Shown here in pieces: positions 1-64,000 of a stretch of 64,000 nucleotides of DNA. The DNA is from Tepidicaulis marinus (lineage in GTDB: Bacteria > Pseudomonadota > Alphaproteobacteria > Parvibaculales > Parvibaculaceae), in NCBI RefSeq assembly GCF_000739695.1, contig NZ_BBIO01000010.1, forward strand, positions 1-64,000, given 5' to 3'. Within the stretch, counting starts at the first letter, position 1, and every line of letters begins with the position of its first letter. The notes beneath the pieces were generated by a model. That model did no database searches. It was given only the letters and a program-made list of their open reading frames with translations, and was not told the DNA's origin. Both the position numbers and the translations under genes were made by a program.

Positions 1-196
1 TGACGTGTCGGGTAACGCGCCGGCACCGCTTGCCAACTACCGTGAAGGCCGCAAGCGCGTCAGCCTGTCTCTGAACGGTTCGTATCAGAGCTCCTGGCGT
101 GGCGGGATTTCCTACACGAACTTCTTCGGTAACGAGAAATACTCGAAAGACGGCGACCGCGACTTCGTCTCCGTCAACGTGTCCTACTCGTTCTAA
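1..196 (+). CDS. DUF1302-type outer-membrane protein, C-terminal fragment
   Basis: Only about the last 65 residues are inside the window; the reading frame is open at base 2 and ends with TAA at 194-196. The tail has alternating aromatic and polar residues and ends in DFVSVNVSYSF. A terminal phenylalanine on such a strand is the usual C-terminal signal of an outer-membrane beta-barrel. The wording of this tail resembles DUF1302 proteins, which often sit with DUF1329 proteins in lipid or sterol degradation clusters. That family call is from memory of the family and rests on a short fragment. A strong terminator follows directly. Confidence 0.6.
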   Translation, partial: DVSGNAPAPLANYREGRKRVSLSLNGSYQSSWRGGISYTNFFGNEKYSKDGDRDFVSVNVSYSF

Positions 197-201
197 GACA
201 T

Positions 202-235
202 GAAGAGGGCGGTTCCGGCCGCCCTCTTCCAAGAC
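202..235 (+). terminator. Intrinsic terminator after the DUF1302 gene
   Basis: An 11-bp perfect stem (202-212 with 219-229, GC-rich, arm GAAGAGGGCGG) with a 6-base loop lies 5 bases after the stop codon. The tail is only moderately T-rich. Confidence 0.7.
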
Positions 236-292
236 CTCTTCGTTGTGCCTCGATGTCAGCATCCCTCAAATGCGCATCCGCGCAGCGATTTG

Positions 293-332
293 AGAGCGGA
301 GATGGAGCGATCCATCTCCGCTCTTTTCTTTT
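293..332 (+). terminator. Second strong hairpin terminator
   Basis: A perfect 14-bp stem (293-306 with 311-324) with loop GCGA is followed by a T-rich tail (TTTCTTTT). It lies about 95 bases after the DUF1302 stop and 75 bases before the sulfatase start, so it insulates the two genes. It could alternatively end a small RNA running between the two hairpins; there is no evidence for such an RNA. Confidence 0.7.
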
Positions 333-401
333 GCGTAGCTGGCTGGACAGGTCTTCATCCCGAGCTTAATGTAATGCATTATATTGGGGTGGAGGATGAT
401 C

Positions 402-2060
402 ATGGCAATTGGGAAGAAAACCGGCGGCCTTTTGGCGGCAGCTGTCCTGGTGGGCGCCGCGCTTTGGTATCTTGCGGCGCAGTATTGGATTTATGTGCCG
501 GGTATTCTTGCAGAATGGCGCGATCCTATTGGCCCGAACCGGCCTGTCGCCTGGGAGAAGGGGCCGGAAGAGGCAGCGCAGCCGGCAGGCGAGCGCGCGC
601 CCAATGTGCTGCTTATTCTGGTCGATGATCTGGGCTTCAACGATCTGACCTTTGCAGGGGGCGGGCTTGCCGGCGGCACGGTGCCGACGCCCCATATCGA
701 TTCCATTGCCAAAAGCGGCGTCACCTTTGCCAACGGTTATGCGGGCAATGCCACCTGTGCGCCCTCGCGCGCGGCGATCATGACCGGGCGTTATGCAACG
801 CGGTTCGGTTTCGAGTTTACGCCGGCGCCCGTTCCCTTCCACCGGTTGATTGCGAGCTTCAGCGAGGACCGGGACCCGCCCGCCTTCTACCATGCCGAGC
901 GTGAGGCTGAGACGCCGCCGGTCGATGACATGGGCATCCCCCATTCCGAAGTGACCGTCGCCGAGCTTCTACAGGAAAACGGCTATCACACGCTCATGCT
1001 CGGCAAGTGGCATTTGGGCGGCGCGCCGGGTATGCGCCCCGATGCCCATGGCTTCCATGAATATCTCGGCTTCATGCCGGGCGCGGCGATGTTTCTGCCG
1101 AAGGATCATCCGGACGCCGTGAACTCCATTCAGGAGTTTGACCCGATCGACACGTTCCTCTGGGCCAATCTTCCTTACGCCATCCGCTTCAACGGCTCGG
1201 ACCGCTTCGAGCCGGATGGTTATATGACCGACTATTTGAGCGCCGAGGCGGTGAAAGCCATCGAGGCGAACAAGAACCGCCCCTTCTTCATGTATCTGGC
1301 CTATAACGCCCCGCACACACCGCTTCAGGCAACCCGCGCCGATTACGACGCGCTCTCTCACATCGAGGATCACACCGAGCGCGTTTATGCGGCAATGATC
1401 CGCGCCCTCGACCGGGGGGTGGGCGAAGTGCTGGGCGCGCTGAAAGAAAACGGCCTTGAGGAAAATACGCTGGTGATTTTCACGAGCGACAATGGCGGCG
1501 CCCATTATGTCGGCCTGCCGGACCTCAACCGGCCATATCGCGGCTGGAAGGCGACCTTCTTCGAAGGCGGCATCCATGTGCCTTACTTCTTGAAATGGCC
1601 GAAGGTGCTGCCTTCCGGCGCGGAGCTTGCCGCACCTGCCGCCCATATCGACATTTTCTCGACCGTGGCGGCAGCGGCCGGTGCCGCCCAGCCTCAGGAC
1701 CGTGAGATTGACGGCATCGACCTCACGGCCCTGGCAAAGGGGGCCACGGCGCCGTCCCGTCCGCTCTTCTGGCGCTCGGGCAATTATATGGTGCTCATGG
1801 ATGAGGGCTGGAAACTGCAGCGCTCCGGCACGCAAGACAAAGTCTGGCTGTTCAATCTGAATGAGGACCCGACCGAGCAGCAGGACCTTTCCGAGCAGGC
1901 GCCGGAAAAGCTCGCGGAGATGACGGCGAAACTCGATGCGATTAACGCGCGTCAGGGTAAGCCGCTCTGGCCCTCGCTTATCGAGGCGCCCATCGCCATC
2001 GACCGGCCCTTGAACACGCCGCAGGAAGAAGGCGAGACATTTATTTACTGGTCGAACTGA
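402..2060 (+). CDS. Membrane-anchored sulfatase (arylsulfatase family)
   Basis: A 552-residue type I sulfatase-fold enzyme. Residues 8-27 form one N-terminal hydrophobic segment (signal anchor), so the catalytic domain is probably periplasmic. The metal-binding Asp pair is in LILVDDLG (residues 75-76). The formylglycine signature CAPSRAAIMTGR starts at Cys119, which must be oxidised by a formylglycine-generating enzyme or anaerobic maturase; neither is in the window. FTSDNGG supplies further metal ligands. ATG 402 was chosen because GGAGG at 391-395 is correctly spaced for it and is too close to ATG 396. The family hydrolyses sulfate esters; the substrate cannot be told. It seems separate from the zinc genes downstream. 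Confidence 0.9.
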   Translation: MAIGKKTGGLLAAAVLVGAALWYLAAQYWIYVPGILAEWRDPIGPNRPVAWEKGPEEAAQPAGERAPNVLLILVDDLGFNDLTFAGGGLAGGTVPTPHIDSIAKSGVTFANGYAGNATCAPSRAAIMTGRYATRFGFEFTPAPVPFHRLIASFSEDRDPPAFYHAEREAETPPVDDMGIPHSEVTVAELLQENGYHTLMLGKWHLGGAPGMRPDAHGFHEYLGFMPGAAMFLPKDHPDAVNSIQEFDPIDTFLWANLPYAIRFNGSDRFEPDGYMTDYLSAEAVKAIEANKNRPFFMYLAYNAPHTPLQATRADYDALSHIEDHTERVYAAMIRALDRGVGEVLGALKENGLEENTLVIFTSDNGGAHYVGLPDLNRPYRGWKATFFEGGIHVPYFLKWPKVLPSGAELAAPAAHIDIFSTVAAAAGAAQPQDREIDGIDLTALAKGATAPSRPLFWRSGNYMVLMDEGWKLQRSGTQDKVWLFNLNEDPTEQQDLSEQAPEKLAEMTAKLDAINARQGKPLWPSLIEAPIAIDRPLNTPQEEGETFIYWSN

Positions 2061-2109
2061 AAACGGGAGAGCGGGGTGGAGGCGGCTTGAAAAGAGCCGG
2101 CCGGGCGAA

Positions 2110-2130
2110 TATGTTACAACATAACATTTT
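2110..2130 (+). promoter_or_regulatory. Zur-like operator
   Basis: TATGTT-AC-AACATA (2110-2123) is a perfect inverted repeat and the sequence continues as AACAT, which matches the AT-rich palindromes bound by the zinc regulator Zur. It lies 31 bases before the ZrgA-like gene. The function is inferred from the motif and from the His-rich zinc-type protein it precedes. Confidence 0.6.
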
Positions 2131-2154
2131 CGTCCCTCAGCCGGAGGAAGCCTC

Positions 2155-2781
2155 ATGCCGGGCACTGCACGACCGCGTCTCTTTTTCTCCGTCTCCTCGC
2201 GCAGCACTTGTGCGGCGCTTGCCCTTTGCGTTTTGTCTTTTTCGGCAGGTGCAGAGGAAAGGCGGCAAACAGGCGCTCATGTGCACGGGCAAGCTGAGCT
2301 TTCCATGGCGCTCGACGGCGAGGCGCTGCAGATTGAGCTGCATAGCCCGCTTGCCAATCTGACGGGGTTCGAGCACAGCCCGGAAACGGAGGAGGAGCGC
2401 GCCAAACTGGCCGCGGCCCGGCAGACGCTGAAAGACGGCGCTGGACTTTTCCTCTTCGAAGGCGGGGCCTGCACGTTTAAAGAAGCAGCGCTTTCCGATC
2501 TCAGCTTTGAGGAGCTGGGCGGCATGGAAGAAAACCATGATGCCCATCATGACGAACACCATCATGATCATGAAGCAACTCATGATAAGGACAGCCACCA
2601 TGCCGAGATAAGGGCAACTTATGCGTTTACCTGCGCCGCGCCTGAAAATCTCACCCGTATCGAAACGCGGCTCTTTTCTCTTTTCCCCGGCTTTGAAAAA
2701 ATCGAAGCGGTGTTCTTGAGCGCGGACCGGCAGGCGGCGGAAATTCTCACCCCTGCAAGGTCCGGATGGGAGTTTGAATGA
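2155..2781 (+). CDS. zrgA: DUF2796 / ZrgA-like zinc-uptake protein
   Basis: A 208-residue secreted protein with a hydrophobic signal segment at about residues 15-33. After it come AHVHGQAEL (41-49), typical of DUF2796, and a very His/Asp-rich stretch at about 128-149 (HDAHHDEHHHDHE) that should bind metal. DUF2796 proteins such as ZrgA of Vibrio are zinc-regulated and work with an ABC transporter. Here the following genes encode exactly an ATPase, an FtsX-type permease and a DUF3299 protein, and a Zur-like palindrome precedes the gene. The role in periplasmic zinc capture is inferred from family and context. Confidence 0.8.
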   Translation: MPGTARPRLFFSVSSRSTCAALALCVLSFSAGAEERRQTGAHVHGQAELSMALDGEALQIELHSPLANLTGFEHSPETEEERAKLAAARQTLKDGAGLFLFEGGACTFKEAALSDLSFEELGGMEENHDAHHDEHHHDHEATHDKDSHHAEIRATYAFTCAAPENLTRIETRLFSLFPGFEKIEAVFLSADRQAAEILTPARSGWEFE

Positions 2782-2815
2782 GGCCGAATTTTCCGGTCCG
2801 CTGCAGAGAGGCGAT

Positions 2816-3562
2816 ATGAGCCGGCGCCTTGCTCACTCTCCCGCGGGTGAGACGGCCATTGCCGTGCAAGACCTCACGTTTGCCTGGCCGGGCGGCGCGC
2901 CGGTGCTCGATATTCCCGAACTTCATATTGCAAGAAACGAGAAAGTCTTTGTCGAAGGGCCCTCGGGCAGCGGCAAGAGCACGCTGCTGGGGCTTATAGG
3001 CGGGGTGCTGACGCCGGCACGCGGCAAGGTCATGTTGCTTGGGCAGAATCTCGGCGCGCTCAGCGCGGCAGGCCGTGACAGGTTCCGCGCGGAGCATCTC
3101 GGCATCGTCTTTCAGATGTTCAATCTGCTTCCCTATCTCTCCTTGATCGACAACGTCATTCTTCCCTGCCGCTTTTCGCTGCGCCGCCGGGAGGCCGCCC
3201 TTGCCGCAACGGGCACGCTTACCGGCGAGGCGCGCCGTCTTCTCGCCCATCTTGGATTGAAAGATGAGGCGCTGCTGCGCCGCCCGGTGACGCAGCTTTC
3301 CGTCGGCCAGCAGCAGCGTGTGGCTGCCGCCCGCGCGCTGATCGGCGGGCCGGAAATCTTGATCGCCGATGAACCTACCTCTGCCCTCGATGCGCGCGCG
3401 CAAGGGCGGTTTCTGGAACTTCTGATCGAGGAATGCGAGCGGGCGCAAAGCGCGCTCGTCTTTGTCAGTCATGACACCGCGCTCAGCCGATTCTTCACCC
3501 GCACCATTGCGCTGCCTGAGGTGAACCGCGCGGCGCAGGCGCCGGAGGAGGAGGGAGCATGA
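2816..3562 (+). CDS. ABC transporter ATP-binding protein (zinc operon)
   Basis: A 248-residue ATPase of the LolD/MacB type. Walker A GPSGSGKST is at about 48-56, the Q-loop is in IVFQMFNLLPYL, the signature is LSVGQQQRV, Walker B is ILIADEPTSALD and the switch His is in FVSHD. ATG 2816, with GAGAGG upstream, is preferred to a TTG at 2774 that would overlap the zrgA stop. The gene overlaps the permease by ATGA (3559-3562), so the two are translationally coupled. The energised substrate is inferred to be zinc-related because of zrgA; MacB/LolD-like pairs also serve lipoprotein or peptide export. Confidence 0.9.
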   Translation: MSRRLAHSPAGETAIAVQDLTFAWPGGAPVLDIPELHIARNEKVFVEGPSGSGKSTLLGLIGGVLTPARGKVMLLGQNLGALSAAGRDRFRAEHLGIVFQMFNLLPYLSLIDNVILPCRFSLRRREAALAATGTLTGEARRLLAHLGLKDEALLRRPVTQLSVGQQQRVAAARALIGGPEILIADEPTSALDARAQGRFLELLIEECERAQSALVFVSHDTALSRFFTRTIALPEVNRAAQAPEEEGA

Positions 3563-4830
3563 ACCGGTTCTTCTTTCTGCCTCTTGCCGCCCGCTCGCTG
3601 ATGAACCGGCGTGTCACGGCGCTCCTCACGCTTTTTGCCATAGCGCTTTCCGTCATGCTGTTTTTGGGTGTTGAGAAGATTCGCCTCGGCGCGAAAGAAA
3701 GTTTCGACAACACGATTTCGGGCACGGACCTCATCGTCGGCGCGCGCTCGGGCTCGGTCAATTTGCTGCTTTATTCGGTCTTCCGGATCGGCGATGCGAC
3801 GAACAACATCACCTGGGAAAGCTACCGCGCATTTGCAGAACATCCCGATACGGCATGGACGGTGCCGATCTCCCTTGGCGATTCCCATCGCGGCTTCCGC
3901 GTCATGGGCACGACGGGGGCCTATTTCGAACATTACCAATATGGCCAGCGCCGCCCGCTTGAATTTGGCGAAGGCGCGCCTTTTGAGGATGTTTTCGATG
4001 CGGTGCTCGGCGCGGAAGTGGCAAGCCGTCTCGGCTATGAGCTCGGGGATGCGATCACGCTGTCCCATGGCATTGGCGAGACGAGTTTTGCCAATCATGA
4101 AAACAAGCCCTTCCGCGTGGCCGGTATTTTAAAGCGCACGGGCACGCCGGTGGACAGCACCGTGCATGTGCCGCTTGAAGGGATCGAGGCCATTCACCTG
4201 GGCTGGGAAAGCGGCGCACGCAGCCCGCTTGCCGCGCTTTATACGCCCGAGCGCGTGCGCCAGATGGAATTGCAGCCCGCCGAGATCACCGCCTTCTTCA
4301 TGGGGCTGAAATCGCGCATCGCCGCGCTTAAAGTGCAGCGCGAAATCAATCAATATAAGAGCGAGCCTTTACAAGCCGTCATTCCGGGCGTTGCCCTTTC
4401 TCAGCTCTGGCGGGTGGTTTCGGTGGCCGAAACGGCGCTCACCTCCATTGCCGCTTTCGTCGTCTTTACCGGGCTTTTGGGCATGCTCACCGCGATCATG
4501 ACGAGCCTGAATGAGCGGCGGCGGGAAATGGCGATCCTGCGCTCGGTGGGCGCCCGGCCCTGGATGATTTTCGCGCTTTTGATGAGCGAGGCGGCGCTTT
4601 TGGCCCTGGCCGGCGCGCTTTGCGGCATTGCGGCCATCTATACGGCGCTTACCGCAGCCCGTTCCTTTATCGAGGCGCAGCTTGGAATTTTCCTCGGCGC
4701 CCTTCAACCCGGCCTCTATGATCTCTATCTTATCCTGGCCGTCGTCGGCGCGGCGCTGCTTCTCGGGCTCTTTCCGGCCCTGCGCGCCTACCGCAATTCG
4801 CTTGCCGACGGTCTGACGGTCAGAGTTTAA
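3559..4830 (+). CDS. FtsX/MacB-type ABC transporter permease
   Basis: A 423-residue permease with one N-terminal membrane helix (about 18-38), a large periplasmic domain, and three more helices in the C-terminal FtsX domain (starting about VVFTGLLGMLTAIMTSLNERRREMAILRSVGA). The ERRREMAILRSVGA stretch is the conserved cytoplasmic coupling motif of the family. It overlaps the ATPase gene by four bases. FtsX-type permeases usually move lipoproteins or couple force rather than import ions, so the exact transport step in zinc acquisition is unclear. Confidence 0.88.
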   Translation: MNRFFFLPLAARSLMNRRVTALLTLFAIALSVMLFLGVEKIRLGAKESFDNTISGTDLIVGARSGSVNLLLYSVFRIGDATNNITWESYRAFAEHPDTAWTVPISLGDSHRGFRVMGTTGAYFEHYQYGQRRPLEFGEGAPFEDVFDAVLGAEVASRLGYELGDAITLSHGIGETSFANHENKPFRVAGILKRTGTPVDSTVHVPLEGIEAIHLGWESGARSPLAALYTPERVRQMELQPAEITAFFMGLKSRIAALKVQREINQYKSEPLQAVIPGVALSQLWRVVSVAETALTSIAAFVVFTGLLGMLTAIMTSLNERRREMAILRSVGARPWMIFALLMSEAALLALAGALCGIAAIYTALTAARSFIEAQLGIFLGALQPGLYDLYLILAVVGAALLLGLFPALRAYRNSLADGLTVRV

Positions 4831-4841
4831 AGGTGGTGATG

Positions 4842-5381
4842 ATGTTTTTGCTCCGGCGCTTCCTGTTTCTTGCGGCGCTTCTTTTGCCTCTGGGCGCGGT
4901 GCTGCCGCTCAGCGCGGCGGAAGAAGAAGGCGGTCAAATTACCTTGTCCTGGGAGGATCTGATGCCGCCCGGCGAGGAAGAACGGCTCATGGAGCTTTAC
5001 GAGCAGCAGATGAGCACCATGCCGGATATGAGCCTCATCCCCGAAGGCAGCGCCGCCGACAAGCCCATACAGTTCGGCACCTATAATGTGGTGGAAGACC
5101 TGAACGGCAAAAACATCCGTATCCCCGGCTTCATGGTGCCTTTCGAGCTGAATGCGGGCGAGGTGACGGAATTTCTGCTCGTGCCTTATTTCGGCGCCTG
5201 CATTCACGTACCCCCGCCGCCGCCCAACCAGATCATTTATGTCACGGCCAAAGAAGACGTGCTCTTTACCTGGGATGCGGTCTGGATCGAGGGGATCTTG
5301 AAAACCGACAAACATCTCAACGATCTCGGCAATGCCGCTTACACGCTGGAGCTGACCAAGGTCGAGGCGTATGACAGTTAG
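4842..5381 (+). CDS. DUF3299 secreted protein of the zinc operon
   Basis: About 179 residues: signal peptide at 1-25 (FLLRRFLFLAALLLPLGAVL then AEEE), followed by a compact domain with IPGFMVPFELNAGEVTEFLLVPYFGACIHVPPPPPNQI-like DUF3299 sequence. The Cys-Ile-His followed by a Pro run could be a metal site. Starts at 4839 or 4842 are both possible; AAAGG at 4829-4833 is spaced for either. DUF3299 genes are commonly found beside DUF2796 and this ABC pair. Function unknown; a periplasmic metal-handling accessory is the best inference. Confidence 0.75.
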   Translation: MFLLRRFLFLAALLLPLGAVLPLSAAEEEGGQITLSWEDLMPPGEEERLMELYEQQMSTMPDMSLIPEGSAADKPIQFGTYNVVEDLNGKNIRIPGFMVPFELNAGEVTEFLLVPYFGACIHVPPPPPNQIIYVTAKEDVLFTWDAVWIEGILKTDKHLNDLGNAAYTLELTKVEAYDS

Positions 5382-5394
5382 GCGCGCGCCTTAA

Positions 5395-7152
5395 TCAAGT
5401 ATCTTTCTGCGAAGCGCGCTCTCCTTCGATGACGGTCGCGATCGGCGCATATTGATCCTGACGGATGCGCTCTATGATCGTGTTGACCGCGTCCATGGGT
5501 GTGCCGAGCGCATGCAGCACCTGGCCGGAAAGCTGCAGGCTTGCCTCCAATGTTTCGGGCACCACATGGCGGGCGCCGAGCTTCATATAGCGGTCGGCTT
5601 CTTCCGCATTCGCCGCGCGCACGAAGACCGGCACATCCGGCCACATATCCCGCACGATCTCGAATGCTTTATGGGCGGCCTGCGGCGCATCGAGCGTGAT
5701 GACGATGGCCGCGGCGCGCGCGGCGCCGAACCGCTCCAGCACGTCAGGACGCATGGCATCGCCGTAAAAGACGGGCTCACTGCGCGCCCGGCAGGCTTTG
5801 ATGAGCGAGGGGTCGAGATCGAGCGCCACATAAGGCACGGTCTGCAGGCGCATAAGGTCGGCCACCGTCTGCCCAACCCGGCCATAGCCGCAAATCACTA
5901 CATGGTCCTGCAATGTGTCGTCATGGGCCGGGCGCTCGCGCGCGGCTTGCGCCCCTTCGTAAGTTCTGACAAGCCAGGCACTGAAAGGCACGAGGAGGGG
6001 CGTGAGCGCCATGGAAAGCCCGGCCAGCACCGCCATGAATTGGCCCGTCTCCGGCGGTATGAGCCTGAAAGTCAGCGCCGAGGCGAGAATGACGAAAGCG
6101 AATTCCCCGGCCTCGGCAAGTGAGAGACCCGTACGCACCGCTTCCGGCCGCGTCAGGCCGAAAGCAAGGGCGAGGCCGGTGGTAATGGCCGTCTTCAGCG
6201 CAAGGAGCCCGGCAAGCGAGAAGAGCAGCCAGCCCAAACTGTCGAGCAATACGGAAAGATCGAGCGCCATGCCGACTGAGATGAAAAAGAGGCCGAGCAA
6301 CAGCCCCTTGAAGGGCATGATGTCGGCTTCCACCTGATGGCGGAATTCCGTTTCCGCCAGAATGAGCCCGGCAAGAAACGCCCCGAGCGCCATGGAAAGC
6401 CCGGCCATTTCGGTTGCCGCCGCGATGCCGAGAATGATGAAAAGGGCGGTGGCCGCATTCAGCTCCGTGCTGCCCACATTGGCGACGATGCCGAGCAGCC
6501 CGCGCAGGACGATCCGCCCGAGAAAGAGGAGAATGACGACGGCAAGCGCCGCTTTGCCGAGCGTCCAGAGCCCGCCCGTCAAAAGATTGCTGCCCTCCGC
6601 CGAACTGCCGAAGGCGGTGACGAGAATGAGAATGGGCGCAACCGCAAGGTCCTGAAAGAGCAGAACGGAGAAACTCACCCGGCCGAAGCGCGAGGCGATT
6701 TCCCCGCGCTCGCTCAAAGTCTGCATCACCATGGCGGTGGAGGAGAGAGCAAGGCCCGCCCCGATGACAAGCGCGGCGGCGGGCGCATTGCCCCAAGCAT
6801 AGGCGATGGCGGCAATGGCAAAGGCGGTGATGAAGACCTGCGCCGCGCCGAGCCCGAAGACATAGCGGCGCATGGCCCGCAGCCGCTCGACCGAAAGTTC
6901 GAGCCCGATGGTGAAAAGCAGAAAGACGACGCCGAATTCGGCGATCACGCGCACCCCTTCTATATCCGCGATCACCGCAAAGCCGGAGGGGCCGATAATC
7001 GCCCCGGTGATGAGGAAGCCCAAAATGGGGCTGGCTTTCAGCTTCTGGAAGAGCGGCACCAGAATGATCGAGGCAAGCAGGAAGGTGAGAATTTCGCGCA
7101 GGGCCGGAATGCCGTGACCGATTTCACCAAAACCCATTTCTTCCAGCATCAT
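5395..7152 (-). CDS. Monovalent cation:proton antiporter-2 (KefB/KefC-like)
   Basis: About 585 residues. The first roughly 380 form a 12-13-helix Na+/H+-exchanger domain (FLITGAIIGPSG, LSSTAMVMQTL, GAFLAGLILAET). From about residue 416 there is a cytoplasmic RCK/TrkA-N domain with the nucleotide-binding CGYGRVG motif. Members export K+ (or Na+) in exchange for H+ under redox or pH control. No KefF/KefG partner lies next to it. ATG 7152 (or the next ATG, 7149) is chosen over a TTG further upstream. It converges on the zinc operon. Confidence 0.9.
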   Translation of the reverse strand: MMLEEMGFGEIGHGIPALREILTFLLASIILVPLFQKLKASPILGFLITGAIIGPSGFAVIADIEGVRVIAEFGVVFLLFTIGLELSVERLRAMRRYVFGLGAAQVFITAFAIAAIAYAWGNAPAAALVIGAGLALSSTAMVMQTLSERGEIASRFGRVSFSVLLFQDLAVAPILILVTAFGSSAEGSNLLTGGLWTLGKAALAVVILLFLGRIVLRGLLGIVANVGSTELNAATALFIILGIAAATEMAGLSMALGAFLAGLILAETEFRHQVEADIMPFKGLLLGLFFISVGMALDLSVLLDSLGWLLFSLAGLLALKTAITTGLALAFGLTRPEAVRTGLSLAEAGEFAFVILASALTFRLIPPETGQFMAVLAGLSMALTPLLVPFSAWLVRTYEGAQAARERPAHDDTLQDHVVICGYGRVGQTVADLMRLQTVPYVALDLDPSLIKACRARSEPVFYGDAMRPDVLERFGAARAAAIVITLDAPQAAHKAFEIVRDMWPDVPVFVRAANAEEADRYMKLGARHVVPETLEASLQLSGQVLHALGTPMDAVNTIIERIRQDQYAPIATVIEGERASQKDT

Positions 7153-7233
7153 GGCCCCCGAACATGTCTTTTCTGGAGCTAAGCCTGTCTTGCCCGGCAA
7201 GGCAAGACGGCGGGGCGAAACATGACCGGTAAA

Positions 7234-7268
7234 ACAGAAGAAAAGGAGCGTGCCGACGCACGCTCCTT
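7234..7268 (-). terminator. Intrinsic terminator after the entericidin gene
   Basis: A perfect 11-bp stem (7243-7253 with 7258-7268, arm AAGGAGCGTGC) with a 4-base loop is followed on the minus strand by TTTCTTCTG. It ends the two-gene lipoprotein transcript. Confidence 0.8.
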
Positions 7269-7323
7269 CTCAAAACTGCTGCCTTGCCGGCGCCTTCGGC
7301 GTCCGGACCAGTAAGGGCAGGGC

Positions 7324-7479
7324 TTACTTGGCTTCCTGCGCTTCTTTGGAAATGGCGTCGCCGGCGTTCTCCATATCCCGGCCGAACCCTTCCACCGTGT
7401 TGCAGGCGCCAAGCGCCAGCGAAGAGGCAATGAGCCCAAAAGCCAGAAACGCTTTCACCGTTTTATCGAGAATAGACAT
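7324..7479 (-). CDS. Entericidin A/B family lipoprotein
   Basis: A 51-residue small lipoprotein with signal peptide and lipobox LGAC, followed by NTVEGFGRDMENAGDAI, the typical entericidin core. ATG 7479 has a good GGAAGGAA ribosome site. Entericidins are envelope lipoproteins induced by stress or stationary phase, often through EcfG/PhyR in Alphaproteobacteria; that regulation is not shown here. It follows another small lipoprotein gene by 37 bases in the same direction. Confidence 0.88.
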   Translation of the reverse strand: MSILDKTVKAFLAFGLIASSLALGACNTVEGFGRDMENAGDAISKEAQEAK

Positions 7480-7516
7480 GACATGTTCCTTCCGCAAAGG
7501 ACCGGCCTGCGGGCAA

Positions 7517-7699
7517 TTAATTGGTGTTATCGTCCAGATCTTCCGTGGCTTCATCCATGGCGTTGCCCATGTCTTCCGCCGCCTCGTCGATATTCTCACC
7601 GGCCTGTTCGGCGGGGCCTTGCTCTTCGCAAGCGGCAAGCAGCCCGCCGGCAAGAAAGAGCACAGCGAGAGGGGCGGCACGTTTGGCATTCGATTTCAT
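7517..7699 (-). CDS. Small acidic lipoprotein, unknown function
   Basis: 60 residues: a signal peptide ending in the lipobox LLAAC (Cys at about 24), then an acidic amphipathic helix (AGENIDEAAEDMGNAMDEATEDL) with repeats of about 11 residues. A CGGAG ribosome site sits 8 bases before the ATG. It shares strand and probably transcript with the entericidin gene downstream. I do not recognise a named family beyond the likeness to short entericidin-like lipoproteins. Confidence 0.75.
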   Translation of the reverse strand: MKSNAKRAAPLAVLFLAGGLLAACEEQGPAEQAGENIDEAAEDMGNAMDEATEDLDDNTN

Positions 7700-7835
7700 A
7701 GCGCGACTCCGTTTGTCGTCATTCTAACAGTCAGCACGATTAACGGAGAAAGGGGCAGGAAGTTCCGCCTTCCGGGTGATGGAACCAAAGGGGCGGGGCG
7801 GCGTTGGTCAAGGACGCAACATTAAGGAGAGTGCC

Positions 7836-8009
7836 GTGCTTGGTTGGGCTTTGGTTTTTCTTGTCGTCGCCATCATTGCCGGTGTTCTGGGTTTTGGCGG
7901 TATCGCTTCGGCATCTGCCGGGATCGCGCAAATCCTGTTCTTTATCTTCCTGGCGCTGCTGGTGATTTCTTTGATCGCGCATGTCGTGCGCGGCAGACCC
8001 CCGGTCTAG
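7836..8009 (+). CDS. DUF1328 small membrane protein
   Basis: 57 residues with two membrane helices ([20 protein letters not shown] and [20 protein letters not shown]), matching the DUF1328/YtjA family in length and wording. The GTG start at 7836 is preferred because AAGGAGA lies 5 bases upstream. DUF1328 genes in Alphaproteobacteria are commonly found near other small stress-envelope genes, as here. Molecular function is unknown. Confidence 0.88.
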
Positions 8010-8095
8010 GCCCGGTCCGGACCCATTCTGGGCGAGCGGGGGCCGGAAAAGGCGAAGGGCCGAGCCGCCGTCGCTGACGGGCCGGTCTTTTCGCT

Positions 8096-8674
8096 TCAGT
8101 GGGGTTGATGCTTTTCTGTGCGGTCGAGCGCGCCGACGGAGAGCACGGGCGAGGCATCGAGCTCGCCGGCATCCAGCATGCTTGCCACCCGCTGCAGCGC
8201 GGCGAGGATGAAGGATTGTTCCCAGTCTTCCAATTGGTCGAACTGCACGATGAAACGTTCCTGCAGGATGGTCGGCGCCGCCTCGATCATGGCGCTGCCT
8301 TCCTCGGTCAGATAAAGCTCGACGCGCCGCCGGTCGAGATCGGAGCGCTTGCGCTGCACGAGGCTGCGGCTTTCCAGCTTGTCGATAAGCGCCGTTACCG
8401 TTGCCTGGCGCAGCGATACGCGTTCGGCCAGCTTGGTGATGGTCAGGCCCGGCGAGCGCTTGAGCAGCTGCATGACGACGAGCTGGGAGGTGGTCAGGCC
8501 TGTCTGCTTGGCCAATTGACGCCCGTCCATATCCGTCGCCCGGATGATCTGCCGGAGGGCGACAAGGGCATCGGCGGCCAATTTCGATTCCATAGACATC
8601 TCCACAAGTTCGCGCAGCGTGCGGGCGCGCGCATCGGAATCCTGCCATTTCCGTGCATTCGGTGTGAGTGTCAA
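8096..8674 (-). CDS. ectR: MarR-family regulator of ectoine synthesis (EctR/CosR type)
   Basis: Up to 192 residues with a winged helix-turn-helix: TGLTTSQLVVMQLLKR, then LTITKLAERVSLRQATVTALIDKLESRSL and the wing KRSDLDRRRVELYLT. It is divergent from ectABC, the usual position of the EctR/CosR repressors that shut off ectoine synthesis at low osmolarity. The start is uncertain: TTG 8674 gives the length shown, while ATG 8593 has a better-spaced GGAG and gives 165 residues with the whole DNA-binding domain intact. The named role is inferred from position and family. Confidence 0.8.
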   Translation of the reverse strand: MTLTPNARKWQDSDARARTLRELVEMSMESKLAADALVALRQIIRATDMDGRQLAKQTGLTTSQLVVMQLLKRSPGLTITKLAERVSLRQATVTALIDKLESRSLVQRKRSDLDRRRVELYLTEEGSAMIEAAPTILQERFIVQFDQLEDWEQSFILAALQRVASMLDAGELDASPVLSVGALDRTEKHQPH

Positions 8675-8729
8675 GGACCTTGTTCCTTTCTTTGGCGTTC
8701 TTCACGTCTGTTCAACCATTTAAACAGAT

Positions 8730-8753
8730 ATATAGATTGAAAATATAGATTGA
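8730..8753. repeat. Direct repeat in the ectR-ectA intergenic region
   Basis: The 11-mer ATATAGATTGA occurs at 8730-8740 and again at 8743-8753 (13-base period). It sits in a very AT-rich patch inside a GC-rich genome, between the divergent ectR and ectA genes. It is a candidate regulator site, for example for EctR. Confidence 0.5.
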
Positions 8754-8775
8754 TGGTGTATTTAAAAGGGTGTCG

Positions 8776-8809
8776 CGAGACAAATGGCGGAAAAAAGCCA
8801 TTTTTCTCG
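8776..8809 (+). promoter_or_regulatory. Hairpin with T-run upstream of ectA
   Basis: CGAGA and AAATGGC (8776-8788) pair with GCCATTT and TCTCG (8797-8809), with one C/T mismatch between the two blocks. The inner stem is followed by TTTTT. A TATAAA element (8811-8816) and the ectA start (8836) follow. It may be a terminator-like leader or a protein-binding dyad; the sequence does not decide which. Confidence 0.45.
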
Positions 8810-8835
8810 TATAAAAATTTAGATAATTGATTGAA

Positions 8836-9384
8836 ATGGAACGAGATTTGACGGTGGCACAAGCAAAACCCATAGATTCCCGGAAGGAATCGCCCGCGGA
8901 TGACGGCCTAGTTCTAAGGGCGCCGACGGCGGAAGACGGGTACCGCGTTCACGATTTGATCGCAAATTGCAAGCCGCTGGATGAGAATTCGCTTTATTGC
9001 AATCTGCTGCAGTGTTCTGATTTCCAGGACACCTGCGCGATTGCGGAAAAAGACGGGGAAGTGATCGGTTTTCTGTCCGGTTACTGCCCGCCCAAAAAGC
9101 CGGACACGTTCTTCGTCTGGCAGGTGGCGGTGTCGGAAAAGGCGCGCGGCCTCGGCCTGGCGCGCCGGATGATGCTGGACATCGTTTCCCGCCACAAAGA
9201 TGTGAAATTTATCGAGGCAACGATCACCGAGGACAATGAAGCGTCCTGGGCTTTGTTCAAGGGGACTGCCAAGAAACTCGGCACCGAGTTCCAGTCCTTC
9301 CCGCGGTTCGACCGCGAGCGTCATTTCAATGGACGGCACGATAGCGAGTTTGCCATCAAGATTGGCCCCTTCGCCGTCCAATAA
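8836..9384 (+). CDS. ectA: Diaminobutyrate acetyltransferase
   Basis: A 182-residue GNAT enzyme that acetylates L-2,4-diaminobutyrate with acetyl-CoA to give N-gamma-acetyl-diaminobutyrate, the second committed step of ectoine synthesis. EctA-type motifs: SLYCNLLQCSDFQDTC, the acetyl-CoA loop EKARGLGLARRM, and ITEDNEASWALF. The start at ATG 8836 is in frame with an upstream TTG (8827); no strong ribosome site is visible for either. First gene of ectABC; ectB follows after 43 bases. Confidence 0.95.
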   Translation: MERDLTVAQAKPIDSRKESPADDGLVLRAPTAEDGYRVHDLIANCKPLDENSLYCNLLQCSDFQDTCAIAEKDGEVIGFLSGYCPPKKPDTFFVWQVAVSEKARGLGLARRMMLDIVSRHKDVKFIEATITEDNEASWALFKGTAKKLGTEFQSFPRFDRERHFNGRHDSEFAIKIGPFAVQ

Positions 9385-9427
9385 AAATAATTGCTTTCAG
9401 GGGCACAAACGAGAGAGGACTTAGTCC

Positions 9428-10756
9428 ATGAATCCCTTAGCTGCTGTTTCGGATATCGATGATAGCGACACTTCCATCTTTGCCCGCAAGGAATCGAACG
9501 TGCAGACCTATGCGCGCTCCTTCCCGGTCGTGTTCGGAAAGGCGCAAGGCGCGCATCTTTATGATGTCGACGGGAAAAAATATATCGACTTTCTTGCCGG
9601 CGCGGGCACGCTCAACTACGGGCACAACAACCCCGAACTGAAGAAGAAACTGCTCGAATATATCGAGGCGGACGGCATCGCCCATGGTCTCGACATGCAC
9701 ACGGACGCCAAGGAGCAGTTCCTCGAAGCGCTCGATGAGCTGATTCTCAAGCCGCGCAAGCTCGACTATATGGTGCAGTTCACCGGTCCGACGGGCGCCA
9801 ATGCCGTGGAAGCGGCGATGAAGCTTGCCCGTAAAGTCACGGGCCGCCACAACATCATTTCCTTCACCAACGGCTTTCACGGCGTGACCATGGGCGCGCT
9901 CTCGGCGACCGGTAACGGCCATCACCGCGGCGGTGCGGGTCTGCCGCTTTCCGGCGTCACGCGCATGCCCTTCGCCAATTATCTGGGTGAAGATGTCGAT
10001 ACGATCGACGTTCTGGAAAAAATGGTGACGGACCCTTCGAGCGGTGTCGACATGCCGGCCGCCGTCATCTTCGAGGCCGTGCAGGGCGAAGGCGGTCTCA
10101 ACGCCGCCAGCATGGACTGGATCAAGAAGCTTGCCGCTTTCTGTAAGCGTCACGACATTCTGCTGATCTCCGATGACATTCAGGCAGGCTGCGGGCGCAC
10201 CGGCACCTTCTTCAGCTGGGAGCCTGCAGGCATCACGCCGGATATCGTGACGCTGTCGAAATCGCTGAGCGGTTACGGTCTGCCTTTCGCCATCGTGCTG
10301 ATCAGCTCCGAGCTCGATATCTGGAAGCCGGGCGAGCATAACGGCACGTTCCGCGGCAACAACCATGCCTTCGTCACGGCCACGGCCGCGCTCAAGACCT
10401 ATTGGAAGGACGATACATTCGCCAAAAGCGTGCGCGAGAAAGGCGAGTATATCACCAAGCGTCTTGAAGCGATCATCGCGAAGGCGGGCGCCATCGAGTT
10501 GAAGCTTAAGGGCCGCGGCATGATGCAGGGCATCGAATGCCCGACCGGCGAGTTTGCCAGCGAAGTGACCTCGCGCTGCTTCAAGGAAAACCTGATCATC
10601 GAGACGGCGGGCCCGAACGACGAGGTCGTAAAGTGCCTCATTCCGCTGATCATCGATCAGGAAACGCTGGAAGAAGGTCTCGATATTCTGGAACGCGCTT
10701 TTGCCGAAGTCGTGCAAATCGCCGGCCGGAAAAAGCATCTCGTCTCTGTCGCTTAA
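9428..10756 (+). CDS. ectB: Diaminobutyrate-2-oxoglutarate transaminase
   Basis: A 442-residue class III PLP aminotransferase that converts L-aspartate-4-semialdehyde to L-2,4-diaminobutyrate with glutamate as donor. The PLP lysine is Lys278 in LSKSLSGYG, the aspartate holding the pyridine nitrogen is in [15 protein letters not shown], and [13 protein letters not shown] binds the phosphate. The length matches EctB (about 420-440). AGAGAGGAC precedes the start. ectC begins 9 bases after its stop. Confidence 0.97.
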
Positions 10757-10765
10757 GGAAGAAGC

Positions 10766-11152
10766 ATGATTGTAAGAACGCTGGAAGAAGCTGAAAAATC
10801 AGACCGCAAAGTGCAAAGCAAAACCTGGGACAGCGTTCGTCTTCTTTTGAAAGACGACAATATGGGCTTCTCGTTCCATATCACGACCCTTTATGCGGGC
10901 ACGGAAACCCGGATGCATTACAAGAACCATCTGGAATCGGTCTATTGCATGGAAGGCGAAGCGGAGATCGAAACGCTTGCCGACGGCAAGAAGTACGAGA
11001 TCAAGCCGGGCACGATTTACATCCTGGATCAGCATGATGAGCACATCCTGCGGGTTCATAAGGAAGTGAAGATGGCCTGTGTTTTCAATCCGCCCGTCAC
11101 AGGACAGGAAGTGCACGATGAATCCGGGGCCTACCCGCTTGTCGTGGATTGA
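10766..11152 (+). CDS. ectC: Ectoine synthase
   Basis: A 128-residue cupin that closes the ring of N-gamma-acetyl-diaminobutyrate to ectoine. EctC-type motifs: [23 protein letters not shown], with [12 protein letters not shown] and [13 protein letters not shown] giving the metal-binding cupin residues. A strong ribosome site (AAGGAAG) precedes the ATG. No ectoine hydroxylase (ectD) and no dedicated aspartokinase gene follow, so this locus predicts ectoine rather than 5-hydroxyectoine. An intrinsic terminator follows 16 bases after the stop. Confidence 0.97.
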
Positions 11153-11167
11153 TCATAAACGCTTCGG

Positions 11168-11205
11168 AAAAGCCTCCCGCCCCGAAAAATGGCGGGGGGC
11201 TTTTT
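11168..11205 (+). terminator. Intrinsic terminator after ectC
   Basis: AAAAGCCTCCCGCC (11168-11181) pairs with GGCGGGGGGCTTTTT (11191-11205), giving a GC-rich stem with one G-T pair and a T5 tail. It overlaps an upstream ATG of the next frame, which argues against that ATG as the symporter start. Confidence 0.85.
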
Positions 11206-11227
11206 CGCATTGCGGGAAGGGGGCACC

Positions 11228-12661
11228 GTGATCGTTATCAGCTTCGTCGTTTGTCTGGGCCTGATCTTGATGATCGGGCTTTCGTCCGTTTTTCTCTCAC
11301 GCGGCACGAAAAACGATTATTACCTTGCCAGCCGCGACGTCTCGCCCATGTTCGTGGGCCTGTCCGCGGTGGCGACGAATAATTCAGGCTACATGTTCAT
11401 CGGCGTGATGGGCTTCACCTACACGGTCGGCCTCAGCGCCATATGGCTGATGGTGGGCTGGATCGTCGGGGACTTCCTTGCCTCGCTTTTCATTCACCGT
11501 CATTTGCGCCGCCGCTCGGAAGCGGAAAACGAGGTGACTTTCGCCGGGGCGATTTCTTCCTGGCATGGCACGAATTTCCGGCTGCTGCGCGTCTTGATCG
11601 CGCTGATCACGCTCGCCTTCCTCGGGGCTTACGCCGCCGCGCAAATGAGCGCGGGCGGCAAGGCGCTGCAGGCGCTGCTCGGCTGGCCGCCGGCAACGGG
11701 CGCCATCATCTCCGCCGTCATGGTGGCGGGCTATTGCATGGCGGGCGGTATCCGCGCCTCGATCTGGACCGACGTCTTGCAGTCCGCGATCATGATCGTT
11801 GCCATGGTGTTGCTGGGTTATATCGCCGTGACGGCGGCAGGCGGCATCGATGCCTCTTATGAACAGCTCGCCGCCGTGCCCGGCTTCCTCGACTGGTTCC
11901 CCTCGGATCTGCCGTTCGGGGATTTCTGGGGACCGGCGCTCTTTGCCATTGGCTGGCTCTTTGCCGGGTTCTCTGTCGCCGGGCAGCCGCACATCATGGT
12001 GCGCTTCATGACGCTCGACAATGACGACCGGCTCACGCAAACCCGCGCCTGGTATTATGGCTTCTTCACACTCTTTTACGGGCTGGCGACCGTGGTCGGG
12101 CTGATGACGAAAATCCATCTGCCAGACATCGGCGGCATGGACCCCGAGCTCGTGCTGCCCACCATGGCGATCGAACTGATGCCGGCGCTGCTTGTGGGGC
12201 TGATGCTGGCAGGGATTTTCGCGGCCACCATGTCGACGGCGGACTCGCTTGTGCTGAGCTGTTCGTCCGCGCTGACCCATGACCTGATGCCGCAGCGGAT
12301 GGAAAAGCCGTTCCATCTCAAACTCGTCACCATCATGATCACCGCCTTCGCGCTTGCCATTGCGCTTTCGGGCACGCAAAGCGTCTTCTCGCTGGTGATT
12401 TTGGCCTGGTCGCTTCTGGGCGCAAGCTTTGCCCCGCTTCTGGTGCTGCTCGCCCGCGATGTGAAGCTGAGCGAGCCTCATGCCATCATCATGGTGCTGG
12501 CAGGGGCCATGACGGTCATTCTCTGGCGCGAGCTTGGCTGGCAGTCCTACATCTTTGAAGGGATGCCGGGCATCATTGCAGGGTTTGCCGCCTTCGCCAT
12601 TTACCGGCTGGTCGCCGGTGAGTACGACCCGGGGGAAAAAGCCCAGCAGGATACGGCTTGA
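11228..12661 (+). CDS. Sodium:solute symporter (SSS / PutP-like)
   Basis: A 477-residue protein with about 13 membrane helices and the SSS hallmarks: SRDVSPMFVGLSAVATNNSGYMFIG, the GWIVGDFLA helix, the helix ending GQPHIMVRFM and the MSTADSLVLSCSSAL sodium-site region. The GTG at 11228 was chosen because GAAGGGGG lies just before it and the upstream ATG (11189) is inside the ectC terminator. PutP-like members take up proline and related osmolytes with Na+. The place behind ectABC suggests compatible-solute uptake, but the substrate is inferred. Confidence 0.88.
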   Translation: MIVISFVVCLGLILMIGLSSVFLSRGTKNDYYLASRDVSPMFVGLSAVATNNSGYMFIGVMGFTYTVGLSAIWLMVGWIVGDFLASLFIHRHLRRRSEAENEVTFAGAISSWHGTNFRLLRVLIALITLAFLGAYAAAQMSAGGKALQALLGWPPATGAIISAVMVAGYCMAGGIRASIWTDVLQSAIMIVAMVLLGYIAVTAAGGIDASYEQLAAVPGFLDWFPSDLPFGDFWGPALFAIGWLFAGFSVAGQPHIMVRFMTLDNDDRLTQTRAWYYGFFTLFYGLATVVGLMTKIHLPDIGGMDPELVLPTMAIELMPALLVGLMLAGIFAATMSTADSLVLSCSSALTHDLMPQRMEKPFHLKLVTIMITAFALAIALSGTQSVFSLVILAWSLLGASFAPLLVLLARDVKLSEPHAIIMVLAGAMTVILWRELGWQSYIFEGMPGIIAGFAAFAIYRLVAGEYDPGEKAQQDTA

Positions 12662-12687
12662 AGCAGAACATTGCTTCTAAGAGCGGT

Positions 12688-13668
12688 TTACGCCCGCAGG
12701 GGAAGCTGCGCGCTTTTCTCTGCGGGCGGCGCGCTTAAAGCCGGCAGGCCGGGCTGGCCGGATTCTTCCGGGTGCGCGCGCACATATTCTTCCTTTAGCG
12801 CTTCCGAGCTCAGCCGGCTGCCGTCATGGCTCCAGCCGGGCGGGGCAAAAAGATAAAGCAGCCGGTCACGCGCGCTGCGGCCTTTTGCAAAGACGTCTTT
12901 GGCGATTCCCACATATTCATGAAAGCCGATCCGCAGCGGGTTGAACGTGCCGAGCGAGCGCACGATGCCGTAGCGCACCTCTTCGCGCTCGGTTTCAGGC
13001 ACGAATGTGCCGAAGAGCCGGTCCCAGATGATCAGCGTGCCCGCATAATTCGCATCGAGATAGCGCGCGTTGCGCCCATGGTGCACCCGGTGATGGGAAG
13101 GCGTGTTGAACAGCCATTCGATAGGGCGCGGCAGTTTCCCCACAGCCTCGGTATGAATGAAGAATTGATAGACAAGATTGAAGGAATAAACGAAGGCGAT
13201 CGCCGCCGGATGAAAGCCGATCAGGACGAGCGGCATGCGCAGCAGCACGAGGCCGGAGATAGGCCCCGTCCAGGACTGGCGCAGCGCCGTTGAAAGATTG
13301 AAGTGCTGGCTGGAATGATGCACCACATGCGCCGCCCAGAACCAGCGCGAGCGGTGCATCAGCCGGTGCGCCCAGTAATAGCGCATGTCGTCGATAATGA
13401 AGCAGAGGACGAGCGCGCCCGCCGAAAAGCCGATGGTCATGACGCGGTAATCGTAAAGGACGAGCAGGAGATAGTAGCCCGCCCCGCCAAGCGCCGCGCC
13501 GAAGAAAACGCTGCCCACCCCCATAATGAGGCTCGCCGCCGTATCGCGCGTTTCATAAACGCCTTTGACGCGTCCGAAAAGGATCAGCGTCATTTCCAGC
13601 AGAATAGCGCCGATGAAAATGGGCGCCGCCAATGTGGATGCGTCGGGAAAGGCAGGAACTTCAGTCAT
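12688..13668 (-). CDS. Sterol desaturase / fatty acid hydroxylase family protein
   Basis: A 326-residue membrane protein with several N-terminal helices and the di-iron histidine clusters HRLMH, HVVHHSSQH and HHRVHHG. The family uses O2 to hydroxylate or desaturate lipids (sterols, carotenoids, fatty acids, ornithine lipids); the substrate is unknown. It overlaps the upstream gene by ATGA (13665-13668), so the two are translationally coupled. A paralogous enzyme is found near 61.5 kb. Confidence 0.88.
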   Translation of the reverse strand: MTEVPAFPDASTLAAPIFIGAILLEMTLILFGRVKGVYETRDTAASLIMGVGSVFFGAALGGAGYYLLLVLYDYRVMTIGFSAGALVLCFIIDDMRYYWAHRLMHRSRWFWAAHVVHHSSQHFNLSTALRQSWTGPISGLVLLRMPLVLIGFHPAAIAFVYSFNLVYQFFIHTEAVGKLPRPIEWLFNTPSHHRVHHGRNARYLDANYAGTLIIWDRLFGTFVPETEREEVRYGIVRSLGTFNPLRIGFHEYVGIAKDVFAKGRSARDRLLYLFAPPGWSHDGSRLSSEALKEEYVRAHPEESGQPGLPALSAPPAEKSAQLPLRA

Positions 13669-14120
13669 AGCGCGGCCTTCGAGGAGGGTTGGAGTGAGAC
13701 GCGGCTGGGCGCGCCAAGCAGTCTGCTGAGTTTTTCTTCCCAGCGGGCGGCAAGCTCATCCCCAAGCTGCAGCGTGATGGACGGGTCGGTGAAATCGTTC
13801 AGCGCAATCTTCAGCGTGTCCGGCGCGGGACGGCTGACGCGGGCAATGTCACTTGCCCCAAGGCAGCGCGCCGCCCAGAAAGCGCCCATGTTCTGCAGCA
13901 CGCCGATATGATCCGCCTCCGAAAGTTCCAGCACGGCATCGCTTCCTGCCGCGCTCAAATTCACGGCTTTGATGTCGGCATCCGGATAATCGGTCAGGAA
14001 GAGCGCGCGCGCCTTTTCCTCATCAAGCGCCGCCCGCTTGGAAAGGCCAAGCAGGTGCAAGAGAAGAACGGTGCCGCCGATCAGGGCAGCGCTGAGGCCG
14101 AAGAAAAGCGGCAGGCTCAT
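13665..14120 (-). CDS. Conserved hypothetical membrane-anchored protein
   Basis: 151 residues: one N-terminal membrane helix (about 3-24, FFGLSAALIGGTVLLLHLLGL), then a soluble domain of about 120 residues with the cytoplasm-like segment FLTDYPDADIKAV. No catalytic motif is visible. The four-base overlap with the following hydroxylase-family gene suggests a shared transcript and a joint function. It faces the LysR gene across a 103-base intergenic region. Confidence 0.7.
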   Translation of the reverse strand: MSLPLFFGLSAALIGGTVLLLHLLGLSKRAALDEEKARALFLTDYPDADIKAVNLSAAGSDAVLELSEADHIGVLQNMGAFWAARCLGASDIARVSRPAPDTLKIALNDFTDPSITLQLGDELAARWEEKLSRLLGAPSRVSLQPSSKAAL

Positions 14121-14223
14121 ACGTGTTCCGGGCGTTTCCAGATGGTCGCGATTGTTTCATTTTCATTACACTCATTTATGTTGTTTTATTATTGAGTTTT
14201 GAGAATGAATTGGTGCGCGGGCC

Positions 14224-15138
14224 ATGGATCTACGGCAAATCCGCCATTTCGAGGCGCTTTACCGCTTGGGCTCCTTCCGCCTGGCGGCGGAGGAGCAGGG
14301 GCTGACCCATTCGGCCCTGACCCGCTCCATCCAGAAGCTGGAGGAGAGTCTCGGCGTGCGCCTTTTCGACCGCACGACCCGCGCCGTCCACCCGACCGCA
14401 GGCGCCGAGCGTCTTCTCCCCCGTGCCCGCGCGCTCCTGCAAGACGCCCGCGAGCTGACACGAGAGGCGGGGCTCTTGAAAGGCGGGGAGGCGGGGCGCG
14501 TCTCGCTTGGCGCGGCGCCCTTGCCGACCGAAGCGCTGGTGCCGCCGGCCCTCGAGCGGCTGGTGAAGGCGGGGGACTGGCATGCGGAAATTTCCGTCGT
14601 CACCGATCATCAGGATGCGCTGATGCGCCGGCTCATGGACCGCGAGCTCGACATGGTGCTGCTCGGCGGGGTGAGCTTTCAGCCGATCGCCCATCAGGAC
14701 GCGCTCACCATTCAGTTTCTCTCCAGTGAGCCTGCCGTCATTCTGGCCCGGCCCGATCATCCGCTCGTTCTTGCCGATGCGCCGTCGGAAGATTATCTCG
14801 ACCATCTCTGGGCGGCGCCCCGGCTCTTTGCGGATGATTATGCGCGCTTTCCGGATTTCTTCCGCCAGGCGATGGAAGAGCGCGGCATTCCGCAGCTGAG
14901 ACTTGAAAACCTTTCCGCCTGCATTCGCCTCGCGCTCGATGCCCATGTTTTGACCGGCGCGCCGCTTTCCGTTGCCCGGCGCATCGGGGAGACCGAGCGC
15001 GTGCATATGGCCGCCTTTCCCTTCCCCGTTACTTGTTCCTATGCGGTGCTGCGGGTGAAGGAGCGCTCGCTCAGCCCGGCGGCAGAGCGGCTGCGCGAGG
15101 CCATTGTCGCTGCCGCGCGGGCCCTTGCAGCAGATTAG
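14224..15138 (+). CDS. LysR-family transcriptional regulator
   Basis: 304 residues. The N-terminal winged helix-turn-helix runs to about residue 65 (IRHFEALYRLGSFRLAAEEQGLTHSALTRSIQKLEESLGVRLFDR), followed by the effector-binding domain. It is divergent from the hypothetical gene and the hydroxylase, the classical arrangement for control of the divergent operon. The effector is unknown. The 103-base intergenic region is AT-rich and must hold both promoters; I see no unambiguous T-N11-A site. Confidence 0.9.
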   Translation: MDLRQIRHFEALYRLGSFRLAAEEQGLTHSALTRSIQKLEESLGVRLFDRTTRAVHPTAGAERLLPRARALLQDARELTREAGLLKGGEAGRVSLGAAPLPTEALVPPALERLVKAGDWHAEISVVTDHQDALMRRLMDRELDMVLLGGVSFQPIAHQDALTIQFLSSEPAVILARPDHPLVLADAPSEDYLDHLWAAPRLFADDYARFPDFFRQAMEERGIPQLRLENLSACIRLALDAHVLTGAPLSVARRIGETERVHMAAFPFPVTCSYAVLRVKERSLSPAAERLREAIVAAARALAAD

Positions 15139-15175
15139 AAATAAAGAAGGGCTGCATGATACGCATGAGCCCTTC
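15138..15175 (-). terminator. Terminator between lysR and the monooxygenase
   Basis: GAAGGGCT-G-CATG (15146-15158) pairs with CATG-AGCCCTTC (15164-15175), with one bulged G. On the minus strand the stem is followed by TTTATTTCT, so it best serves the monooxygenase gene, and it may also stop lysR transcripts. Confidence 0.65.
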
Positions 15176-15197
15176 GTGCCGTAGAGGAGGGGTTCTT

Positions 15198-16736
15198 CTA
15201 GTCGGCAGCTTGAAGGGCGGGGGCCTTGCGGCGGCGTTTCACCGCTTGCACGAAGTGCGCAAGATCGGCGCGGCGCATCTGCCACCAATATTTCATGGTG
15301 AAGCTCGACCAATTATTGGTGATCTTGCCGCTTTCGGTCTTGTACCAGCTCGTGCAGCCGCTCGCCCAAACGGATTTCTTGATGTCTTCCTGAAGCTGCG
15401 TGTTGAACGCGTTCATCGCATCGGGTTTGACATCCACATAGGCCAGGTCCTTGCCGATCAGCGCCTTCACGCATTGCATGATGTAATTCACCTGGCACTC
15501 GATCATGAAGATGATCGAATTATGCCCGAGATTGGTATTGGGCCCGTACATCATGAAGAAGTTCGGGAAGCCGGAAACGGCAACGCCGCGATAGGCTTCC
15601 GCCCCCTCCCGCCAGGCCTCGTTCAGCGAGCGCCCGCCAAGGCCCTTGATTTCCATCGGGCAGAGAAAGTCCGTCGCTTTAAAGCCCGTGCCATAGATGA
15701 TGACATCGGCGGCATGTGCTCTGCCGTCTTTGCCAATGAGCGCGCCTTCTTCCACATGGTCGATGCCGGCGGTCTCCACGCTCACATTGGGCCGCGCCAT
15801 GGCGGGGAACCAATCGTTCGAAAGCAGGATGCGCTTGCAGCCGGCCGGAAAGTCCGGCGTCAGTTTCCGGCGCAGTTCCGGGTCCTCGATATGGGTCTCG
15901 ATTTCCTTGCGCGCGGCTTTTTCAAACAGCTTGCCGAAGAAACTGTCCTTCAGGAAGGCGAGGAAATTACGCTCCAGCGTCAGATAGATCATATAGCGGT
16001 GGAGCTTGGCGAGCGCCGGAAAGCGCTTGAAGAGCGCGATTTCAAGGCGTGTATAAGGCCGGTCCGCTTTCGGCACCACCCAGTTGGGCGTGCGCTGGAA
16101 AAGCGTGAGGTGCGCCACCTTCGGCGCGATTTCGGGCACGAACTGAATGGCGCTTGCCCCCGAGCCGACAACGGCGACCTTCTTGCCCGTCAGATCGATC
16201 TCATGGTTCCAGCGGGCGGAGTGGAACGCCGCGCCCTTGAAGTTTTCGATGCCGTCCAGATGCGGCGTGAAGGGCTGGTTGAGCTGCCCGGCGCCGGAGA
16301 TGAAAAGCGTGGCGCTCACCTCTTCGCCGTCCCTCATGCGGATGCGCCAGAGCGCTTCTTCTTCATCGAAGGCGGCTTCGGCGATTTCGGTGTTGAAACG
16401 GATATGAGGCAGGAGGCCGTATTTTTCCGCGCATTGCTGGAAATAGGCTTCGATCTCCGGCTGGTGCGCGAATTTGCGGCTCCAGTCGTGCTTCGGCTCG
16501 AAAGAGAAGGAATAAAGATGCGAGGGCACGTCGCAGCCGGACCCGGGATAGGTATTGTCCCGCCAGGTGCCGGCGACGCTGCCCGCCTTCTCATAGATCG
16601 TGAAACTGTTGATGCCGGCTTTTTTGAGCTGAATGGCCATGCAAAGGCCTGCCGCGCCTGCCCCCAGAATGGCGATATGCGGGGTGGCGGACCCGGCCCT
16701 TGCTAAAGAGGCGCTGTGTGTTGTGAGGGCAGTCAC
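15198..16736 (-). CDS. Flavin-dependent monooxygenase, Baeyer-Villiger type
   Basis: A 512-residue class B flavoprotein. The FAD-binding GAGAAG motif is at about 25-30. The Baeyer-Villiger fingerprint FKGAAFHSARW (FxGxxxHxxxW) is at about 166-176, and a second Rossmann motif for NADPH, VVGSGASAIQ, is at about 189-198. Such enzymes insert oxygen into ketones to give esters or lactones. GTG 16736 is the start because GGAGGAA lies just before it. The ketone substrate is unknown; nearby lipid enzymes suggest a hydrophobic or cyclic ketone. Confidence 0.9.
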   Translation of the reverse strand: MTALTTHSASLARAGSATPHIAILGAGAAGLCMAIQLKKAGINSFTIYEKAGSVAGTWRDNTYPGSGCDVPSHLYSFSFEPKHDWSRKFAHQPEIEAYFQQCAEKYGLLPHIRFNTEIAEAAFDEEEALWRIRMRDGEEVSATLFISGAGQLNQPFTPHLDGIENFKGAAFHSARWNHEIDLTGKKVAVVGSGASAIQFVPEIAPKVAHLTLFQRTPNWVVPKADRPYTRLEIALFKRFPALAKLHRYMIYLTLERNFLAFLKDSFFGKLFEKAARKEIETHIEDPELRRKLTPDFPAGCKRILLSNDWFPAMARPNVSVETAGIDHVEEGALIGKDGRAHAADVIIYGTGFKATDFLCPMEIKGLGGRSLNEAWREGAEAYRGVAVSGFPNFFMMYGPNTNLGHNSIIFMIECQVNYIMQCVKALIGKDLAYVDVKPDAMNAFNTQLQEDIKKSVWASGCTSWYKTESGKITNNWSSFTMKYWWQMRRADLAHFVQAVKRRRKAPALQAAD

Positions 16737-16871
16737 CGTATTCCTCCAACGGATGCTTACGGCGCGGCCAGGCGGTTTGAACGCTCTTCTGGCCCGCGCG
16801 TATGGCCTTATACAAACGCGGGCCTGCCCTCACAAGAATTTTTGGGGTATCACCCTAGAAGTATTCTAATC

Positions 16872-17573
16872 TTATACCCAGCCGTAAATCGGCACCACGG
16901 CGCCGGAGACCGAAGCGGCATCCGGGTCGCAAAGGCTCAGCATCAGCTCGGCAATCGCGCCGGGCGTCACCCAGGTGGAAAAATCCGCCCCGGACATGGC
17001 CTCCCGGTTGGCGGGCGTGTCGATGATGGACGGCGCGACGGCATTGACCGCGATGCGCTCGTCTTTCAGTTCCTCGGCAAGGGCCGTCGTCAGTGCGGCA
17101 ATCCCGGCTTTTGCCATCGTGTAGGCGGTGATGTTCGCGCCCACGCGCGGCTCCAGCGCCGGGCGGGCGGAGACATTGACGAGCCGCCCGCCGGCCTTGC
17201 CCGCTTTCATGTTGGCGGCAGCTTCCTTGCAGCAAAGATAGGCGCTCACCGCATTCATCTCGAATTGCTGGCGCAGGGTCGCGGCATCCGTCTCGCTAAT
17301 GGGGGCAAAGGCAAAGCCGCCGGCAATATGGATGGAGGCCCAGAGCGGGGGGAGTTTCGCGTAAAACTCTTTGACCGCCTGTTCATCCGAAAGGTCGATG
17401 CCAGTGGTTATGGAGACCGCCTCACCAAGCCCCAGCGCGGTTTTGTCCACTTCGCTTTCGATGGCGGGAATATGCACCTTAGCGCCTTCATCCGTCAGGC
17501 GCTTGGCGACGACGCGGCCAAGCGCCCCGGTGCCGCCGGTCAGAGCGATGTTTCGGCCTCTCAAACGTCCCAT
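16872..17573 (-). CDS. Short-chain dehydrogenase/reductase (SDR)
   Basis: A 233-residue classical SDR: NAD(P)-binding TGGTGALG at about 12-19 and the active-site YTMAKAG (YxxxK). It lies 135 bases downstream of the monooxygenase on the same strand. That gap is AT-rich near the SDR stop and must hold the monooxygenase promoter or leader. A ketone/alcohol oxidoreductase feeding the monooxygenase is possible but unproved. Confidence 0.85.
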   Translation of the reverse strand: MGRLRGRNIALTGGTGALGRVVAKRLTDEGAKVHIPAIESEVDKTALGLGEAVSITTGIDLSDEQAVKEFYAKLPPLWASIHIAGGFAFAPISETDAATLRQQFEMNAVSAYLCCKEAAANMKAGKAGGRLVNVSARPALEPRVGANITAYTMAKAGIAALTTALAEELKDERIAVNAVAPSIIDTPANREAMSGADFSTWVTPGAIAELMLSLCDPDAASVSGAVVPIYGWV

Positions 17574-17743
17574 GTCAAATGTCCCATGATCTTTTCCTTT
17601 GCGCTTTAAGGCGGGTTTCCTCCGCGATAGCGAATGTTATGGCGAAGGGCAATGCCGCGGCGTCATTTTTTGCTATGCTGGGGCAAATCAGAAAGCCGGA
17701 CCCGCCAAAAACAGGAAAAGCCGGGCCGGCCGGGAGGACCTTT

Positions 17744-18490
17744 ATGCCGCATCCATCCGCCGCCTTAAAAAAGGTGGGGCTCTTTGCCACCTGCCTTGTG
17801 AACACCATGCGCCCGCGCGTCGGTTTTGCCGCGCTCAAACTGCTGGAAGAGGCAGGCTTTGAGGTCGAAGTGCCGAAGGAACAGACCTGCTGCGGCCAGC
17901 CCAATTACAATAGCGGCGACAGGAACGGCGCGCGCGCCATGGCCGAGCATTTTCTGAAAACCTATGAAGGTTTCGATTATGTGGTCGTGCCCTCGGGTTC
18001 CTGCGGGGCGATGGTGCGCGTGCATTATCCCAAGCTTTTCGAAGAAGGCGATCCGCTGAAGCCCCGCATGGAGGCGCTGGCCGGACGCACTTATGAGCTG
18101 GTGAGTTTTTTAAGCGATGTGGTGGGCATCGAGCTTGCGCCTGCTGCAACGCCTCTTTCCGTCACCTATCACGATGCCTGTTCGGGCCTTCGTGAACTTG
18201 GCATCAAAGCCCAGCCCCGCGCGCTGATGGGCCAGAAAAAATGCGAGGTGAAGGAAATGGAAGATGCGGAAGTGTGCTGCGGCTTCGGCGGGCTCTTCTG
18301 CGTCAAATATCCGGAAGTCTCGGGCGAGATGGTGCGGCGGAAAACCGAAGCTGCCCTTGCCTCCGGCGCCGAGGCGCTGGTGACGGGCGATGTCGGCTGT
18401 CTTTTGAACATGGAAGGCGCGCTCCTGCGCGAGGGTAAGGAGATAAAGGCGCTGCACATCGCCGAGCTTCTTGCGGATATGACGGAGTAG
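17744..18490 (+). CDS. lutA: L-lactate dehydrogenase complex subunit LutA
   Basis: 248 residues made of two CCG domains: TCCGQPNYNSG at about 48-58 and VCCGFGGLF at about 187-195, with HDACSG between. These bind a 4Fe-4S cluster or heterodisulfide-reductase-like cofactor. LutABC oxidises L-lactate to pyruvate. ATG 17744, preceded by GGGAGG, is chosen over an upstream in-frame ATG that adds 55 unlike residues. lutB starts 5 bases after its stop. Confidence 0.92.
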   Translation: MPHPSAALKKVGLFATCLVNTMRPRVGFAALKLLEEAGFEVEVPKEQTCCGQPNYNSGDRNGARAMAEHFLKTYEGFDYVVVPSGSCGAMVRVHYPKLFEEGDPLKPRMEALAGRTYELVSFLSDVVGIELAPAATPLSVTYHDACSGLRELGIKAQPRALMGQKKCEVKEMEDAEVCCGFGGLFCVKYPEVSGEMVRRKTEAALASGAEALVTGDVGCLLNMEGALLREGKEIKALHIAELLADMTE

Positions 18491-18495
18491 CCCCC

Positions 18496-19941
18496 ATGCA
18501 TGTCACGACGGAAAAATTCCACGGCCGCGCCAAAGAAGCCATCGCCAACAAGAACCTGCAGGGCGGGCTTTTCATCATCGGCAAGATCTTCACCGCCATG
18601 CGCGATCATGCCATGGCGCAAATGCCAGAATTCGAGGCGCTGCGCGACCAGGCTCGCGACATCAAACGCCACACGCTGGAAAATCTGGGCACCTATCTTG
18701 CGCAGTTCGAAGAGCGCGTGATCGAAAATGGCGGGCGCGTGCATTGGGCCCGTGATGGGAAGGAAGCGAACCGCATCATCGCGCAGCTCTGCAAAGAGGT
18801 GGATGCGCGCACCGTCATCAAATCGAAATCCATGGTGACCGAGGAACTCGAGCTCAACCCGGCTTTGGAAGCTGAAGGGTTGACCGTCACCGAAACCGAT
18901 CTTGGCGAATACATCATTCAGCTGCGCGGAGAAAAACCCTTTCACATCGTCGCCCCTGCCTGGCACCTGACGGCGGGCGAGGTGGCGGACACGTTTTACG
19001 AGGCTCATAAAGCCCATGGCCGCACGGAGCGGGTGGAAGACAAGGTCAAGCTTGTGGAAGAAGCGCGCATCGTGCTGCGCGAGCGCTTCAAGAAGGCGGA
19101 TGTCGGCATTACCGGCGCGAATTTCCTTATCGCCGAAACGGGCTCCATCGCGCTGGTGACGAATGAAGGCAATGCCGATCTTTGCGCCACCTTGCCGCGC
19201 AAACATATTGCCGTGACGGGGATCGAGAAGATCATCCCGACGCTCGACGATCTGGCGCTCTTCTGGCGCGTGCTGCCGCGCTCGGCCACAGGCCAGGACA
19301 CGGCGAATTATCTCTCGCTTTATTCCGGCCCCCGGCGGGAAGGCGATGCGGATGGGCCGGAAAGTTTCGACATCGTGCTCGTGGATAATGGCCGCTCGGA
19401 CATGTTGGGCACGGCGGTGGAAGACATGCTGCGCTGCATCCGCTGCGGGGCCTGCCTTAATGCCTGCCCGGTTTTTACCAGCGTCGGCGGGCAGACCTAT
19501 GGCTCGGTCTATTCAGGGCCGATGGGCTCGGTCCTCACCCCGGCGCTCACCAGCGTTTCGCAGGCCGCCATGCTGCCCAATGCCTCCACCTTCTGCGGCA
19601 AGTGCGAGGAAGTGTGCCCCGTGCGCATTCCCCTTCCTTCCATGATGCGGCATTGGCGCGAGGAGGAGTTTTCCAAACATTATTCGCCTGCCGCCCAGCG
19701 CTGGGGGCTCGGGCTTTGGGCCTATGCCGCGCGTACCCCCTGGGCCTACCGGCTGGCGACCACATGGGGCCGCAAGGTTCTGGCGCTGATGGGCGGTAAG
19801 AAACGCGTTGTCCATGCTTTGCCCTTTATCGGAAAGGGATGGAGCGAGAAGCGCGATTTGAACGTGGGAGAAGGCGCGACCTTCCTCGAGCAATATAAGC
19901 AGCGCAAACGGCGCGGCGGCGCAAAAGGAGAGCGGGCATGA
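18496..19941 (+). CDS. lutB: L-lactate utilisation iron-sulfur protein LutB
   Basis: 481 residues. The N-terminal LUD domain covers about the first 290 residues. Two ferredoxin-like Cys clusters follow, CIRCGACLNACP (about 315-326) and CGKCEEVCPVRIP (about 365-377), each ligating a 4Fe-4S centre. LutB is the electron-carrying subunit of the lactate dehydrogenase complex. It overlaps lutC by ATGA (19938-19941). Confidence 0.95.
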   Translation: MHVTTEKFHGRAKEAIANKNLQGGLFIIGKIFTAMRDHAMAQMPEFEALRDQARDIKRHTLENLGTYLAQFEERVIENGGRVHWARDGKEANRIIAQLCKEVDARTVIKSKSMVTEELELNPALEAEGLTVTETDLGEYIIQLRGEKPFHIVAPAWHLTAGEVADTFYEAHKAHGRTERVEDKVKLVEEARIVLRERFKKADVGITGANFLIAETGSIALVTNEGNADLCATLPRKHIAVTGIEKIIPTLDDLALFWRVLPRSATGQDTANYLSLYSGPRREGDADGPESFDIVLVDNGRSDMLGTAVEDMLRCIRCGACLNACPVFTSVGGQTYGSVYSGPMGSVLTPALTSVSQAAMLPNASTFCGKCEEVCPVRIPLPSMMRHWREEEFSKHYSPAAQRWGLGLWAYAARTPWAYRLATTWGRKVLALMGGKKRVVHALPFIGKGWSEKRDLNVGEGATFLEQYKQRKRRGGAKGERA

Positions 19942-20603
19942 GCGCGCGTGAAGATATTCTCGGCAAGATCGCCCGCTCGCGCGGGGCAAGCGCTGGCACG
20001 GCAAAGCCCGTCCCGCTCCGCCCGGCGCTCGCCGCCAAGGAAGGCGCGGCGCGGCTTGCGCAGTTCTGCCATCTCGCCCTCTCGCTCGGCTGTACCATTG
20101 TGCCGGTGCGTGAGATGCGTGCCGTGCCCGCCTCGCTCGCCCATGCGCTTAGCGAGCAAAATCTGAAGGGTGATATCTGGCTGAACGATGAGCCGCAATT
20201 GACTGCGCTTAGCTGGCAGGAAGCCGGGCTCTTGCTTCATAGCGAGCGCGGCAAAGACGATCTCGACGGGGTGATCTCCGTCACCGGCGCGCTTGCGGGC
20301 CTTGCCGAAACCGGCGCCGTCATCATGCAGTCAAGCGCGGTGCATCCCTTCGCCATGGGGCTCTTGCCGGATGTGCATGTCGCCGTGCTCCGGACCGATC
20401 AGATCGTCGCGGGCATGGAAGATATCTGGCCCCTTGCGCACAAGGCGGGCGGCAACAGATTGCCACGCGCGCTCTCGCTTGTCGGCGGGCCCTCACGCAC
20501 CGGCGATATCGAGGCAACCCTTGTGATGGGCGCGCACGGGCCGCGCTCCTTGCAGATCCTGCTTGTGGGCGAGGAGGCGGAAGCCGCGCTTACGCCTAAT
20601 TGA
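19938..20603 (+). CDS. lutC: L-lactate utilisation protein LutC
   Basis: A 221-residue LUD-domain protein (ADTGAVIMQSS-like stretch at about residue 125, then RPHHLP-like region replaced by the LLPDVHVAVLRTDQIV strand). It is the third subunit of the lactate oxidation complex. No lactate permease or LutR-type regulator is adjacent. Its last 8 bases overlap the end of copB on the other strand. Confidence 0.9.
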   Translation: MSAREDILGKIARSRGASAGTAKPVPLRPALAAKEGAARLAQFCHLALSLGCTIVPVREMRAVPASLAHALSEQNLKGDIWLNDEPQLTALSWQEAGLLLHSERGKDDLDGVISVTGALAGLAETGAVIMQSSAVHPFAMGLLPDVHVAVLRTDQIVAGMEDIWPLAHKAGGNRLPRALSLVGGPSRTGDIEATLVMGAHGPRSLQILLVGEEAEAALTPN

Positions 20604-21300
20604 GCCAGAAACGCAGGCCCGCTCTCACCACGAAACTCTCCGGGTCTTCACCGGCGCGCTCGGCAATATCCCGCGTGCCTGAAAAAGTGCTGCGGTAATT
20701 GAAATCGAGATAAGGCGCGAATTTGCGCGTGATTTCATAGCGCAGCTGCAGGCCCGCATCGATATCGGCAAGGCCGGAGGCTTTTTCCTGTTTGTCCACA
20801 TCCTGGAAATAGAAATTCGCTTCGCCGTAGGGCTCCGCAATGAGGCGCTGGGTGATCAGGAGATCGTAAGAGACTTCCGCCCTGAAACTGCTGTCTCCTT
20901 CGTCGCTTAAAAAGAACGCCGCTTCCGTTTCGAAGAAGTAAGGCGCAAGCCCCTGCACGCCGAGAACGGCATAATGGGTGGGGTGCGGTTTGAAATCGTG
21001 CCGCACACCTGCCTGCACATCCCAGAAATCGGCAATAGGCTTGCTGTAAAGCAGCTGAATTTCCGCCTCGTGCCAGGAGCCGTCTTCCCATTCGCCTTCC
21101 GTTTTCAGCCAAGCGCGGTGAGTATCGTTGCCGAGCCAGCCTTCCCCTTCGAAGGTGACCTCGCGCTCCGCCTCGCCCCAATCGGCATAGTCTGTTTCAA
21201 GAGAGAAGTAATGGAAGAGCCTGTCGTCTTCCATGGCAAGCGCGGGCGCGCTCATCAGGGAAAGCCCGAGGATAGCGGCTATAAGCGTCTTCATATTCAT
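20596..21300 (-). CDS. copB: Copper resistance protein B (outer membrane)
   Basis: 234 residues with a signal peptide (LIAAILGLSLMSAPALA) and alternating beta-barrel strands, ending in RAGLRFWLN. CopB/PcoB family proteins sit in the outer membrane and help copper sequestration or export. AAGGAG lies 8 bases before the ATG. It follows copA by 3 bases on the same strand, so the two form a copAB operon. The usual Met/His-rich N-terminal stretch of longer CopB proteins is missing, and the protein begins almost directly with the barrel domain. Confidence 0.92.
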   Translation of the reverse strand: MNMKTLIAAILGLSLMSAPALAMEDDRLFHYFSLETDYADWGEAEREVTFEGEGWLGNDTHRAWLKTEGEWEDGSWHEAEIQLLYSKPIADFWDVQAGVRHDFKPHPTHYAVLGVQGLAPYFFETEAAFFLSDEGDSSFRAEVSYDLLITQRLIAEPYGEANFYFQDVDKQEKASGLADIDAGLQLRYEITRKFAPYLDFNYRSTFSGTRDIAERAGEDPESFVVRAGLRFWLN

Positions 21301-21303
21301 GGA

Positions 21304-23094
21304 TCACGCTCCTTCCGGCAGTTCGGCCACCACGACCTTGCGCATCATGCCGGAGGCCATGTGATAGAGGAGGTGGCAATGGAAGGCCCATTCGCCGGGT
21401 TCGTCCGCCGTGATCTCCACCGAATAGCTGCGCCCCGGTCCCACATTGACGATGTGTTTGCGCGGCTGCTTCTCGCGCGGCTGGCCGTTTTCAAGCTCGA
21501 CGAACATGCCGTGCAAATGCATCGGGTGGTTCATCATGCTTTCATTGATGAAGGTGAGGCGGGCCCGCTCGCCGTAATTCAGTTTGATGGGCTCGGCTTC
21601 GGAGAATTTCTTGCCGTTGATGGTCCACAAATAACGTTCCATCGTCCCGCCGAGCCGCACTTCGATTTCGCGCATGGGCGCGCGCAAATCGTCGTTGTCT
21701 TCGAGCGCCCGTAAATCGGCATAGGAAAGCACGCGCGCGCCTTCAGGCGCGCCCACGCTCGGCACCAGTTCGTGGTCGCGCGACAGGGCGGAAGGCGGCG
21801 CGCCGTCATTCTTCATAGGCATGGCACCATGGTCCATTTTCCCGTGGCCCATCGCTTCATGGCCCATCGCTTCATGGTCCATCTCGCCATGGTTCATCGA
21901 GCCATGATCCATCGTGTGGCTCATTTCTTCCTGAGGCATCGCGTCATGGGGCATCTGGCTGTGGTCCATGCTCCCGTGATCCATATCCCCTTGATCCATG
22001 CTTCCATGATCCATGCCGGCATGGTTCATGCCCATATCGCTCATCGCGAGCTCGCCGCGCGGGCGCTGCTCTGGCCGGGGCAGGTTTGCCGGCGCGCCGT
22101 CCGTGCTCAGCGTGCCGAGCGCAAAGCCGCTGCGGTCCATGGCTTCGGCGATAAGCTGCAAGGGCGCGGCGGAGTGGGGCGTGACGATCACGTCATAGGT
22201 TTCGGCAACGGCGATGCGCAGTTCGTCCACGCTGACGGGCTCGACATTCTGCCCGTCCGCCTGCACGACCTGCAGTTTGTGGCCGGGAATGCGGAAATCG
22301 AAATAGGTCATGGCCGAACCGTTGATGAGGCGCAGGCGCACCCGCTCATGCGGTTTGAACGTGCCGGCCCAGGGCGTGCGCTCCGGCTGGCCGTTCATCA
22401 GGAACGTGTAGCCCGAGACATCGGCAATATCGCTTGGCATCATGCGCATCTCGCCCCAGGCGGCGCGTTCGGCAAGCGTTTCGCTGAAGCCTTCTTCGCT
22501 TGCCTCGCGGAAGAAGCCGAGCAGCGTGTTCTGGGCGTAATTGTAATAATCCGGCATCGCTTTCAGGTTGGCATGCACCTGTGCCCCGCGCTCATCCGTC
22601 CAATCGGAAAGAAAGATGACGTGCTCGCGGTCGGCTTTCACCGGGTCTGCGCCCTTGGGGTCGATGACGAGCGGCCCATAGACCCCTTCCTGTTCCTGAT
22701 AGGCGGAATGGGCGTGATACCAATAGGTGCCTGCCTGGCGGATGGGGAAACGGTAGGTGAAGGTCTCGCCGGGCGCGATCCCCGGAAAGCCGTTAAAGCC
22801 GGGCACGCCGTCCATGTCGCCGGGAAGCAGCAGCCCGTGCCAGTGAACGGAGGTCGGCACGTCCAGCGTGTTCGTCACATGAATGGTGACGTCCTCGCCT
22901 TCCTTAAAGCGCAGAAGCGGCCCCGGCACCTCTCCGTTCACGGCAAAAGCCTTGGCGTTGTCGCCTGAGAAGGAGACCTCGGTCTCCCCGATCGTCAGCT
23001 CATAAGTGCCCGCGGCCGCCGCGGTGGAAAGGCCCGCCGCCATGAGAATGCCGAGCCTCAATCCGTTCAGCCATCCGGCGCGCTTTGACCGCAT
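21304..23094 (-). CDS. copA: Copper resistance multicopper oxidase CopA
   Basis: 596 residues: three cupredoxin domains with type-2/3 copper ligands HWHG and WYHAHS near the N-terminus and the C-terminal type-1 motif HCHLLYHMASGMM. A long Met/His-rich insert lies at about 350-430 (MDHGSM-like repeats). It oxidises Cu(I) in the periplasm. The signal peptide has KR but no twin arginine, unusual for CopA, which normally uses the Tat path. ATG 23094 is preferred to TTG 23112. Transcription starts from the CueR-type promoter at 23131-23161. Confidence 0.95.
   Translation of the reverse strand: MRSKRAGWLNGLRLGILMAAGLSTAAAAGTYELTIGETEVSFSGDNAKAFAVNGEVPGPLLRFKEGEDVTIHVTNTLDVPTSVHWHGLLLPGDMDGVPGFNGFPGIAPGETFTYRFPIRQAGTYWYHAHSAYQEQEGVYGPLVIDPKGADPVKADREHVIFLSDWTDERGAQVHANLKAMPDYYNYAQNTLLGFFREASEEGFSETLAERAAWGEMRMMPSDIADVSGYTFLMNGQPERTPWAGTFKPHERVRLRLINGSAMTYFDFRIPGHKLQVVQADGQNVEPVSVDELRIAVAETYDVIVTPHSAAPLQLIAEAMDRSGFALGTLSTDGAPANLPRPEQRPRGELAMSDMGMNHAGMDHGSMDQGDMDHGSMDHSQMPHDAMPQEEMSHTMDHGSMNHGEMDHEAMGHEAMGHGKMDHGAMPMKNDGAPPSALSRDHELVPSVGAPEGARVLSYADLRALEDNDDLRAPMREIEVRLGGTMERYLWTINGKKFSEAEPIKLNYGERARLTFINESMMNHPMHLHGMFVELENGQPREKQPRKHIVNVGPGRSYSVEITADEPGEWAFHCHLLYHMASGMMRKVVVAELPEGA
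21815..22045 (-). repeat. Met/His-rich coding repeats in copA
   Basis: About fifteen degenerate copies of a 12-18-base unit encode MDHGxM, MGHxxM and MNHxxM motifs. Such stretches bind copper in CopA proteins. They are coding repeats, not an array. Confidence 0.8.
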
Positions 23095-23130
23095 CTGCCT
23101 TTTCTCCCTCAAAAATACGTGATTGGGCGT

Positions 23131-23161
23131 AAGATAGAGGTTCTTCTTACTGGAAGGTCAA
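23131..23161 (-). promoter_or_regulatory. CueR-type promoter of copAB
   Basis: Minus strand: -35 TTGACC (23156-23161), a 19-base spacer beginning TTCCAGTAAG, and -10 TATCTT (23131-23136). The 19-base spacer is the hallmark of MerR-family promoters, and ACCTTCC is the CueR half-site. The second half of the dyad is weak. Confidence 0.75.
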
Positions 23162-23187
23162 GCGGCAAGCTAAATTTTGGGAGGGGC

Positions 23188-23218
23188 TTGACCTTCCAGT
23201 GGCTGGAAAGATTACATC
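23188..23218 (+). promoter_or_regulatory. CueR-type promoter of the copper ATPase
   Basis: Plus strand: -35 TTGACC (23188-23193), a 19-base spacer holding the dyad CTTCCAG..CTGGAAAG, and -10 TACATC (23213-23218). Its -35 box stands 26 bases from the divergent copA -35 box. No cueR gene lies in the window. Confidence 0.8.
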
Positions 23219-23251
23219 TGAGCCACCATTGTCAGGTTTCGAGGTAGCCCC

Positions 23252-25582
23252 ATGTCTTGCTGCGCCCATCACGATCATTCCGCCCCCGCCACCCCTAACG
23301 AGGGCATGGTGAAGGACCCCGTCTGCGGCATGGACGTGGACCCGGAGAAAACCGCGCATAAGACGAAGGCGGAAGGGGAAATGCACTATTTCTGCTCCGC
23401 CCGCTGCCTTGAAAAATTCGAGGCGGACCCGGCGCGCTATCTCCGCCCGGAAGAGGCGGAGCGGCAAGACCCGGATGCTATTTACACCTGCCCCATGCAT
23501 CCGCAAATCGAGCAGGTGGGCCCCGGTTCCTGCCCGATTTGCGGCATGGCGCTCGAGCCCAAAGAAGTGAGCCGCGATGCCGGGCCCAATCCGGAGCTAG
23601 TGGATTTCACCCGCCGCTTCTGGATCGGTTTGGTGTTGACTGTACCGGTCTTCATTCTGGAGATGGGCGCTCACCTTCTGCCGGGGCTTCATATTCTGTC
23701 GCCGGCAATGTCGAACTGGGCGCAGTTCGCGCTCGCGAGCCCCGTCGTGCTTTATTCCGGCGCGCCGTTTTTCGAGCGCGGTTGGGCCTCGCTCCGGGGC
23801 ATGAATTTCAACATGTTCACGCTCATCGCCATCGGCACGGGCGCGGCGTATCTCGCCTCCGTGACGGCGGTGCTCGCCCCCGGCCTTTATCCTGAGGCCT
23901 TTTTGGGGGAAGGCGGCACGCCGCCGGTCTATTTCGAAGCGGCGGCCGTCATCATCGTGCTGGTGCTGCTCGGCCAGGTGATGGAATTGCGCGCCCGCGA
24001 GGCGACGGGCAATGCCTTGCGCTCGCTTCTGGATCTGACGCCGGAAACCGCGCTGCGCATCGAAGACGGCAAGGAAGAAGAGGTCGCGGCGAGCGAGGTG
24101 CGCGAAGGCGACAAGCTGCGCGTCAAACCCGGCGCCAAAGTGCCGGTGGACGGGCACGTCGTGGAAGGGCGCAGCACGATCGACGAATCCATGGTGACGG
24201 GCGAGCCGGTGCCCGCCGAAAAACAGGAAGGCGACAAGGTTATTGGCGGCACGGTCAATGGCCGCGGCGGCTTTGTCATGCAGGCCGATCATGTGGGCCG
24301 CGACACGCTTCTCTCGCGCATCGTGCAGCGGGTCTCCGATGCCCAGCGCTCGCGCGCGCCTATTCAGGGCCTGGCGGACAAAGTGGCCGGCCTTTTCGTG
24401 CCGGGCGTCATCGCCATTGCCATCGTGGCAGCGATCATCTGGGGCCTATACGGGCCCGCCCCTTCGCTCTCCTATGCGCTGATCGTGGCGGTTTCCGTGC
24501 TCATCATCGCCTGTCCCTGCGCGCTCGGTCTGGCAACGCCCATGTCCATCATGGTCGGCATGGGCGAGGGCGCGAAAGCGGGCATTCTCATCCGCGACGC
24601 CGAAGCGCTGGAGCAGTTCGAGAAGATCGAAACGCTTGTCGTCGACAAGACCGGCACCTTGACGGAAGGGCATCCGAAACTCGTCCATATCGAAACGGCA
24701 GAAGGTGAGGACCGCGCCGAGCTTTTGCGTCTTGCCGCCAGCACCGAGCGGGCGAGCGAGCATCCGCTGGCCGATGCGGTGCTTGCCGCGGCTGAGGAAG
24801 AAGGGCTCGAGCTCGAAGAAGTCAGCGCCTTTGAGGCGGAAACCGGGCAGGGCGTGCGCGCCTCTCTTTCCGGCAAGAATGTGCTGATCGGCAATGCCCG
24901 CTTCATGAAAGAAAACAGCATCGATACGGGTGCGCTTGCAGAGGCCGCCGCCCGCCAGGCGGAAGACGGGGCGACGGTCATCTTCACCGCGCTCGACGGC
25001 CGCGCCCTCGGCTTCCTTGCGATCAAAGACCCGGTAAAGGAAACGGCGCGCGAGGCGGTGGACGCGCTTCATGCGAGGGGCCTCAAGATCGTTATGATGA
25101 CCGGCGACGGCGAGGGCCCGGCTAAGGCCGTGGCGCGCGCGCTTGGCATCGATGAGGTGCATGCCGAGCTTCTGCCTGAAGACAAGCACCGCCTTGTGAG
25201 CGAGCGCACCGCGAAAGGCGAGCGGGTCGCCATGGCCGGCGACGGCATCAATGATGCGCCCGCCCTTGCCGCCGCCCATGTCGGCATTGCCATGGGCGAC
25301 GGGTCGGATGTGGCGATGGAGACGGCCGGCGTCACGCTTTTGCACGGTGATCTTCTGGCGCTCGTCAAAGCCCATACGCTCTCGCGGAACGTCATGGCGA
25401 ATATCCGCCAGAACCTCTTTTTCGCCTTTGTCTATAATGGCGCGGGTGTGCCGGTCGCCGCCGGTATCCTCTATCCGTTTTTCGGCATCCTGCTCAGCCC
25501 CATGATTGCAGCAGCGGCCATGTCGCTCAGCTCCGTTTCCGTGGTCGGCAATGCATTGCGCTTGAGGCGCCGCCCGCTTTAG
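23252..25582 (+). CDS. Copper-translocating P-type ATPase
   Basis: 776 residues. The N-terminus has CCAHH, a YHS domain (about 20-65, [10 protein letters not shown] and CSARCLEKF) and a heavy-metal-binding motif YTCPMHPQI with CPICGMAL. Then come eight membrane helices with the ion-site motif [10 protein letters not shown] and the phosphorylation site DKTGTLTEG. The hinge motif is [11 protein letters not shown]. It pumps Cu(I) out of the cytoplasm. The YHS domain replaces the usual ferredoxin-like CxxC domains. It is driven by a CueR-type promoter divergent from copAB. Confidence 0.95.
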
Positions 25583-25642
25583 TCTGGTCCTTGGCTCGCC
25601 GTTGCGAGTCTCTGGGGCAGTCGCATGGGGCGATTGACGCGT

Positions 25643-25659
25643 TTAATGTTAGTCATTAA
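25643..25659. promoter_or_regulatory. Palindrome in the tetR promoter
   Basis: TTAATG-N5-CATTAA lies ten bases before the TetR start and just downstream of a possible -35 TTGACG (25634-25639). It is a candidate autoregulatory operator for the TetR gene that follows. Confidence 0.5.
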
Positions 25660-25668
25660 TTTGTTCTC

Positions 25669-26328
25669 ATGGAAAATGTAAAACAGGACCTGCCGACACG
25701 GGTAAAGCTCATCCTGGCGGCGGAACGGCTCTTGGGCGAGCGCGGCTTTCAGCATGTGTCGGTGAAGGAAATTCTGGCGGCGGCGGGCCAGCGCAATGAA
25801 AGCGCGCTGCAATATCATTTCGGTTCCCGCGCCGGGCTCATTGCGGCAGTCTTTGCCTATAGAGTGGATCAGATCGAGGCGCGCCGTATCGAGCTTTTGA
25901 ACGCGCTGGAAGCGGAAGGGCGCAGCGGCGATCTGCGCGCAGTCCTCGGCGCAGCGCTCGGGCCGCTCGTTGAGGTGATGGACAGCGAGGATAAATATTA
26001 TCTTCTCTTTGCTGTGCAGGCGCTCTTCGATCCCAAATTCGATTTGCCGTCTTTTATCGAAGCGCCTTCCATGGACGGGCTCGGCCGCGCCGTTTCCTGG
26101 ATACGCGCGGCGGTGCCGGACCTTCCCGATCACGTTTTCGGGATGCGCCTGCGGCTTGCCATTGAAACGTCGATAGGCGCAATGGCACGCTGGATCCGGG
26201 CGGAAACGGCGCCGGACAGTCACGCGCAAGCGCTGTTCGTCTCGAACTTGCTCGACACCGCAGAAGCTATTCTGCGCGCGCCGCTTTCCGGAGAAAGCGC
26301 CCGCATAATAAAAGAAACCGCGTCTTAA
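25669..26328 (+). CDS. TetR-family transcriptional regulator
   Basis: 219 residues. The N-terminal helix-turn-helix is RGFQHVSVKEILAAAGQRNESALQYHFGSRAGLI, and a C-terminal ligand domain of all-helical type follows. A DUF1330 gene starts 30 bases after the stop, presumably in the same transcript. A palindrome overlaps the likely promoter, suggesting autorepression. The ligand is unknown. Confidence 0.88.
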   Translation: MENVKQDLPTRVKLILAAERLLGERGFQHVSVKEILAAAGQRNESALQYHFGSRAGLIAAVFAYRVDQIEARRIELLNALEAEGRSGDLRAVLGAALGPLVEVMDSEDKYYLLFAVQALFDPKFDLPSFIEAPSMDGLGRAVSWIRAAVPDLPDHVFGMRLRLAIETSIGAMARWIRAETAPDSHAQALFVSNLLDTAEAILRAPLSGESARIIKETAS

Positions 26329-26358
26329 AAGGCGCGGGACAAAAACAGGGAAACATTC

Positions 26359-26775
26359 ATGGCCATCGCACCGACGCAAGACCAGCTCAACCGCTTCATG
26401 AAAGCCGATCAGGACGCCCCGCTCGTCATGATCAATCTTCTGAAATTCAAGGAGAAGGCGGAGTATCCGGCCGGCACGCCCGATAGTGACATTTCCGGTG
26501 CCGAAGCTTACGGGCGCTACGGCGCGGTGGCGCAAAAAAAGATCGAGGAAGTGGGCGGGCGCATCGTTTGGTCCGCCCCGCAGCACATGGTCATGATCGG
26601 GGATGATGCGGACGATGAATATGACGCCGCCGCTCTCGTCTTCTATCCCTCCCGCGCCGCTTTCCTGCGCATGATCGCCATGCCCGATTATCAGGAAGCG
26701 GCGAAACACCGCGAAGCCGGCCTTGCCTTCCAGAAACTTCTGCAATGCGACGGCTCGGCGCTGGCGGGCAGCTAA
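26359..26775 (+). CDS. DUF1330 domain protein
   Basis: 138 residues with the DUF1330 fold signature: APLVMINLLKFKEKA near the N-terminus and YPSRAAFLRMIAMPDYQEAAKHREAGL near the C-terminus. It is a small dimeric ferredoxin-like alpha+beta barrel of unknown function. The TetR gene lies upstream. It converges on the alpha/beta hydrolase with only 3 bases between the stops. Confidence 0.85.
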   Translation: MAIAPTQDQLNRFMKADQDAPLVMINLLKFKEKAEYPAGTPDSDISGAEAYGRYGAVAQKKIEEVGGRIVWSAPQHMVMIGDDADDEYDAAALVFYPSRAAFLRMIAMPDYQEAAKHREAGLAFQKLLQCDGSALAGS

Positions 26776-26778
26776 GCG

Positions 26779-27663
26779 TCAGTCTTTCAGGAAATCTTCT
26801 GCCAGGCCCAGAAACTCTTCCAGCCGGTCATGGTGCACCCAGTGGCCGGCGCCTTCCACATTCACGACTTTGGCGTTCTGGAAATGGGCGGCGCGGCCGT
26901 CCTTTTCCGGGTCGCTCGCCCAGCTTTCCGTGCCGCGCACGAGAAGTGCCGGGCAAGTGATGCGCGCCCAAAGCTGCTCGGCCTCTTTCGGACTGAAGCC
27001 GTTGGGCGAAAAAGCGCGCACGTAATTGTCGAATTTCCAGCTATAGGTGCCGTCCTCGTTCTGGCTGACGCCGTGGACGGTAAGATGGCGCGCGCGCTCC
27101 GGGCTCAAATGCGGGTTCTCGCCCTGCATGCGCTTGAAGGCTTCCTCGATCGAGGCATAGCGGCGCGGCAGGCGGCTGGAAAGACCGCGAATTTCTTCCA
27201 CCCATTTGCGCAAGCGTTCATCGCGCGGCGTTTTCGAGCGCTCGGCAAGCATTTTGGGCGAGGGGCCAAGCCCTTCAATGGCAATCAGCTTCGAAACGTT
27301 TTCAGGGTAAAGCCCGGCATAACGCAGGCACAGATTGCCGCCGAAGGAATGGGCGATAATGCGCAGCGGCGCAAGGTTCTTCTGGTGAATGAGCTGAGCG
27401 ATGTCGTAGACGAAATCCATCGGGTCGTAGGTGCCGCCCACCATCCATTGGCTGTCGCCATGGCCGCGCAAATCCGGCGCGATGATGTGATAATCCTTGC
27501 GCAGCGCCTCAGCGACCCAGTCCCAGTTGCGGCAATGGTCCCGCCCGCCATGGACGAGCAGGAGCGGCGGCGCGCCTTCATTGCCCCAATCGACATAATG
27601 CAGCCGAAGCCGCTGAGAGAAATAAGTATGGGATGTGGGTCCGTGCTCGATGAAAGATGTCAT
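26779..27663 (-). CDS. Alpha/beta hydrolase
   Basis: 294 residues. HGGRDHCRNWDWVAEAL gives the oxyanion region, DLRGHGDSQW the first loop, the nucleophile is in AHSFGGN, and the catalytic His is in VEGAGHWVHHD near the C-terminus. It is an ester or epoxide-type hydrolase of unknown substrate. The gene stands alone on the minus strand. Confidence 0.88.
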   Translation of the reverse strand: MTSFIEHGPTSHTYFSQRLRLHYVDWGNEGAPPLLLVHGGRDHCRNWDWVAEALRKDYHIIAPDLRGHGDSQWMVGGTYDPMDFVYDIAQLIHQKNLAPLRIIAHSFGGNLCLRYAGLYPENVSKLIAIEGLGPSPKMLAERSKTPRDERLRKWVEEIRGLSSRLPRRYASIEEAFKRMQGENPHLSPERARHLTVHGVSQNEDGTYSWKFDNYVRAFSPNGFSPKEAEQLWARITCPALLVRGTESWASDPEKDGRAAHFQNAKVVNVEGAGHWVHHDRLEEFLGLAEDFLKD

Positions 27664-27766
27664 GGCGGCCTCTTAAATTCCGGTGCGCGCACTTTACCGG
27701 AAGGTGGCGGCGCGCCCAACCGGCTTGACGGGGTCTTTGCCTTGCAAATGTGAAGGCGCGGCGGGC

Positions 27767-29179
27767 TTAGCCTGCCGGCGGCAACGTGATGGTGACGGCA
27801 AGCCCGCCTTCCGGGCGGTTGGCAAGCGCAATCTCGCCGCCATGGCGCAGGATGACGGTGCGGGCGATGGCAAGGCCGAGCCCGGTGCCGCCCGTCTCCC
27901 GGTTGCGCGAGCCTTCCACCCGGTAAAAGGGGCGGAAGACATGCTCAAGCTGGGGATCCGGAATGCCGGGGCCTTCGTCCTCGATGCGGATCTCGATGCC
28001 GCTTTCGTCTTTGCTGAGGGTGACATGAGCACGCTTGCCATAGCCGAGCGCATTGACGAGAAGATTGCGGAACGTGCGCCGCAGCTCCGTCGGCCCGCAT
28101 GGATAGGAAAGATAATCGGGGCCATCATATGTCAGGCGCGGCGCTTCTTCGCTGCTGCCTTCGGCAGGCGCGCCGAGATCGCCGGCCAGTTCCTTCAGCA
28201 TCGCCGCAATGTCGCAGGGCTCGCGCGTTTCCGTTTCCGCCTCGCCGCGGGCAAAGGAAATGGAGACATCGATCATGCTTTGCATTTCCTCGATATCGCG
28301 GGCGGCTTTGTCGCGCTGCTCTTCTTCTTCGATGAATTCGGTGCGCAGGCGCAGCCGTGTCAGCACCGTGCGCAGATCGTGCGCAATGGCGGCAAGCATC
28401 AAATTGCGATCGTCCACCATACGCCGAATACGCTTTTGCATTTCATTGAAGGCGCGGCTGGCCCGGCGCAGCTCGCGCGAGCCGGTTTCGGGCAGGGGCG
28501 GGGCGTTCAAATCCTTGCCGAGCCGTTCTGCGGCATCGGCAAAGCGGCGCACGGGCCGGGCAAGCCGTTTGCCCGCCCAGAAGACGAGCATGAGAATGAG
28601 CAGCCAGAAAAGCGTGCGCGTAAACCAGCCGTCTTCATATTCATCGACGAAAAAGGCTTCCACCGGCACCCGGAAGACCGCCCAATTGCCGTCTTCAAGT
28701 GCGATGGAGATAACGCCATGCCAGCGCCCGAGCGGTTCTTCCGCCATACCGAAAATATAGCCCTCCCTGCCGAATTCGCGGTTGAGAAGGGCAAGCGCCT
28801 TCACGTCCTCTTCGTCTTCGCCGCTCTCGGCATCGAAGCGTTCTTTCGGCTGAACGGCCTCGGGCGCAACCGAAACGATGAGCGCGACGCCGGTCAGCGC
28901 CTCCGCCAGGGCAGGGCGTTCGGCGGGCGGTGTCTTATTGATGACGTCCGTTGCCGCGATGACTTGCCGTGCGATACGCATTTCCGGGCTTTGATCCACG
29001 GGAGGATCATCGGAAAGCATCCAATCGAAAATCTGCACGATGAAAAGCAGCAGCAGAATGGAAACGATGATGCGTCCGGCAAGCCCTAGCGCCATGCGTT
29101 TGCGCATGGCGCGGCTGCGCGCCTGCCAGCGCCCGCGCCGCCGGCCCTGTCCTGCGCAACGGTCCTTGTGCCGGGACAT
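27767..29179 (-). CDS. Sensor histidine kinase (EnvZ/CpxA-like)
   Basis: About 470 residues: membrane helix 1 (RIIVSILLLLFIVQIFDWM), a periplasmic domain of about 130 residues, helix 2 (LFWLLILMLVFWAG), HAMP, a DHp domain and a HATPase domain with NLLVNALGYG, DEGPGIP and GTGLGLAIA. The phospho-acceptor region reads HDLRTVLTRLR, with Val where almost all relatives have Pro (HDLRTPLTR). It follows the response regulator; TTG 29209 would overlap the regulator stop and ATG 29179 has only a weak ribosome site. The partner regulator and a Spy-like gene suggest an envelope-stress system. Confidence 0.9.
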   Translation of the reverse strand: MSRHKDRCAGQGRRRGRWQARSRAMRKRMALGLAGRIIVSILLLLFIVQIFDWMLSDDPPVDQSPEMRIARQVIAATDVINKTPPAERPALAEALTGVALIVSVAPEAVQPKERFDAESGEDEEDVKALALLNREFGREGYIFGMAEEPLGRWHGVISIALEDGNWAVFRVPVEAFFVDEYEDGWFTRTLFWLLILMLVFWAGKRLARPVRRFADAAERLGKDLNAPPLPETGSRELRRASRAFNEMQKRIRRMVDDRNLMLAAIAHDLRTVLTRLRLRTEFIEEEEQRDKAARDIEEMQSMIDVSISFARGEAETETREPCDIAAMLKELAGDLGAPAEGSSEEAPRLTYDGPDYLSYPCGPTELRRTFRNLLVNALGYGKRAHVTLSKDESGIEIRIEDEGPGIPDPQLEHVFRPFYRVEGSRNRETGGTGLGLAIARTVILRHGGEIALANRPEGGLAVTITLPPAG

Positions 29180-29205
29180 GGTCTTGCGTCTGGAAGGGCG
29201 GCGGG

Positions 29206-29919
29206 TCAATGGCGTACCACTTCGGCGGTGAGCATGTAGCCGCCGCCCCGGATGGTCTTGATGAAGGCGGGGTTCTTGTGATCGGGCTCGATCTTTTTGC
29301 GCAGCCGGCTGAGCTGCACATCGATGGAGCGGTCGAAGGGGGAGGCCATGCGCCGGCGCGTGATATCCAGCAATTGGTCGCGGTTGAGCACCCGGCGCGG
29401 GCGCTCCAGAAAAGCGGCGAGGAGATCGAACTCGCCTGCGGTCAGCTCCACCAGCGCGCCCTCCGGATCGGTAAGCGTGCGCCGCCCGGTATCAAGCACC
29501 CAGCCTTCAAAACCGAATATGGTTTCCCCGCCCGGCGTCTCGGCAGGGGCGCTGCGGCGCAGCACCGCCTTGATGCGCGCCAAAAGCTCGCGCGGATTGA
29601 AAGGCTTTGCGATGTAATCATCCGCGCCCATTTCGAGCCCGACGATACGGTCCATATCCTCGCCCATGGCGGTCAGCATGATGATCGGCAGGCGCCGTTC
29701 GTCGGCATTCAGCCTGCGGCAGATGGACAGCCCGTCTTCGCCCGGCAGCATGAGATCCAGGATGGCAAGATCGAAAAGACCGCTCTCGAGCGCCTTATCC
29801 ATTTGCTTGCCATCGGCCGCCGCCGTGACCCGGTAGCCGTGCTTTTGCAAAAAGCCCGTCACCAGTTCGCGGATTTCCTTGTCGTCATCGACCAGCAGAA
29901 GATGTGCGCTTTGTTCCAT
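29206..29919 (-). CDS. OmpR/CpxR-type response regulator
   Basis: 237 residues. The receiver domain has VDDDKEIRE, the phospho-acceptor Asp in LAILDLMLPGEDG, and Lys in DYIAKPFNPREL. The C-terminal winged helix has LDITRRRMASPFDRSIDVQLSRLRKKI. ATG 29919 (MEQSAHLLLVDDD) is preferred to a longer ORF start at 30078 that would span the promoter. CpxR-like GTAAC-N5-GTAAC boxes lie in the intergenic region. It is transcribed away from the Spy-like gene and with the kinase. Confidence 0.92.
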   Translation of the reverse strand: MEQSAHLLLVDDDKEIRELVTGFLQKHGYRVTAAADGKQMDKALESGLFDLAILDLMLPGEDGLSICRRLNADERRLPIIMLTAMGEDMDRIVGLEMGADDYIAKPFNPRELLARIKAVLRRSAPAETPGGETIFGFEGWVLDTGRRTLTDPEGALVELTAGEFDLLAAFLERPRRVLNRDQLLDITRRRMASPFDRSIDVQLSRLRKKIEPDHKNPAFIKTIRGGGYMLTAEVVRH

Positions 29920-29962
29920 GCCGCAAGCATAACCCCCTTCCCCAAACAGAGTCTTGCCGCCA

Positions 29963-29979
29963 TGTAACGAAGTGTAACG
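29963..29979 (-). promoter_or_regulatory. CpxR-like box near the response-regulator gene
   Basis: GTAAC at 29964-29968 and at 29974-29978, five bases between, within TGTAACGAAGTGTAACG. CpxR of enterobacteria binds GTAAA-N5-GTAAA. The box lies 44 bases from the regulator start; autoregulation is inferred. Confidence 0.6.
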
Positions 29980-30015
29980 GGTCAGAGGGCGCGCGCCATC
30001 CTTCTCTTTGCCTTG

Positions 30016-30031
30016 CGTTACATTTCGTAAA
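30016..30031 (+). promoter_or_regulatory. CpxR-like box near the Spy-like gene
   Basis: CGTTACATTTCGTAAA is the inverse of TTTACGAAATGTAACG, that is TTTAC-N5-GTAAC, near-identical to the box at 29963 but in the opposite orientation. It lies about 100 bases before the Spy-like start and probably controls that promoter. Confidence 0.6.
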
Positions 30032-30129
30032 GCGCGCGACATGCCGCGGAAACGCCGCCCCTTGATAGTGCCTCCCATCGGCGCTTGCCGGACATCTGCG
30101 CACCGGCGCGAAACCTAAGGAGAGAGGGT

Positions 30130-30639
30130 ATGGCTAGAATTGGGAGAACCTATGTTCTGGTGATTGCGAGCGCGTTATTGCTCGGCACGGTTTTCATTGT
30201 GCTTAGTCAGAGTGAGCGGGCCTGGTCGGATGCGGGCCCGCCGCTGGTCGCCGCTTCTATTTTCGGCGCGGGCCACGGCGGCTGGCGGCACGGGCGCGCA
30301 GGCGGCTTTTGCCAAGATGGCGCAGAGCGGCATATCGACAAACTGGAAGAATATGTCGATGCTTTCGGCGGCTTCACCGCCCCTCAGCGCGCGGCCTGGG
30401 ACGATCTTGTGGGCTCGCTGCGCGCCTCCGTTCTGCTTTTCAACGATGTATGCGCCGAGCTGGAAACGGCGGAGCGTGAGAGCACGGCTCCCGGCCGCCT
30501 GGCGCTTGCCGAAGAGGCTATTCAGGCGGCAGCGGCGACGATGCAGAAAGTGCGCCCGAGCTTCGAGGCATTCTATGCCACGCTCGACGAAACACAGCGC
30601 GCCTTGCTCGACCGGGCTTTCACGCATCGCGGGCATTAA
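30130..30639 (+). CDS. Spy/CpxP-like periplasmic protein
   Basis: 169 residues: signal anchor (TYVLVIASALLLGTVFIVL) then a helical domain with the LTXXQ motif LDETQ (YATLDETQRALLDRAF). A Gly/His-rich stretch (GAGHGGWRHGRAGGFC) lies near residues 50-66. Spy and CpxP are periplasmic chaperones or feedback inhibitors of the Cpx sensor. Divergence from a CpxR/CpxA-like pair and a shared box make it the likely stress output. GGAGAGAGG precedes ATG 30130; an earlier in-frame ATG has no support. Confidence 0.85.
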   Translation: MARIGRTYVLVIASALLLGTVFIVLSQSERAWSDAGPPLVAASIFGAGHGGWRHGRAGGFCQDGAERHIDKLEEYVDAFGGFTAPQRAAWDDLVGSLRASVLLFNDVCAELETAERESTAPGRLALAEEAIQAAAATMQKVRPSFEAFYATLDETQRALLDRAFTHRGH

Positions 30640-30723
30640 GCTGCGTTGGCGTGCAGCTTTTGGGGAGAGCGCCAAGCGAGCCGCTCTCCCATGTGCCGTG
30701 AATAGGCCGGCGCTGTCTTAGAA

Positions 30724-30736
30724 CAATTTCAAATTG
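30724..30736. promoter_or_regulatory. CAATTT-C-AAATTG palindrome
   Basis: A 6-1-6 inverted repeat about 80 bases before the second TetR gene. It shares the heptamer CAAATTG with the palindrome between the SDR and acyl-CoA dehydrogenase genes (32673-32687), suggesting one regulator for both. Confidence 0.4.
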
Positions 30737-30814
30737 CGAAAGCGCTCGGAGTTCAGGGTAAATACCTTTCCATTCCCGCCTGCGGAATGTATTCACATTG
30801 GGCGGGAGGATGAG

Positions 30815-31480
30815 ATGGGGAATCGCAAACGCATCGTCGAGATGTGTCTGGATCTGATGAACGAAGAGGGTTCGCGGGCGGTCGGCACCTCGCGTATTGC
30901 GGACGAGCTCGGGATAAGCCCGGGCAATCTCTATTATCATTTCAAGAACCGCGAAGAGATCGTCATGGTCATCTATGAAGATCTCGACGCCGATTTCCGT
31001 GCCGCGCTGGTGGAAGATGTGCACGCGCCCATTTCACCGGAGCGCTTTGCCGGGTTCTTTCTGCGCACGCTTCAGGTTGCCTGGGAGTACCGCTTCTTTT
31101 TCGGCGGTATGCTGCATCTCTTGCGCCGGGACGAGGAACTGGCGGCGCGCTATGCCGGGCTGCAGGCCTGGGCGATCGATACGATCGAGGGCATTCTCAC
31201 ACAGCTCATAAAAGACCGCAGTCTAACCCGTCCCAAGGCGAAGACGGGCCTGCGCTCCATGGCGATCAATCTATGGATCGTCTGGAGTAACTGGATTCGC
31301 TTCATTCAAGTTTCCGATCCGAGCGGCGAGGTGAGGCGCGACCATCTCATTCAAGGGGTCGGGCAGCTTCTCGATATTCTCGCGCCTTATCTCGACCCAA
31401 GTTTTGAAAAGGCGGGGCGGCGCGTGCTCACCCGCGAGCTGAAAAAATTCGCCGAGGAAGCCGCCGATCCTGCTTCTTGA
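30815..31480 (+). CDS. TetR-family transcriptional regulator
   Basis: 221 residues with helix-turn-helix GTSRIADELGISPGNLYYHFKNREEIVMVIYEDLDADF and a long C-terminal helical ligand domain (LRRDEELAARYAGLQAWAI). The ATG at 30815 with GGGAGGA just upstream is chosen over an earlier in-frame ATG. It may regulate the nearby SDR and acyl-CoA dehydrogenase genes, as palindromes with a common heptamer stand before it and between them. Confidence 0.85.
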   Translation: MGNRKRIVEMCLDLMNEEGSRAVGTSRIADELGISPGNLYYHFKNREEIVMVIYEDLDADFRAALVEDVHAPISPERFAGFFLRTLQVAWEYRFFFGGMLHLLRRDEELAARYAGLQAWAIDTIEGILTQLIKDRSLTRPKAKTGLRSMAINLWIVWSNWIRFIQVSDPSGEVRRDHLIQGVGQLLDILAPYLDPSFEKAGRRVLTRELKKFAEEAADPAS

Positions 31481-31492
31481 GAGCGATGCGCT

Positions 31493-31792
31493 TCAGAGTT
31501 TTTTAAAGCCCTCGGTCTCCGCTTTCTTCACATCCGCGCCCAGCACTTTGAGCTTGGAAAGGCCTTCGTTGAATTTAGCCATATGCGGTTGTTTGAAATG
31601 GGCTTGCAGCGCGGCTTCGTCTTCCCATTCTTCATAAATGCGGAAGCGGGCCGGATTTTCGATATCCTGATAGAAGGCGTAAGAAAGGCAGCCGTTTTCG
31701 CCGCGCGTGGCCTTGGCCATGGCGCCGGCAAGTTCTTTGGCCGGGGCGATGCTGCCTTCATCGAGATCGATGGTGCCCGTTACGATAATCAT
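31493..31792 (-). CDS. Antibiotic-biosynthesis-monooxygenase-fold protein
   Basis: 99 residues, ABM/dimeric ferredoxin fold: MIIVTGTIDLDEG, then GENGCLSYAFYQDIENPARFRIYEEWEDEAALQAHFKQPHM. Short ABM proteins are cofactor-free quinol monooxygenases or heme-handling enzymes. The nearest gene, 25 bases upstream on the same strand, is an SDR, so the two are probably co-transcribed. Confidence 0.85.
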   Translation of the reverse strand: MIIVTGTIDLDEGSIAPAKELAGAMAKATRGENGCLSYAFYQDIENPARFRIYEEWEDEAALQAHFKQPHMAKFNEGLSKLKVLGADVKKAETEGFKKL

Positions 31793-31817
31793 GGCTGCCT
31801 CCCTAAAAGCTGCCCGA

Positions 31818-32642
31818 TCAATCGGCGGGACCGAGCAGGCCTTTCTTGAAAATGAAACCGTAGCGTGACGGGAAGAGGCGCTGAATCAAATCAATTAGCC
31901 GTGCATCCATGCCGATAAGAATGCGCCGCCGGTCTTTCTTGATGCCTTGCACGATAATCTCGGCGGCCTTGGCAGGGGAGGTGCGGGCGATCTTGTCGAA
32001 ATTGCTCGCCGCTTCTTGGCGCTCGCCTGCGCTCGTGCTTTGCAGAAAGCGGGCATTGCGCACGATATTTGTTTTGATGCCGCCGGGATGAACGGAGGAA
32101 ACGCGGATCGCCGTTTCCCGCATTTCATGGGCAAGCGCTTCGGTGAAACCGCGGATGGCGAATTTCGCCGAATTGTAAGCGGCCTGGCGGGGCGCGGCGA
32201 TGATGCCGAAAAGGCTCGACACATTGACGATGTGACCTGCGCCTTTTTGCTGAAGCTGCGGCAGGAAGGCCTTGGTGCCGTAGACCATGCCCCAGAAGTC
32301 GATATTCATCACCCATTCGAAATCGTCGTAAGTGAGCTCATCGACATTTGCGACCTGGGCGACGCCGGCATTGTTGATGACGATATCCGCGCCGCCGAAC
32401 TCCCGCGCTACCGTTTCGGCAAAATCGTAAACCCCGTCCTTGTCCGACACGTCGAGAAGAAAAGTTTCCGCCGTGCCGCCCGCGTTGCGCACCTGATCGG
32501 CGGTTTCTTCGAGCCCCTCCCGGTTCACATCGGTCAGGATGACGCGCGCCGCCCCTTCCTGCGTGAGGCAGAGCGCCAGGGCGCGGCCGATGCCGCTGCC
32601 GGCGCCGGTGATCAATGCGGTCTTGCGGGTGATGTCGGTCAT
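31818..32642 (-). CDS. Short-chain dehydrogenase/reductase
   Basis: 274 residues: NAD(P) motif TGAGSGIG at about 12-19, NNAG strand (VINNAGVAQVANV), the catalytic Ser in VNVSSLFGI, and YNSAKFA (YxxxK). The ATG at 32642 removes a 15-residue extension that would run through the operator. The gene is divergent from the acyl-CoA dehydrogenase gene across a 7-1-7 palindrome, and the ABM gene follows it. Confidence 0.88.
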   Translation of the reverse strand: MTDITRKTALITGAGSGIGRALALCLTQEGAARVILTDVNREGLEETADQVRNAGGTAETFLLDVSDKDGVYDFAETVAREFGGADIVINNAGVAQVANVDELTYDDFEWVMNIDFWGMVYGTKAFLPQLQQKGAGHIVNVSSLFGIIAAPRQAAYNSAKFAIRGFTEALAHEMRETAIRVSSVHPGGIKTNIVRNARFLQSTSAGERQEAASNFDKIARTSPAKAAEIIVQGIKKDRRRILIGMDARLIDLIQRLFPSRYGFIFKKGLLGPAD

Positions 32643-32672
32643 GGCGGGCTCCCCTCTTTCGCTTATCACTAT

Positions 32673-32687
32673 ATGACAAATTGTCAT
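32673..32687. promoter_or_regulatory. 7-1-7 palindrome between the SDR and acyl-CoA dehydrogenase genes
   Basis: ATGACAA-A-TTGTCAT is a perfect inverted repeat lying 31 bases upstream of the SDR start and about 108 bases before the dehydrogenase start. It is a candidate TetR-type operator for both divergent genes. Confidence 0.55.
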
Positions 32688-32794
32688 TTACGCCTGTATA
32701 GCGTCTGACGCGTTGCTTGTCCCGGAAAATTAGACCTTTCCCGGCCCCGCCCTTAGGCTGGCGCCATCAAAAATGACAGAGGGAGGAGGATGTC

Positions 32795-34012
32795 ATGCAG
32801 GTGCAGCCCATTGCGGATCTGGACGATGAGGTGAATGAAATCCGTCTGCGTACGGCCAAAATCGTGACGGAGGAGGTTATCCCCGCCGAGCCCGCGCTTT
32901 ATGCGGGCGGCGACGAGGCGAAGGAGGCGCGCGCGCATATTTCCGCCAAGGTGAAGGAAGAAGGCCTCTGGGCGCCGCATCTGCCGGAAGAATATGGCGG
33001 CATGGGCATCGGCTTTTTGAAGCATGCTTACATGAACGAGATCCTGGCCTGGAGCCCGTTTTCCGCGCGGCTCTTCGGCGTGGTGGCGCCGAATGCCGGC
33101 AATCAGAAGATCCTGGTGAAATACGGCACGGCGGAGCAGAAGAAGAAATGGCTCGAACCGCTCATCGCCGGCGAGCTTGAAAGCTGCTTTTCCATGACCG
33201 AGCCCGACCAGCCCGGCTCCAATCCTTACGCCATTCAGACCCGCGCCGTGCTGGAGGGCGATGAATGGGTGATCAACGGGCATAAGTGGTTCACCTCGAA
33301 CGGCAAGCGCGCCGATTTTGCCATCGTCATGTGCCGCACCGAACAGGATGACGGGGCGGGGGGCACGAAGGACAAGATGACGCAAATCATCGTGCCCATG
33401 GATGCGCCCGGCGTGAAATATGTGCGCTCCGTGCCCGTTTGGGGGCACACGCACGGCGATCATGCCGAGATCCTTTATGAAAATGTCCGCGTGCCGAAGG
33501 AAAACCAGCTCGGGCGCACCGGCTCCGGCCATCAGGCAGCCCAGGACCGGCTGGGCGCGGGGCGCGTCTTTCACTGCATGAATGCCATCGGCTCCATGTG
33601 GCGTGCCTTCGATCTGCACTGCAAACGGGCCATTTCCCGGGACGTGCATGGCGGTAAACTGGAGACGAAACAGTTCACGCAAGGCGATATCGCCGATTCT
33701 TACATGGACATTCAAGCGGCCCGCTTGATGACCATTCACTGCGCGAACCGCATCGAGGCGGGGGTGGATGCGCGGGCCGATATTTCCGCCATCAAGATTT
33801 TCGTGCCCGCCGCGTTTTCCCGGGTGGTGGACCGGGCGATCCAGGCGCACGGCGCGATGGGCGTTTCCGGCGATTTGCCGCTTGCGGGCATGTATACCGG
33901 CGCGCGCACGCTGCGCATTGCCGACGGGCCGGACGAGGTGCACCGCATTCTCATCGCCCGCACGGTGCTTAAAGCCTATCATGCAGGGGAAAGCTGGGAT
34001 TTCGGCGTTTAA
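32795..34012 (+). CDS. Acyl-CoA dehydrogenase
   Basis: A 405-residue flavoprotein of the acyl-CoA dehydrogenase family: FAD/substrate loop CFSMTEPDQPGSNP, WVINGHKWFTSN, and the C-terminal IQAHGAMGVSGDLPLAGMYTGARTLRIADGPDEVHR. It oxidises acyl-CoA thioesters to enoyl-CoA, passing electrons to ETF. GGGAGGAGG precedes the ATG. No ETF or enoyl-CoA hydratase gene is adjacent. Its divergent partner SDR may handle a hydroxy- or keto-intermediate. Confidence 0.92.
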   Translation: MQVQPIADLDDEVNEIRLRTAKIVTEEVIPAEPALYAGGDEAKEARAHISAKVKEEGLWAPHLPEEYGGMGIGFLKHAYMNEILAWSPFSARLFGVVAPNAGNQKILVKYGTAEQKKKWLEPLIAGELESCFSMTEPDQPGSNPYAIQTRAVLEGDEWVINGHKWFTSNGKRADFAIVMCRTEQDDGAGGTKDKMTQIIVPMDAPGVKYVRSVPVWGHTHGDHAEILYENVRVPKENQLGRTGSGHQAAQDRLGAGRVFHCMNAIGSMWRAFDLHCKRAISRDVHGGKLETKQFTQGDIADSYMDIQAARLMTIHCANRIEAGVDARADISAIKIFVPAAFSRVVDRAIQAHGAMGVSGDLPLAGMYTGARTLRIADGPDEVHRILIARTVLKAYHAGESWDFGV

Positions 34013-34108
34013 GACAAAGGCTTATCCCCGCTTTCACGGAAGTGACATAGAATGACTGGTAAAAGGAAGCTTCAGTGACTGCGCCTTTATGATTCGGGGG
34101 CGCTGTAA

Positions 34109-35479
34109 GTGGCGGCAGGACAAATGGCCGATCTTCAAGGCAGCCAGAGCATATATGAGGGTGCGCGCCGGCGCGGCACGCGGCGGGACGAATTCGTCCG
34201 GCGCCTGAAAGAACAGCGCTACCGGCTGGCGGGCGCCGCTCTGCTGTTTGCCGCACTGGCGGGCGCAGGCGCCATGAGCCCGCCCATCGCCTTTTTCGCC
34301 TTTCTCGGCCTTTCAGCGCTTTTGATGGGCGAGGAAGCGCAGGAGGTGAAAACCGCGGCAAGCCCCGCAGAGCTCGGCCAGCGCCATGCCCTGCCGCCCA
34401 ATGGCCGCCTCGGCGCGCTGGTGGTGGAGCATCTGCCCGATCCCGTCGTTCTTCTGGATAAATCGAGCCGCATTCTTTATGCCAACCGCGCCGCTCACGA
34501 TCTGATGGGGCATGTTCCCGCAGGCCGGCCCGTCGCCTCCGCCTTGCGCGCGCCCGCGCTGCTCTCCGCCATTCAGAAGGTGCAGGAGGAAGGCGGCACG
34601 CTTTCCATCGATTATGAAATGCCGGTGCCGGTCGAGCGGCATTTCCGGGCCATGATTTCCGAGCTTGGTCCGGAGACGGGCGGCGAGCTTTCCAAGGAAC
34701 TGAACGGGCTGCCCGAAGCCTCGCTTCTTATCATGCTGCATGATCTGACCGACATGCGCCGGGTGGAGCAGATGCGGGTGGATTTCGTGGCGAATGCCAG
34801 CCATGAGCTGAAAACGCCGCTCGCCTCCCTTTCCGGCTTCATCGAAACCATTCAGGGCCATGCCAAGGACGACCCGGAGGCGCAGGCGCGCTTTCTCGGC
34901 ATCATGTCCGAGCAGGCCGCGCGGATGCAGCGGCTGATCGAGGATCTTCTCTCCTTAAGCCGGATCGAGATGCGCGAACATGTGCCCCCTTCCGGCGAGG
35001 TGGATTTGGCCGCGCTCACGGGCGATGTGACGGACGGGCTGGGGCCGCTCGCTGCTTCCCATGGCGTCGAGATCAATGTCGATGTGAAAGAAGGTGTCGA
35101 GCCGGTGCGCGGGGAGTGGGACGAGCTTCACCAGGTGGTGCAGAACCTCACCGAAAACGCGCTGAAATACGGCCGCTCGGGCAAGCGCATCGACATTACC
35201 ATTGCTCCTGCGCTCAATCAGGCCGGGCGCAAGATGACCGAGCTTGCGATTCGCGATTACGGGCCCGGCATCCCGCGCGAGCATATCCCCCGCCTCACCG
35301 AGCGCTTCTACCGCGTCGATGTCGCCAAAAGCCGGGAGCGGGGCGGTACGGGGCTCGGCCTTGCCATCGTCAAACATATCGTCAACCGCCATTCCGGCAC
35401 GCTGACCATCGACAGCCACGTGGGCGAGGGCAGCACATTCACGGTCCGCCTCCCTGTGCGCGCGCAAACCCGCGCCTGA
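34109..35479 (+). CDS. phoR: Phosphate regulon sensor kinase PhoR
   Basis: 456 residues. Two membrane helices near 41-75, a PAS-like domain (about 105-210), then the DHp box DFVANASHELKTPLASLSGF and HATPase motifs NLTENALKYG, DYGPGIP and GTGLGLAIVKH. With PhoB it senses external phosphate through Pst and PhoU. A GTG start at 34109 is given; ATG 34124 with CAGGA upstream is also possible. It precedes pstS by 358 bases, a gap with its own Pho box, whereas phoB is at the far end of the cluster. Confidence 0.92.
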   Translation: MAAGQMADLQGSQSIYEGARRRGTRRDEFVRRLKEQRYRLAGAALLFAALAGAGAMSPPIAFFAFLGLSALLMGEEAQEVKTAASPAELGQRHALPPNGRLGALVVEHLPDPVVLLDKSSRILYANRAAHDLMGHVPAGRPVASALRAPALLSAIQKVQEEGGTLSIDYEMPVPVERHFRAMISELGPETGGELSKELNGLPEASLLIMLHDLTDMRRVEQMRVDFVANASHELKTPLASLSGFIETIQGHAKDDPEAQARFLGIMSEQAARMQRLIEDLLSLSRIEMREHVPPSGEVDLAALTGDVTDGLGPLAASHGVEINVDVKEGVEPVRGEWDELHQVVQNLTENALKYGRSGKRIDITIAPALNQAGRKMTELAIRDYGPGIPREHIPRLTERFYRVDVAKSRERGGTGLGLAIVKHIVNRHSGTLTIDSHVGEGSTFTVRLPVRAQTRA

Positions 35480-35837
35480 GCCTCCATTTCAGCCCTGCCT
35501 CCATCTCATATCTGCGCGCGCCCGGCTGAGTCTTGCCACCGGCCCCTGCCCCTGCCCCTGTCTCTGCACCCGTCCCGTTTGTGACCGTGTTGGCGAGACC
35601 GCCGATGGGCGCTGACGGCCATTAACGGAAAAACAATAACTGTTTCAATGGTTTGACGGTGTCACACAAGTGTCACATAAATGTCGTAAACCCTTTGTGA
35701 GCCGCTCCTACGGTCATCGCGCTCAAGGGCACGATGAGACCGGTTAGCTGGCAGCCTCATCCCCGGTTGCAAGTTTGGGGGGCAAAGCAGCGGTCTGATC
35801 GACAGGGATATCCGATCCAATTGACTGGAGAGAAATC
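35480..35837 (+). other. phoR-pstS intergenic region (358 bases)
   Basis: Contains a CCCCTG triplicate at 35543-35560, the Pho box at 35660-35688 and the pstS promoter and leader. I see no ORF with good support and no strong terminator after phoR. Confidence 0.7.
35660..35688 (+). promoter_or_regulatory. Pho box (PhoB-binding repeats)
   Basis: TGTCACA at 35660-35666, TGTCACA at 35671-35677 and TGTCGTA at 35682-35688 repeat with an 11-base period, the arrangement bound by PhoB dimers. It precedes pstS by 150 bases, so the start site must be downstream of it. Confidence 0.88.
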
Positions 35838-36881
35838 GTGAAACTCAACAAACTGGCGATGGCGGCGACTTTTGCTGTCACGACCGCTGCTACGGCGGGT
35901 GTTGCGCAGGCGCGCGACCAAATTCAAATCGTAGGTTCTTCGACCGTGTTTCCTTACACGCAGGCGGTCGCGGAAGAATTTGCCAACAAGACCGGCAAAC
36001 CGGCTCCCGTGGTGGAATCCACCGGCACGGGCGGCGGCATGAAAATTTTCTGCCAGGGCCTGGGCGAAGCCAACCCGGACATCACGGGCGCCTCGCGGGC
36101 GATGAAGCAGTCCGAGTATGAGCTGTGCCAGCAGAACGGCGTCACCGACATCACCGAAGTGCTGATCGGCTATGACGGCCTGTCCATCGCCGTTTCCAAA
36201 AAAGGCGAGCAGCTCGACGTTTCCAAGAAAGACCTGTTCCTGGCGCTGGCCGCCGAAGTGCCGGTTGACGGCAAGCTCGCCGCCAACCCGAACCAGACCT
36301 GGAAAGACGTAAATTCGTCGCTTCCGGACACCAAGATCCAGGTTTTCGGCCCGCCCCCCACCTCCGGCACGCGCGACGCTTTCGTCGAGCTGGTGATGCG
36401 GGAAGGCTGCAAAGAGATGGATTTCTACAAAGGCCAGGACAAGAAATACATCAAGGCGAACTGCTCGCGCATGCGTCAGGACGGTCTCTTCATCGAAGCC
36501 GGTGAAAACGACAACCTGATCGTGCAGCGCCTGGAAGCCGACCCGACGGCTTACGGCATCTTCGGTTACTCCTTCCTCTATGAGAACCAGGACAAGCTCC
36601 AGGGCATCAATGTGGGCGGTGTTGCGCCGTCTTTCGATACGATCGCCGATGGCTCCTACTCCGTTTCCCGCCCGCTCTTCTTCTACGTGAAGAACGCGCA
36701 TCGCGGCGTGATCCCGGGCCTCGACGAGTTCCTGGCTGAATATGTCAGCGAAGAAGCCATGGGCCCCGGCGGCTACCTCAATGAGCGCGGTCTCGTTGCC
36801 CTGGCCGACGACAAGCGGGCCGAAGTGCAGGACGCCGTGAAAAACGGTAAGCACATGACCCGCTACGAAACGACGAACTAA
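35838..36881 (+). CDS. pstS: Phosphate ABC transporter substrate-binding protein PstS
   Basis: 347 residues with a cleavable signal peptide (MAATFAVTTAATAGVAQA) and the phosphate-binding motifs IVGSSTVFPYTQAV and TGGGMKIFCQG. GPPPTSGTRDAF forms the second ligand loop. It captures phosphate in the periplasm for PstCAB. ATGAAACTC follows a GGAGAGAAA ribosome site. A Pho box stands upstream, and a hairpin follows the stop codon. Confidence 0.96.
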   Translation: MKLNKLAMAATFAVTTAATAGVAQARDQIQIVGSSTVFPYTQAVAEEFANKTGKPAPVVESTGTGGGMKIFCQGLGEANPDITGASRAMKQSEYELCQQNGVTDITEVLIGYDGLSIAVSKKGEQLDVSKKDLFLALAAEVPVDGKLAANPNQTWKDVNSSLPDTKIQVFGPPPTSGTRDAFVELVMREGCKEMDFYKGQDKKYIKANCSRMRQDGLFIEAGENDNLIVQRLEADPTAYGIFGYSFLYENQDKLQGINVGGVAPSFDTIADGSYSVSRPLFFYVKNAHRGVIPGLDEFLAEYVSEEAMGPGGYLNERGLVALADDKRAEVQDAVKNGKHMTRYETTN

Positions 36882-36891
36882 ACCGCTATGG

Positions 36892-36926
36892 AGAAGGGTG
36901 GGCGGCATACCGCTCACCCTCCTTCT
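36892..36926 (+). terminator. Hairpin after pstS
   Basis: AGAAGGGTGGGCGG pairs with CCGCTCACCCTCCTTCT with one mismatch and a small bulge. It may end part of the transcripts and so raise PstS over the membrane subunits; the T-tract is short. Confidence 0.55.
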
Positions 36927-36991
36927 TTGCCCAAAGACCGCAAAGACGCTGGCCGGGCAAACCCCGCAAGACCCACGGAGCAGGCGTATCC

Positions 36992-38371
36992 ATGCTGACC
37001 ACTCTTTTTATCTGCCTTGTTGCCGTTGCCGCCGCCGGATATTTCTTCGGTCAGCGCAAGGCGCGGGGCCTGGCGGCCAGCCAGAATACGCGGCTCCATT
37101 CGCTTCCCGGTTATCACGGCGCCTATGTCGCCTTCTGGGTGGGGCTGCCGAGCCTCGTTCTCGTCCTCTTCTGGTTGCTTTTTCAGGATGCGGTGGTCGA
37201 AGGGCTGGTGATTTCCGCCATTCCCGCGGAAATCACGCAAGGGATGAGCGGCAACCGCATCGATCTTCTGATCTCCGAAATCAAGAGCGTTGCCGCCGGC
37301 CGCATCTTCGTCGAGCCGCAGCCATATGTGCTGGAAGCCGCCGCTCATTATAATATTCTCAACAACACCGCCGAAAAGGCGATGCTGGTTGTCGTGCTGG
37401 CGCTGGCCATTCTTGGGCTTGGTTATGCGCGCCGCAACCTTTCCGTCGATTTCCGCGCCCGCCAGAAAGTGGGCCTGACGATGGACGGTTTGATGATCCT
37501 CTGCTCGGTCATCGCCATCGTCACGACGCTCGGCATCATCGCCTCGTTGCTATTCGAAGCGATCCGTTTCTTCGAAAAAGTGCCGGTGGGCGAGTTCTTT
37601 TTCGGCCTTTCCTGGGAACCGCAAATCGCCATCCGCGCCGATCAGGTGGCGGGCACAGGGGCCTTCGGCGCGGTGCCGGTTTTCACGGGTACGCTTCTCA
37701 TCGCGGCGATCGCCATGGCCGTTGCCATCCCCATCGGGCTCTTCTCGGCGATTTACCTGACGGAATATGCCGGCGACCGTTTCCGCTCCGTCATCAAGCC
37801 GGTGCTGGAAATGCTGGCCGGCGTGCCGACCGTGGTTTACGGCTTCTTCGCAGTGCTGACCGTCGCTCCGGCCTTGCGCCAGGCGGGCGCCGCGGTCGGG
37901 CTCGACGTCGCGCCCAACAGCGCCCTTGCCGCGGGCGCGGTGATGGGCATCATGATCATTCCTTTCATCTCCTCGCTTTCGGACGATGCGATCACCGCGG
38001 TGCCACGCGCCATGCGCGATGGCTCTTACGCCATGGGCGCAACGAAAGCCGAAACCATCATGCGTGTGCTTTTGCCCGCCGCGCTGCCCGGCATTGTGGG
38101 CGGCATTCTGCTTGCCGTCTCCCGCGCCATTGGCGAAACGATGATCGTGGTGATGGCCGCCGGGCTCATCGCCAAGCTGACCGCCAATCCGCTCGATGCC
38201 GTGACCACCGTGACGGTGCAGATCGTCACGCTGCTGATCGGCGATACCGAATTCGACAATCCCAAGACGCTCGCCGCCTTTGCGCTGGGCCTGGTGCTCT
38301 TCATCGCCACGCTCTTGCTCAATATCGTGGCGCTGCGCGTCGTTCAAAAATACAGGGAACGTTATGAGTGA
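36992..38371 (+). CDS. pstC: Phosphate ABC transporter permease PstC
   Basis: 459 residues, longer than E. coli PstC (319): the first about 160 residues add extra helices of the long alphaproteobacterial form. The permease core carries GRAIGETMIVVMAAG-like sequence (SRAIGETMIVVMAAG) and EMLAGVPTVVYGFFAV. It overlaps pstA by 8 bases (ATG 38364 before TGA 38369-38371). Confidence 0.94.
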   Translation: MLTTLFICLVAVAAAGYFFGQRKARGLAASQNTRLHSLPGYHGAYVAFWVGLPSLVLVLFWLLFQDAVVEGLVISAIPAEITQGMSGNRIDLLISEIKSVAAGRIFVEPQPYVLEAAAHYNILNNTAEKAMLVVVLALAILGLGYARRNLSVDFRARQKVGLTMDGLMILCSVIAIVTTLGIIASLLFEAIRFFEKVPVGEFFFGLSWEPQIAIRADQVAGTGAFGAVPVFTGTLLIAAIAMAVAIPIGLFSAIYLTEYAGDRFRSVIKPVLEMLAGVPTVVYGFFAVLTVAPALRQAGAAVGLDVAPNSALAAGAVMGIMIIPFISSLSDDAITAVPRAMRDGSYAMGATKAETIMRVLLPAALPGIVGGILLAVSRAIGETMIVVMAAGLIAKLTANPLDAVTTVTVQIVTLLIGDTEFDNPKTLAAFALGLVLFIATLLLNIVALRVVQKYRERYE

Positions 38372-39659
38372 GGCCGTAATGACAACGGGCGCAGCCCCGG
38401 CCAGTTTTGTTTCCGATGCCGCTCTGAAGCGCTTGCAAAAGCGCAAAGCGGCGGACCGGCGGCTTAAATATTACGGCCTCGGTGCCATTGGCATCGCGCT
38501 TTTGCTGCTGGCAACGCTGGTGACTTCGCTCATCATCACGGGTCACACGGCGTTTCTCCAGACCCATGTTACCTATCCGGTCTATCTCGATCCGGCGAAG
38601 ATCGATGCGCAGGACCCGGACAAGGGAAATTACCGCTCGATCGTGCGCGACAGCTTTGCCGCGCTTTTCCCGGACGTGACGGGGGTGCGCGAGAAACGCG
38701 CCCTGAGCGATATTCTCACTTCCGCCGCGCCTTACATTCTGCGCGACAAAGTGGTGGCCGATCCGGAGTTGATCGGTGAGACCATCGACTTCACGGTACC
38801 GGTCTCCGATCCCTTCGATCAGTTCATGAAGGGCAATATCAAGCGCGAGACGGCGGAAGACGATCGCCGCGTCACCAATCAGGAAATTGCCTGGGTGGAC
38901 CGGCTGATGGCCGATGGGCGCCTTTCCAAGCCCTTCAATACCGGGCTTTTGACGAATGCCGACAGCCGTTTCCCGGAAATGGCGGGCCTTGCCGGCGCGA
39001 TCACGGGCTCGTTCTTCGCGCTGCTCGTCTGCTTCCTGATTTCCTTCCCGACCGGTATTGCCGCGGCGGTCTATCTGGAAGAGTTTGCGCCGAAGAACAA
39101 GTTCACCGATCTCATCGAGGTGAACATCAACAACCTTGCCGCCGTGCCGTCGGTGGTCTTCGGTCTTCTCGGTCTTGCGGTTTTCCTCGGCACGTTCGGC
39201 TTGCCGCGCTCCGCCCCGCTTGTCGGCGGTATGACGCTGGCGCTGATGACGCTGCCCACCATCATCATCACGACGCGCGCCTCGCTGAAAGCGGTGCCGC
39301 CCTCCATCCGCGAAGCCGCGCTCGGCATCGGCGCCTCCAAACACCAGGTGATGATGCATCATGTGGTGCCGCTTGCCATGCCGGGCATTTTGACCGGCAC
39401 GATCATCGGCCTTGCTCAGGCGCTCGGGGAAACCGCGCCGCTGCTGCTGATCGGCATGAATGCCTTTATCACCTCGCCGCCCGGCGGCATCCTCGATCCT
39501 TCGACCGCGCTGCCCACGCAGATTTTCATCTGGGCGGACAGTCCGGAGCGCGGGTTCGTTTCGCGCACCTCGGCGGCCATTCTCGTGCTGCTCGGGTTCC
39601 TGATCGCGATGAACGCCATTGCCATTTATCTGCGCCGCAAGTTCGAGCGCCGCTGGTAG
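38364..39659 (+). CDS. pstA: Phosphate ABC transporter permease PstA
   Basis: 431 residues with an N-terminal helix, a large loop, and the permease core ending with [43 protein letters not shown] 38364 was chosen over a longer frame because AGGGAA precedes it and it couples to pstC. pstB begins 16 bases after the stop. Confidence 0.94.
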
Positions 39660-39675
39660 GAACGGAGAAACCGGA

Positions 39676-40524
39676 ATGAAAACTGCTCAGGCTGAAAGCC
39701 AGACCGCAACCAACGGGGCAACCATGACGCCAGTCGAAAAAGCATCGCCGCAAGCGGCTGAAACGCATCCCGTCAAAATGACGGCCCGCAAGGTCAACGT
39801 TTTCTACGGGGCCAAGCAGGCGCTTTTCGACGTCGATCTGGAGATCCGGGACAATGCCGTCACCGCGCTGATCGGTCCTTCCGGCTGCGGCAAGTCCACC
39901 TTCCTGCGCTGCCTCAACCGCATGAACGATGTGATCGACAATTGCCGGGTGAGCGGGGAAATCAGGCTTGGCGACACGAATATTTACGGCGCCCATATCG
40001 ACCCCGTGCTGCTGCGCGCGCGCGTCGGCATGGTGTTCCAGAAACCCAATCCCTTCCCGAAATCCATTTACGAGAACATCGCCTATGGCCCGCGCATTCA
40101 CGGCATGGCGGAGCGGCGCGCGCAAATGGATGAAATCGTCGAGACGAGCCTGCGCAAGGCCGCGCTCTGGGACGAGGTGAAGGACCGTTTGCAGGAGCCG
40201 GGCACCGGCCTTTCCGGCGGCCAGCAGCAGCGTCTTTGCATTGCCCGCGCGATTGCGGTGAACCCGGAAGTCATTTTGATGGACGAGCCTTGCTCGGCGC
40301 TCGACCCGATCGCGACGGCGCGCGTGGAAGAGCTGATCGACGAACTTAGAGAAAACTATACCATCGTCATCGTCACGCACTCCATGCAGCAGGCGGCCCG
40401 CGTTTCCCAGCGCACGGCGTTTTTCCATCTCGGCAATCTGGTGGAAGAAGACGAGACGGATCAGATCTTCACCAATCCGCGCGACAAGCGCACCCAGGAT
40501 TACATCACCGGCCGGTTCGGCTAA
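39676..40524 (+). CDS. pstB: Phosphate ABC transporter ATP-binding protein PstB
   Basis: 282 residues: Walker [27 protein letters not shown] (PstB-specific), signature [14 protein letters not shown], Walker [24 protein letters not shown]. The first about 35 residues are a polar extension before the ATPase fold. It energises PstCA and also signals to PhoR through PhoU. Start ATG 39676. Confidence 0.96.
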
Positions 40525-40562
40525 GGCAAAACGTCCAAGGCGACCGGCGCAAGGAGGCAGGT

Positions 40563-41294
40563 GTGAGAGAGCAGGAACATATCGTCAAATCCTTCGAGGA
40601 AGAACTCGAGGCGATTTCAACGCAGATCGCGCAAATGGGCGGTATGGCCGAGGCGCAGCTTGCCGCAGCCATCGACTGCGTGACGCGCCGCGATATCGCG
40701 CTGGCCGAACGCACGGTGCTGGAAGACCGGCGCATCGACGAGATGGAGCACGACATCGAAGAGCAGACGGTGCGCCTTATCGCGCTGCGCCAGCCCATGG
40801 CACTCGATCTGCGCGAGGCGATTTCAGCCATCAAGATTTCCGCCGATCTGGAACGGATCGGGGACCTTGCCAAAAACATCGCCAAGCGCTCGATCATCGT
40901 GATCGGCGATTATGAAACCCCGGCCCGCCTCATGCAGGGGCTGGCGCGCATGGGCAAGCTCGCCCAAGGCCAGCTCAAAGCCGTGCTCGATGCCTATGCC
41001 GGGCGCAACGCGGAAGAGGCGCTGCATGTCTGGCGTTCGGATGCGGAAATCGACGAGATGTACAATTCCATCTTCCGCGAATTGCTTACCTATATGATGG
41101 AAGACCCGCGCACCATCGGCGCCTGCACCCATCTTCTCTTCATTGCAAAGAATATCGAACGGATCGGCGATCATGCGACCAATGTCGCCGAGACGGTGTC
41201 TTACCTCGTGACCGGGGAAATGCTGGTGGATGAGCGGCCGAAAAGCGACCAGACCACCACAACCGCTATTTCCGCTTTGAGGGACACGCAGTAA
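40563..41294 (+). CDS. phoU: Phosphate signalling complex protein PhoU
   Basis: 243 residues with the two PhoU helical repeats: DRRIDEMEHDIEEQTVRLIALRQPMALDLREAISAIKISADLERIGDLAKNIAKR and the second copy near MYNSIFRELLTYMMEDPRTIGACTHLLFIAKNIERIGDHATNVAE. It negatively regulates PhoR and Pst uptake. The start is GTG with a perfect AAGGAGG 6 bases upstream. phoB follows. Confidence 0.95.
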   Translation: MREQEHIVKSFEEELEAISTQIAQMGGMAEAQLAAAIDCVTRRDIALAERTVLEDRRIDEMEHDIEEQTVRLIALRQPMALDLREAISAIKISADLERIGDLAKNIAKRSIIVIGDYETPARLMQGLARMGKLAQGQLKAVLDAYAGRNAEEALHVWRSDAEIDEMYNSIFRELLTYMMEDPRTIGACTHLLFIAKNIERIGDHATNVAETVSYLVTGEMLVDERPKSDQTTTTAISALRDTQ

Positions 41295-41401
41295 CCTCGG
41301 GAAGGACGCATGTCATGCAACTTGAAACGAACTGGACGCACACCGCCCCCCGCACGGTCGATATCCATGCAGCCAGTGATTCACGGCCGAAACGCACGCC
41401 C

Positions 41402-42109
41402 ATGAAACCAACAGTTCTGATTGTCGAAGACGAAGAAGCGCTCTCCACTCTCCTGCGCTACAACCTTGAAAAAGAAGGTTATGACGTGGCCGTGGCCATG
41501 GACGGCGAGGAAGCGGAAATTCAGGTGCGCGAGCATCTGCCCGATCTCGTGCTCTTGGACTGGATGCTGCCGGGCGTTTCCGGCATCGAGCTGTGCCGGC
41601 GCTTGCGTGGGCGGCCCGAAAGCCGGAACCTGCCCATCGTCATGATCACTGCGCGCGGGGAGGAGGCGGACCGGATCCGCGGTCTCGACACCGGCGCCGA
41701 CGATTACATTACCAAGCCGTTTTCCACGAGCGAGCTTCTGGCGCGCATCCGCGCCGTCATGCGCCGCATCCGCCCGGCGCTGGCCGAGGATATCGTCACT
41801 TTCGGGGATATCGTGATCGACCGCGCCGCGCACCGCGTGCGCCGCGCCGACCGCGAGGTGCATCTGGGGCCGACGGAATACCGTCTCCTCGAACATCTCA
41901 TGCAGCATCCCGGCCGCGTCTTCTCCCGCGCTCAGCTTCTCGACACGGTCTGGGGCTCGGATGTTTATGTGGAAGCGCGCACGGTGGATGTGCATATCGG
42001 CCGGCTGCGCAAGGCGCTGAACGCCAAGGGCGAGCACGACCCGATCCGCACCGTGCGGGCCGCGGGCTATGCGCTCGACGAGCAGGTGCCCGGCGCGTCG
42101 AGCGAGTGA
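41402..42109 (+). CDS. phoB: Phosphate regulon response regulator PhoB
   Basis: 235 residues, the usual PhoB length: receiver domain with VEDEEALSTLL, DLVLLDWMLPGVSG and TKPFSTSELLARI, then the winged helix GPTEYRLLEHLMQHPGRVFSRAQLLDTVWGSDVYVEARTVDVHIGRLRKAL. ATG 41402 was chosen by family length; ATG 41315 has the better ribosome site and would add 29 residues. It acts with PhoR on the Pho box before pstS. Confidence 0.94.
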   Translation: MKPTVLIVEDEEALSTLLRYNLEKEGYDVAVAMDGEEAEIQVREHLPDLVLLDWMLPGVSGIELCRRLRGRPESRNLPIVMITARGEEADRIRGLDTGADDYITKPFSTSELLARIRAVMRRIRPALAEDIVTFGDIVIDRAAHRVRRADREVHLGPTEYRLLEHLMQHPGRVFSRAQLLDTVWGSDVYVEARTVDVHIGRLRKALNAKGEHDPIRTVRAAGYALDEQVPGASSE

Positions 42110-42147
42110 TCGGCCCCGGAATTTCAGAAAAACGGTAGCGCAAAATA

Positions 42148-42196
42148 AAAGCCGGCCCACCTCCCCCTCGAGGTATCGGGCCGGCTTTCTTCCCCT
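42148..42196 (+). terminator. Intrinsic terminator after phoB
   Basis: An 11-bp GC-rich stem, AAAGCCGGCCC (42148-42158) with GGGCCGGCTTT (42178-42188), has a 19-base loop and a short T-rich tail. Confidence 0.7.
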
Positions 42197-42264
42197 GCGC
42201 GCCTCTTGCCTTTGCAGAATACGCCTGAACAAAGACAGGCAAGCGCACCGCCAAGAAACGGGGC

Positions 42265-42774
42265 TTAGACGGCGAAGTCACGCCGCCGGTCGTTGCGTTT
42301 GCGGGCCTGCACGGGCTGGTAGGCAAGCCGGGCGTGCTCGGCGCAATAAGGCATGCCGGGCGCCGAGCGGTCGCCGCAGAAATGGAAGCTTTCCTCGCCC
42401 GGATCGCCGATCGGCCATTTGCAAGTGTGCTCGGTCAAGGAGAGAACGGTCGCCCCGTCGCCGATGGCCACATCCGTCAGGCGGCGCTGCGGGGCGGGGG
42501 CGGGCAGCGGCTTTTCCTTGGCAAGCGCTGCGCTTTCGCGGGCTTCGCTCGCCTGGGCGGGCTGCGGACGGGCGGCGGGCGCTGCGGCAGCAGCCGGCTG
42601 CTGGCGGGCCCGGCTCGGCCGGTTCGAGGTGGCGCGGCCGGAAAGACCCAGCCGGTGGACCTTGCCGATCACCGCATTACGCGTGACGCCGCCCAGCTGC
42701 TTGGCAATCTGGCTGGCGCTCAGGCCTTCGGCCCACAATTTCTTGAGAGTTTCGACCCTGTCTTCCGTCCACAT
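42265..42774 (-). CDS. gcrA: Cell-cycle regulator GcrA
   Basis: 169 residues. The N-terminal DNA-binding helix pair WTEDRVETLKKLWAEGLSASQIAKQLGG-VTRNAVIGKVHRLGLSGR is diagnostic. A Pro/Ala-rich linker and a Cys/His C-terminal domain (CKWPIGDPGEESFHFCGDRSAPGMPYCAEHARL) follow. GcrA co-activates sigma70 promoters at CcrM-methylated GANTC sites. ATG 42774 with AAAGG is preferred over a 61-residue extension. A consensus DnaA box lies about 175 bases upstream. Confidence 0.96.
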   Translation of the reverse strand: MWTEDRVETLKKLWAEGLSASQIAKQLGGVTRNAVIGKVHRLGLSGRATSNRPSRARQQPAAAAAPAARPQPAQASEARESAALAKEKPLPAPAPQRRLTDVAIGDGATVLSLTEHTCKWPIGDPGEESFHFCGDRSAPGMPYCAEHARLAYQPVQARKRNDRRRDFAV

Positions 42775-43093
42775 GCCTTTTATCCCTCGTCTGCGGGCGC
42801 GCGCCTGCGTGCCCCAGGTTTCCCCGAGATTTCCGGCGCCGTGCCCGGTACGCGCTGGCGGCGCCGCCACTACATATCGTGTTGCGATTGGGTTAACACT
42901 ACAAGATAGGGGCAGGTTTCCGCAAGGCGCGTGGGCCTGCAAAGGCGCCTTATCCACAAAAAATCGCGCTTAGCGAACGCAAAACCACAAAATATGGGCT
43001 CAAGACCCCGAATTATCCCCAGTTTGACGCGCGTGTGCATTGCCAAATCGCCTGCGAGTGACTATTTGGGGTCGCAATGGGAAGGCAGGGCAG
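42775..43093 (-). other. gcrA/ABC-permease intergenic region (319 bases)
   Basis: Divergent promoter region. It holds a consensus DnaA box (42950-42958), a weaker near-match TTATCCCCA at about 43012-43020, and no GANTC site that I can see. The -35/-10 elements of either gene are not certain. Confidence 0.6.
42950..42958. promoter_or_regulatory. DnaA box upstream of gcrA
   Basis: TTATCCACA, the full consensus DnaA-binding nonamer. In Caulobacter DnaA activates gcrA. Here the box is 176 bases from the gcrA start and divergent from an ABC permease gene. Confidence 0.65.
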
Positions 43094-43903
43094 ATGAGTT
43101 TTCAGGATTATCCCCCGCAGGGAACGCGCCGCTTCGGGGCCGTCAACTGGCTCGGCATGTGGACGCTTTACGTGAAAGAAGTGCGCCGCTTCATCAAGGT
43201 CATCACGCAGACCGTGGCCGCGCCCGTCATCACGACCCTGCTGTTCCTGGCGATTTTCTCGCTGGCGCTTGGCCGGCTGCGCCCGGACGTGCAGGGCGTG
43301 CCCTTTGCCGAGTTCATTGCGCCCGGTCTCATCATGATGACCATGCTGCAAAACGCCTTTGCCAATACCTCTTCCTCGCTGCTGATCTCCAAGGTGCAGG
43401 GCAATATCGTCGATATTCTCATGCCGCCCTTGTCGGCGGGCGAGCTGAATGTCGGCATCGCCATGGCCGGGGTGACGCGCGGGGTGATGGTCGGTATCGT
43501 GACCGCGCTCGGCATGATCGCCTTTGTCGATATCGCCATCGTGCATCTTTGGGCCGTGATTTATTACGCCATTGCCGCCTCGCTCATGCTCTCGCTGCTC
43601 GGCATGCTGGGCGGCATTTGGTCGGAAAAATTCGATCATTTGCAGGCAGTCACGAATTTCATCATCACACCGCTTGCCTTTCTCTCGGGCACGTTCTATT
43701 CGATCCGCCAATTGCCCGATTTCGCTCAGGAAGCGGTGATGTATAACCCCTTCTTCTATCTGATCGACGGCTTCCGCTACGGCATGACCGGCCATGCGGA
43801 CGGCTCGGTGGCGGTGGGCGTTGTCTTCACACTGGGGCTGAATGTGGTTCTCTGGCTCATCACGGACTATGTGCTGCGACGAGGATACCGTCTCAAAGCC
43901 TGA
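43094..43903 (+). CDS. ABC-2 type transporter permease
   Basis: 269 residues with six membrane helices and ABC-2 permease motifs: LNVGIAMAGVTRGVMVGIVTALG, PLAFLSGTFYSIRQLPDF and YNPFFYLIDGFRYG. ABC-2 exporters move polysaccharides, lipids or drugs. No ATPase gene is on either side, so it must pair with a subunit coded elsewhere. The start ATG 43094 has GGCAGGG upstream. It lies between gcrA and argD. Confidence 0.9.
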   Translation: MSFQDYPPQGTRRFGAVNWLGMWTLYVKEVRRFIKVITQTVAAPVITTLLFLAIFSLALGRLRPDVQGVPFAEFIAPGLIMMTMLQNAFANTSSSLLISKVQGNIVDILMPPLSAGELNVGIAMAGVTRGVMVGIVTALGMIAFVDIAIVHLWAVIYYAIAASLMLSLLGMLGGIWSEKFDHLQAVTNFIITPLAFLSGTFYSIRQLPDFAQEAVMYNPFFYLIDGFRYGMTGHADGSVAVGVVFTLGLNVVLWLITDYVLRRGYRLKA

Positions 43904-43997
43904 GCACAGCTCGGGCGTTTGAGGCGGGGACCTCTCAAGGCACGAGTAAGTGATTGAGATGAAAGAGAAAATACCTGCCCGCCCGATCCAAGAACGA

Positions 43998-44026
43998 TTG
44001 ACAGGGCAAGACTTCTCCAACATACT
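43998..44026 (+). promoter_or_regulatory. Probable argD promoter
   Basis: -35 TTGACA (43998-44003, full consensus), a 17-base spacer, and -10 CATACT (44021-44026). The predicted start is near 44033, ten bases before the hairpin at 44043. Confidence 0.6.
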
Positions 44027-44042
44027 CTAGCGCTTCTCGGAC

Positions 44043-44065
44043 GCCGCCAGGAAAGGCGGCTTTTT
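44043..44065 (+). terminator. Hairpin with T-run just before argD
   Basis: GCCGCC-AGGAAA-GGCGGC followed by TTTTT ends 25 bases before the argD ATG. It can stop read-through from the ABC permease gene. Because a promoter seems to begin just upstream of it, it could also act as a leader attenuator. Confidence 0.7.
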
Positions 44066-44090
44066 CTATTCTGTTCGGGAGCATCGGGAA

Positions 44091-45302
44091 ATGATTACGC
44101 CAGTCCTGCCAACTTATGCGCGGGTAAATATCGAGTTCGAGAGGGGCGAAGGGCCCTATCTCTTTACGCCTGAAGGGGAAAGATACCTGGACTTCGGTTC
44201 GGGCATCGCCGTGAACCTTCTGGGCCACGCGCATCCGCGCCTTGTCGCCGCTCTTGGCGAGCAGGCGGGCAAGCTCTGGCACACCTCCAATCTTTACCGC
44301 GTGCCGGGCCAGGAGAAACTGGCCGAGCGGCTTGTCGCGGCCACCTTCGCCGACAGCGTTTTTTTCACCAATTCCGGCGCCGAGGCGATGGAATGCGCGA
44401 TCAAGATGGCGCGAAAGTACCATTCTGCGAGCGGCCATCCCGAGCGCTATGAGATCATCACCTTCGAAGGCGCCTTCCACGGCCGCACGCTCGCAACCAT
44501 CGCGGCAGGCGGGCAGAAGAAACATCTGGAAGGGTTCGGGCCCAAGGTCGAAGGCTTCCCGCAAGTGCCGCATGGCGACATGGATGCGCTGAAAGCGGCG
44601 ATCGGCGAGAAGACCGCTGCTGTGCTGCTTGAGCCCGTGCAAGGGGAAGGCGGCATTCGTCCCTTCTCCAACGAGCAGCTGCGCGCCATCCGCAAAATCT
44701 GCGATGAGGCGGGTATCCTCCTGATTTTCGATGAAGTGCAGACCGGCATGGGCCGCACGGGCTGGCTCTTTGCCCATGAACCTTCCGGCGTTACACCCGA
44801 CATTATGGGCGTGGCGAAAGGTATTGGCGGCGGCTTTCCGCTCGGCGCCTGTCTTGCCACCGAGGAAGCGGCCAAGGGCATGACCGCCGGCAGCCACGGC
44901 TCGACCTATGGCGGCAACCCGCTCGCCATGGCCGTCGGCAATGCCGTGCTCGATGTGGTGCTGGAAGAAGGCTTTCTGGAGAAAGTCCGCCAGACCGGCA
45001 TCAAGCTGAAACAGAAACTCGCCATGCTGGCCGACGAGCATCCTTCCATCATCGAAGGGGTGCGCGGGGAAGGGCTGCTGCTCGGCCTCAAATGCAAAGC
45101 GCCGAACGGGGATCTGATCGGGGCGCTTTACGGCGAACATCTTTTGACGGTCGGCGCGGGCGACAATGTCGTGCGCGTCATTCCCCCCCTCATCGTCACC
45201 GATGCCGAGATCGACGAAGCGATCGGCGCCATCGACCGGGCCTGCGCCAAACTGGAGGCGGCAGGTGCAGGTGACACAGACAAAAAGGAGGGCGTGGCAT
45301 GA
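44091..45302 (+). CDS. argD: Acetylornithine aminotransferase
   Basis: A 403-residue class III PLP aminotransferase: [15 protein letters not shown], the cofactor Asp in [18 protein letters not shown] lysine in [15 protein letters not shown], and [20 protein letters not shown]. It converts N-acetylglutamate-5-semialdehyde to N-acetylornithine in arginine synthesis. It overlaps argF by four bases (ATGA, 45299-45302). A terminator-like hairpin precedes its start. Confidence 0.95.
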
Positions 45303-46264
45303 GCAGTGCGCCCGTTATCGACATGCCGGTAAAAGACACGGCGAGACATTTTCTCGATCTGGATGCCATCGACAAGAAAACCCTGCGCCGGATTTTGGAT
45401 GCCGCCCATGCGCGCAAACGCAAGCGCAAGGGGCTGCCGCACGGCGCGCGCGATGCGGATGCACCGCTCGATGGCAAAATGCTGGCGATGATTTTCGAAA
45501 AGCCCTCGACGCGCACGCGCGTCTCCTTCGATGTGGCCATGCGCCAGCTCGGCGGGGAAAGCATGCTCTTGAACGGCAATGACATGCAGCTCGGCCGGGG
45601 CGAGACGATTGCCGATACCGCCCGCGTGCTCTCGCGCTATGTGGATGCGATCATGATCCGCACCCATGCCCATGAGATGCTGGAAGAGCTGGCCGAATGC
45701 GCGAGCGTGCCGGTGATCAACGGGCTGACCGATCATTCCCACCCCTGCCAGCTCATGGCCGATGTCATGACGTTCGAGGAGCACAAAGGCCCCATTGCCG
45801 GGCATGTGGTGGCCTGGTCCGGGGATGGCAACAATGTCGCAACGACCTGGGTGCAGGCGGCGGTGCAATTCGATTTCGAATTGCGCGTGGCCTGCCCGCC
45901 CGAGCTCGACATTCCCGAACACGTGATCGATTGGGCGCGCAAGGCCGGCGGCAAGGTAAGTGTGACGCGCGATCCTTTTGCCGCGGCGGACGGGGCGGAC
46001 TGCGTCGTTACCGATACCTGGGTGTCCATGGGCGACGATGAAGCGACCGCCGAGCGCCGGCACAATTTGCTGGCGCCTTATCAGGTCAACGAAAAGCTTA
46101 TGGCGGCTGCCGCCAAGGATGCGCTTTTCATGCATTGCCTGCCCGCCCACCGGGGCGAGGAAGCCAGCGAAGGGGTGATCGACGGGCCGCAATCGGTGGT
46201 GTTCGATGTGGCCGAGAACCGGCTTCACGCGCAAAAGGGCGTGCTGGCCTGGTGCCTCGCTTAA
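45299..46264 (+). CDS. argF: Ornithine carbamoyltransferase
   Basis: 321 residues: carbamoyl-phosphate loop [21 protein letters not shown], ornithine-side [11 protein letters not shown] and [10 protein letters not shown]. It makes citrulline from ornithine and carbamoyl phosphate. It is translationally coupled to argD and followed by hslO 26 bases later. Confidence 0.97.
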
Positions 46265-46290
46265 ATCTCAACTAAGGGACGAGAGTTTAC

Positions 46291-47256
46291 GTGTCCTATA
46301 TCGGTGACGATCTTATTACGCCCTTCCAGATCGAGGGTATGAGCGTGCGCGGGCGTGTGGCGCGCCTCGGCCCGCTCGTCAATGAAGTGCTGACCCGCCA
46401 CAATTACAAAGAACCTGTCTCGGTTCTGCTGGGCGAGGCGCTGACGCTCGCGGCGCTTCTCGGCAGCGCGCTGAAATTCGACGGGCGGCTGACCTTGCAA
46501 ACCAAGGGCGACGGGCCCGTCTCCATGCTGGTGGCCGATTATGAAGCGCCGGGCAGACTGCGCGGCTATGCCCATACGGATGAAGAGGCGCTTGAGGCGG
46601 CGATTGCGGACGGGCGCGTGACGAGCGCGGACCTGGTGGGCAGCGGCTATCTTGCCATGACCATCGATCAGGGCCCGGACATGGAGCGTTATCAGGGCAT
46701 TGTCGAGCTCGACCCGCGCGGCCTTGCCGAATGCGCGCACGCTTACTTCGCTCAGTCCGAACAGATCGCCACCTCGATCCGGCTTGCCGTCGCCCCGCTT
46801 TTCGACCGGGACGCGGAAGGCCACGGCCAGACCGAATGGCGCGCCGGGGCGATCATGATCCAGCATCTGGCCCGCGACGGCGGCTTGACCGGTCATAAGG
46901 AAGACGAAGAAGAAGCGCAGCCGCTCACCCAGGAAGAAAAAGACTGGGAACACGCCGCCGTGCTGCTCGACACGGTCGAGGATCATGAATTGCTGGACCC
47001 GCAGGTAACCCCCGACCGCCTGCTCTTCCGGCTCTATCATGAGGACGGGGTCAGGGTTTATCCGCCTCATGAGGTGGCTTTTGGCTGCCGCTGCTCGGCC
47101 GAGCGCATGGAAGAAGTGCTCACACGTTTCGATGACGCCGATATTGACGAGATGACGGTGGATGGGGCGATCGAAACGCGTTGCGAGTTCTGCGCGCAAG
47201 TTTATCATTTCGATCCGGAAGCGCTGAAGAGAGCGGGGAAGGAAAAAACCGAATGA
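46291..47256 (+). CDS. hslO: Redox-regulated chaperone Hsp33
   Basis: 321 residues. The N-terminal chaperone domain is followed by the zinc-binding C-terminal CRC...CEFC (about residues 268 to 305; FGCRCSAERMEEVL and RCEFCAQVYHF). Oxidative stress releases the zinc and activates the holdase. It overlaps the downstream lipoprotein gene by ATGA (47253-47256). Confidence 0.95.
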   Translation: MSYIGDDLITPFQIEGMSVRGRVARLGPLVNEVLTRHNYKEPVSVLLGEALTLAALLGSALKFDGRLTLQTKGDGPVSMLVADYEAPGRLRGYAHTDEEALEAAIADGRVTSADLVGSGYLAMTIDQGPDMERYQGIVELDPRGLAECAHAYFAQSEQIATSIRLAVAPLFDRDAEGHGQTEWRAGAIMIQHLARDGGLTGHKEDEEEAQPLTQEEKDWEHAAVLLDTVEDHELLDPQVTPDRLLFRLYHEDGVRVYPPHEVAFGCRCSAERMEEVLTRFDDADIDEMTVDGAIETRCEFCAQVYHFDPEALKRAGKEKTE

Positions 47257-47846
47257 CACTGTGCCGGAAAGTCGCGGTTTTGGTTTTGGCAAGCGCGGGC
47301 ATCGCCCTTGCCGGCTGCACCAGTGCGCCGCCGCCGGCCAGTCCCGTGGACATAACCTATCAGCACCGCACGCCCATTACCTTGAACGTCGCCGCCATCG
47401 ATGTGGTGGACCGCTCGGGTTCAGGCTCGGGCGCAAACCGGCTCGAACAATTGCACCGGCAAAACCCGGCAAGCCTCGCGCGCCGCTGGGCAGAGGAACG
47501 CCTGCGCGCCGGCGGTACGGGCGGCCAGGCAACGCTCATTATCGATGAGGCGTCCGTGCGCGAAGAGCGCCTGGAAGTGACGGCGGGCTTTACCGATCTT
47601 TTCAAGGATGAAGTGGACACGCGTCTTCATGCGGTGCTGGCCGCGCGGCTTGAATACCAATTGCCGGGACAGGGCTCCGGCGCGGTGGACGTGAAAGTGG
47701 AGGCGCGCCGGGACGTGCTGGAAAGCGCCTCGCTCAATGAGCGCGACATCGCCTATTTCCAGCTCATGGAACGGGTGGCAAGCGAGCTCGACAATAGGCT
47801 GACGCCGGATGTCGAAAGCACGTTTGCTCCCATTATTCTGCGTTAG
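47253..47846 (+). CDS. Lipoprotein, unknown function
   Basis: 197 residues with a signal peptide and lipobox LAGC at about residue 22, then a soluble domain (LEQLHRQNPASLARRWAEERL and DEVDTRLHAVLAARLEYQLPG). Probably anchored to the inner face of the outer membrane. ATG 47253 is the start as it overlaps the hslO stop; an upstream ATG has no support. I do not recognise the family; it is common beside hslO in related genomes only as far as this window shows, that is one case. Confidence 0.75.
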   Translation: MTLCRKVAVLVLASAGIALAGCTSAPPPASPVDITYQHRTPITLNVAAIDVVDRSGSGSGANRLEQLHRQNPASLARRWAEERLRAGGTGGQATLIIDEASVREERLEVTAGFTDLFKDEVDTRLHAVLAARLEYQLPGQGSGAVDVKVEARRDVLESASLNERDIAYFQLMERVASELDNRLTPDVESTFAPIILR

Positions 47847-47854
47847 ATTTCCCG

Positions 47855-49018
47855 TCAGCTTGCCAGATGCGCCGCGAGCCGCGCGAAAAAGCGCTCGCAG
47901 GCGGCGACTTGCGCAAGCTCGATAAACTCATCCGTCTTATGCGCCTGCTGAATGCTGCCCGGCCCGCAAATGACGGTGGGAATATCCGCCATCTGAAAAA
48001 GCCCCGCTTCCGTGCCGTAGGAGACTGCCTCGGTTTCGTTGCGCCCGGCAAGCTGCAGCACCAGCGCCTCGCCCGGTGCGCCTTCTTGCGGTTTGAGCGG
48101 GGGTACGAAGGCGCGGGCCGCCGTTTCGATGGCGGCGCCGGGAAAGACGGCGCGCATGCGCGGCAGAAGTTTTTCCTCGGCAAAGGCTTTGAAGCGGGTT
48201 GGAATTTCCTCTGGGTCCTGGTCGGGCAGGGCGCGGAACTCCCAGCGAAAATCGCAGTGGCGCGGAATGATATTGACCGCTGTGCCGCCTTCGATCGTGC
48301 CGATCTGCATGCTCGTATAAGGCGGATCGAAACGGCCCGACGCATCGCCCTTGGCCTGCATTTCCGCGCCGATCCGGGCGAGAAAGCCGATCAGCTCGGC
48401 GGCATAGACGATGGCGTTGACGCCTTTATCCATGGCGCTTGAATGCGCCTCAAGGCCCGTCACCTTGGTGTGAAAAGCATGGATGCTCTTATGCGCGTTC
48501 ACGACTTTCATGTCCGAGGGTTCGCCGACGATGACGATTTCGGGCCGGGGCAGGGCGCGGATGATTTCGTCGATCATGGAGCGCACGCCGAGGCAGCCCA
48601 CTTCCTCGTCATAGGAAAGCGCGAAATAGAGCGGCACTTTAAGCCCGCGTTCCAGGAACTGCGGCACGAAGGCAAGCGCGATGGCGATGAAGGATTTCAT
48701 GTCGCTGGTGCCGCGCCCGTAAAGGCGGCCGTCTTTTTCGGTGACGGTGAAAGGATCGCTCGACCAGTCTTGTCCATCGACCGGCACGACGTCCGTGTGG
48801 CCGGAGAGCACGATCCCGCCTTCCTTTTCCGCCGGGCCAAGGGCTGCAAAGAGATTTGCCTTGGTGCCGTCTTCGCTCATCACCCGGCGGGAGGGAATGC
48901 CCCAGCCGGAAAGATAATCCTCGACGAATTCGATGAGCGCCAGGTTGGAATGACGGCTGACCGTGTCGAACGAGATCAGCTTGTCTATCATTTGGCGCGG
49001 GGTGAAATGCTGCGGCAT
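47855..49018 (-). CDS. argE: Acetylornithine deacetylase
   Basis: 387 residues, M20 zinc peptidase family: metal ligands in LSGHTDVVPV, GRGTSDMKSFIA and ALSYDEEVGCLG. It removes the acetyl group from N-acetylornithine, using the product of argD. AAGGAG lies 6 bases before ATG 49018; an earlier ATG is less well placed. It is convergent with the lipoprotein gene and lies downstream of trkH. Confidence 0.93.
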   Translation of the reverse strand: MPQHFTPRQMIDKLISFDTVSRHSNLALIEFVEDYLSGWGIPSRRVMSEDGTKANLFAALGPAEKEGGIVLSGHTDVVPVDGQDWSSDPFTVTEKDGRLYGRGTSDMKSFIAIALAFVPQFLERGLKVPLYFALSYDEEVGCLGVRSMIDEIIRALPRPEIVIVGEPSDMKVVNAHKSIHAFHTKVTGLEAHSSAMDKGVNAIVYAAELIGFLARIGAEMQAKGDASGRFDPPYTSMQIGTIEGGTAVNIIPRHCDFRWEFRALPDQDPEEIPTRFKAFAEEKLLPRMRAVFPGAAIETAARAFVPPLKPQEGAPGEALVLQLAGRNETEAVSYGTEAGLFQMADIPTVICGPGSIQQAHKTDEFIELAQVAACERFFARLAAHLAS

Positions 49019-49084
49019 GGGCGGCTCCTTTGCGCGCATCCTAGCGGGCCGGATGGCGGGCGCAAGAACCAGTTTCAGGCCTGC

Positions 49085-50536
49085 CTAGCTGCGCCAGAAA
49101 GAGGGCATGAAAATCACCAGCACGGTAAAGACTTCCAGCCGCCCCATCAGCATGGAAAGGGAAAGCAGCCATTTGGCCGCATCGGGCAGCGTGGAGAAAT
49201 TGCCCGCCGGGCCGATAATCTCGCCAAGGCCGGGGCCGACATTGGCCATGGTCGTGGCGGCCGCCGAAATCGAGGTCAGCACGTCGAGGCCCATCAGATT
49301 GAGCAGCACGGCGATCACGGAAAAGCAAAGCATGAAAAGAAACATGAAGCTCATCACTGAGGCGATGACACCGTCGCCGATGGGATTGCCGTTATAACGC
49401 GGTACGAAAACCCCGTTCGGATGCACCATGCGGCGCATTTCGGTAAAGAGCGAGGCGAAGACGATTTGGAAGCGGAAAATCTTCATGCCGCAAGAGGTGG
49501 AGCCTGAGCAGCCGCCGATAAACATGATGACGAAGAAGATTGCGACCGCGAGCGGGCCCCATTCGGAAAAATTATGGGTGGCATAGCCGGTGCCGGTGAG
49601 AATGGAGATCGAATTGAAAAGCGCGTAGCGGAACTGGTCGGGCAGCGCCCCATTGATGCCTTGGAGCATCTGATAGGCGGTGAGGATAATGGCGAGAGTG
49701 GCCACGACATAAAAGAACATATGCACTTGCGCATCGCGCAGCAGTGGGCGCGCATCGCCGCGCAGTGCCCTGAGATAAAGTGCGAAAGGCAGGGAGCCGA
49801 CGATCATGGCGGCGACTATGGTGTAGTCGACCGCGGCGCTTTCGAAATGCCCCACAGAGGCGTCCTTTGTCGAAAAACCGCCGGTGGCGATGGAAGTCAT
49901 GGAATGATTGACCGCGTCGAAACCATTGAGCCCGGCAAGCCAGAGAAAGAAGGCAAAGACGGCGGTAGCTGCGAGATAAAAGCTCGTCAGCGAGCCGGCA
50001 AGCTGGGCGGCGCTGGGCAGCACTTTTTCCGCCGTATCGAAGGCTTCGACCTTGAACATCTGCATGCCGCCAATTTGCAGGATGGGCAGGAGCGCGATGG
50101 CCATGACCACAATGCCGAGCCCGCCCAGCCATTGCAGCAGAGAGCGCCAAAGAAGAAAGCCGGGCGGCGCGGTGTCGAGCCCCACCACCACCGTCGCCCC
50201 CGTTGTCGTCAGGCCCGACATAGCCTCGAAAAAAGCGTCGGTATAGCTCAAGGACAGTTCGGAAAAAGCGAAGGGCAGCGCGCCGAAACCGGGAAGAAAG
50301 ACCCAGATGAAGGTGACGAGCAGAAAGGCTTCCTTGAGGGTGAGATCGCTCGCATGGCCCCAGGTCATGAGCGTCATGCTGCCGCCGGTGAAAAGGGTGA
50401 GCGTGGCGGCAAGGGCGAAGACCTGCCAGTCGGGATTGCCGGCGCCTGCATCGATGGCCGCCGGGATCAGCATGGCGCTGCCCAGCGTGGTCAGCAAAAT
50501 GCCCGTGACGAGAATGATGGGTCTGAAGTCGATCAT
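49085..50536 (-). CDS. trkH: Potassium uptake protein TrkH
   Basis: 483 residues with eight to ten helices and the four K+-filter loops: SGLTTTGATVV, SIATGGFSTKD, TGTGYATHNFSEW and GGCSGSTSCGMKIFRF, the typical set of TrkH/KtrB. It imports K+ with TrkA regulation. No trkA gene is in the window. ATG 50536 (AAGG upstream) is chosen over an in-frame extension to 50605. Confidence 0.95.
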   Translation of the reverse strand: MIDFRPIILVTGILLTTLGSAMLIPAAIDAGAGNPDWQVFALAATLTLFTGGSMTLMTWGHASDLTLKEAFLLVTFIWVFLPGFGALPFAFSELSLSYTDAFFEAMSGLTTTGATVVVGLDTAPPGFLLWRSLLQWLGGLGIVVMAIALLPILQIGGMQMFKVEAFDTAEKVLPSAAQLAGSLTSFYLAATAVFAFFLWLAGLNGFDAVNHSMTSIATGGFSTKDASVGHFESAAVDYTIVAAMIVGSLPFALYLRALRGDARPLLRDAQVHMFFYVVATLAIILTAYQMLQGINGALPDQFRYALFNSISILTGTGYATHNFSEWGPLAVAIFFVIMFIGGCSGSTSCGMKIFRFQIVFASLFTEMRRMVHPNGVFVPRYNGNPIGDGVIASVMSFMFLFMLCFSVIAVLLNLMGLDVLTSISAAATTMANVGPGLGEIIGPAGNFSTLPDAAKWLLSLSMLMGRLEVFTVLVIFMPSFWRS

Positions 50537-50642
50537 AACGCCTTGGGTCTGACCTCTTAAGCTAGCTGGGGGCCAACCGCTGAGAGAAGGTGGGGCCTTC
50601 TCCAAAAAAGGTGCAGACCTTGGGAGCGCGGGGCGCTTCCGC

Positions 50643-51035
50643 TCAGTTCACGAGCCGGACTGCGTGAGGACAGTCGAGCGAGAAGGCGGGAATGTCAACC
50701 TCGAAGCTGTCGCCCCCGTCCAGCGCCATTTCGTAATTGCCGAGCATGATGCCCGACGGCGTGGTGAGCGGGGTGCCGCTTGTATATTGAAAGGATTCAC
50801 CGGGCGGAATGACGGGCTGCTCGCCCACCACACCTTCGCCGTGCACTTCATGCGTATAGCCGCGCTGATCGGTGATCTGCCAGTGGCGGCTTTTCAGCTG
50901 CACGGGCTCCGCGCCTTCGTTGCGGATGACGACCGTATAGGCCCAGACATAATAGTCCTCATCCGGGTCCGACTGATCGTCCAGATAATGCGGTTCAACC
51001 TCGACCCTGATGGCGCGGGTGGTGGCAGAGAACAT
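50643..51035 (-). CDS. apaG: ApaG protein
   Basis: 130 residues of the ApaG fold: RVEVEPHYLDDQSDPDEDYYVWAYTVVIRNEG, QITDQRGYTHEVHGEGVVGEQPVIPPGESFQYTSG, LGNYEMALDGGDSFEVDIPAFSL. ApaG is linked to Co2+/Mg2+ tolerance and phosphate handling, but its precise chemistry is unsettled. ATG 51035 gives the usual family length of about 125-130. It stands alone between trkH and metZ. Confidence 0.93.
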   Translation of the reverse strand: MFSATTRAIRVEVEPHYLDDQSDPDEDYYVWAYTVVIRNEGAEPVQLKSRHWQITDQRGYTHEVHGEGVVGEQPVIPPGESFQYTSGTPLTTPSGIMLGNYEMALDGGDSFEVDIPAFSLDCPHAVRLVN

Positions 51036-51215
51036 GGCCCAATCCCATTGGCAGCTATGGAGCCCTGGACGCATCCGCCAAGGCCGATACGTACAGTTTA
51101 TGAAAATGCCCCTAATTCCAGGTTACCGGGCAGCTAGGAAAGCTGTCCGCCCTTGGTCCCGATTCGCAGTACCAATCTAGCGGGCAGGGCGGGCGGAAAT
51201 ATGGCTTTCCAGCGC

Positions 51216-52445
51216 TTAAACGGCGGCGAGCGCCCGGTCCAGGTCTTCTATCAGGTCTTGGGAATCCTCCAAGCCGACAGAAAGCCGCAGCAGACCCGCA
51301 CTGATCCCCAGCTCCGCCCGCGCTTCCTCGGAAAGGCGCTGATGGGTGGTGGTGGCCGGATGAGTGATGAGGCTTTTGGCATCGCCCAGATTGTTGGAAA
51401 TCAGGATGATTTGAAGCGCATTGGCAAGGCGGAAGGCCGCTTCCTTGCCGCCTTTCACCTCGAGCGCGACAATATTGCCGCCCGCCGCCATCTGCCGGCG
51501 CGCAAGGGCGGCCTGCGGGTGGCTGTCGAGGGTGGGATAGAGCGTCTTTTGCACTTTGGGATGGGCGTCGAGAAAGCGGGCGACCGCCTCCCCGTTTGCC
51601 GCGTGGGCGCTGACGCGCAAGTCCAGCGTTTCCAGGCTTTTCAGCATGACCCAGGCATTGAAGGGACTGAGTGCCGGGCCCGTCTGGCGCAGGAAATTGC
51701 CCAAATGCTCGGCGATGAACTCCTCATCGGCGAGCACAATACCGCCGAGGCAGCGCCCCTGCCCATCGATATGTTTGGTGGCCGAATAGACGGTGATATC
51801 GGCGCCGAATTCGAAGGGCCGCTGCAGCACGGGCGTGGCGAAAACATTGTCCACCACCAGTCGCGCGCCCGCCTCATGGGCAATGTCGGCGACGGCCTGA
51901 AGATCGATGATTTCCAGCGTCGGGTTGGACGGCGTTTCGAGGAAAAAGACTTTCGTGTTGGGCTGCACCGCCGCCTTCCATTGCGCCAGATCCGTGCCCT
52001 CGATCAGCGTCGAGGTGATACCGAAGCGCGGCAGAAGATCTTCCACGATATAGCGGCAGGAGCCGAACAGCGCCTTGGCGGCCACCACATGGTCGCCCGC
52101 CGAAAGCTGGCAGAGCATGGCCGCCGTCACCGCCGCCATGCCCGTTGCCGTGGCGCGTGCATCGATGGTCCGTCCCCCGGGCGCGCCTTCGAGCGCGATC
52201 ATCCGTTCTTCGAACATCCGCACGGTCGGGTTGGCGAAGCGCGAGTAGATGAAGCCCGGCTCTTCGCCCTTGAAGCGGGCTTCGGCGTCTTCCGCGCTGT
52301 CATAGACATAGCCGGAGGTCAGGAACATCGCCTCGCCGGTCTCCCCGAAGGGGCTGCGGGCGGTGCCGCCATGCACCGCCTTGGTGCGGGGGCGCCAGTT
52401 CTGAGAGGGAGTTTTGGGGGTGCCGCTGCCTTGTTTCGCGCTCAT
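51216..52445 (-). CDS. metZ: O-succinylhomoserine sulfhydrylase
   Basis: 409 residues, Cys/Met-metabolism PLP family: SRFANPTVRMFEERMIALEG, PLP lysine in YSATKHIDGQGRCLGG, and the C-terminal RLSVGLEDSQDLIEDLDRAL. It combines O-succinylhomoserine and sulfide to homocysteine, the last but one step of methionine synthesis. ATG 52445 is the usual start. The frame stays open to ATG 52493 directly after GGAGG, but that codon lies in the terminator. A SAM-II riboswitch precedes it. Confidence 0.95.
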   Translation of the reverse strand: MSAKQGSGTPKTPSQNWRPRTKAVHGGTARSPFGETGEAMFLTSGYVYDSAEDAEARFKGEEPGFIYSRFANPTVRMFEERMIALEGAPGGRTIDARATATGMAAVTAAMLCQLSAGDHVVAAKALFGSCRYIVEDLLPRFGITSTLIEGTDLAQWKAAVQPNTKVFFLETPSNPTLEIIDLQAVADIAHEAGARLVVDNVFATPVLQRPFEFGADITVYSATKHIDGQGRCLGGIVLADEEFIAEHLGNFLRQTGPALSPFNAWVMLKSLETLDLRVSAHAANGEAVARFLDAHPKVQKTLYPTLDSHPQAALARRQMAAGGNIVALEVKGGKEAAFRLANALQIILISNNLGDAKSLITHPATTTHQRLSEEARAELGISAGLLRLSVGLEDSQDLIEDLDRALAAV

Positions 52446-52462
52446 CGGACGATGCCTCAAAT

Positions 52463-52487
52463 AAAAAACCCCGACCTTTGGCCGGGG
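52463..52487 (-). terminator. Terminator inside the metZ leader
   Basis: Minus strand CCCCGGCC-AAA-GGTCGGGG followed by TTTTTT. It lies between the SAM-II aptamer and metZ and is the likely expression platform of the riboswitch. Confidence 0.85.
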
Positions 52488-52496
52488 ATGCATCCT

Positions 52497-52557
52497 CCGA
52501 CCTTTTTAGCGGTTTCTTTAACGTGGCCGCAAGCCGGTCGGCTCAAATCACCACGGG
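52497..52557 (-). ncRNA. SAM-II riboswitch upstream of metZ
   Basis: On the minus strand, CCCGTGGTGATTTG and GCCGACCGG lead to CTTGCGGCCACGTTAAAG, then AACCGCTAAAAAGGTCGG. This matches the SAM-II layout: CGTGG pairs with CCACG, the conserved GTGATTTG and CTAAAAAGG flank the pseudoknot, and GACC of the loop pairs with GGTC after the A-run. SAM-II aptamers are found before methionine genes in Alphaproteobacteria. The ligand is inferred from the motif. Confidence 0.85.
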
Positions 52558-52676
52558 AATGGCAAGGTTGATACGCTTTTTGGCCCCCCGCGTCAAGAAA
52601 AGAGGCCGTGAGGGCGCGCGGAGCGGGGGTGGCGGTTTTGCTTGGAGCCGCCCTCTTGCCCTTTTATAAGGGGGGC

Positions 52677-53837
52677 ATGACGAAAGCAGCCAGCGACCTT
52701 TTCCCCGATCATGACGGCGCCTCCCTGAAGGAAGTGCGCGGTGATGCGACCCATGCCACGGGCATTCTGCCTGCCCATGCCATCCGCGCGCTGATCCGCG
52801 AAAAAGAGATCTGGGCGGCCAAGGAAATCGAGGATGCGCAGGTGCAGCCGGCAAGCCTCGATCTGCGCCTCGGCCCCGTCGCCTACCGCTTGCGGGCGAG
52901 CTTCCTGCCCGGCGAGGGGAGCGCGGTGATGGACAAGGTGGAGGAATTTGCGCTCCACAAGATCGACCTTTCCGAAGGCGCGGTGCTGGAGACGGGCTGC
53001 GTCTATCTCGTTCCGCTTCTGGAGGCGCTCGCCCTTTCCGAGCGCACGGGGGCGGCCGCCAATCCGAAAAGCTCCACCGGCCGGCTCGATATTTTCACGC
53101 GCGTCATTACGGATTTCGGCACCGAGTTCGATCAGGTCGAGCCGGGCTACAAGGGCCACCTTTATCTCGAAGTCAGCCCGCGCACCTTTCCCATTCTCGT
53201 GCGCCAGGGCTCGCGGCTCTCGCAAATCCGCTTCCGCCGGGGCGAGGCGCGCCATTCGGATACCGAGCTGCGCCACTTGCATGAGCAGCACAAGCTCGTG
53301 GATGGAGGCGAGCCCAATATCGATGGCGGGCTCGGCCTGACCGTCGATCTGTCGGGCGATCGGGAAACCGGCCTTGTCGGCTACCGGGCCAAGCGTCATT
53401 CCGCGGTCATCGATGTGGACAGGCCCGGCGCTTACGAGGTGCTCGACTTCTGGGACCCGGTCTATGTGCGAGGGGCAAAGCGGATTATTCTCGATCCGGA
53501 TGAATTTTATATCCTGGCGTCCCGCGAGGCGGTGCATGTGCCCGCCACCCATGCCGCCGAAATGGTGCCTTACAATCCGCTGGTGGGTGAATTCCGCGTC
53601 CATTATGCCGGTTTCTTCGATCCCGGTTTCGGCGCGGGCGAGGCGGGCGGCACGGGCTCGCGCGCGGTGCTGGAAGTGCGCAGCCATGAAGTGCCCTTCA
53701 TCCTCGAAGACGGGCAGATCATCGGCCGGCTCGTCTATGAGCGGCTGACGGGCAAACCCACGGCGCTATACGGCACGGGCATCGGCTCGAATTATCAGCG
53801 CCAGGGTCTCAAGCTCTCCAAACATTTCAAGTCCTGA
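52677..53837 (+). CDS. dcd: 2'-Deoxycytidine 5'-triphosphate deaminase, long form
   Basis: 386 residues, the alphaproteobacterial long form: two tandem dUTPase-fold halves. The first half has QVQPASLDLRLG and FTRVITDFGTEFDQVEPGYKGHLYLEVSPRTFPILVRQGSRLSQIRF; the second ends with YGTGIGSNYQRQGLKLSKHF. It converts dCTP to dUTP. GGGGGG precedes ATG 52677; the longer frame to 52608 runs into the metZ leader region. lrgA follows after 4 bases. Confidence 0.92.
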   Translation: MTKAASDLFPDHDGASLKEVRGDATHATGILPAHAIRALIREKEIWAAKEIEDAQVQPASLDLRLGPVAYRLRASFLPGEGSAVMDKVEEFALHKIDLSEGAVLETGCVYLVPLLEALALSERTGAAANPKSSTGRLDIFTRVITDFGTEFDQVEPGYKGHLYLEVSPRTFPILVRQGSRLSQIRFRRGEARHSDTELRHLHEQHKLVDGGEPNIDGGLGLTVDLSGDRETGLVGYRAKRHSAVIDVDRPGAYEVLDFWDPVYVRGAKRIILDPDEFYILASREAVHVPATHAAEMVPYNPLVGEFRVHYAGFFDPGFGAGEAGGTGSRAVLEVRSHEVPFILEDGQIIGRLVYERLTGKPTALYGTGIGSNYQRQGLKLSKHFKS

Positions 53838-53841
53838 TCCC

Positions 53842-54222
53842 GTGGGCGGCGATCCTCTCAGCTTTCTGCCGCGCGCGCTGGCTTTTGCAGGCCTGTGCCT
53901 TTGCCTTGTGGCGGGCAGCCAGCTTGCCGCCTGGGCAGGCATCGGCGTGCCGGGCGCGGTGATGGGGCTCCTCCTGCTGCTCGGCGCGCTTTTTCTTGCG
54001 CATCACGTCCCGCAATCGTTGGAAGATGTGTCGGCTTTTCTGCTGCGCCATCTCAATCTCTTTTTCGTGCCCGCCGGTGTCGGGCTCATGGCCTATGCGG
54101 GGCTCGTGGCGCGCGATCTTTGGCCCATTCTCGCCGCGCTCTTTTTGAGCACGCTTTTGGGCCTCGCCGTCACGGCGCTGGTTTTCTCTTGGGCTCTCAA
54201 AAGGCGGGAGGAGGGGAAATGA
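53842..54222 (+). CDS. lrgA: CidA/LrgA family membrane protein
   Basis: 126 residues with four helices: AFAGLCLCLVAGSQLA, GVPGAVMGLLLLLGALFLA, HLNLFFVPAGVGLMAYAGLV and ILAALFLSTLLGLAVTALVFSWAL. LrgA/CidA proteins are holin-like small membrane proteins that act with LrgB. The start is GTG, 4 bases after the dcd stop. It overlaps lrgB by ATGA (54219-54222). Confidence 0.88.
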   Translation: MGGDPLSFLPRALAFAGLCLCLVAGSQLAAWAGIGVPGAVMGLLLLLGALFLAHHVPQSLEDVSAFLLRHLNLFFVPAGVGLMAYAGLVARDLWPILAALFLSTLLGLAVTALVFSWALKRREEGK

Positions 54223-54926
54223 GGATCGAAAACTGGCTCATGGGCTATCAGCTTTTCTTCTGGCTCGGCGTCACGCTCGCGCTTTACTGGGGCGCATTGC
54301 ATCTGCAGCGGAAGCTGGGCGGCTCGCCGCTTGCCAATCCGGTGCTGGTGGCGTCTGCGCCCATCATCGCCTTCCTGGCGCTCAGCGATACGCCTTTTGC
54401 CTCTTACGATCTTGGCGGACAGGTGCTGCTGTTCTTTTTGGGCCCGGCAACGGTGGCGCTCGCCATCCCCTTCTTCCGTAACATTCAGCGGGTGCGTCAT
54501 GTCATCGGCCCGCTCCTCGTTGCGCTCAGCGCAGGCTCGCTCACCGCTATTTTAAGCGGCGTAGGTATCGCCTTTCTGCTTGGGGCGGATAAAGCAACAG
54601 TTCTTTCCATGTCGGCCAAATCCATCACGACGCCGATAGCCATGGGCGTGTCGGAAGAAATCGGCGCGTTGCCGGTGCTGACTGCAGGCTTCGTGATCGC
54701 GGCGGGCATTATCGGCGCGGCGCTTGGCGGCCCGCTTCTGACGCTCTTGGGCGTCAGGGACGAGCGCGCGCGCGGTCTTGGCCTTGGCGTTGCCGCGCAC
54801 GGCATCGGCACGGCGCGCGCCTTTCAGGTAAGCCCGCTCATGGGGACGTTCTCGGGTGTTGCCATGACGCTGAACGGGATTTTGACCGCGCTCTTGCTGC
54901 CGCTCGTCTGGCGGCTTTTCTTTTAA
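54219..54926 (+). CDS. lrgB: LrgB family protein
   Basis: 235 residues with multiple helices and the LrgB stretch KSITTPIAMGVSEEIGALPVLTAGFVIAAGIIGA, plus GLGVAAHGIGTARAF. In other bacteria LrgAB (or its plant homologue) moves glycolate or pyruvate across membranes or affects murein hydrolysis; the role here is unknown. GGGAGGAGGGG precedes the ATG. A terminator follows. Confidence 0.9.
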   Translation: MRIENWLMGYQLFFWLGVTLALYWGALHLQRKLGGSPLANPVLVASAPIIAFLALSDTPFASYDLGGQVLLFFLGPATVALAIPFFRNIQRVRHVIGPLLVALSAGSLTAILSGVGIAFLLGADKATVLSMSAKSITTPIAMGVSEEIGALPVLTAGFVIAAGIIGAALGGPLLTLLGVRDERARGLGLGVAAHGIGTARAFQVSPLMGTFSGVAMTLNGILTALLLPLVWRLFF

Positions 54927-54944
54927 GACGGAACTCAAAAGCGA

Positions 54945-54968
54945 AAAGGCCCGCGCGGGCGGGCCTTT
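54945..54968. terminator. Terminator after lrgB
   Basis: AAAGGCCCG (54945-54953) pairs perfectly with CGGGCCTTT (54960-54968). It lies between converging lrgB and the small secreted protein gene and may serve both directions. Confidence 0.75.
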
Positions 54969-55000
54969 GCCACTCGAAGAACTTGACCGGCTAAGCGGGT

Positions 55001-55414
55001 TTAAAGATTTTCCGGGTTGCCGTCATAGATTTTGAAGTTGGTGTTGCCGACGCCCGGCTCGTTCAGCCGCCGCAGCGTGCCTTCCGAATCGGCTTCATAA
55101 TCGAAGCAGCCGTCTTCGCGGTCGGAAAGGCCGAGCTGAACGCAGAACTTACCGTCGTTCACCGACCAGCTGCCGGTATATTTCGACCAGTTGCCGGCCT
55201 GATTACAGGCGCGTTCCTTACCCTGAATTTTGCCGTCGGGCGCATAGAACTCCATGAAGTCCTTGCGGGCCGCGCCGCATTCCCGGTACTGGCCTTCGAT
55301 CGTGTTGCCGACAACGATATTGGCAACCTCGTGGCCGGGCAGATAGACCTCGGCAAAAGCCGGGGCAGCAAAGATCATGCTGGCGCCGAGCGCCATCGCG
55401 TAAATGCTCTTCAT
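55001..55414 (-). CDS. Secreted small protein, unknown function
   Basis: 137 residues: a signal peptide (IYAMALGASMIFAAPAFA), then about 115 residues with five Cys (YRECGAARK, ERACNQAGNW, GKFCVQLGLS, DGCFDYEADS) suited for disulfides, ending in NTNFKIYDGNPENL. ATG 55414 with GGAGG upstream is the start. I do not recognise a named family. An FNR-type box about 97 bases upstream suggests low-oxygen control. Confidence 0.75.
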   Translation of the reverse strand: MKSIYAMALGASMIFAAPAFAEVYLPGHEVANIVVGNTIEGQYRECGAARKDFMEFYAPDGKIQGKERACNQAGNWSKYTGSWSVNDGKFCVQLGLSDREDGCFDYEADSEGTLRRLNEPGVGNTNFKIYDGNPENL

Positions 55415-55510
55415 TACATCCTCCATACGGGTTGATGGCAAACTGAGGCCAAAGCGCCAGCGCCATTGATACGTGCACAGAGAACCTAGAAGGAAGGAGG
55501 GCGGGTGTAT

Positions 55511-55524
55511 TTGATACGGATCAA
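55511..55524 (-). promoter_or_regulatory. FNR/FixK-type box
   Basis: TTGAT-ACGG-ATCAA matches the FNR consensus TTGAT-N4-ATCAA exactly. A TAGGTT element at 55483-55488 (minus strand) sits at the distance expected for a class II FNR promoter (box centred near -41.5). It serves the small secreted protein gene. Confidence 0.6.
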
Positions 55525-55541
55525 GATGTATCAACTATTTG

Positions 55542-56495
55542 TTAACCAGAGCAGGAGCCGCCGCCTAAAACGCAAAAACGGGCGCAATGCGGGTGGTTGA
55601 GCGGCACGCTCGAGGACGCCTCCTTAAGCGTGGTGCCAAGCTCGAAACGCGCATCATAGGGAAGCAGCGTGCAGGCAAGCACCGCCGGCTTCTCCGCCCC
55701 CTTGCGTTTGACCACCATGCGCGAGGAGGCGCACATCATGTCGGCAGGGTCGACATTGAGAATGCCCCAGCAGGCGGTGGTGATTTCCGGAACATCTGCT
55801 TCTTCATCCATTTCCGGAAAGAGCACGAGACCGGCCGGATCCTGCGCGTCGATGGCGATATTCTCGCGGGCAAAGAGCGCGGCGAACCCGTCCCGCACGT
55901 CTTTTTCCTCTTCATGCCAGAGCGTGCGGCCCGCCACATTGATGGTGAAGCCGTTATCCGAGAGCCAGGACAGCCCCTCGATGCCCTTGGCAAAGGCGCC
56001 GGGGCCGCGTTCCTCGTCGTGCAGCTTTTCCGAATAATGATCGAGGCTGACGCGCATCGTCAGCTTCTCGCCATAGGCGTTTTGGATGGCGAGCAGTTTT
56101 TCGCGGATCTTCGGGCGCATCATGGGCTGCATGGCATTGGTCAGCACCAGCACCTCGAAGCCGCGGGCAAGCGCCGTTTCCAGCATGGACGGCATATCCG
56201 GGTTCATGAAAGGCTCGCCGCCGGTAAAGCCGATTTCCCGCGTGCCGAGCCCGTCCCGCGCGATCTCATCGAGATAAGCGCACATCTCTTCATGGGTGAG
56301 ATAGACGAGCCGGTCATTGCTGGGGCTCGATTCAATGTAGCAATGTTCGCAAGCGACATTGCAAAGCGTGCCCGTGTTGAACCAGAGCGTATCGAGCTTG
56401 CGCAAGGCAACCTGCGCCCGCCGCTCTCCCTTGGCGGTGACGCCGGGATGCGCGAATTTTTTATCGCTGGCAGGCGGGGCGGACATCATGTTCAT
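55542..56495 (-). CDS. Radical SAM protein
   Basis: 317 residues. The 4Fe-4S motif CNVACEHC (Cys45, Cys49, Cys52) is the CxxxCxxC radical SAM signature, followed by TGGEPFMNPDMPSML (SAM binding). The C-terminus has Cys residues in MMCASSRM, LACTLLP and HCARFCVLGGGSCSG, resembling a SPASM-type auxiliary cluster region. The substrate is unknown. It is divergent from the DUF2804 gene. Confidence 0.88.
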   Translation of the reverse strand: MNMMSAPPASDKKFAHPGVTAKGERRAQVALRKLDTLWFNTGTLCNVACEHCYIESSPSNDRLVYLTHEEMCAYLDEIARDGLGTREIGFTGGEPFMNPDMPSMLETALARGFEVLVLTNAMQPMMRPKIREKLLAIQNAYGEKLTMRVSLDHYSEKLHDEERGPGAFAKGIEGLSWLSDNGFTINVAGRTLWHEEEKDVRDGFAALFARENIAIDAQDPAGLVLFPEMDEEADVPEITTACWGILNVDPADMMCASSRMVVKRKGAEKPAVLACTLLPYDARFELGTTLKEASSSVPLNHPHCARFCVLGGGSCSG

Positions 56496-56604
56496 GAAGC
56501 GACCTATAACATTCGAAAGCAGCTCTTTGCTTCACATCTTTGCGACCCTGGCTATGCTGGCGCAAGAAAAACAAGATGACTAACTTTTAGGCAGAGGGGA
56601 TGGG

Positions 56605-57624
56605 ATGCAGCATGAAATGGGGGAAGGCCCGCTTCTGGATGCGGGCGGCGGGCTCAGCGAGGCAGGTTTCGCGCGGCGCGAGGTGAAGCGTTATGCGCGG
56701 GCCGCCATCAAGGCGCCCTGGCACCGCATCAAGGAATGGGACTATTACTGCATCACCACGGACACGCACGCCCTGGCGCTGACGCTGGCGGATAATGCCT
56801 ATATGGGGCTTTTATCCGCCTCCTGGCTCGATTTCGAAAAAAAGCGGGACTGGACCCATTCGCTCACCCCCTTCCTGACGCGGGGCCGGCTCGCCCTGCC
56901 CGAAAGCGCGGACCGGGGCGATGTGGCGGCAAGCTTCAAGGGCTTTTCCCTTGCCTTTTCCCATGAGCGGGAGGGCCGCCGGCTTCGCGCCGACTTTCCG
57001 CAGTTCGCCGGGGGCAAGGGCCTCAAAGGCGAGGTGCTGCTGCGCGATGTGCCCGAAGAGCGCATGGTGATCGCAACGCCTTTCCCGGAAAACAAGAAAG
57101 CCTTCTATTACAACCAGAAAATCAATTGCATGGCCGCCGAAGGCGAGATCGTGGTGGGCGGCGAGCGCCACAGTTTCGATCCCTCCCGCCATTTCGGCCT
57201 GCTCGATTGGGGGCGCGGGGTCTGGACCTATGACAATACCTGGTATTGGGGCTCGGCCTCGGGCCTCGTTTCGGGGGCGCCTTTCGGGTTCAATATCGGC
57301 TACGGTTTCGGCGATACATCGGCGGCAAGCGAGAACATGCTGTTCTGGAAGGGCCGCGCCCATAAGCTCTCCCGCGTCGATTGGCACATGCCCAAAGGCA
57401 CTTATGACGGTGCGTCCTGGCGTTTTTCCAGCGATGATGGGCGCTTTGAAATGGAATTCGAGCCGCTGATGGACCGCGCGGCCCATGTGGACCTGAAAAT
57501 CCTGCGCTCCGTGCAGCATCAGGTGTTCGGGCGTTTCACCGGCAAGGCGGTGCTGGACGGGGGCGAAGTGCTGGAGGTCAAAGGCCTGACGGGCTTTGCC
57601 GAAGAAGTGCAGAACCGGTGGTAA
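56605..57624 (+). CDS. DUF2804 domain protein
   Basis: 339 residues matching DUF2804: IKEWDYYCITTDTHALALTLADN, FAHxREGRRL-like region (FSHEREGRRLRADFP), FGLLDWGRGVWTYDNTWYWGSASG and the FNIGYGFGDTSAASENMLF stretch. The family is about 330-350 residues long and of unknown function; its wording suggests a calycin-like lipid-binding fold. It starts 110 bases from the divergent radical SAM gene. A weak GAGGGGATGG site precedes the ATG. Confidence 0.85.
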   Translation: MQHEMGEGPLLDAGGGLSEAGFARREVKRYARAAIKAPWHRIKEWDYYCITTDTHALALTLADNAYMGLLSASWLDFEKKRDWTHSLTPFLTRGRLALPESADRGDVAASFKGFSLAFSHEREGRRLRADFPQFAGGKGLKGEVLLRDVPEERMVIATPFPENKKAFYYNQKINCMAAEGEIVVGGERHSFDPSRHFGLLDWGRGVWTYDNTWYWGSASGLVSGAPFGFNIGYGFGDTSAASENMLFWKGRAHKLSRVDWHMPKGTYDGASWRFSSDDGRFEMEFEPLMDRAAHVDLKILRSVQHQVFGRFTGKAVLDGGEVLEVKGLTGFAEEVQNRW

Positions 57625-57670
57625 TTTGCTTGAGCCGCAGGGGCTTTGGGCTGTAAAAGAGGCCCATCTT

Positions 57671-57744
57671 GCGGGTGTAGCTCAATGGTAGAGCAGAAGC
57701 TTCCCAAGCTTAAGACGAGGGTTCGATTCCCTTCACCCGCTCCA
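57671..57744 (+). tRNA. tRNA-Gly (anticodon CCC)
   Basis: A 74-base cloverleaf: acceptor GCGGGTG with CACCCGC, D-arm GCTC-AATGGTA-GAGC, anticodon loop TTCCCAA (anticodon CCC), T-arm GAGGG-TTCGATT-CCCTT, and encoded CCA at the end. The anticodon stem has one G/A mismatch at its outer pair. Confidence 0.95.
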
Positions 57745-57776
57745 CTTATCCCGCATTTCTTTTCCGTATTCTTCTC

Positions 57777-59840
57777 TTACGGCTTTTCCTTCGGGCGCAG
57801 CCGCGAGAGGCCGTGTTCGGTCTTTTCCCAATAATCGGGCTGGCGGGCGAGCTGCCAGAGCGCGCGGTAGGCGGCGGCTGAAATCATTAGCCAGTAAAGT
57901 GGACTGAGGGCGACGTGGCACGCGAGGGCAAGCCCGAAGCGCTGGCGCGCGGCAATGGCGCTTGCCGCCAGTGTGACGCCATATCCCATGGCGAAGACGG
58001 AAAGATTGAAAGGCGCGAAAGGGTCCGCCGCCAACATGCTGCCCGTGCCCGAGAGCAACCAGTGCAGCGCCATCAAATAGATGAAAGGGTGCAGCAGCGC
58101 GGCCAGAACGAAGCCGCCCAGCACGACATAAGAAAAGACAAAGGCGGCAGGGCGCAGCTGCCGCGCGGTGCGCCAGGGCGCGCGCAGGCGCACGAGCAAG
58201 GTCTGCATCCAGCCTTTCAGCCAGCGGGTACGCTGGCGCATCCAGGCGGCCGGCGTCAGCGTCGCTTCTTCCTGGGTGAGCGAGGGAATGACGGCGGTGC
58301 GGAAGCCAAGCTCGTGAAGGCGAAGCCCAAGATCGGCATCTTCCGTGACATTGAACGGGTCCCAGGCCCCGGCCCGGCGCAGCAGCGCGGTGCGGAAATG
58401 CGTCGAGGTGCCGCCCAAGGGAAAGGGCAGGCCGAAGCGGGCAAGGGCGGGCAGAAGCAGCTCGAAGAGCGCGGCATATTCGATCGCCGATTGGCGCGTC
58501 AGCCAGTTTTCGCGCGCGTTGTAAAACATCAGCTGGCCTTGCACGCATGCCATGCGCGGCCCCCCTTCATCGAAGGCGGCAAGGGCCATGCGCAATTGGC
58601 GCGGGTCGGGCACGTCTTCTGCATCATAAACGACGAGGAATTCTCCGCGCGCAAAGGCCAGCGCATAGTTGCAGGCCTTGGGCTTCGTCAGCGGTTTGGA
58701 TTTCGGCACGATGATGAATTCGACATGGGAGGGCAGGCGCGCGGCCTTTGCCGCCTCCAGCGTTTCGCTGTCGCCTTCTTCGAGCACGAATTTGATGTCG
58801 AGCTTGTCCGGCGGATAGTCGAGCGCACGCAAGGCCTTTGCGAGGCCGGGAATGATGGCGGCCTCGCGGAAAAGCGGCACGAGAATGGTGTAAACCGGCA
58901 GCGCGTCCTCGCGCCGCCGCTCGCGCGGGGCTTTCAACGGAATGACGCCGTAAAGAAGCGAGAAGGCGCGCAGCGCGGCAAGCGCCAGGAAGGTGCTGCC
59001 CGCGATGAGGTTGATGAGGCCGAGCATGGCCGGCCCGAAAAAGAAAAGCGCGGCAAGACAGAAAGCGGCAAGGCAGAACGTGCTGCCTTTGAGGGCGGGT
59101 GTGACGAGCTTGCGGGCGGAAAGATGCGCGGCTTCCTTGGCAAGCGCGAAACGGGCGCGGTGCGTGAGGTGATGGCGGAAGCGTTTTTGCAGGCTCCAGA
59201 GAATGTCGAGCGGCGAGGTGAGAAAGACAAGGGCCGGGCGCTGCGCTTCCTCAAGCGCGCGCCGCGCGGCGGCCGGGTCGCTTGCAACGAAAATCTCCTG
59301 GCCATTGAGAACGCGCCAGGGCAGGCAGCGATGGGTGAGATAAAAATCAAGCTCATCTGCTTTCAAGAGCGCAGGCTCGGGCGGTTCTTCCAGAAGATTG
59401 ACGAAAGGCAGGCCGAGCTGACGGCCGAGCGCGCGGTAAAGGTCGAGCGCGCGGATCGCGCCGCTTGCGATCAGCGTTTCTCCGAGCCGGGCATGGCTTT
59501 TCTTTTGCGCCTGAAGCGCGGCGGCAAGCGCGCTCTCGCTGATATGTCCGGCTTTGACGAGATATTGGCCGAAAAGGGGCTGTGTGCGGCTTGCAAAGGG
59601 ACGGGCCGTCTCGGCCAGGCCGTGCGCGGTTTTCTCCTTGGCGGGGGAGGCCGCGGTGCCGGGCGGTATGGGATAGGTGCCGCCGGACCTGCGCTCCGGG
59701 CTATGGGGCTGGCGCCGCTCGCCCGGCTGGTATGCGTCACGCGGCGCGCAGGTGCTAGTTCCGCGCCCGTCATGCCCCCTTGGGGTCTCTTTGGGCGCCT
59801 CTTTGGGTGCCCCTTTGGGCGCTCCCCCCTTCGCCTCCAA
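57777..59840 (-). CDS. GT2 glycosyltransferase with N-terminal MshEN-like domain
   Basis: 687 residues. Residues 1-85 are Pro/Ala/Lys-rich with short repeats. At 89-112 and 118-141 are two 24-residue motifs with a 5-residue spacer, LFGQYLVKAGHI...ALQAQ then RLGETLIASGAI...ALGRQ, the MshEN pattern that binds c-di-GMP in MshE. The glycosyltransferase domain has TILVPLFREAAII, DAED, TEDADLGLRL and QRTRW (QxxRW), with membrane helices before and after. The TTG start at 59840 has AGGAGG 8 bases upstream. It predicts a c-di-GMP-controlled exopolysaccharide synthase; E. coli NfrB is a known GT2-MshEN example with a different order. Confidence 0.88.
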   Translation of the reverse strand: MEAKGGAPKGAPKEAPKETPRGHDGRGTSTCAPRDAYQPGERRQPHSPERRSGGTYPIPPGTAASPAKEKTAHGLAETARPFASRTQPLFGQYLVKAGHISESALAAALQAQKKSHARLGETLIASGAIRALDLYRALGRQLGLPFVNLLEEPPEPALLKADELDFYLTHRCLPWRVLNGQEIFVASDPAAARRALEEAQRPALVFLTSPLDILWSLQKRFRHHLTHRARFALAKEAAHLSARKLVTPALKGSTFCLAAFCLAALFFFGPAMLGLINLIAGSTFLALAALRAFSLLYGVIPLKAPRERRREDALPVYTILVPLFREAAIIPGLAKALRALDYPPDKLDIKFVLEEGDSETLEAAKAARLPSHVEFIIVPKSKPLTKPKACNYALAFARGEFLVVYDAEDVPDPRQLRMALAAFDEGGPRMACVQGQLMFYNARENWLTRQSAIEYAALFELLLPALARFGLPFPLGGTSTHFRTALLRRAGAWDPFNVTEDADLGLRLHELGFRTAVIPSLTQEEATLTPAAWMRQRTRWLKGWMQTLLVRLRAPWRTARQLRPAAFVFSYVVLGGFVLAALLHPFIYLMALHWLLSGTGSMLAADPFAPFNLSVFAMGYGVTLAASAIAARQRFGLALACHVALSPLYWLMISAAAYRALWQLARQPDYWEKTEHGLSRLRPKEKP
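59770..59832 (-). repeat. Short coding repeats at the start of the glycosyltransferase gene
   Basis: A 12-base unit (GGCGCTCCCAAA-like on the minus strand) is repeated about four times and codes for GAPKGAPKEAPKETP. It lengthens the disordered N-terminus and may vary in copy number. Confidence 0.6.
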
Positions 59841-60046
59841 TCGCCGCCCTCCTCATAGAGAACTTTCCGTTCTTTTGTAAAATGATGGTTGTGGTTAATT
59901 GAAGGCGCGGCAATACAAGAGTTAGGACGGAAGACGGGCGCGCGCAGCTTGCGGTTGAAGCGGCGCGGCGGCGGCGGATTTTCAGAAGGAACGCGCGGTC
60001 ACGCGGAAGGCTGGACGCTGAGCGCGCGGCGCGGCATTCTCCCGCA

Positions 60047-60994
60047 ATGCGTGTTCTCTTGACCATCAACATCCTCGCCCTTCTGGTGGTGGCCGCCGCT
60101 GCCGCCATTGTGAGCGAAGGCAAACCGCTTAAAGACATCACGGGCTGGAGCCTTGTGCGCGCCGAGAGGCTGGCAGAGCTGGAAGCGCTGGAGGCTGCGC
60201 ATCTGGCCGGGCAAGGCAGTGAGAAAGACGCCGCTCTTCCCGCGCCCCGCCCGCATGACGCGGGGAGCGGGGGCGCCGGGACTGCGCTGGCGAAAAAACT
60301 CACCATTGCAACGGAAGGCGCTTTTCCGCCTTTCAATTTCACCGGCGAGGACGGCGCGCCGAAGGGCATGGAAATCGAGCTTGTCCGGGCGCTTTGCGGC
60401 CAGCTAGCCCTCGACTGCACGTTTGTTACCGCGCCCTGGGGCGAACTGCTGCCCGGCTTGCGGGCGGGCAAATACGATCTCATTGCCGCTTCGCTGCGCA
60501 TCCCCCATGAGGCGGAAAAGGGGGTGATTTACTCCGCACCTTATTACGCAACGCCGGGCCGTTTTGCCGCGCGCCGCAGCGCCTTGCCCGAGGCCGAACG
60601 GGAAGCAGGCACCCTGCCGCCCTTGCGGGATAAAAAAGTGCTGGTGGAAGAAGGCTCGCTCCATGAAGCCTTTCTCAAGGCCCGCTTCCCGCTTGCCAGA
60701 GCTGAGGGTGTGCCGAGCTTTGCTCAAGCCTGGGCGGGCCTGACGCGCGGGGAGGCCGATTATATTTTTGCCGATGCGCGCGCGCTTGAAGGACAGCTTT
60801 CAAAGGCTGCCTGCTGTGAGCCCATGGGCCCCCTTTACAGCAACAAGGATTATTTCGGTGCCGGCATCGGCTTTGCGATGCCCGCCCGCCACCGCGCTCT
60901 TGCCGTCAAGATCGATGAGCACTTGCAAAAGATGCGCGCGAGCGGCGCGCTCGAAGCGCTCGCCCGCGCCCATAATGCGCCGGTCTTTTTCTAA
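60047..60994 (+). CDS. Orphan amino-acid-type solute-binding protein
   Basis: 315 residues: an N-terminal helix (LLTINILALLVVAAAAAIV), a charged Ala-rich linker of about 65 residues, and a class 3 solute-binding domain with LTIATEGAFPPFNF, GMEIELVRALCGQL, GKYDLIAASLRIPHEAEKGVIYSAPYY. The long linker suggests membrane tethering rather than release. No ABC permease or ATPase lies nearby. An amino-acid or opine ligand is likely, as in lysine/arginine/ornithine binding proteins. Divergent from the glycosyltransferase. Confidence 0.85.
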   Translation: MRVLLTINILALLVVAAAAAIVSEGKPLKDITGWSLVRAERLAELEALEAAHLAGQGSEKDAALPAPRPHDAGSGGAGTALAKKLTIATEGAFPPFNFTGEDGAPKGMEIELVRALCGQLALDCTFVTAPWGELLPGLRAGKYDLIAASLRIPHEAEKGVIYSAPYYATPGRFAARRSALPEAEREAGTLPPLRDKKVLVEEGSLHEAFLKARFPLARAEGVPSFAQAWAGLTRGEADYIFADARALEGQLSKAACCEPMGPLYSNKDYFGAGIGFAMPARHRALAVKIDEHLQKMRASGALEALARAHNAPVFF

Positions 60995-61001
60995 ATCGGG
61001 A

Positions 61002-61520
61002 TCAGTCTTCGGTTTCGTCCGCCATCAGCTCGCGCGGCTTGCCGTAGAAGACAAGCGCGCCCGTGCCCGGCGTGATGGCACGCCAGTTGTCGATGTCGAA
61101 ATCGAAAACGACGAAGGCGCCGGTCGGGAAATGCTCGAACTTGCTCGCATCGTCCGGATGCCCGGCAAGCAGGGCGGCGAGAAGCTCAAGGCCCGGATTA
61201 TGCGCGATGAGGAGAAGCGTGTCCGTGTCGTCGCCTGCATGCTGAATGGCGCCGATCAGTTCTTCCGGCATCGCCATATAAAGATCGTCGTGATAGCTCA
61301 CACAAGGGCCGAGCTTGGCGGCGATCGGCTCGCAAGTCGCCTTCGCGCGCTTGGCCGTGGAGCACATGACCTGATCCGGCTTGAAGCCGCGTTTGACGAT
61401 GAAATCGGCCATGAAATCGGCCGCCTTCCTGCCGCGCTTGTTCAAGGGGCGCGCCGCATCGTCCAGAGCCGTGTCGCTCCAGTCGGATTTGGCATGTCTT
61501 AAAAGGCACAGGCGTTTCAT
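61002..61520 (-). CDS. sixA: Histidine phosphatase SixA-like
   Basis: 172 residues, histidine-phosphatase fold: LCLLRHAKSDW (RHG-type RHA box), CSTAKRAKATCEPI and IAHNPGLELLAALL. SixA removes phosphate from the phosphotransfer domain of hybrid kinases. It overlaps the downstream-oriented sterol desaturase gene by ATGA (61517-61520). ATG 61520 is chosen because the longer frame runs antisense to the next gene. Confidence 0.88.
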   Translation of the reverse strand: MKRLCLLRHAKSDWSDTALDDAARPLNKRGRKAADFMADFIVKRGFKPDQVMCSTAKRAKATCEPIAAKLGPCVSYHDDLYMAMPEELIGAIQHAGDDTDTLLLIAHNPGLELLAALLAGHPDDASKFEHFPTGAFVVFDFDIDNWRAITPGTGALVFYGKPRELMADETED

Positions 61521-62344
61521 CGCGTCTTCCAGAGTTTCGGCCGGAAGGGCAGGGCAAGGCTCCAAAGGATCCGGGCAGGTTCCGGCCCGCGATGCTCGGC
61601 CAGGCCAATTTCCATCCCCTGATGCCCCTTTTCCGGCTCGGCACGATAAGTACCGAAAAGACGGTCCCAAAGCGAGAGGTTAAAGCCAAAATTACTGTTA
61701 GTTTCCCGCTTGATGACCGAATGATGCACCCGGTGCATGTCCGGGGTGACGATGAAGGCCCTTAAAACCCGGTCGGCGGCGCGGGGAAGGGCGATATTGG
61801 CGTGGTTGAACATGGCCGTGGCGTTGAGGATCACCTCAAAGGCGATGACCGCGATGGGCCCGATCCCGAGAAGGAAGACCAGGACAATCTTGAAGCCCAT
61901 GCTCAGCAGAATTTCGATGGGGTGAAAGCGGATGCCGGTCGTCGTGTCGATATCCCGGTCCACATGATGCATGGCATGCAGCCGCCAGAGCGCTGGCACG
62001 AAATGAAAAACCACATGCTGGGCATAGATCGCAAGATCGAGCAGCAGAAGCGAGAGCGCAAAGATAAGGGGCTCCGGCAGCAGGTTTCCGGCGGCAGGCA
62101 GATTGAAAAGCCCCCAGCCTTTCTCCTCCGCCAGAAGCGCGGCATCGACGGCAAGCAGCGGCAGCAAAAAGCGCAGCGCCAGCGAGTTAACGAGCGAGAT
62201 GGAGAGGTTGCTCGCATCCCGCCGCCATTTCGGCAGGCTGGACGGGCGTTTCGGGATCAGCCATTCGAGCAACAGCATGGCGCCGAGGACGCCGAGGAAA
62301 ACCCCCTGCCTTATGAGAATTTCATCCGTCAGCCAGCTTGCCAT
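61517..62344 (-). CDS. Sterol desaturase / fatty acid hydroxylase family protein
   Basis: 275 residues with four helices and histidine clusters HVVFH, HAMHHVDRD and HRVHHSVI. A second member of the family whose other copy is at 12.7 kb. It precedes sixA on the same strand with a 4-base overlap. The substrate is unknown, with lipid hydroxylation the likely chemistry. Confidence 0.87.
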   Translation of the reverse strand: MASWLTDEILIRQGVFLGVLGAMLLLEWLIPKRPSSLPKWRRDASNLSISLVNSLALRFLLPLLAVDAALLAEEKGWGLFNLPAAGNLLPEPLIFALSLLLLDLAIYAQHVVFHFVPALWRLHAMHHVDRDIDTTTGIRFHPIEILLSMGFKIVLVFLLGIGPIAVIAFEVILNATAMFNHANIALPRAADRVLRAFIVTPDMHRVHHSVIKRETNSNFGFNLSLWDRLFGTYRAEPEKGHQGMEIGLAEHRGPEPARILWSLALPFRPKLWKTR

Positions 62345-62439
62345 TGCGTCCCTTCAGCCCCTTGGCGCACTCTTTACCGGTGCGCTGCCTTATCTTAAGG
62401 ATATATATAGCGCAGATGAGACGGCAGGGGCGGGCTGAC

Positions 62440-63219
62440 ATGAACGTGATCCTGCCGGCCCTTTTTAAGGCGGATGAGGCGATGGGGATAAACGCGGTTT
62501 GGCTGGGCGCGCGCGGCGCGCGGGCATTTGTGCTGGCGGCGGTGTTTTTCCTTGCCGCTAGTGCGGGGCTCAGGGCGGAGGAGACGGACCTGGGCGCCGA
62601 AGAAGGCGAGTTCGACACCGATTACATTTGCCGGACGCTGGATGAGACCCCGCCGGGCGAGCCGCTTTTTTGCTCCGCTTCCATCGGTCCCGGCGCGCCC
62701 GACATCGAGGTCGCCCTTTTCTGGCAGCGCGAGGATTATTCGATCCTGATCGACCGGATCGAGATTGCGCGCCAGGGAGAGGTGGAGTCTTTCCAGACGA
62801 TTGGCCCCATCGATTCCCGCGCCCTGCCGGATATGGAGACGAACGGCTTTGAAATGCTGGATATGAATTTCGATGGCTATCTCGATATGCGCATCATCGA
62901 GTTTCTGCCCGCCGGTCCCAATATCCCCTATCTCCATTGGCTCTGGTCGCCGGAAAGCGGCAGGTTCGTTTCCGCCGGTTTTCTGAACGAGCTCGGCTAT
63001 ACGGAATTCGATGAGGAAGAACGCCTCGTCTTTGCGCCCTGGCGCTCCAGCGCCGCGGAAATGGGCGAGGACACTTATGTCTATGAGGCGGGCGAGCTGA
63101 AACAGACAGGCCGCATCATGCGCCGCTACACCGACGACGGTGCCTGCACGCAAACCTCTTATGAGGCGGTGGACGGCCAGCTCATCAAGACCGCAAGCGG
63201 CCCCTGCCCGGAAGAGTGA
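62440..63219 (+). CDS. Secreted hypothetical protein
   Basis: About 259 residues: a hydrophobic segment (AFVLAAVFFLAASAGLRA) then an acidic soluble domain with the calcium-like motif MLDMNFDGYLDMRIIEF, DxNxDG type, and YTDDGACTQTSYEAVDG. It resembles XAC2610-like or FG-GAP-type secreted proteins whose DxNxDG loop binds Ca2+. ATG 62440 is the start; later in-frame ATG 62482 is possible. Function unknown. Confidence 0.65.
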   Translation: MNVILPALFKADEAMGINAVWLGARGARAFVLAAVFFLAASAGLRAEETDLGAEEGEFDTDYICRTLDETPPGEPLFCSASIGPGAPDIEVALFWQREDYSILIDRIEIARQGEVESFQTIGPIDSRALPDMETNGFEMLDMNFDGYLDMRIIEFLPAGPNIPYLHWLWSPESGRFVSAGFLNELGYTEFDEEERLVFAPWRSSAAEMGEDTYVYEAGELKQTGRIMRRYTDDGACTQTSYEAVDGQLIKTASGPCPEE

Positions 63220-63246
63220 GCCGGACAGGCGCGTTGTCGCGGCAGC

Positions 63247-63660
63247 TTAAATCGTCGTGTGGCGCGCGCGGGCCCCGCGCTCGATAGCGGCAGCGGACAG
63301 CTTTTCGATGCCCAGCGTGTCGCGCAGCAATTGCAGAAGGCGAAGTTCTTCCTGCTGCACGGTCAGATCGGCCGCGGCAACCTCCACGGCGAGCGCATAG
63401 GCGGTTTCGTGCAGATGCTCGGGCAGCGCGTCGCGCACCAGGCCGAACACCGCTTCCAGCCCGCCATCTTCCTGCAGGATCTCGCCGCAATCTTCCGCGA
63501 TTTGCACAAGAAGGTCGGAGGAAAAATTGTCGAAAACCGGCAGCGTCGTCACGATCGTGCCGATCTTGCGCAGTTCCTTGTCGCTCATCGCGCTATCGAC
63601 GGCGGACATCGTGACCATCACATAGATGAGCGCGGTATGGGGGTTGATGGTTTGCGGCAT
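63247..63660 (-). CDS. TerB-like protein
   Basis: 137 residues of the TerB/tellurite-resistance-like helical fold: ALIYVMVTMSAVDSAMSDKELRKIGTIV, GLVRDALPEHLHETAYALAVEVAAADLTVQQEELRLLQLLRDTLGI. Such proteins have an acidic metal site and unclear stress roles. ATG 63660 is chosen over an extension to 63753. It lies 114 bases downstream of the helicase gene stop. Confidence 0.85.
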   Translation of the reverse strand: MPQTINPHTALIYVMVTMSAVDSAMSDKELRKIGTIVTTLPVFDNFSSDLLVQIAEDCGEILQEDGGLEAVFGLVRDALPEHLHETAYALAVEVAAADLTVQQEELRLLQLLRDTLGIEKLSAAAIERGARARHTTI

Positions 63661-63774
63661 GAAACTGAACCTCGTTACCTTGTGTTGTCCCGCCGGCAGG
63701 GAAGCCGGGGCGGAAGGGCGCCCGACAGTAGGATTGCTCGGCCTTAATCGCAAGGGCGGATAAGAGCCGGAAAT

Positions 63775-64000
63775 TCAAAGAAAATCGCGCACTTTTTCAA
63801 GCGTTTCGGCAAGTCCCAGCCGCTCGATGGGCACTTCAGGGGGAAAAGCGGTGGTCAGCCGTGTCGGCAGGCCGGGATCGAGCAGAATGAAAACCCCTTT
63901 ATCCCCCGCCGAGCGGATCAGCCGCCCGAAGGCCTGTTTGAGCCGCAGGCGCACGATCATCTCGTCATATTTGCGCCCGCCAAAGGCCTCCCGCCGCGCC
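63775..64000 (-). CDS. DinG-type ATP-dependent helicase, C-terminal part
   Basis: The last 75 residues of a gene that runs off the right edge of the window. ARREAFGGRKYDEMIVRLRLKQAFGRLIRSAGDKGV is the typical C-terminal motif VI region (QAFGRLIR) of XPD/DinG-like superfamily 2 helicases, followed by LLDPGLPTR. DinG unwinds structured DNA and R-loops. The rest cannot be judged. Confidence 0.88.
   Translation of the reverse strand, partial: ARREAFGGRKYDEMIVRLRLKQAFGRLIRSAGDKGVFILLDPGLPTRLTTAFPPEVPIERLGLAETLEKVRDFL

Follow-up and report, generated by a model that had tools for sequence, protein, structure and literature searches.

How is metZ, the gene for O-succinylhomoserine sulfhydrylase, controlled in Tepidicaulis marinus? 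In the window (the whole 64,000-nucleotide stretch of contig NZ_BBIO01000010.1 analysed here), the original prediction placed a SAM-II riboswitch with a built-in choice between termination and antitermination before this gene. We examined the leader by covariance-model search, by folding and by comparison with the leaders of relatives. The features in the following list all lie on the minus strand and are given in the order of transcription.

52591 to 52596, minus strand: promoter -35 element TTGACG, read from the sequence; in 32 of 35 family leaders, TTGAC precedes the aptamer
52568 to 52573, minus strand: promoter -10 element TATCAA, with a 17-base spacer, read from the sequence
52485 to 52564, minus strand: SAM-II (SAM_alpha) riboswitch aptamer, RF00521 match, model positions 1-79 of 79
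52550 to 52555, minus strand: P1 5' strand CGUGGU, from the cmscan structure line
52536 to 52541, minus strand: P2 pseudoknot 5' strand CCGACC, complementary to 52502..52497
52522 to 52527, minus strand: P1 3' strand GCCACG, from the cmscan structure line
52497 to 52502, minus strand: P2 pseudoknot 3' strand GGUCGG, the switching strand, read from the sequence; it can pair with the P2 5' strand or, alternatively, with the terminator 5' arm
52480 to 52502, minus strand: antiterminator hairpin GGUCGGAGGAUGCAUCCCCGGCC (DNA GGUCGGaGGAugcaUCCCCGGCC), 9 pairs, -12.7 kcal/mol, with class-wide support
52469 to 52487, minus strand: intrinsic terminator stem-loop CCCCGGCC-AAA-GGUCGGGG (DNA CCCCGGCC-AAA-GGTCGGGG), 8 pairs, 7 of them G-C, -14.2 kcal/mol
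52463 to 52468, minus strand: terminator U-tract, TTTTTT, read from the sequence
52455 to 52458, minus strand: Shine-Dalgarno sequence GAGG of metZ, read from the sequence, 3' of the terminator and not part of the aptamer
51216 to 52445, minus strand: metZ, 409 aa, start ATG at 52445, assigned by TIGR01325

The aptamer and its place before metZ

The covariance-model search that the original prediction had proposed was carried out with cmscan against all of Rfam, and RF00521 matched end to end at 52564..52485 on the minus strand with 80 bits (E 2.1e-16), the gathering score of this model being 36 bits. The P1 stem was present in the alignment together with the P2 pseudoknot. The motif CTAAAAA-GGTCGG was also found on the minus strand, and its GGTCGG (52502..52497), which had been named as a pseudoknot strand, is the P2 3' strand and matches CCGACC in the aptamer loop perfectly, giving a duplex of -9.7 kcal/mol. 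All elements expected between 52463 and 52557 were located, on the minus strand, and only the extent needed correction, as the aptamer begins 7 bases beyond this range, at 52564.

The gene directly downstream belongs to methionine biosynthesis, in keeping with a SAM-II switch in an alphaproteobacterium: MetZ scored 566 bits against TIGR01325 (cut-off 510). Over residues 1-409 it shares 98% identity with its nearest named relative, from Rhodobiaceae bacterium UBA4490, and the next relatives were other Rhodobiaceae and Parvibaculum records. The predicted promoter TTGACG-17-TATCAA immediately precedes P1, an arrangement described for the SAM-II class by Corbino et al. (PMC1273637), and transcription would be expected to start near 52561. 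On the opposite strand, a divergent gene for a long dCTP deaminase of the PRK07559 type (52677-53837, plus strand, 602 bits) faces away from the switch, and its start is about 110 bases from the aptamer; a tRNA gene at 57671-57741 (plus strand, 71.3 bits, anticodon loop CUUCCCAAG) was read as tRNA-Gly(CCC).

A single SAM-II match, the one at metZ, was found in this genome. In the family the element occurred in 36 of 40 genomes, once per genome, and in all 27 genomes of good quality; the order-level genome search covered the same 40 genomes. Judged by its E-value, by this family-wide presence and by the class-wide tests described below, the arrangement at metZ is more than a matter of chance. 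The metZ leader RNA presumably binds SAM.

Competing hairpins in the metZ leader

Between the aptamer and the gene we found the intrinsic terminator, with its 8-bp stem and U6 tail, just where it had been proposed. The terminator 5' arm CCGGCC (52485..52480) can pair with GGTCGG through five Watson-Crick pairs and one G-U pair, and the prefix folding agrees with this alternative pairing, which the original prediction had put forward. The antiterminator hairpin is longer than had been claimed: AGGAUGCAU sits between GGUCGG and the terminator, and an inner GGA/UCC gives the hairpin three more pairs beyond GGTCGG/CCGGCC, nine in total. Such a hairpin excludes both the bound aptamer, through GGUCGG, and the terminator, through CCGGCC.

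In the prefix folding the antiterminator had a probability of 0.93-1.00 at transcript lengths of 85-94 nt (0.99-1.00 at 85-93 nt), and the equilibrium shifted to the terminator at 96 nt, when its 3' arm was complete. Once the hairpin was complete and the first U's were included, equilibrium folding preferred the terminator, which is also the stabler of the two hairpins (-14.2 kcal/mol for the terminator vs -12.7 kcal/mol for the antiterminator). To mimic the SAM-bound state, both P2 strands were blocked, and the terminator then reached a probability of 0.99. The minimum free energy of the whole leader was not remarkable (z -1.38), and its equilibrium fold, the terminator, is uninformative on the switch. 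At prefix lengths of 103-114 nt, AAAGAAACC of the aptamer (52519-52511) can pair with GGGGUUUUUU in the terminator tail (52472-52463, minus strand); this pairing would keep the antiterminator form competitive, and is possibly a product of chance.

On the basis of these structures, we propose that the SAM-II riboswitch controls metZ by transcriptional attenuation, as an OFF switch. Transcription would begin a few nucleotides upstream of P1. At low SAM, P2 would not be held, and GGUCGG would capture CCGGCC once the terminator 5' arm has been made; with the antiterminator in place, RNA polymerase would pass the U-tract and metZ would be made. When SAM is plentiful, the P1/P2 pseudoknot would be stabilised and GGUCGG held, so that the 5' arm stays free, the terminator forms and transcription ends after about 98 nt. 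Since the terminator is the stabler hairpin and is favoured at equilibrium, the switch would need a kinetic advantage for the antiterminator, and when SAM is absent only part of the transcripts may read through. Real polymerase covers the last bases, so that a preformed antiterminator would need to be displaced during the passage of the U-tract. This kinetic competition and the effect on metZ are inferred.

Leaders of relatives and other readings of the locus

In the family leaders that we read, a terminator follows the aptamer, its 3' arm is a copy or near copy of GGUCGG, and both the P2 strand and the terminator arm are conserved family-wide. In a class-wide draw, SAM-II matches were found in 190 of 385 genomes. 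For the comparative tests we analysed 140 distinct leaders, from the family and from the best-scoring of these 190 genomes, a sample that favours high-scoring aptamers; the aptamer pattern was widened to include 27 further loci, which proved on reading to be intact variants. A terminator followed the aptamer in 128 of the 140 leaders, as opposed to 23 of 140 shuffled ones, and lay at most 60 bases away in 113 of 126 leaders assigned to metZ. Terminators are also reported as the rule for alphaproteobacterial SAM-II (PMC1273637, PMC2258182), so that the contrast with other SAM-II switches implied by the original prediction does not hold. Four of 8 metA leaders had no terminator; L039, L043, L045, L047, L048 and L050 are metA-associated leaders from other families without a clear terminator near P2, and judging from these sequences, the mechanism of metA switches may not be that of metZ switches.

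In 89 of 125 leaders the P2 3' strand paired with the terminator 5' arm at all six positions, where shuffled arms would give 9.8 such leaders, and the mean duplex energy was -10.6 vs -6.9. Variants change together, as in L079, where a P2 strand GACCGG is found with a 5' arm CCGGTC. The spacer was examined by shuffling it alone while both the P2 strand and the arm were left unchanged, which makes the test independent of the arms. Real spacers gave the stabler antiterminator hairpin in 96 of 119 leaders and, outside the family, in 62 of 84 (sign test p 1.5e-5; the class sequences are related and not independent, hence p values are nominal). The terminator was the stabler of the two hairpins in 113 of 119 leaders. 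Arm swapping between loci with different P2 strands lowered the pairing only from 5.09 to 4.92 of 6 pairs; with so little variation in the P2 strand, no clear signal of covariation emerged. The comparison of relatives' leaders, suggested at the outset, therefore bears out the pairing and the spacer, while locus-specific covariation is weak. Taken class-wide, there is a reasonable case that in most alphaproteobacterial SAM-II leaders the terminator 3' arm nearly duplicates the P2 3' strand (GGUCGG), that both compete for one 5' arm, and that the antiterminator is kinetically favoured and less stable. In the literature that we found, this three-way use of one sequence across the class was not spelled out, though downstream terminators were noted.

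These comparisons also bear on a SAM-independent attenuator, in which the complementarity of GGUCGG would be a by-product of G+C-rich sequence. The terminator does beat the antiterminator at equilibrium, and G+C-rich arms pair by chance fairly often, at all six positions in about 10 of 125 shuffled sets. The observed count far exceeds that number, the spacer test favours the antiterminator independently of the arms, and both strands are conserved across the family, which leaves such an attenuator highly improbable. Under translational control, the SAM-bound P2 would either hide the ribosome-binding site, which is the mode of the Sargasso Sea metX switch, or influence translation from a distance, which has been proposed for metA of Sinorhizobium. 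This reading could draw on a GGAGG directly 3' of the P2 3' strand that is followed by an in-frame ATG (52493), and on Sinorhizobium metA, where AUG1, a terminator and AUG2 are arranged in a comparable way (PMC9373788). This ATG abuts the GGAGG with no spacer, is kept in a same-genus relative (L021) only and is absent from the other family leaders, and we rejected it as the metZ start. The usable Shine-Dalgarno sequence, GAGG (52458..52455), is about 39 bases downstream of P2, and both it and the ATG of metZ are located past the terminator and are not part of the aptamer. Because the metZ ribosome-binding site is beyond the terminator, we regard translational control as very unlikely. The ATG at 52493 (minus strand), in frame with metZ and inside the antiterminator region, recalls the AUG1/AUG2 pair of S. 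meliloti metA.

The terminated leader might also chiefly supply a trans-acting small RNA, and attenuation of metZ would then come second. A parallel is the ~100-nt RZ RNA of Sinorhizobium, which builds up when SAM is abundant and for which a trans function has been speculated on (PMC9373788). No trans target is known in Sinorhizobium, and the aptamer and switch account fully for the conservation, so we give this idea scarcely any credence. As all elements of the proposed switch check out and the design is common to relatives, SAM-dependent transcriptional attenuation is the best reading of the metZ leader, and we put its probability at close to nine in ten; the original prediction of attenuation is supported in this sense, by folding and comparison.

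Comparison with known SAM switches

The closest counterpart is the metZ leader of S. meliloti, for which SAM-induced Rho-independent termination was predicted by Scheuer et al. 2022 (PMC9373788); there, the metZ homologue yields a ~100-nt terminated RNA, higher in rich, high-SAM medium. The two leaders share the class, the gene, the predicted SAM-induced terminator and an RNA of about 100 nt, whereas S. meliloti belongs to another alphaproteobacterial family and has a second SAM-II at metA, compared with metZ only here. The Agrobacterium metA switch of Corbino et al. 2005 (PMC1273637) is alike in its aptamer class, in the promoter before P1 and in the terminator between P2 and the reading frame; it differs in its gene, metA, and the RNA probed there lacked the terminator stem. 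The aptamer fold is shared with the metX switch from the Sargasso Sea, whose crystal structure is 2QWY (cited in PMC10907184), but there the ribosome-binding site lies within P2, where translation is directly occluded, and the translational reputation of SAM-II stems from this structurally studied switch (PMC10907184, PMC9373788). The SAM-I (S-box) switches of Firmicutes likewise make a ligand-driven choice between terminator and antiterminator as OFF switches of methionine genes; their aptamer is unrelated, and their switching strand lies in the P1 helix and not, as here, in the pseudoknot (general knowledge; PMC2258182). Our literature search found no study in which termination by a SAM-II switch was assayed in vitro. 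In alphaproteobacteria, metY was described as the core target of SAM_alpha by Leyn et al. 2014 (PMC4239095).

The metZ leader is an ordinary representative of a familiar kind of switch that many alphaproteobacteria carry at the same position, and the picture of the SAM-II family is unchanged by it. The comparison shows that the terminator/antiterminator form is usual in the class, though the structurally best-known SAM-II is translational, and for Parvibaculaceae the leader provides a clean case of transcriptional control by SAM-II that lends itself to checking.
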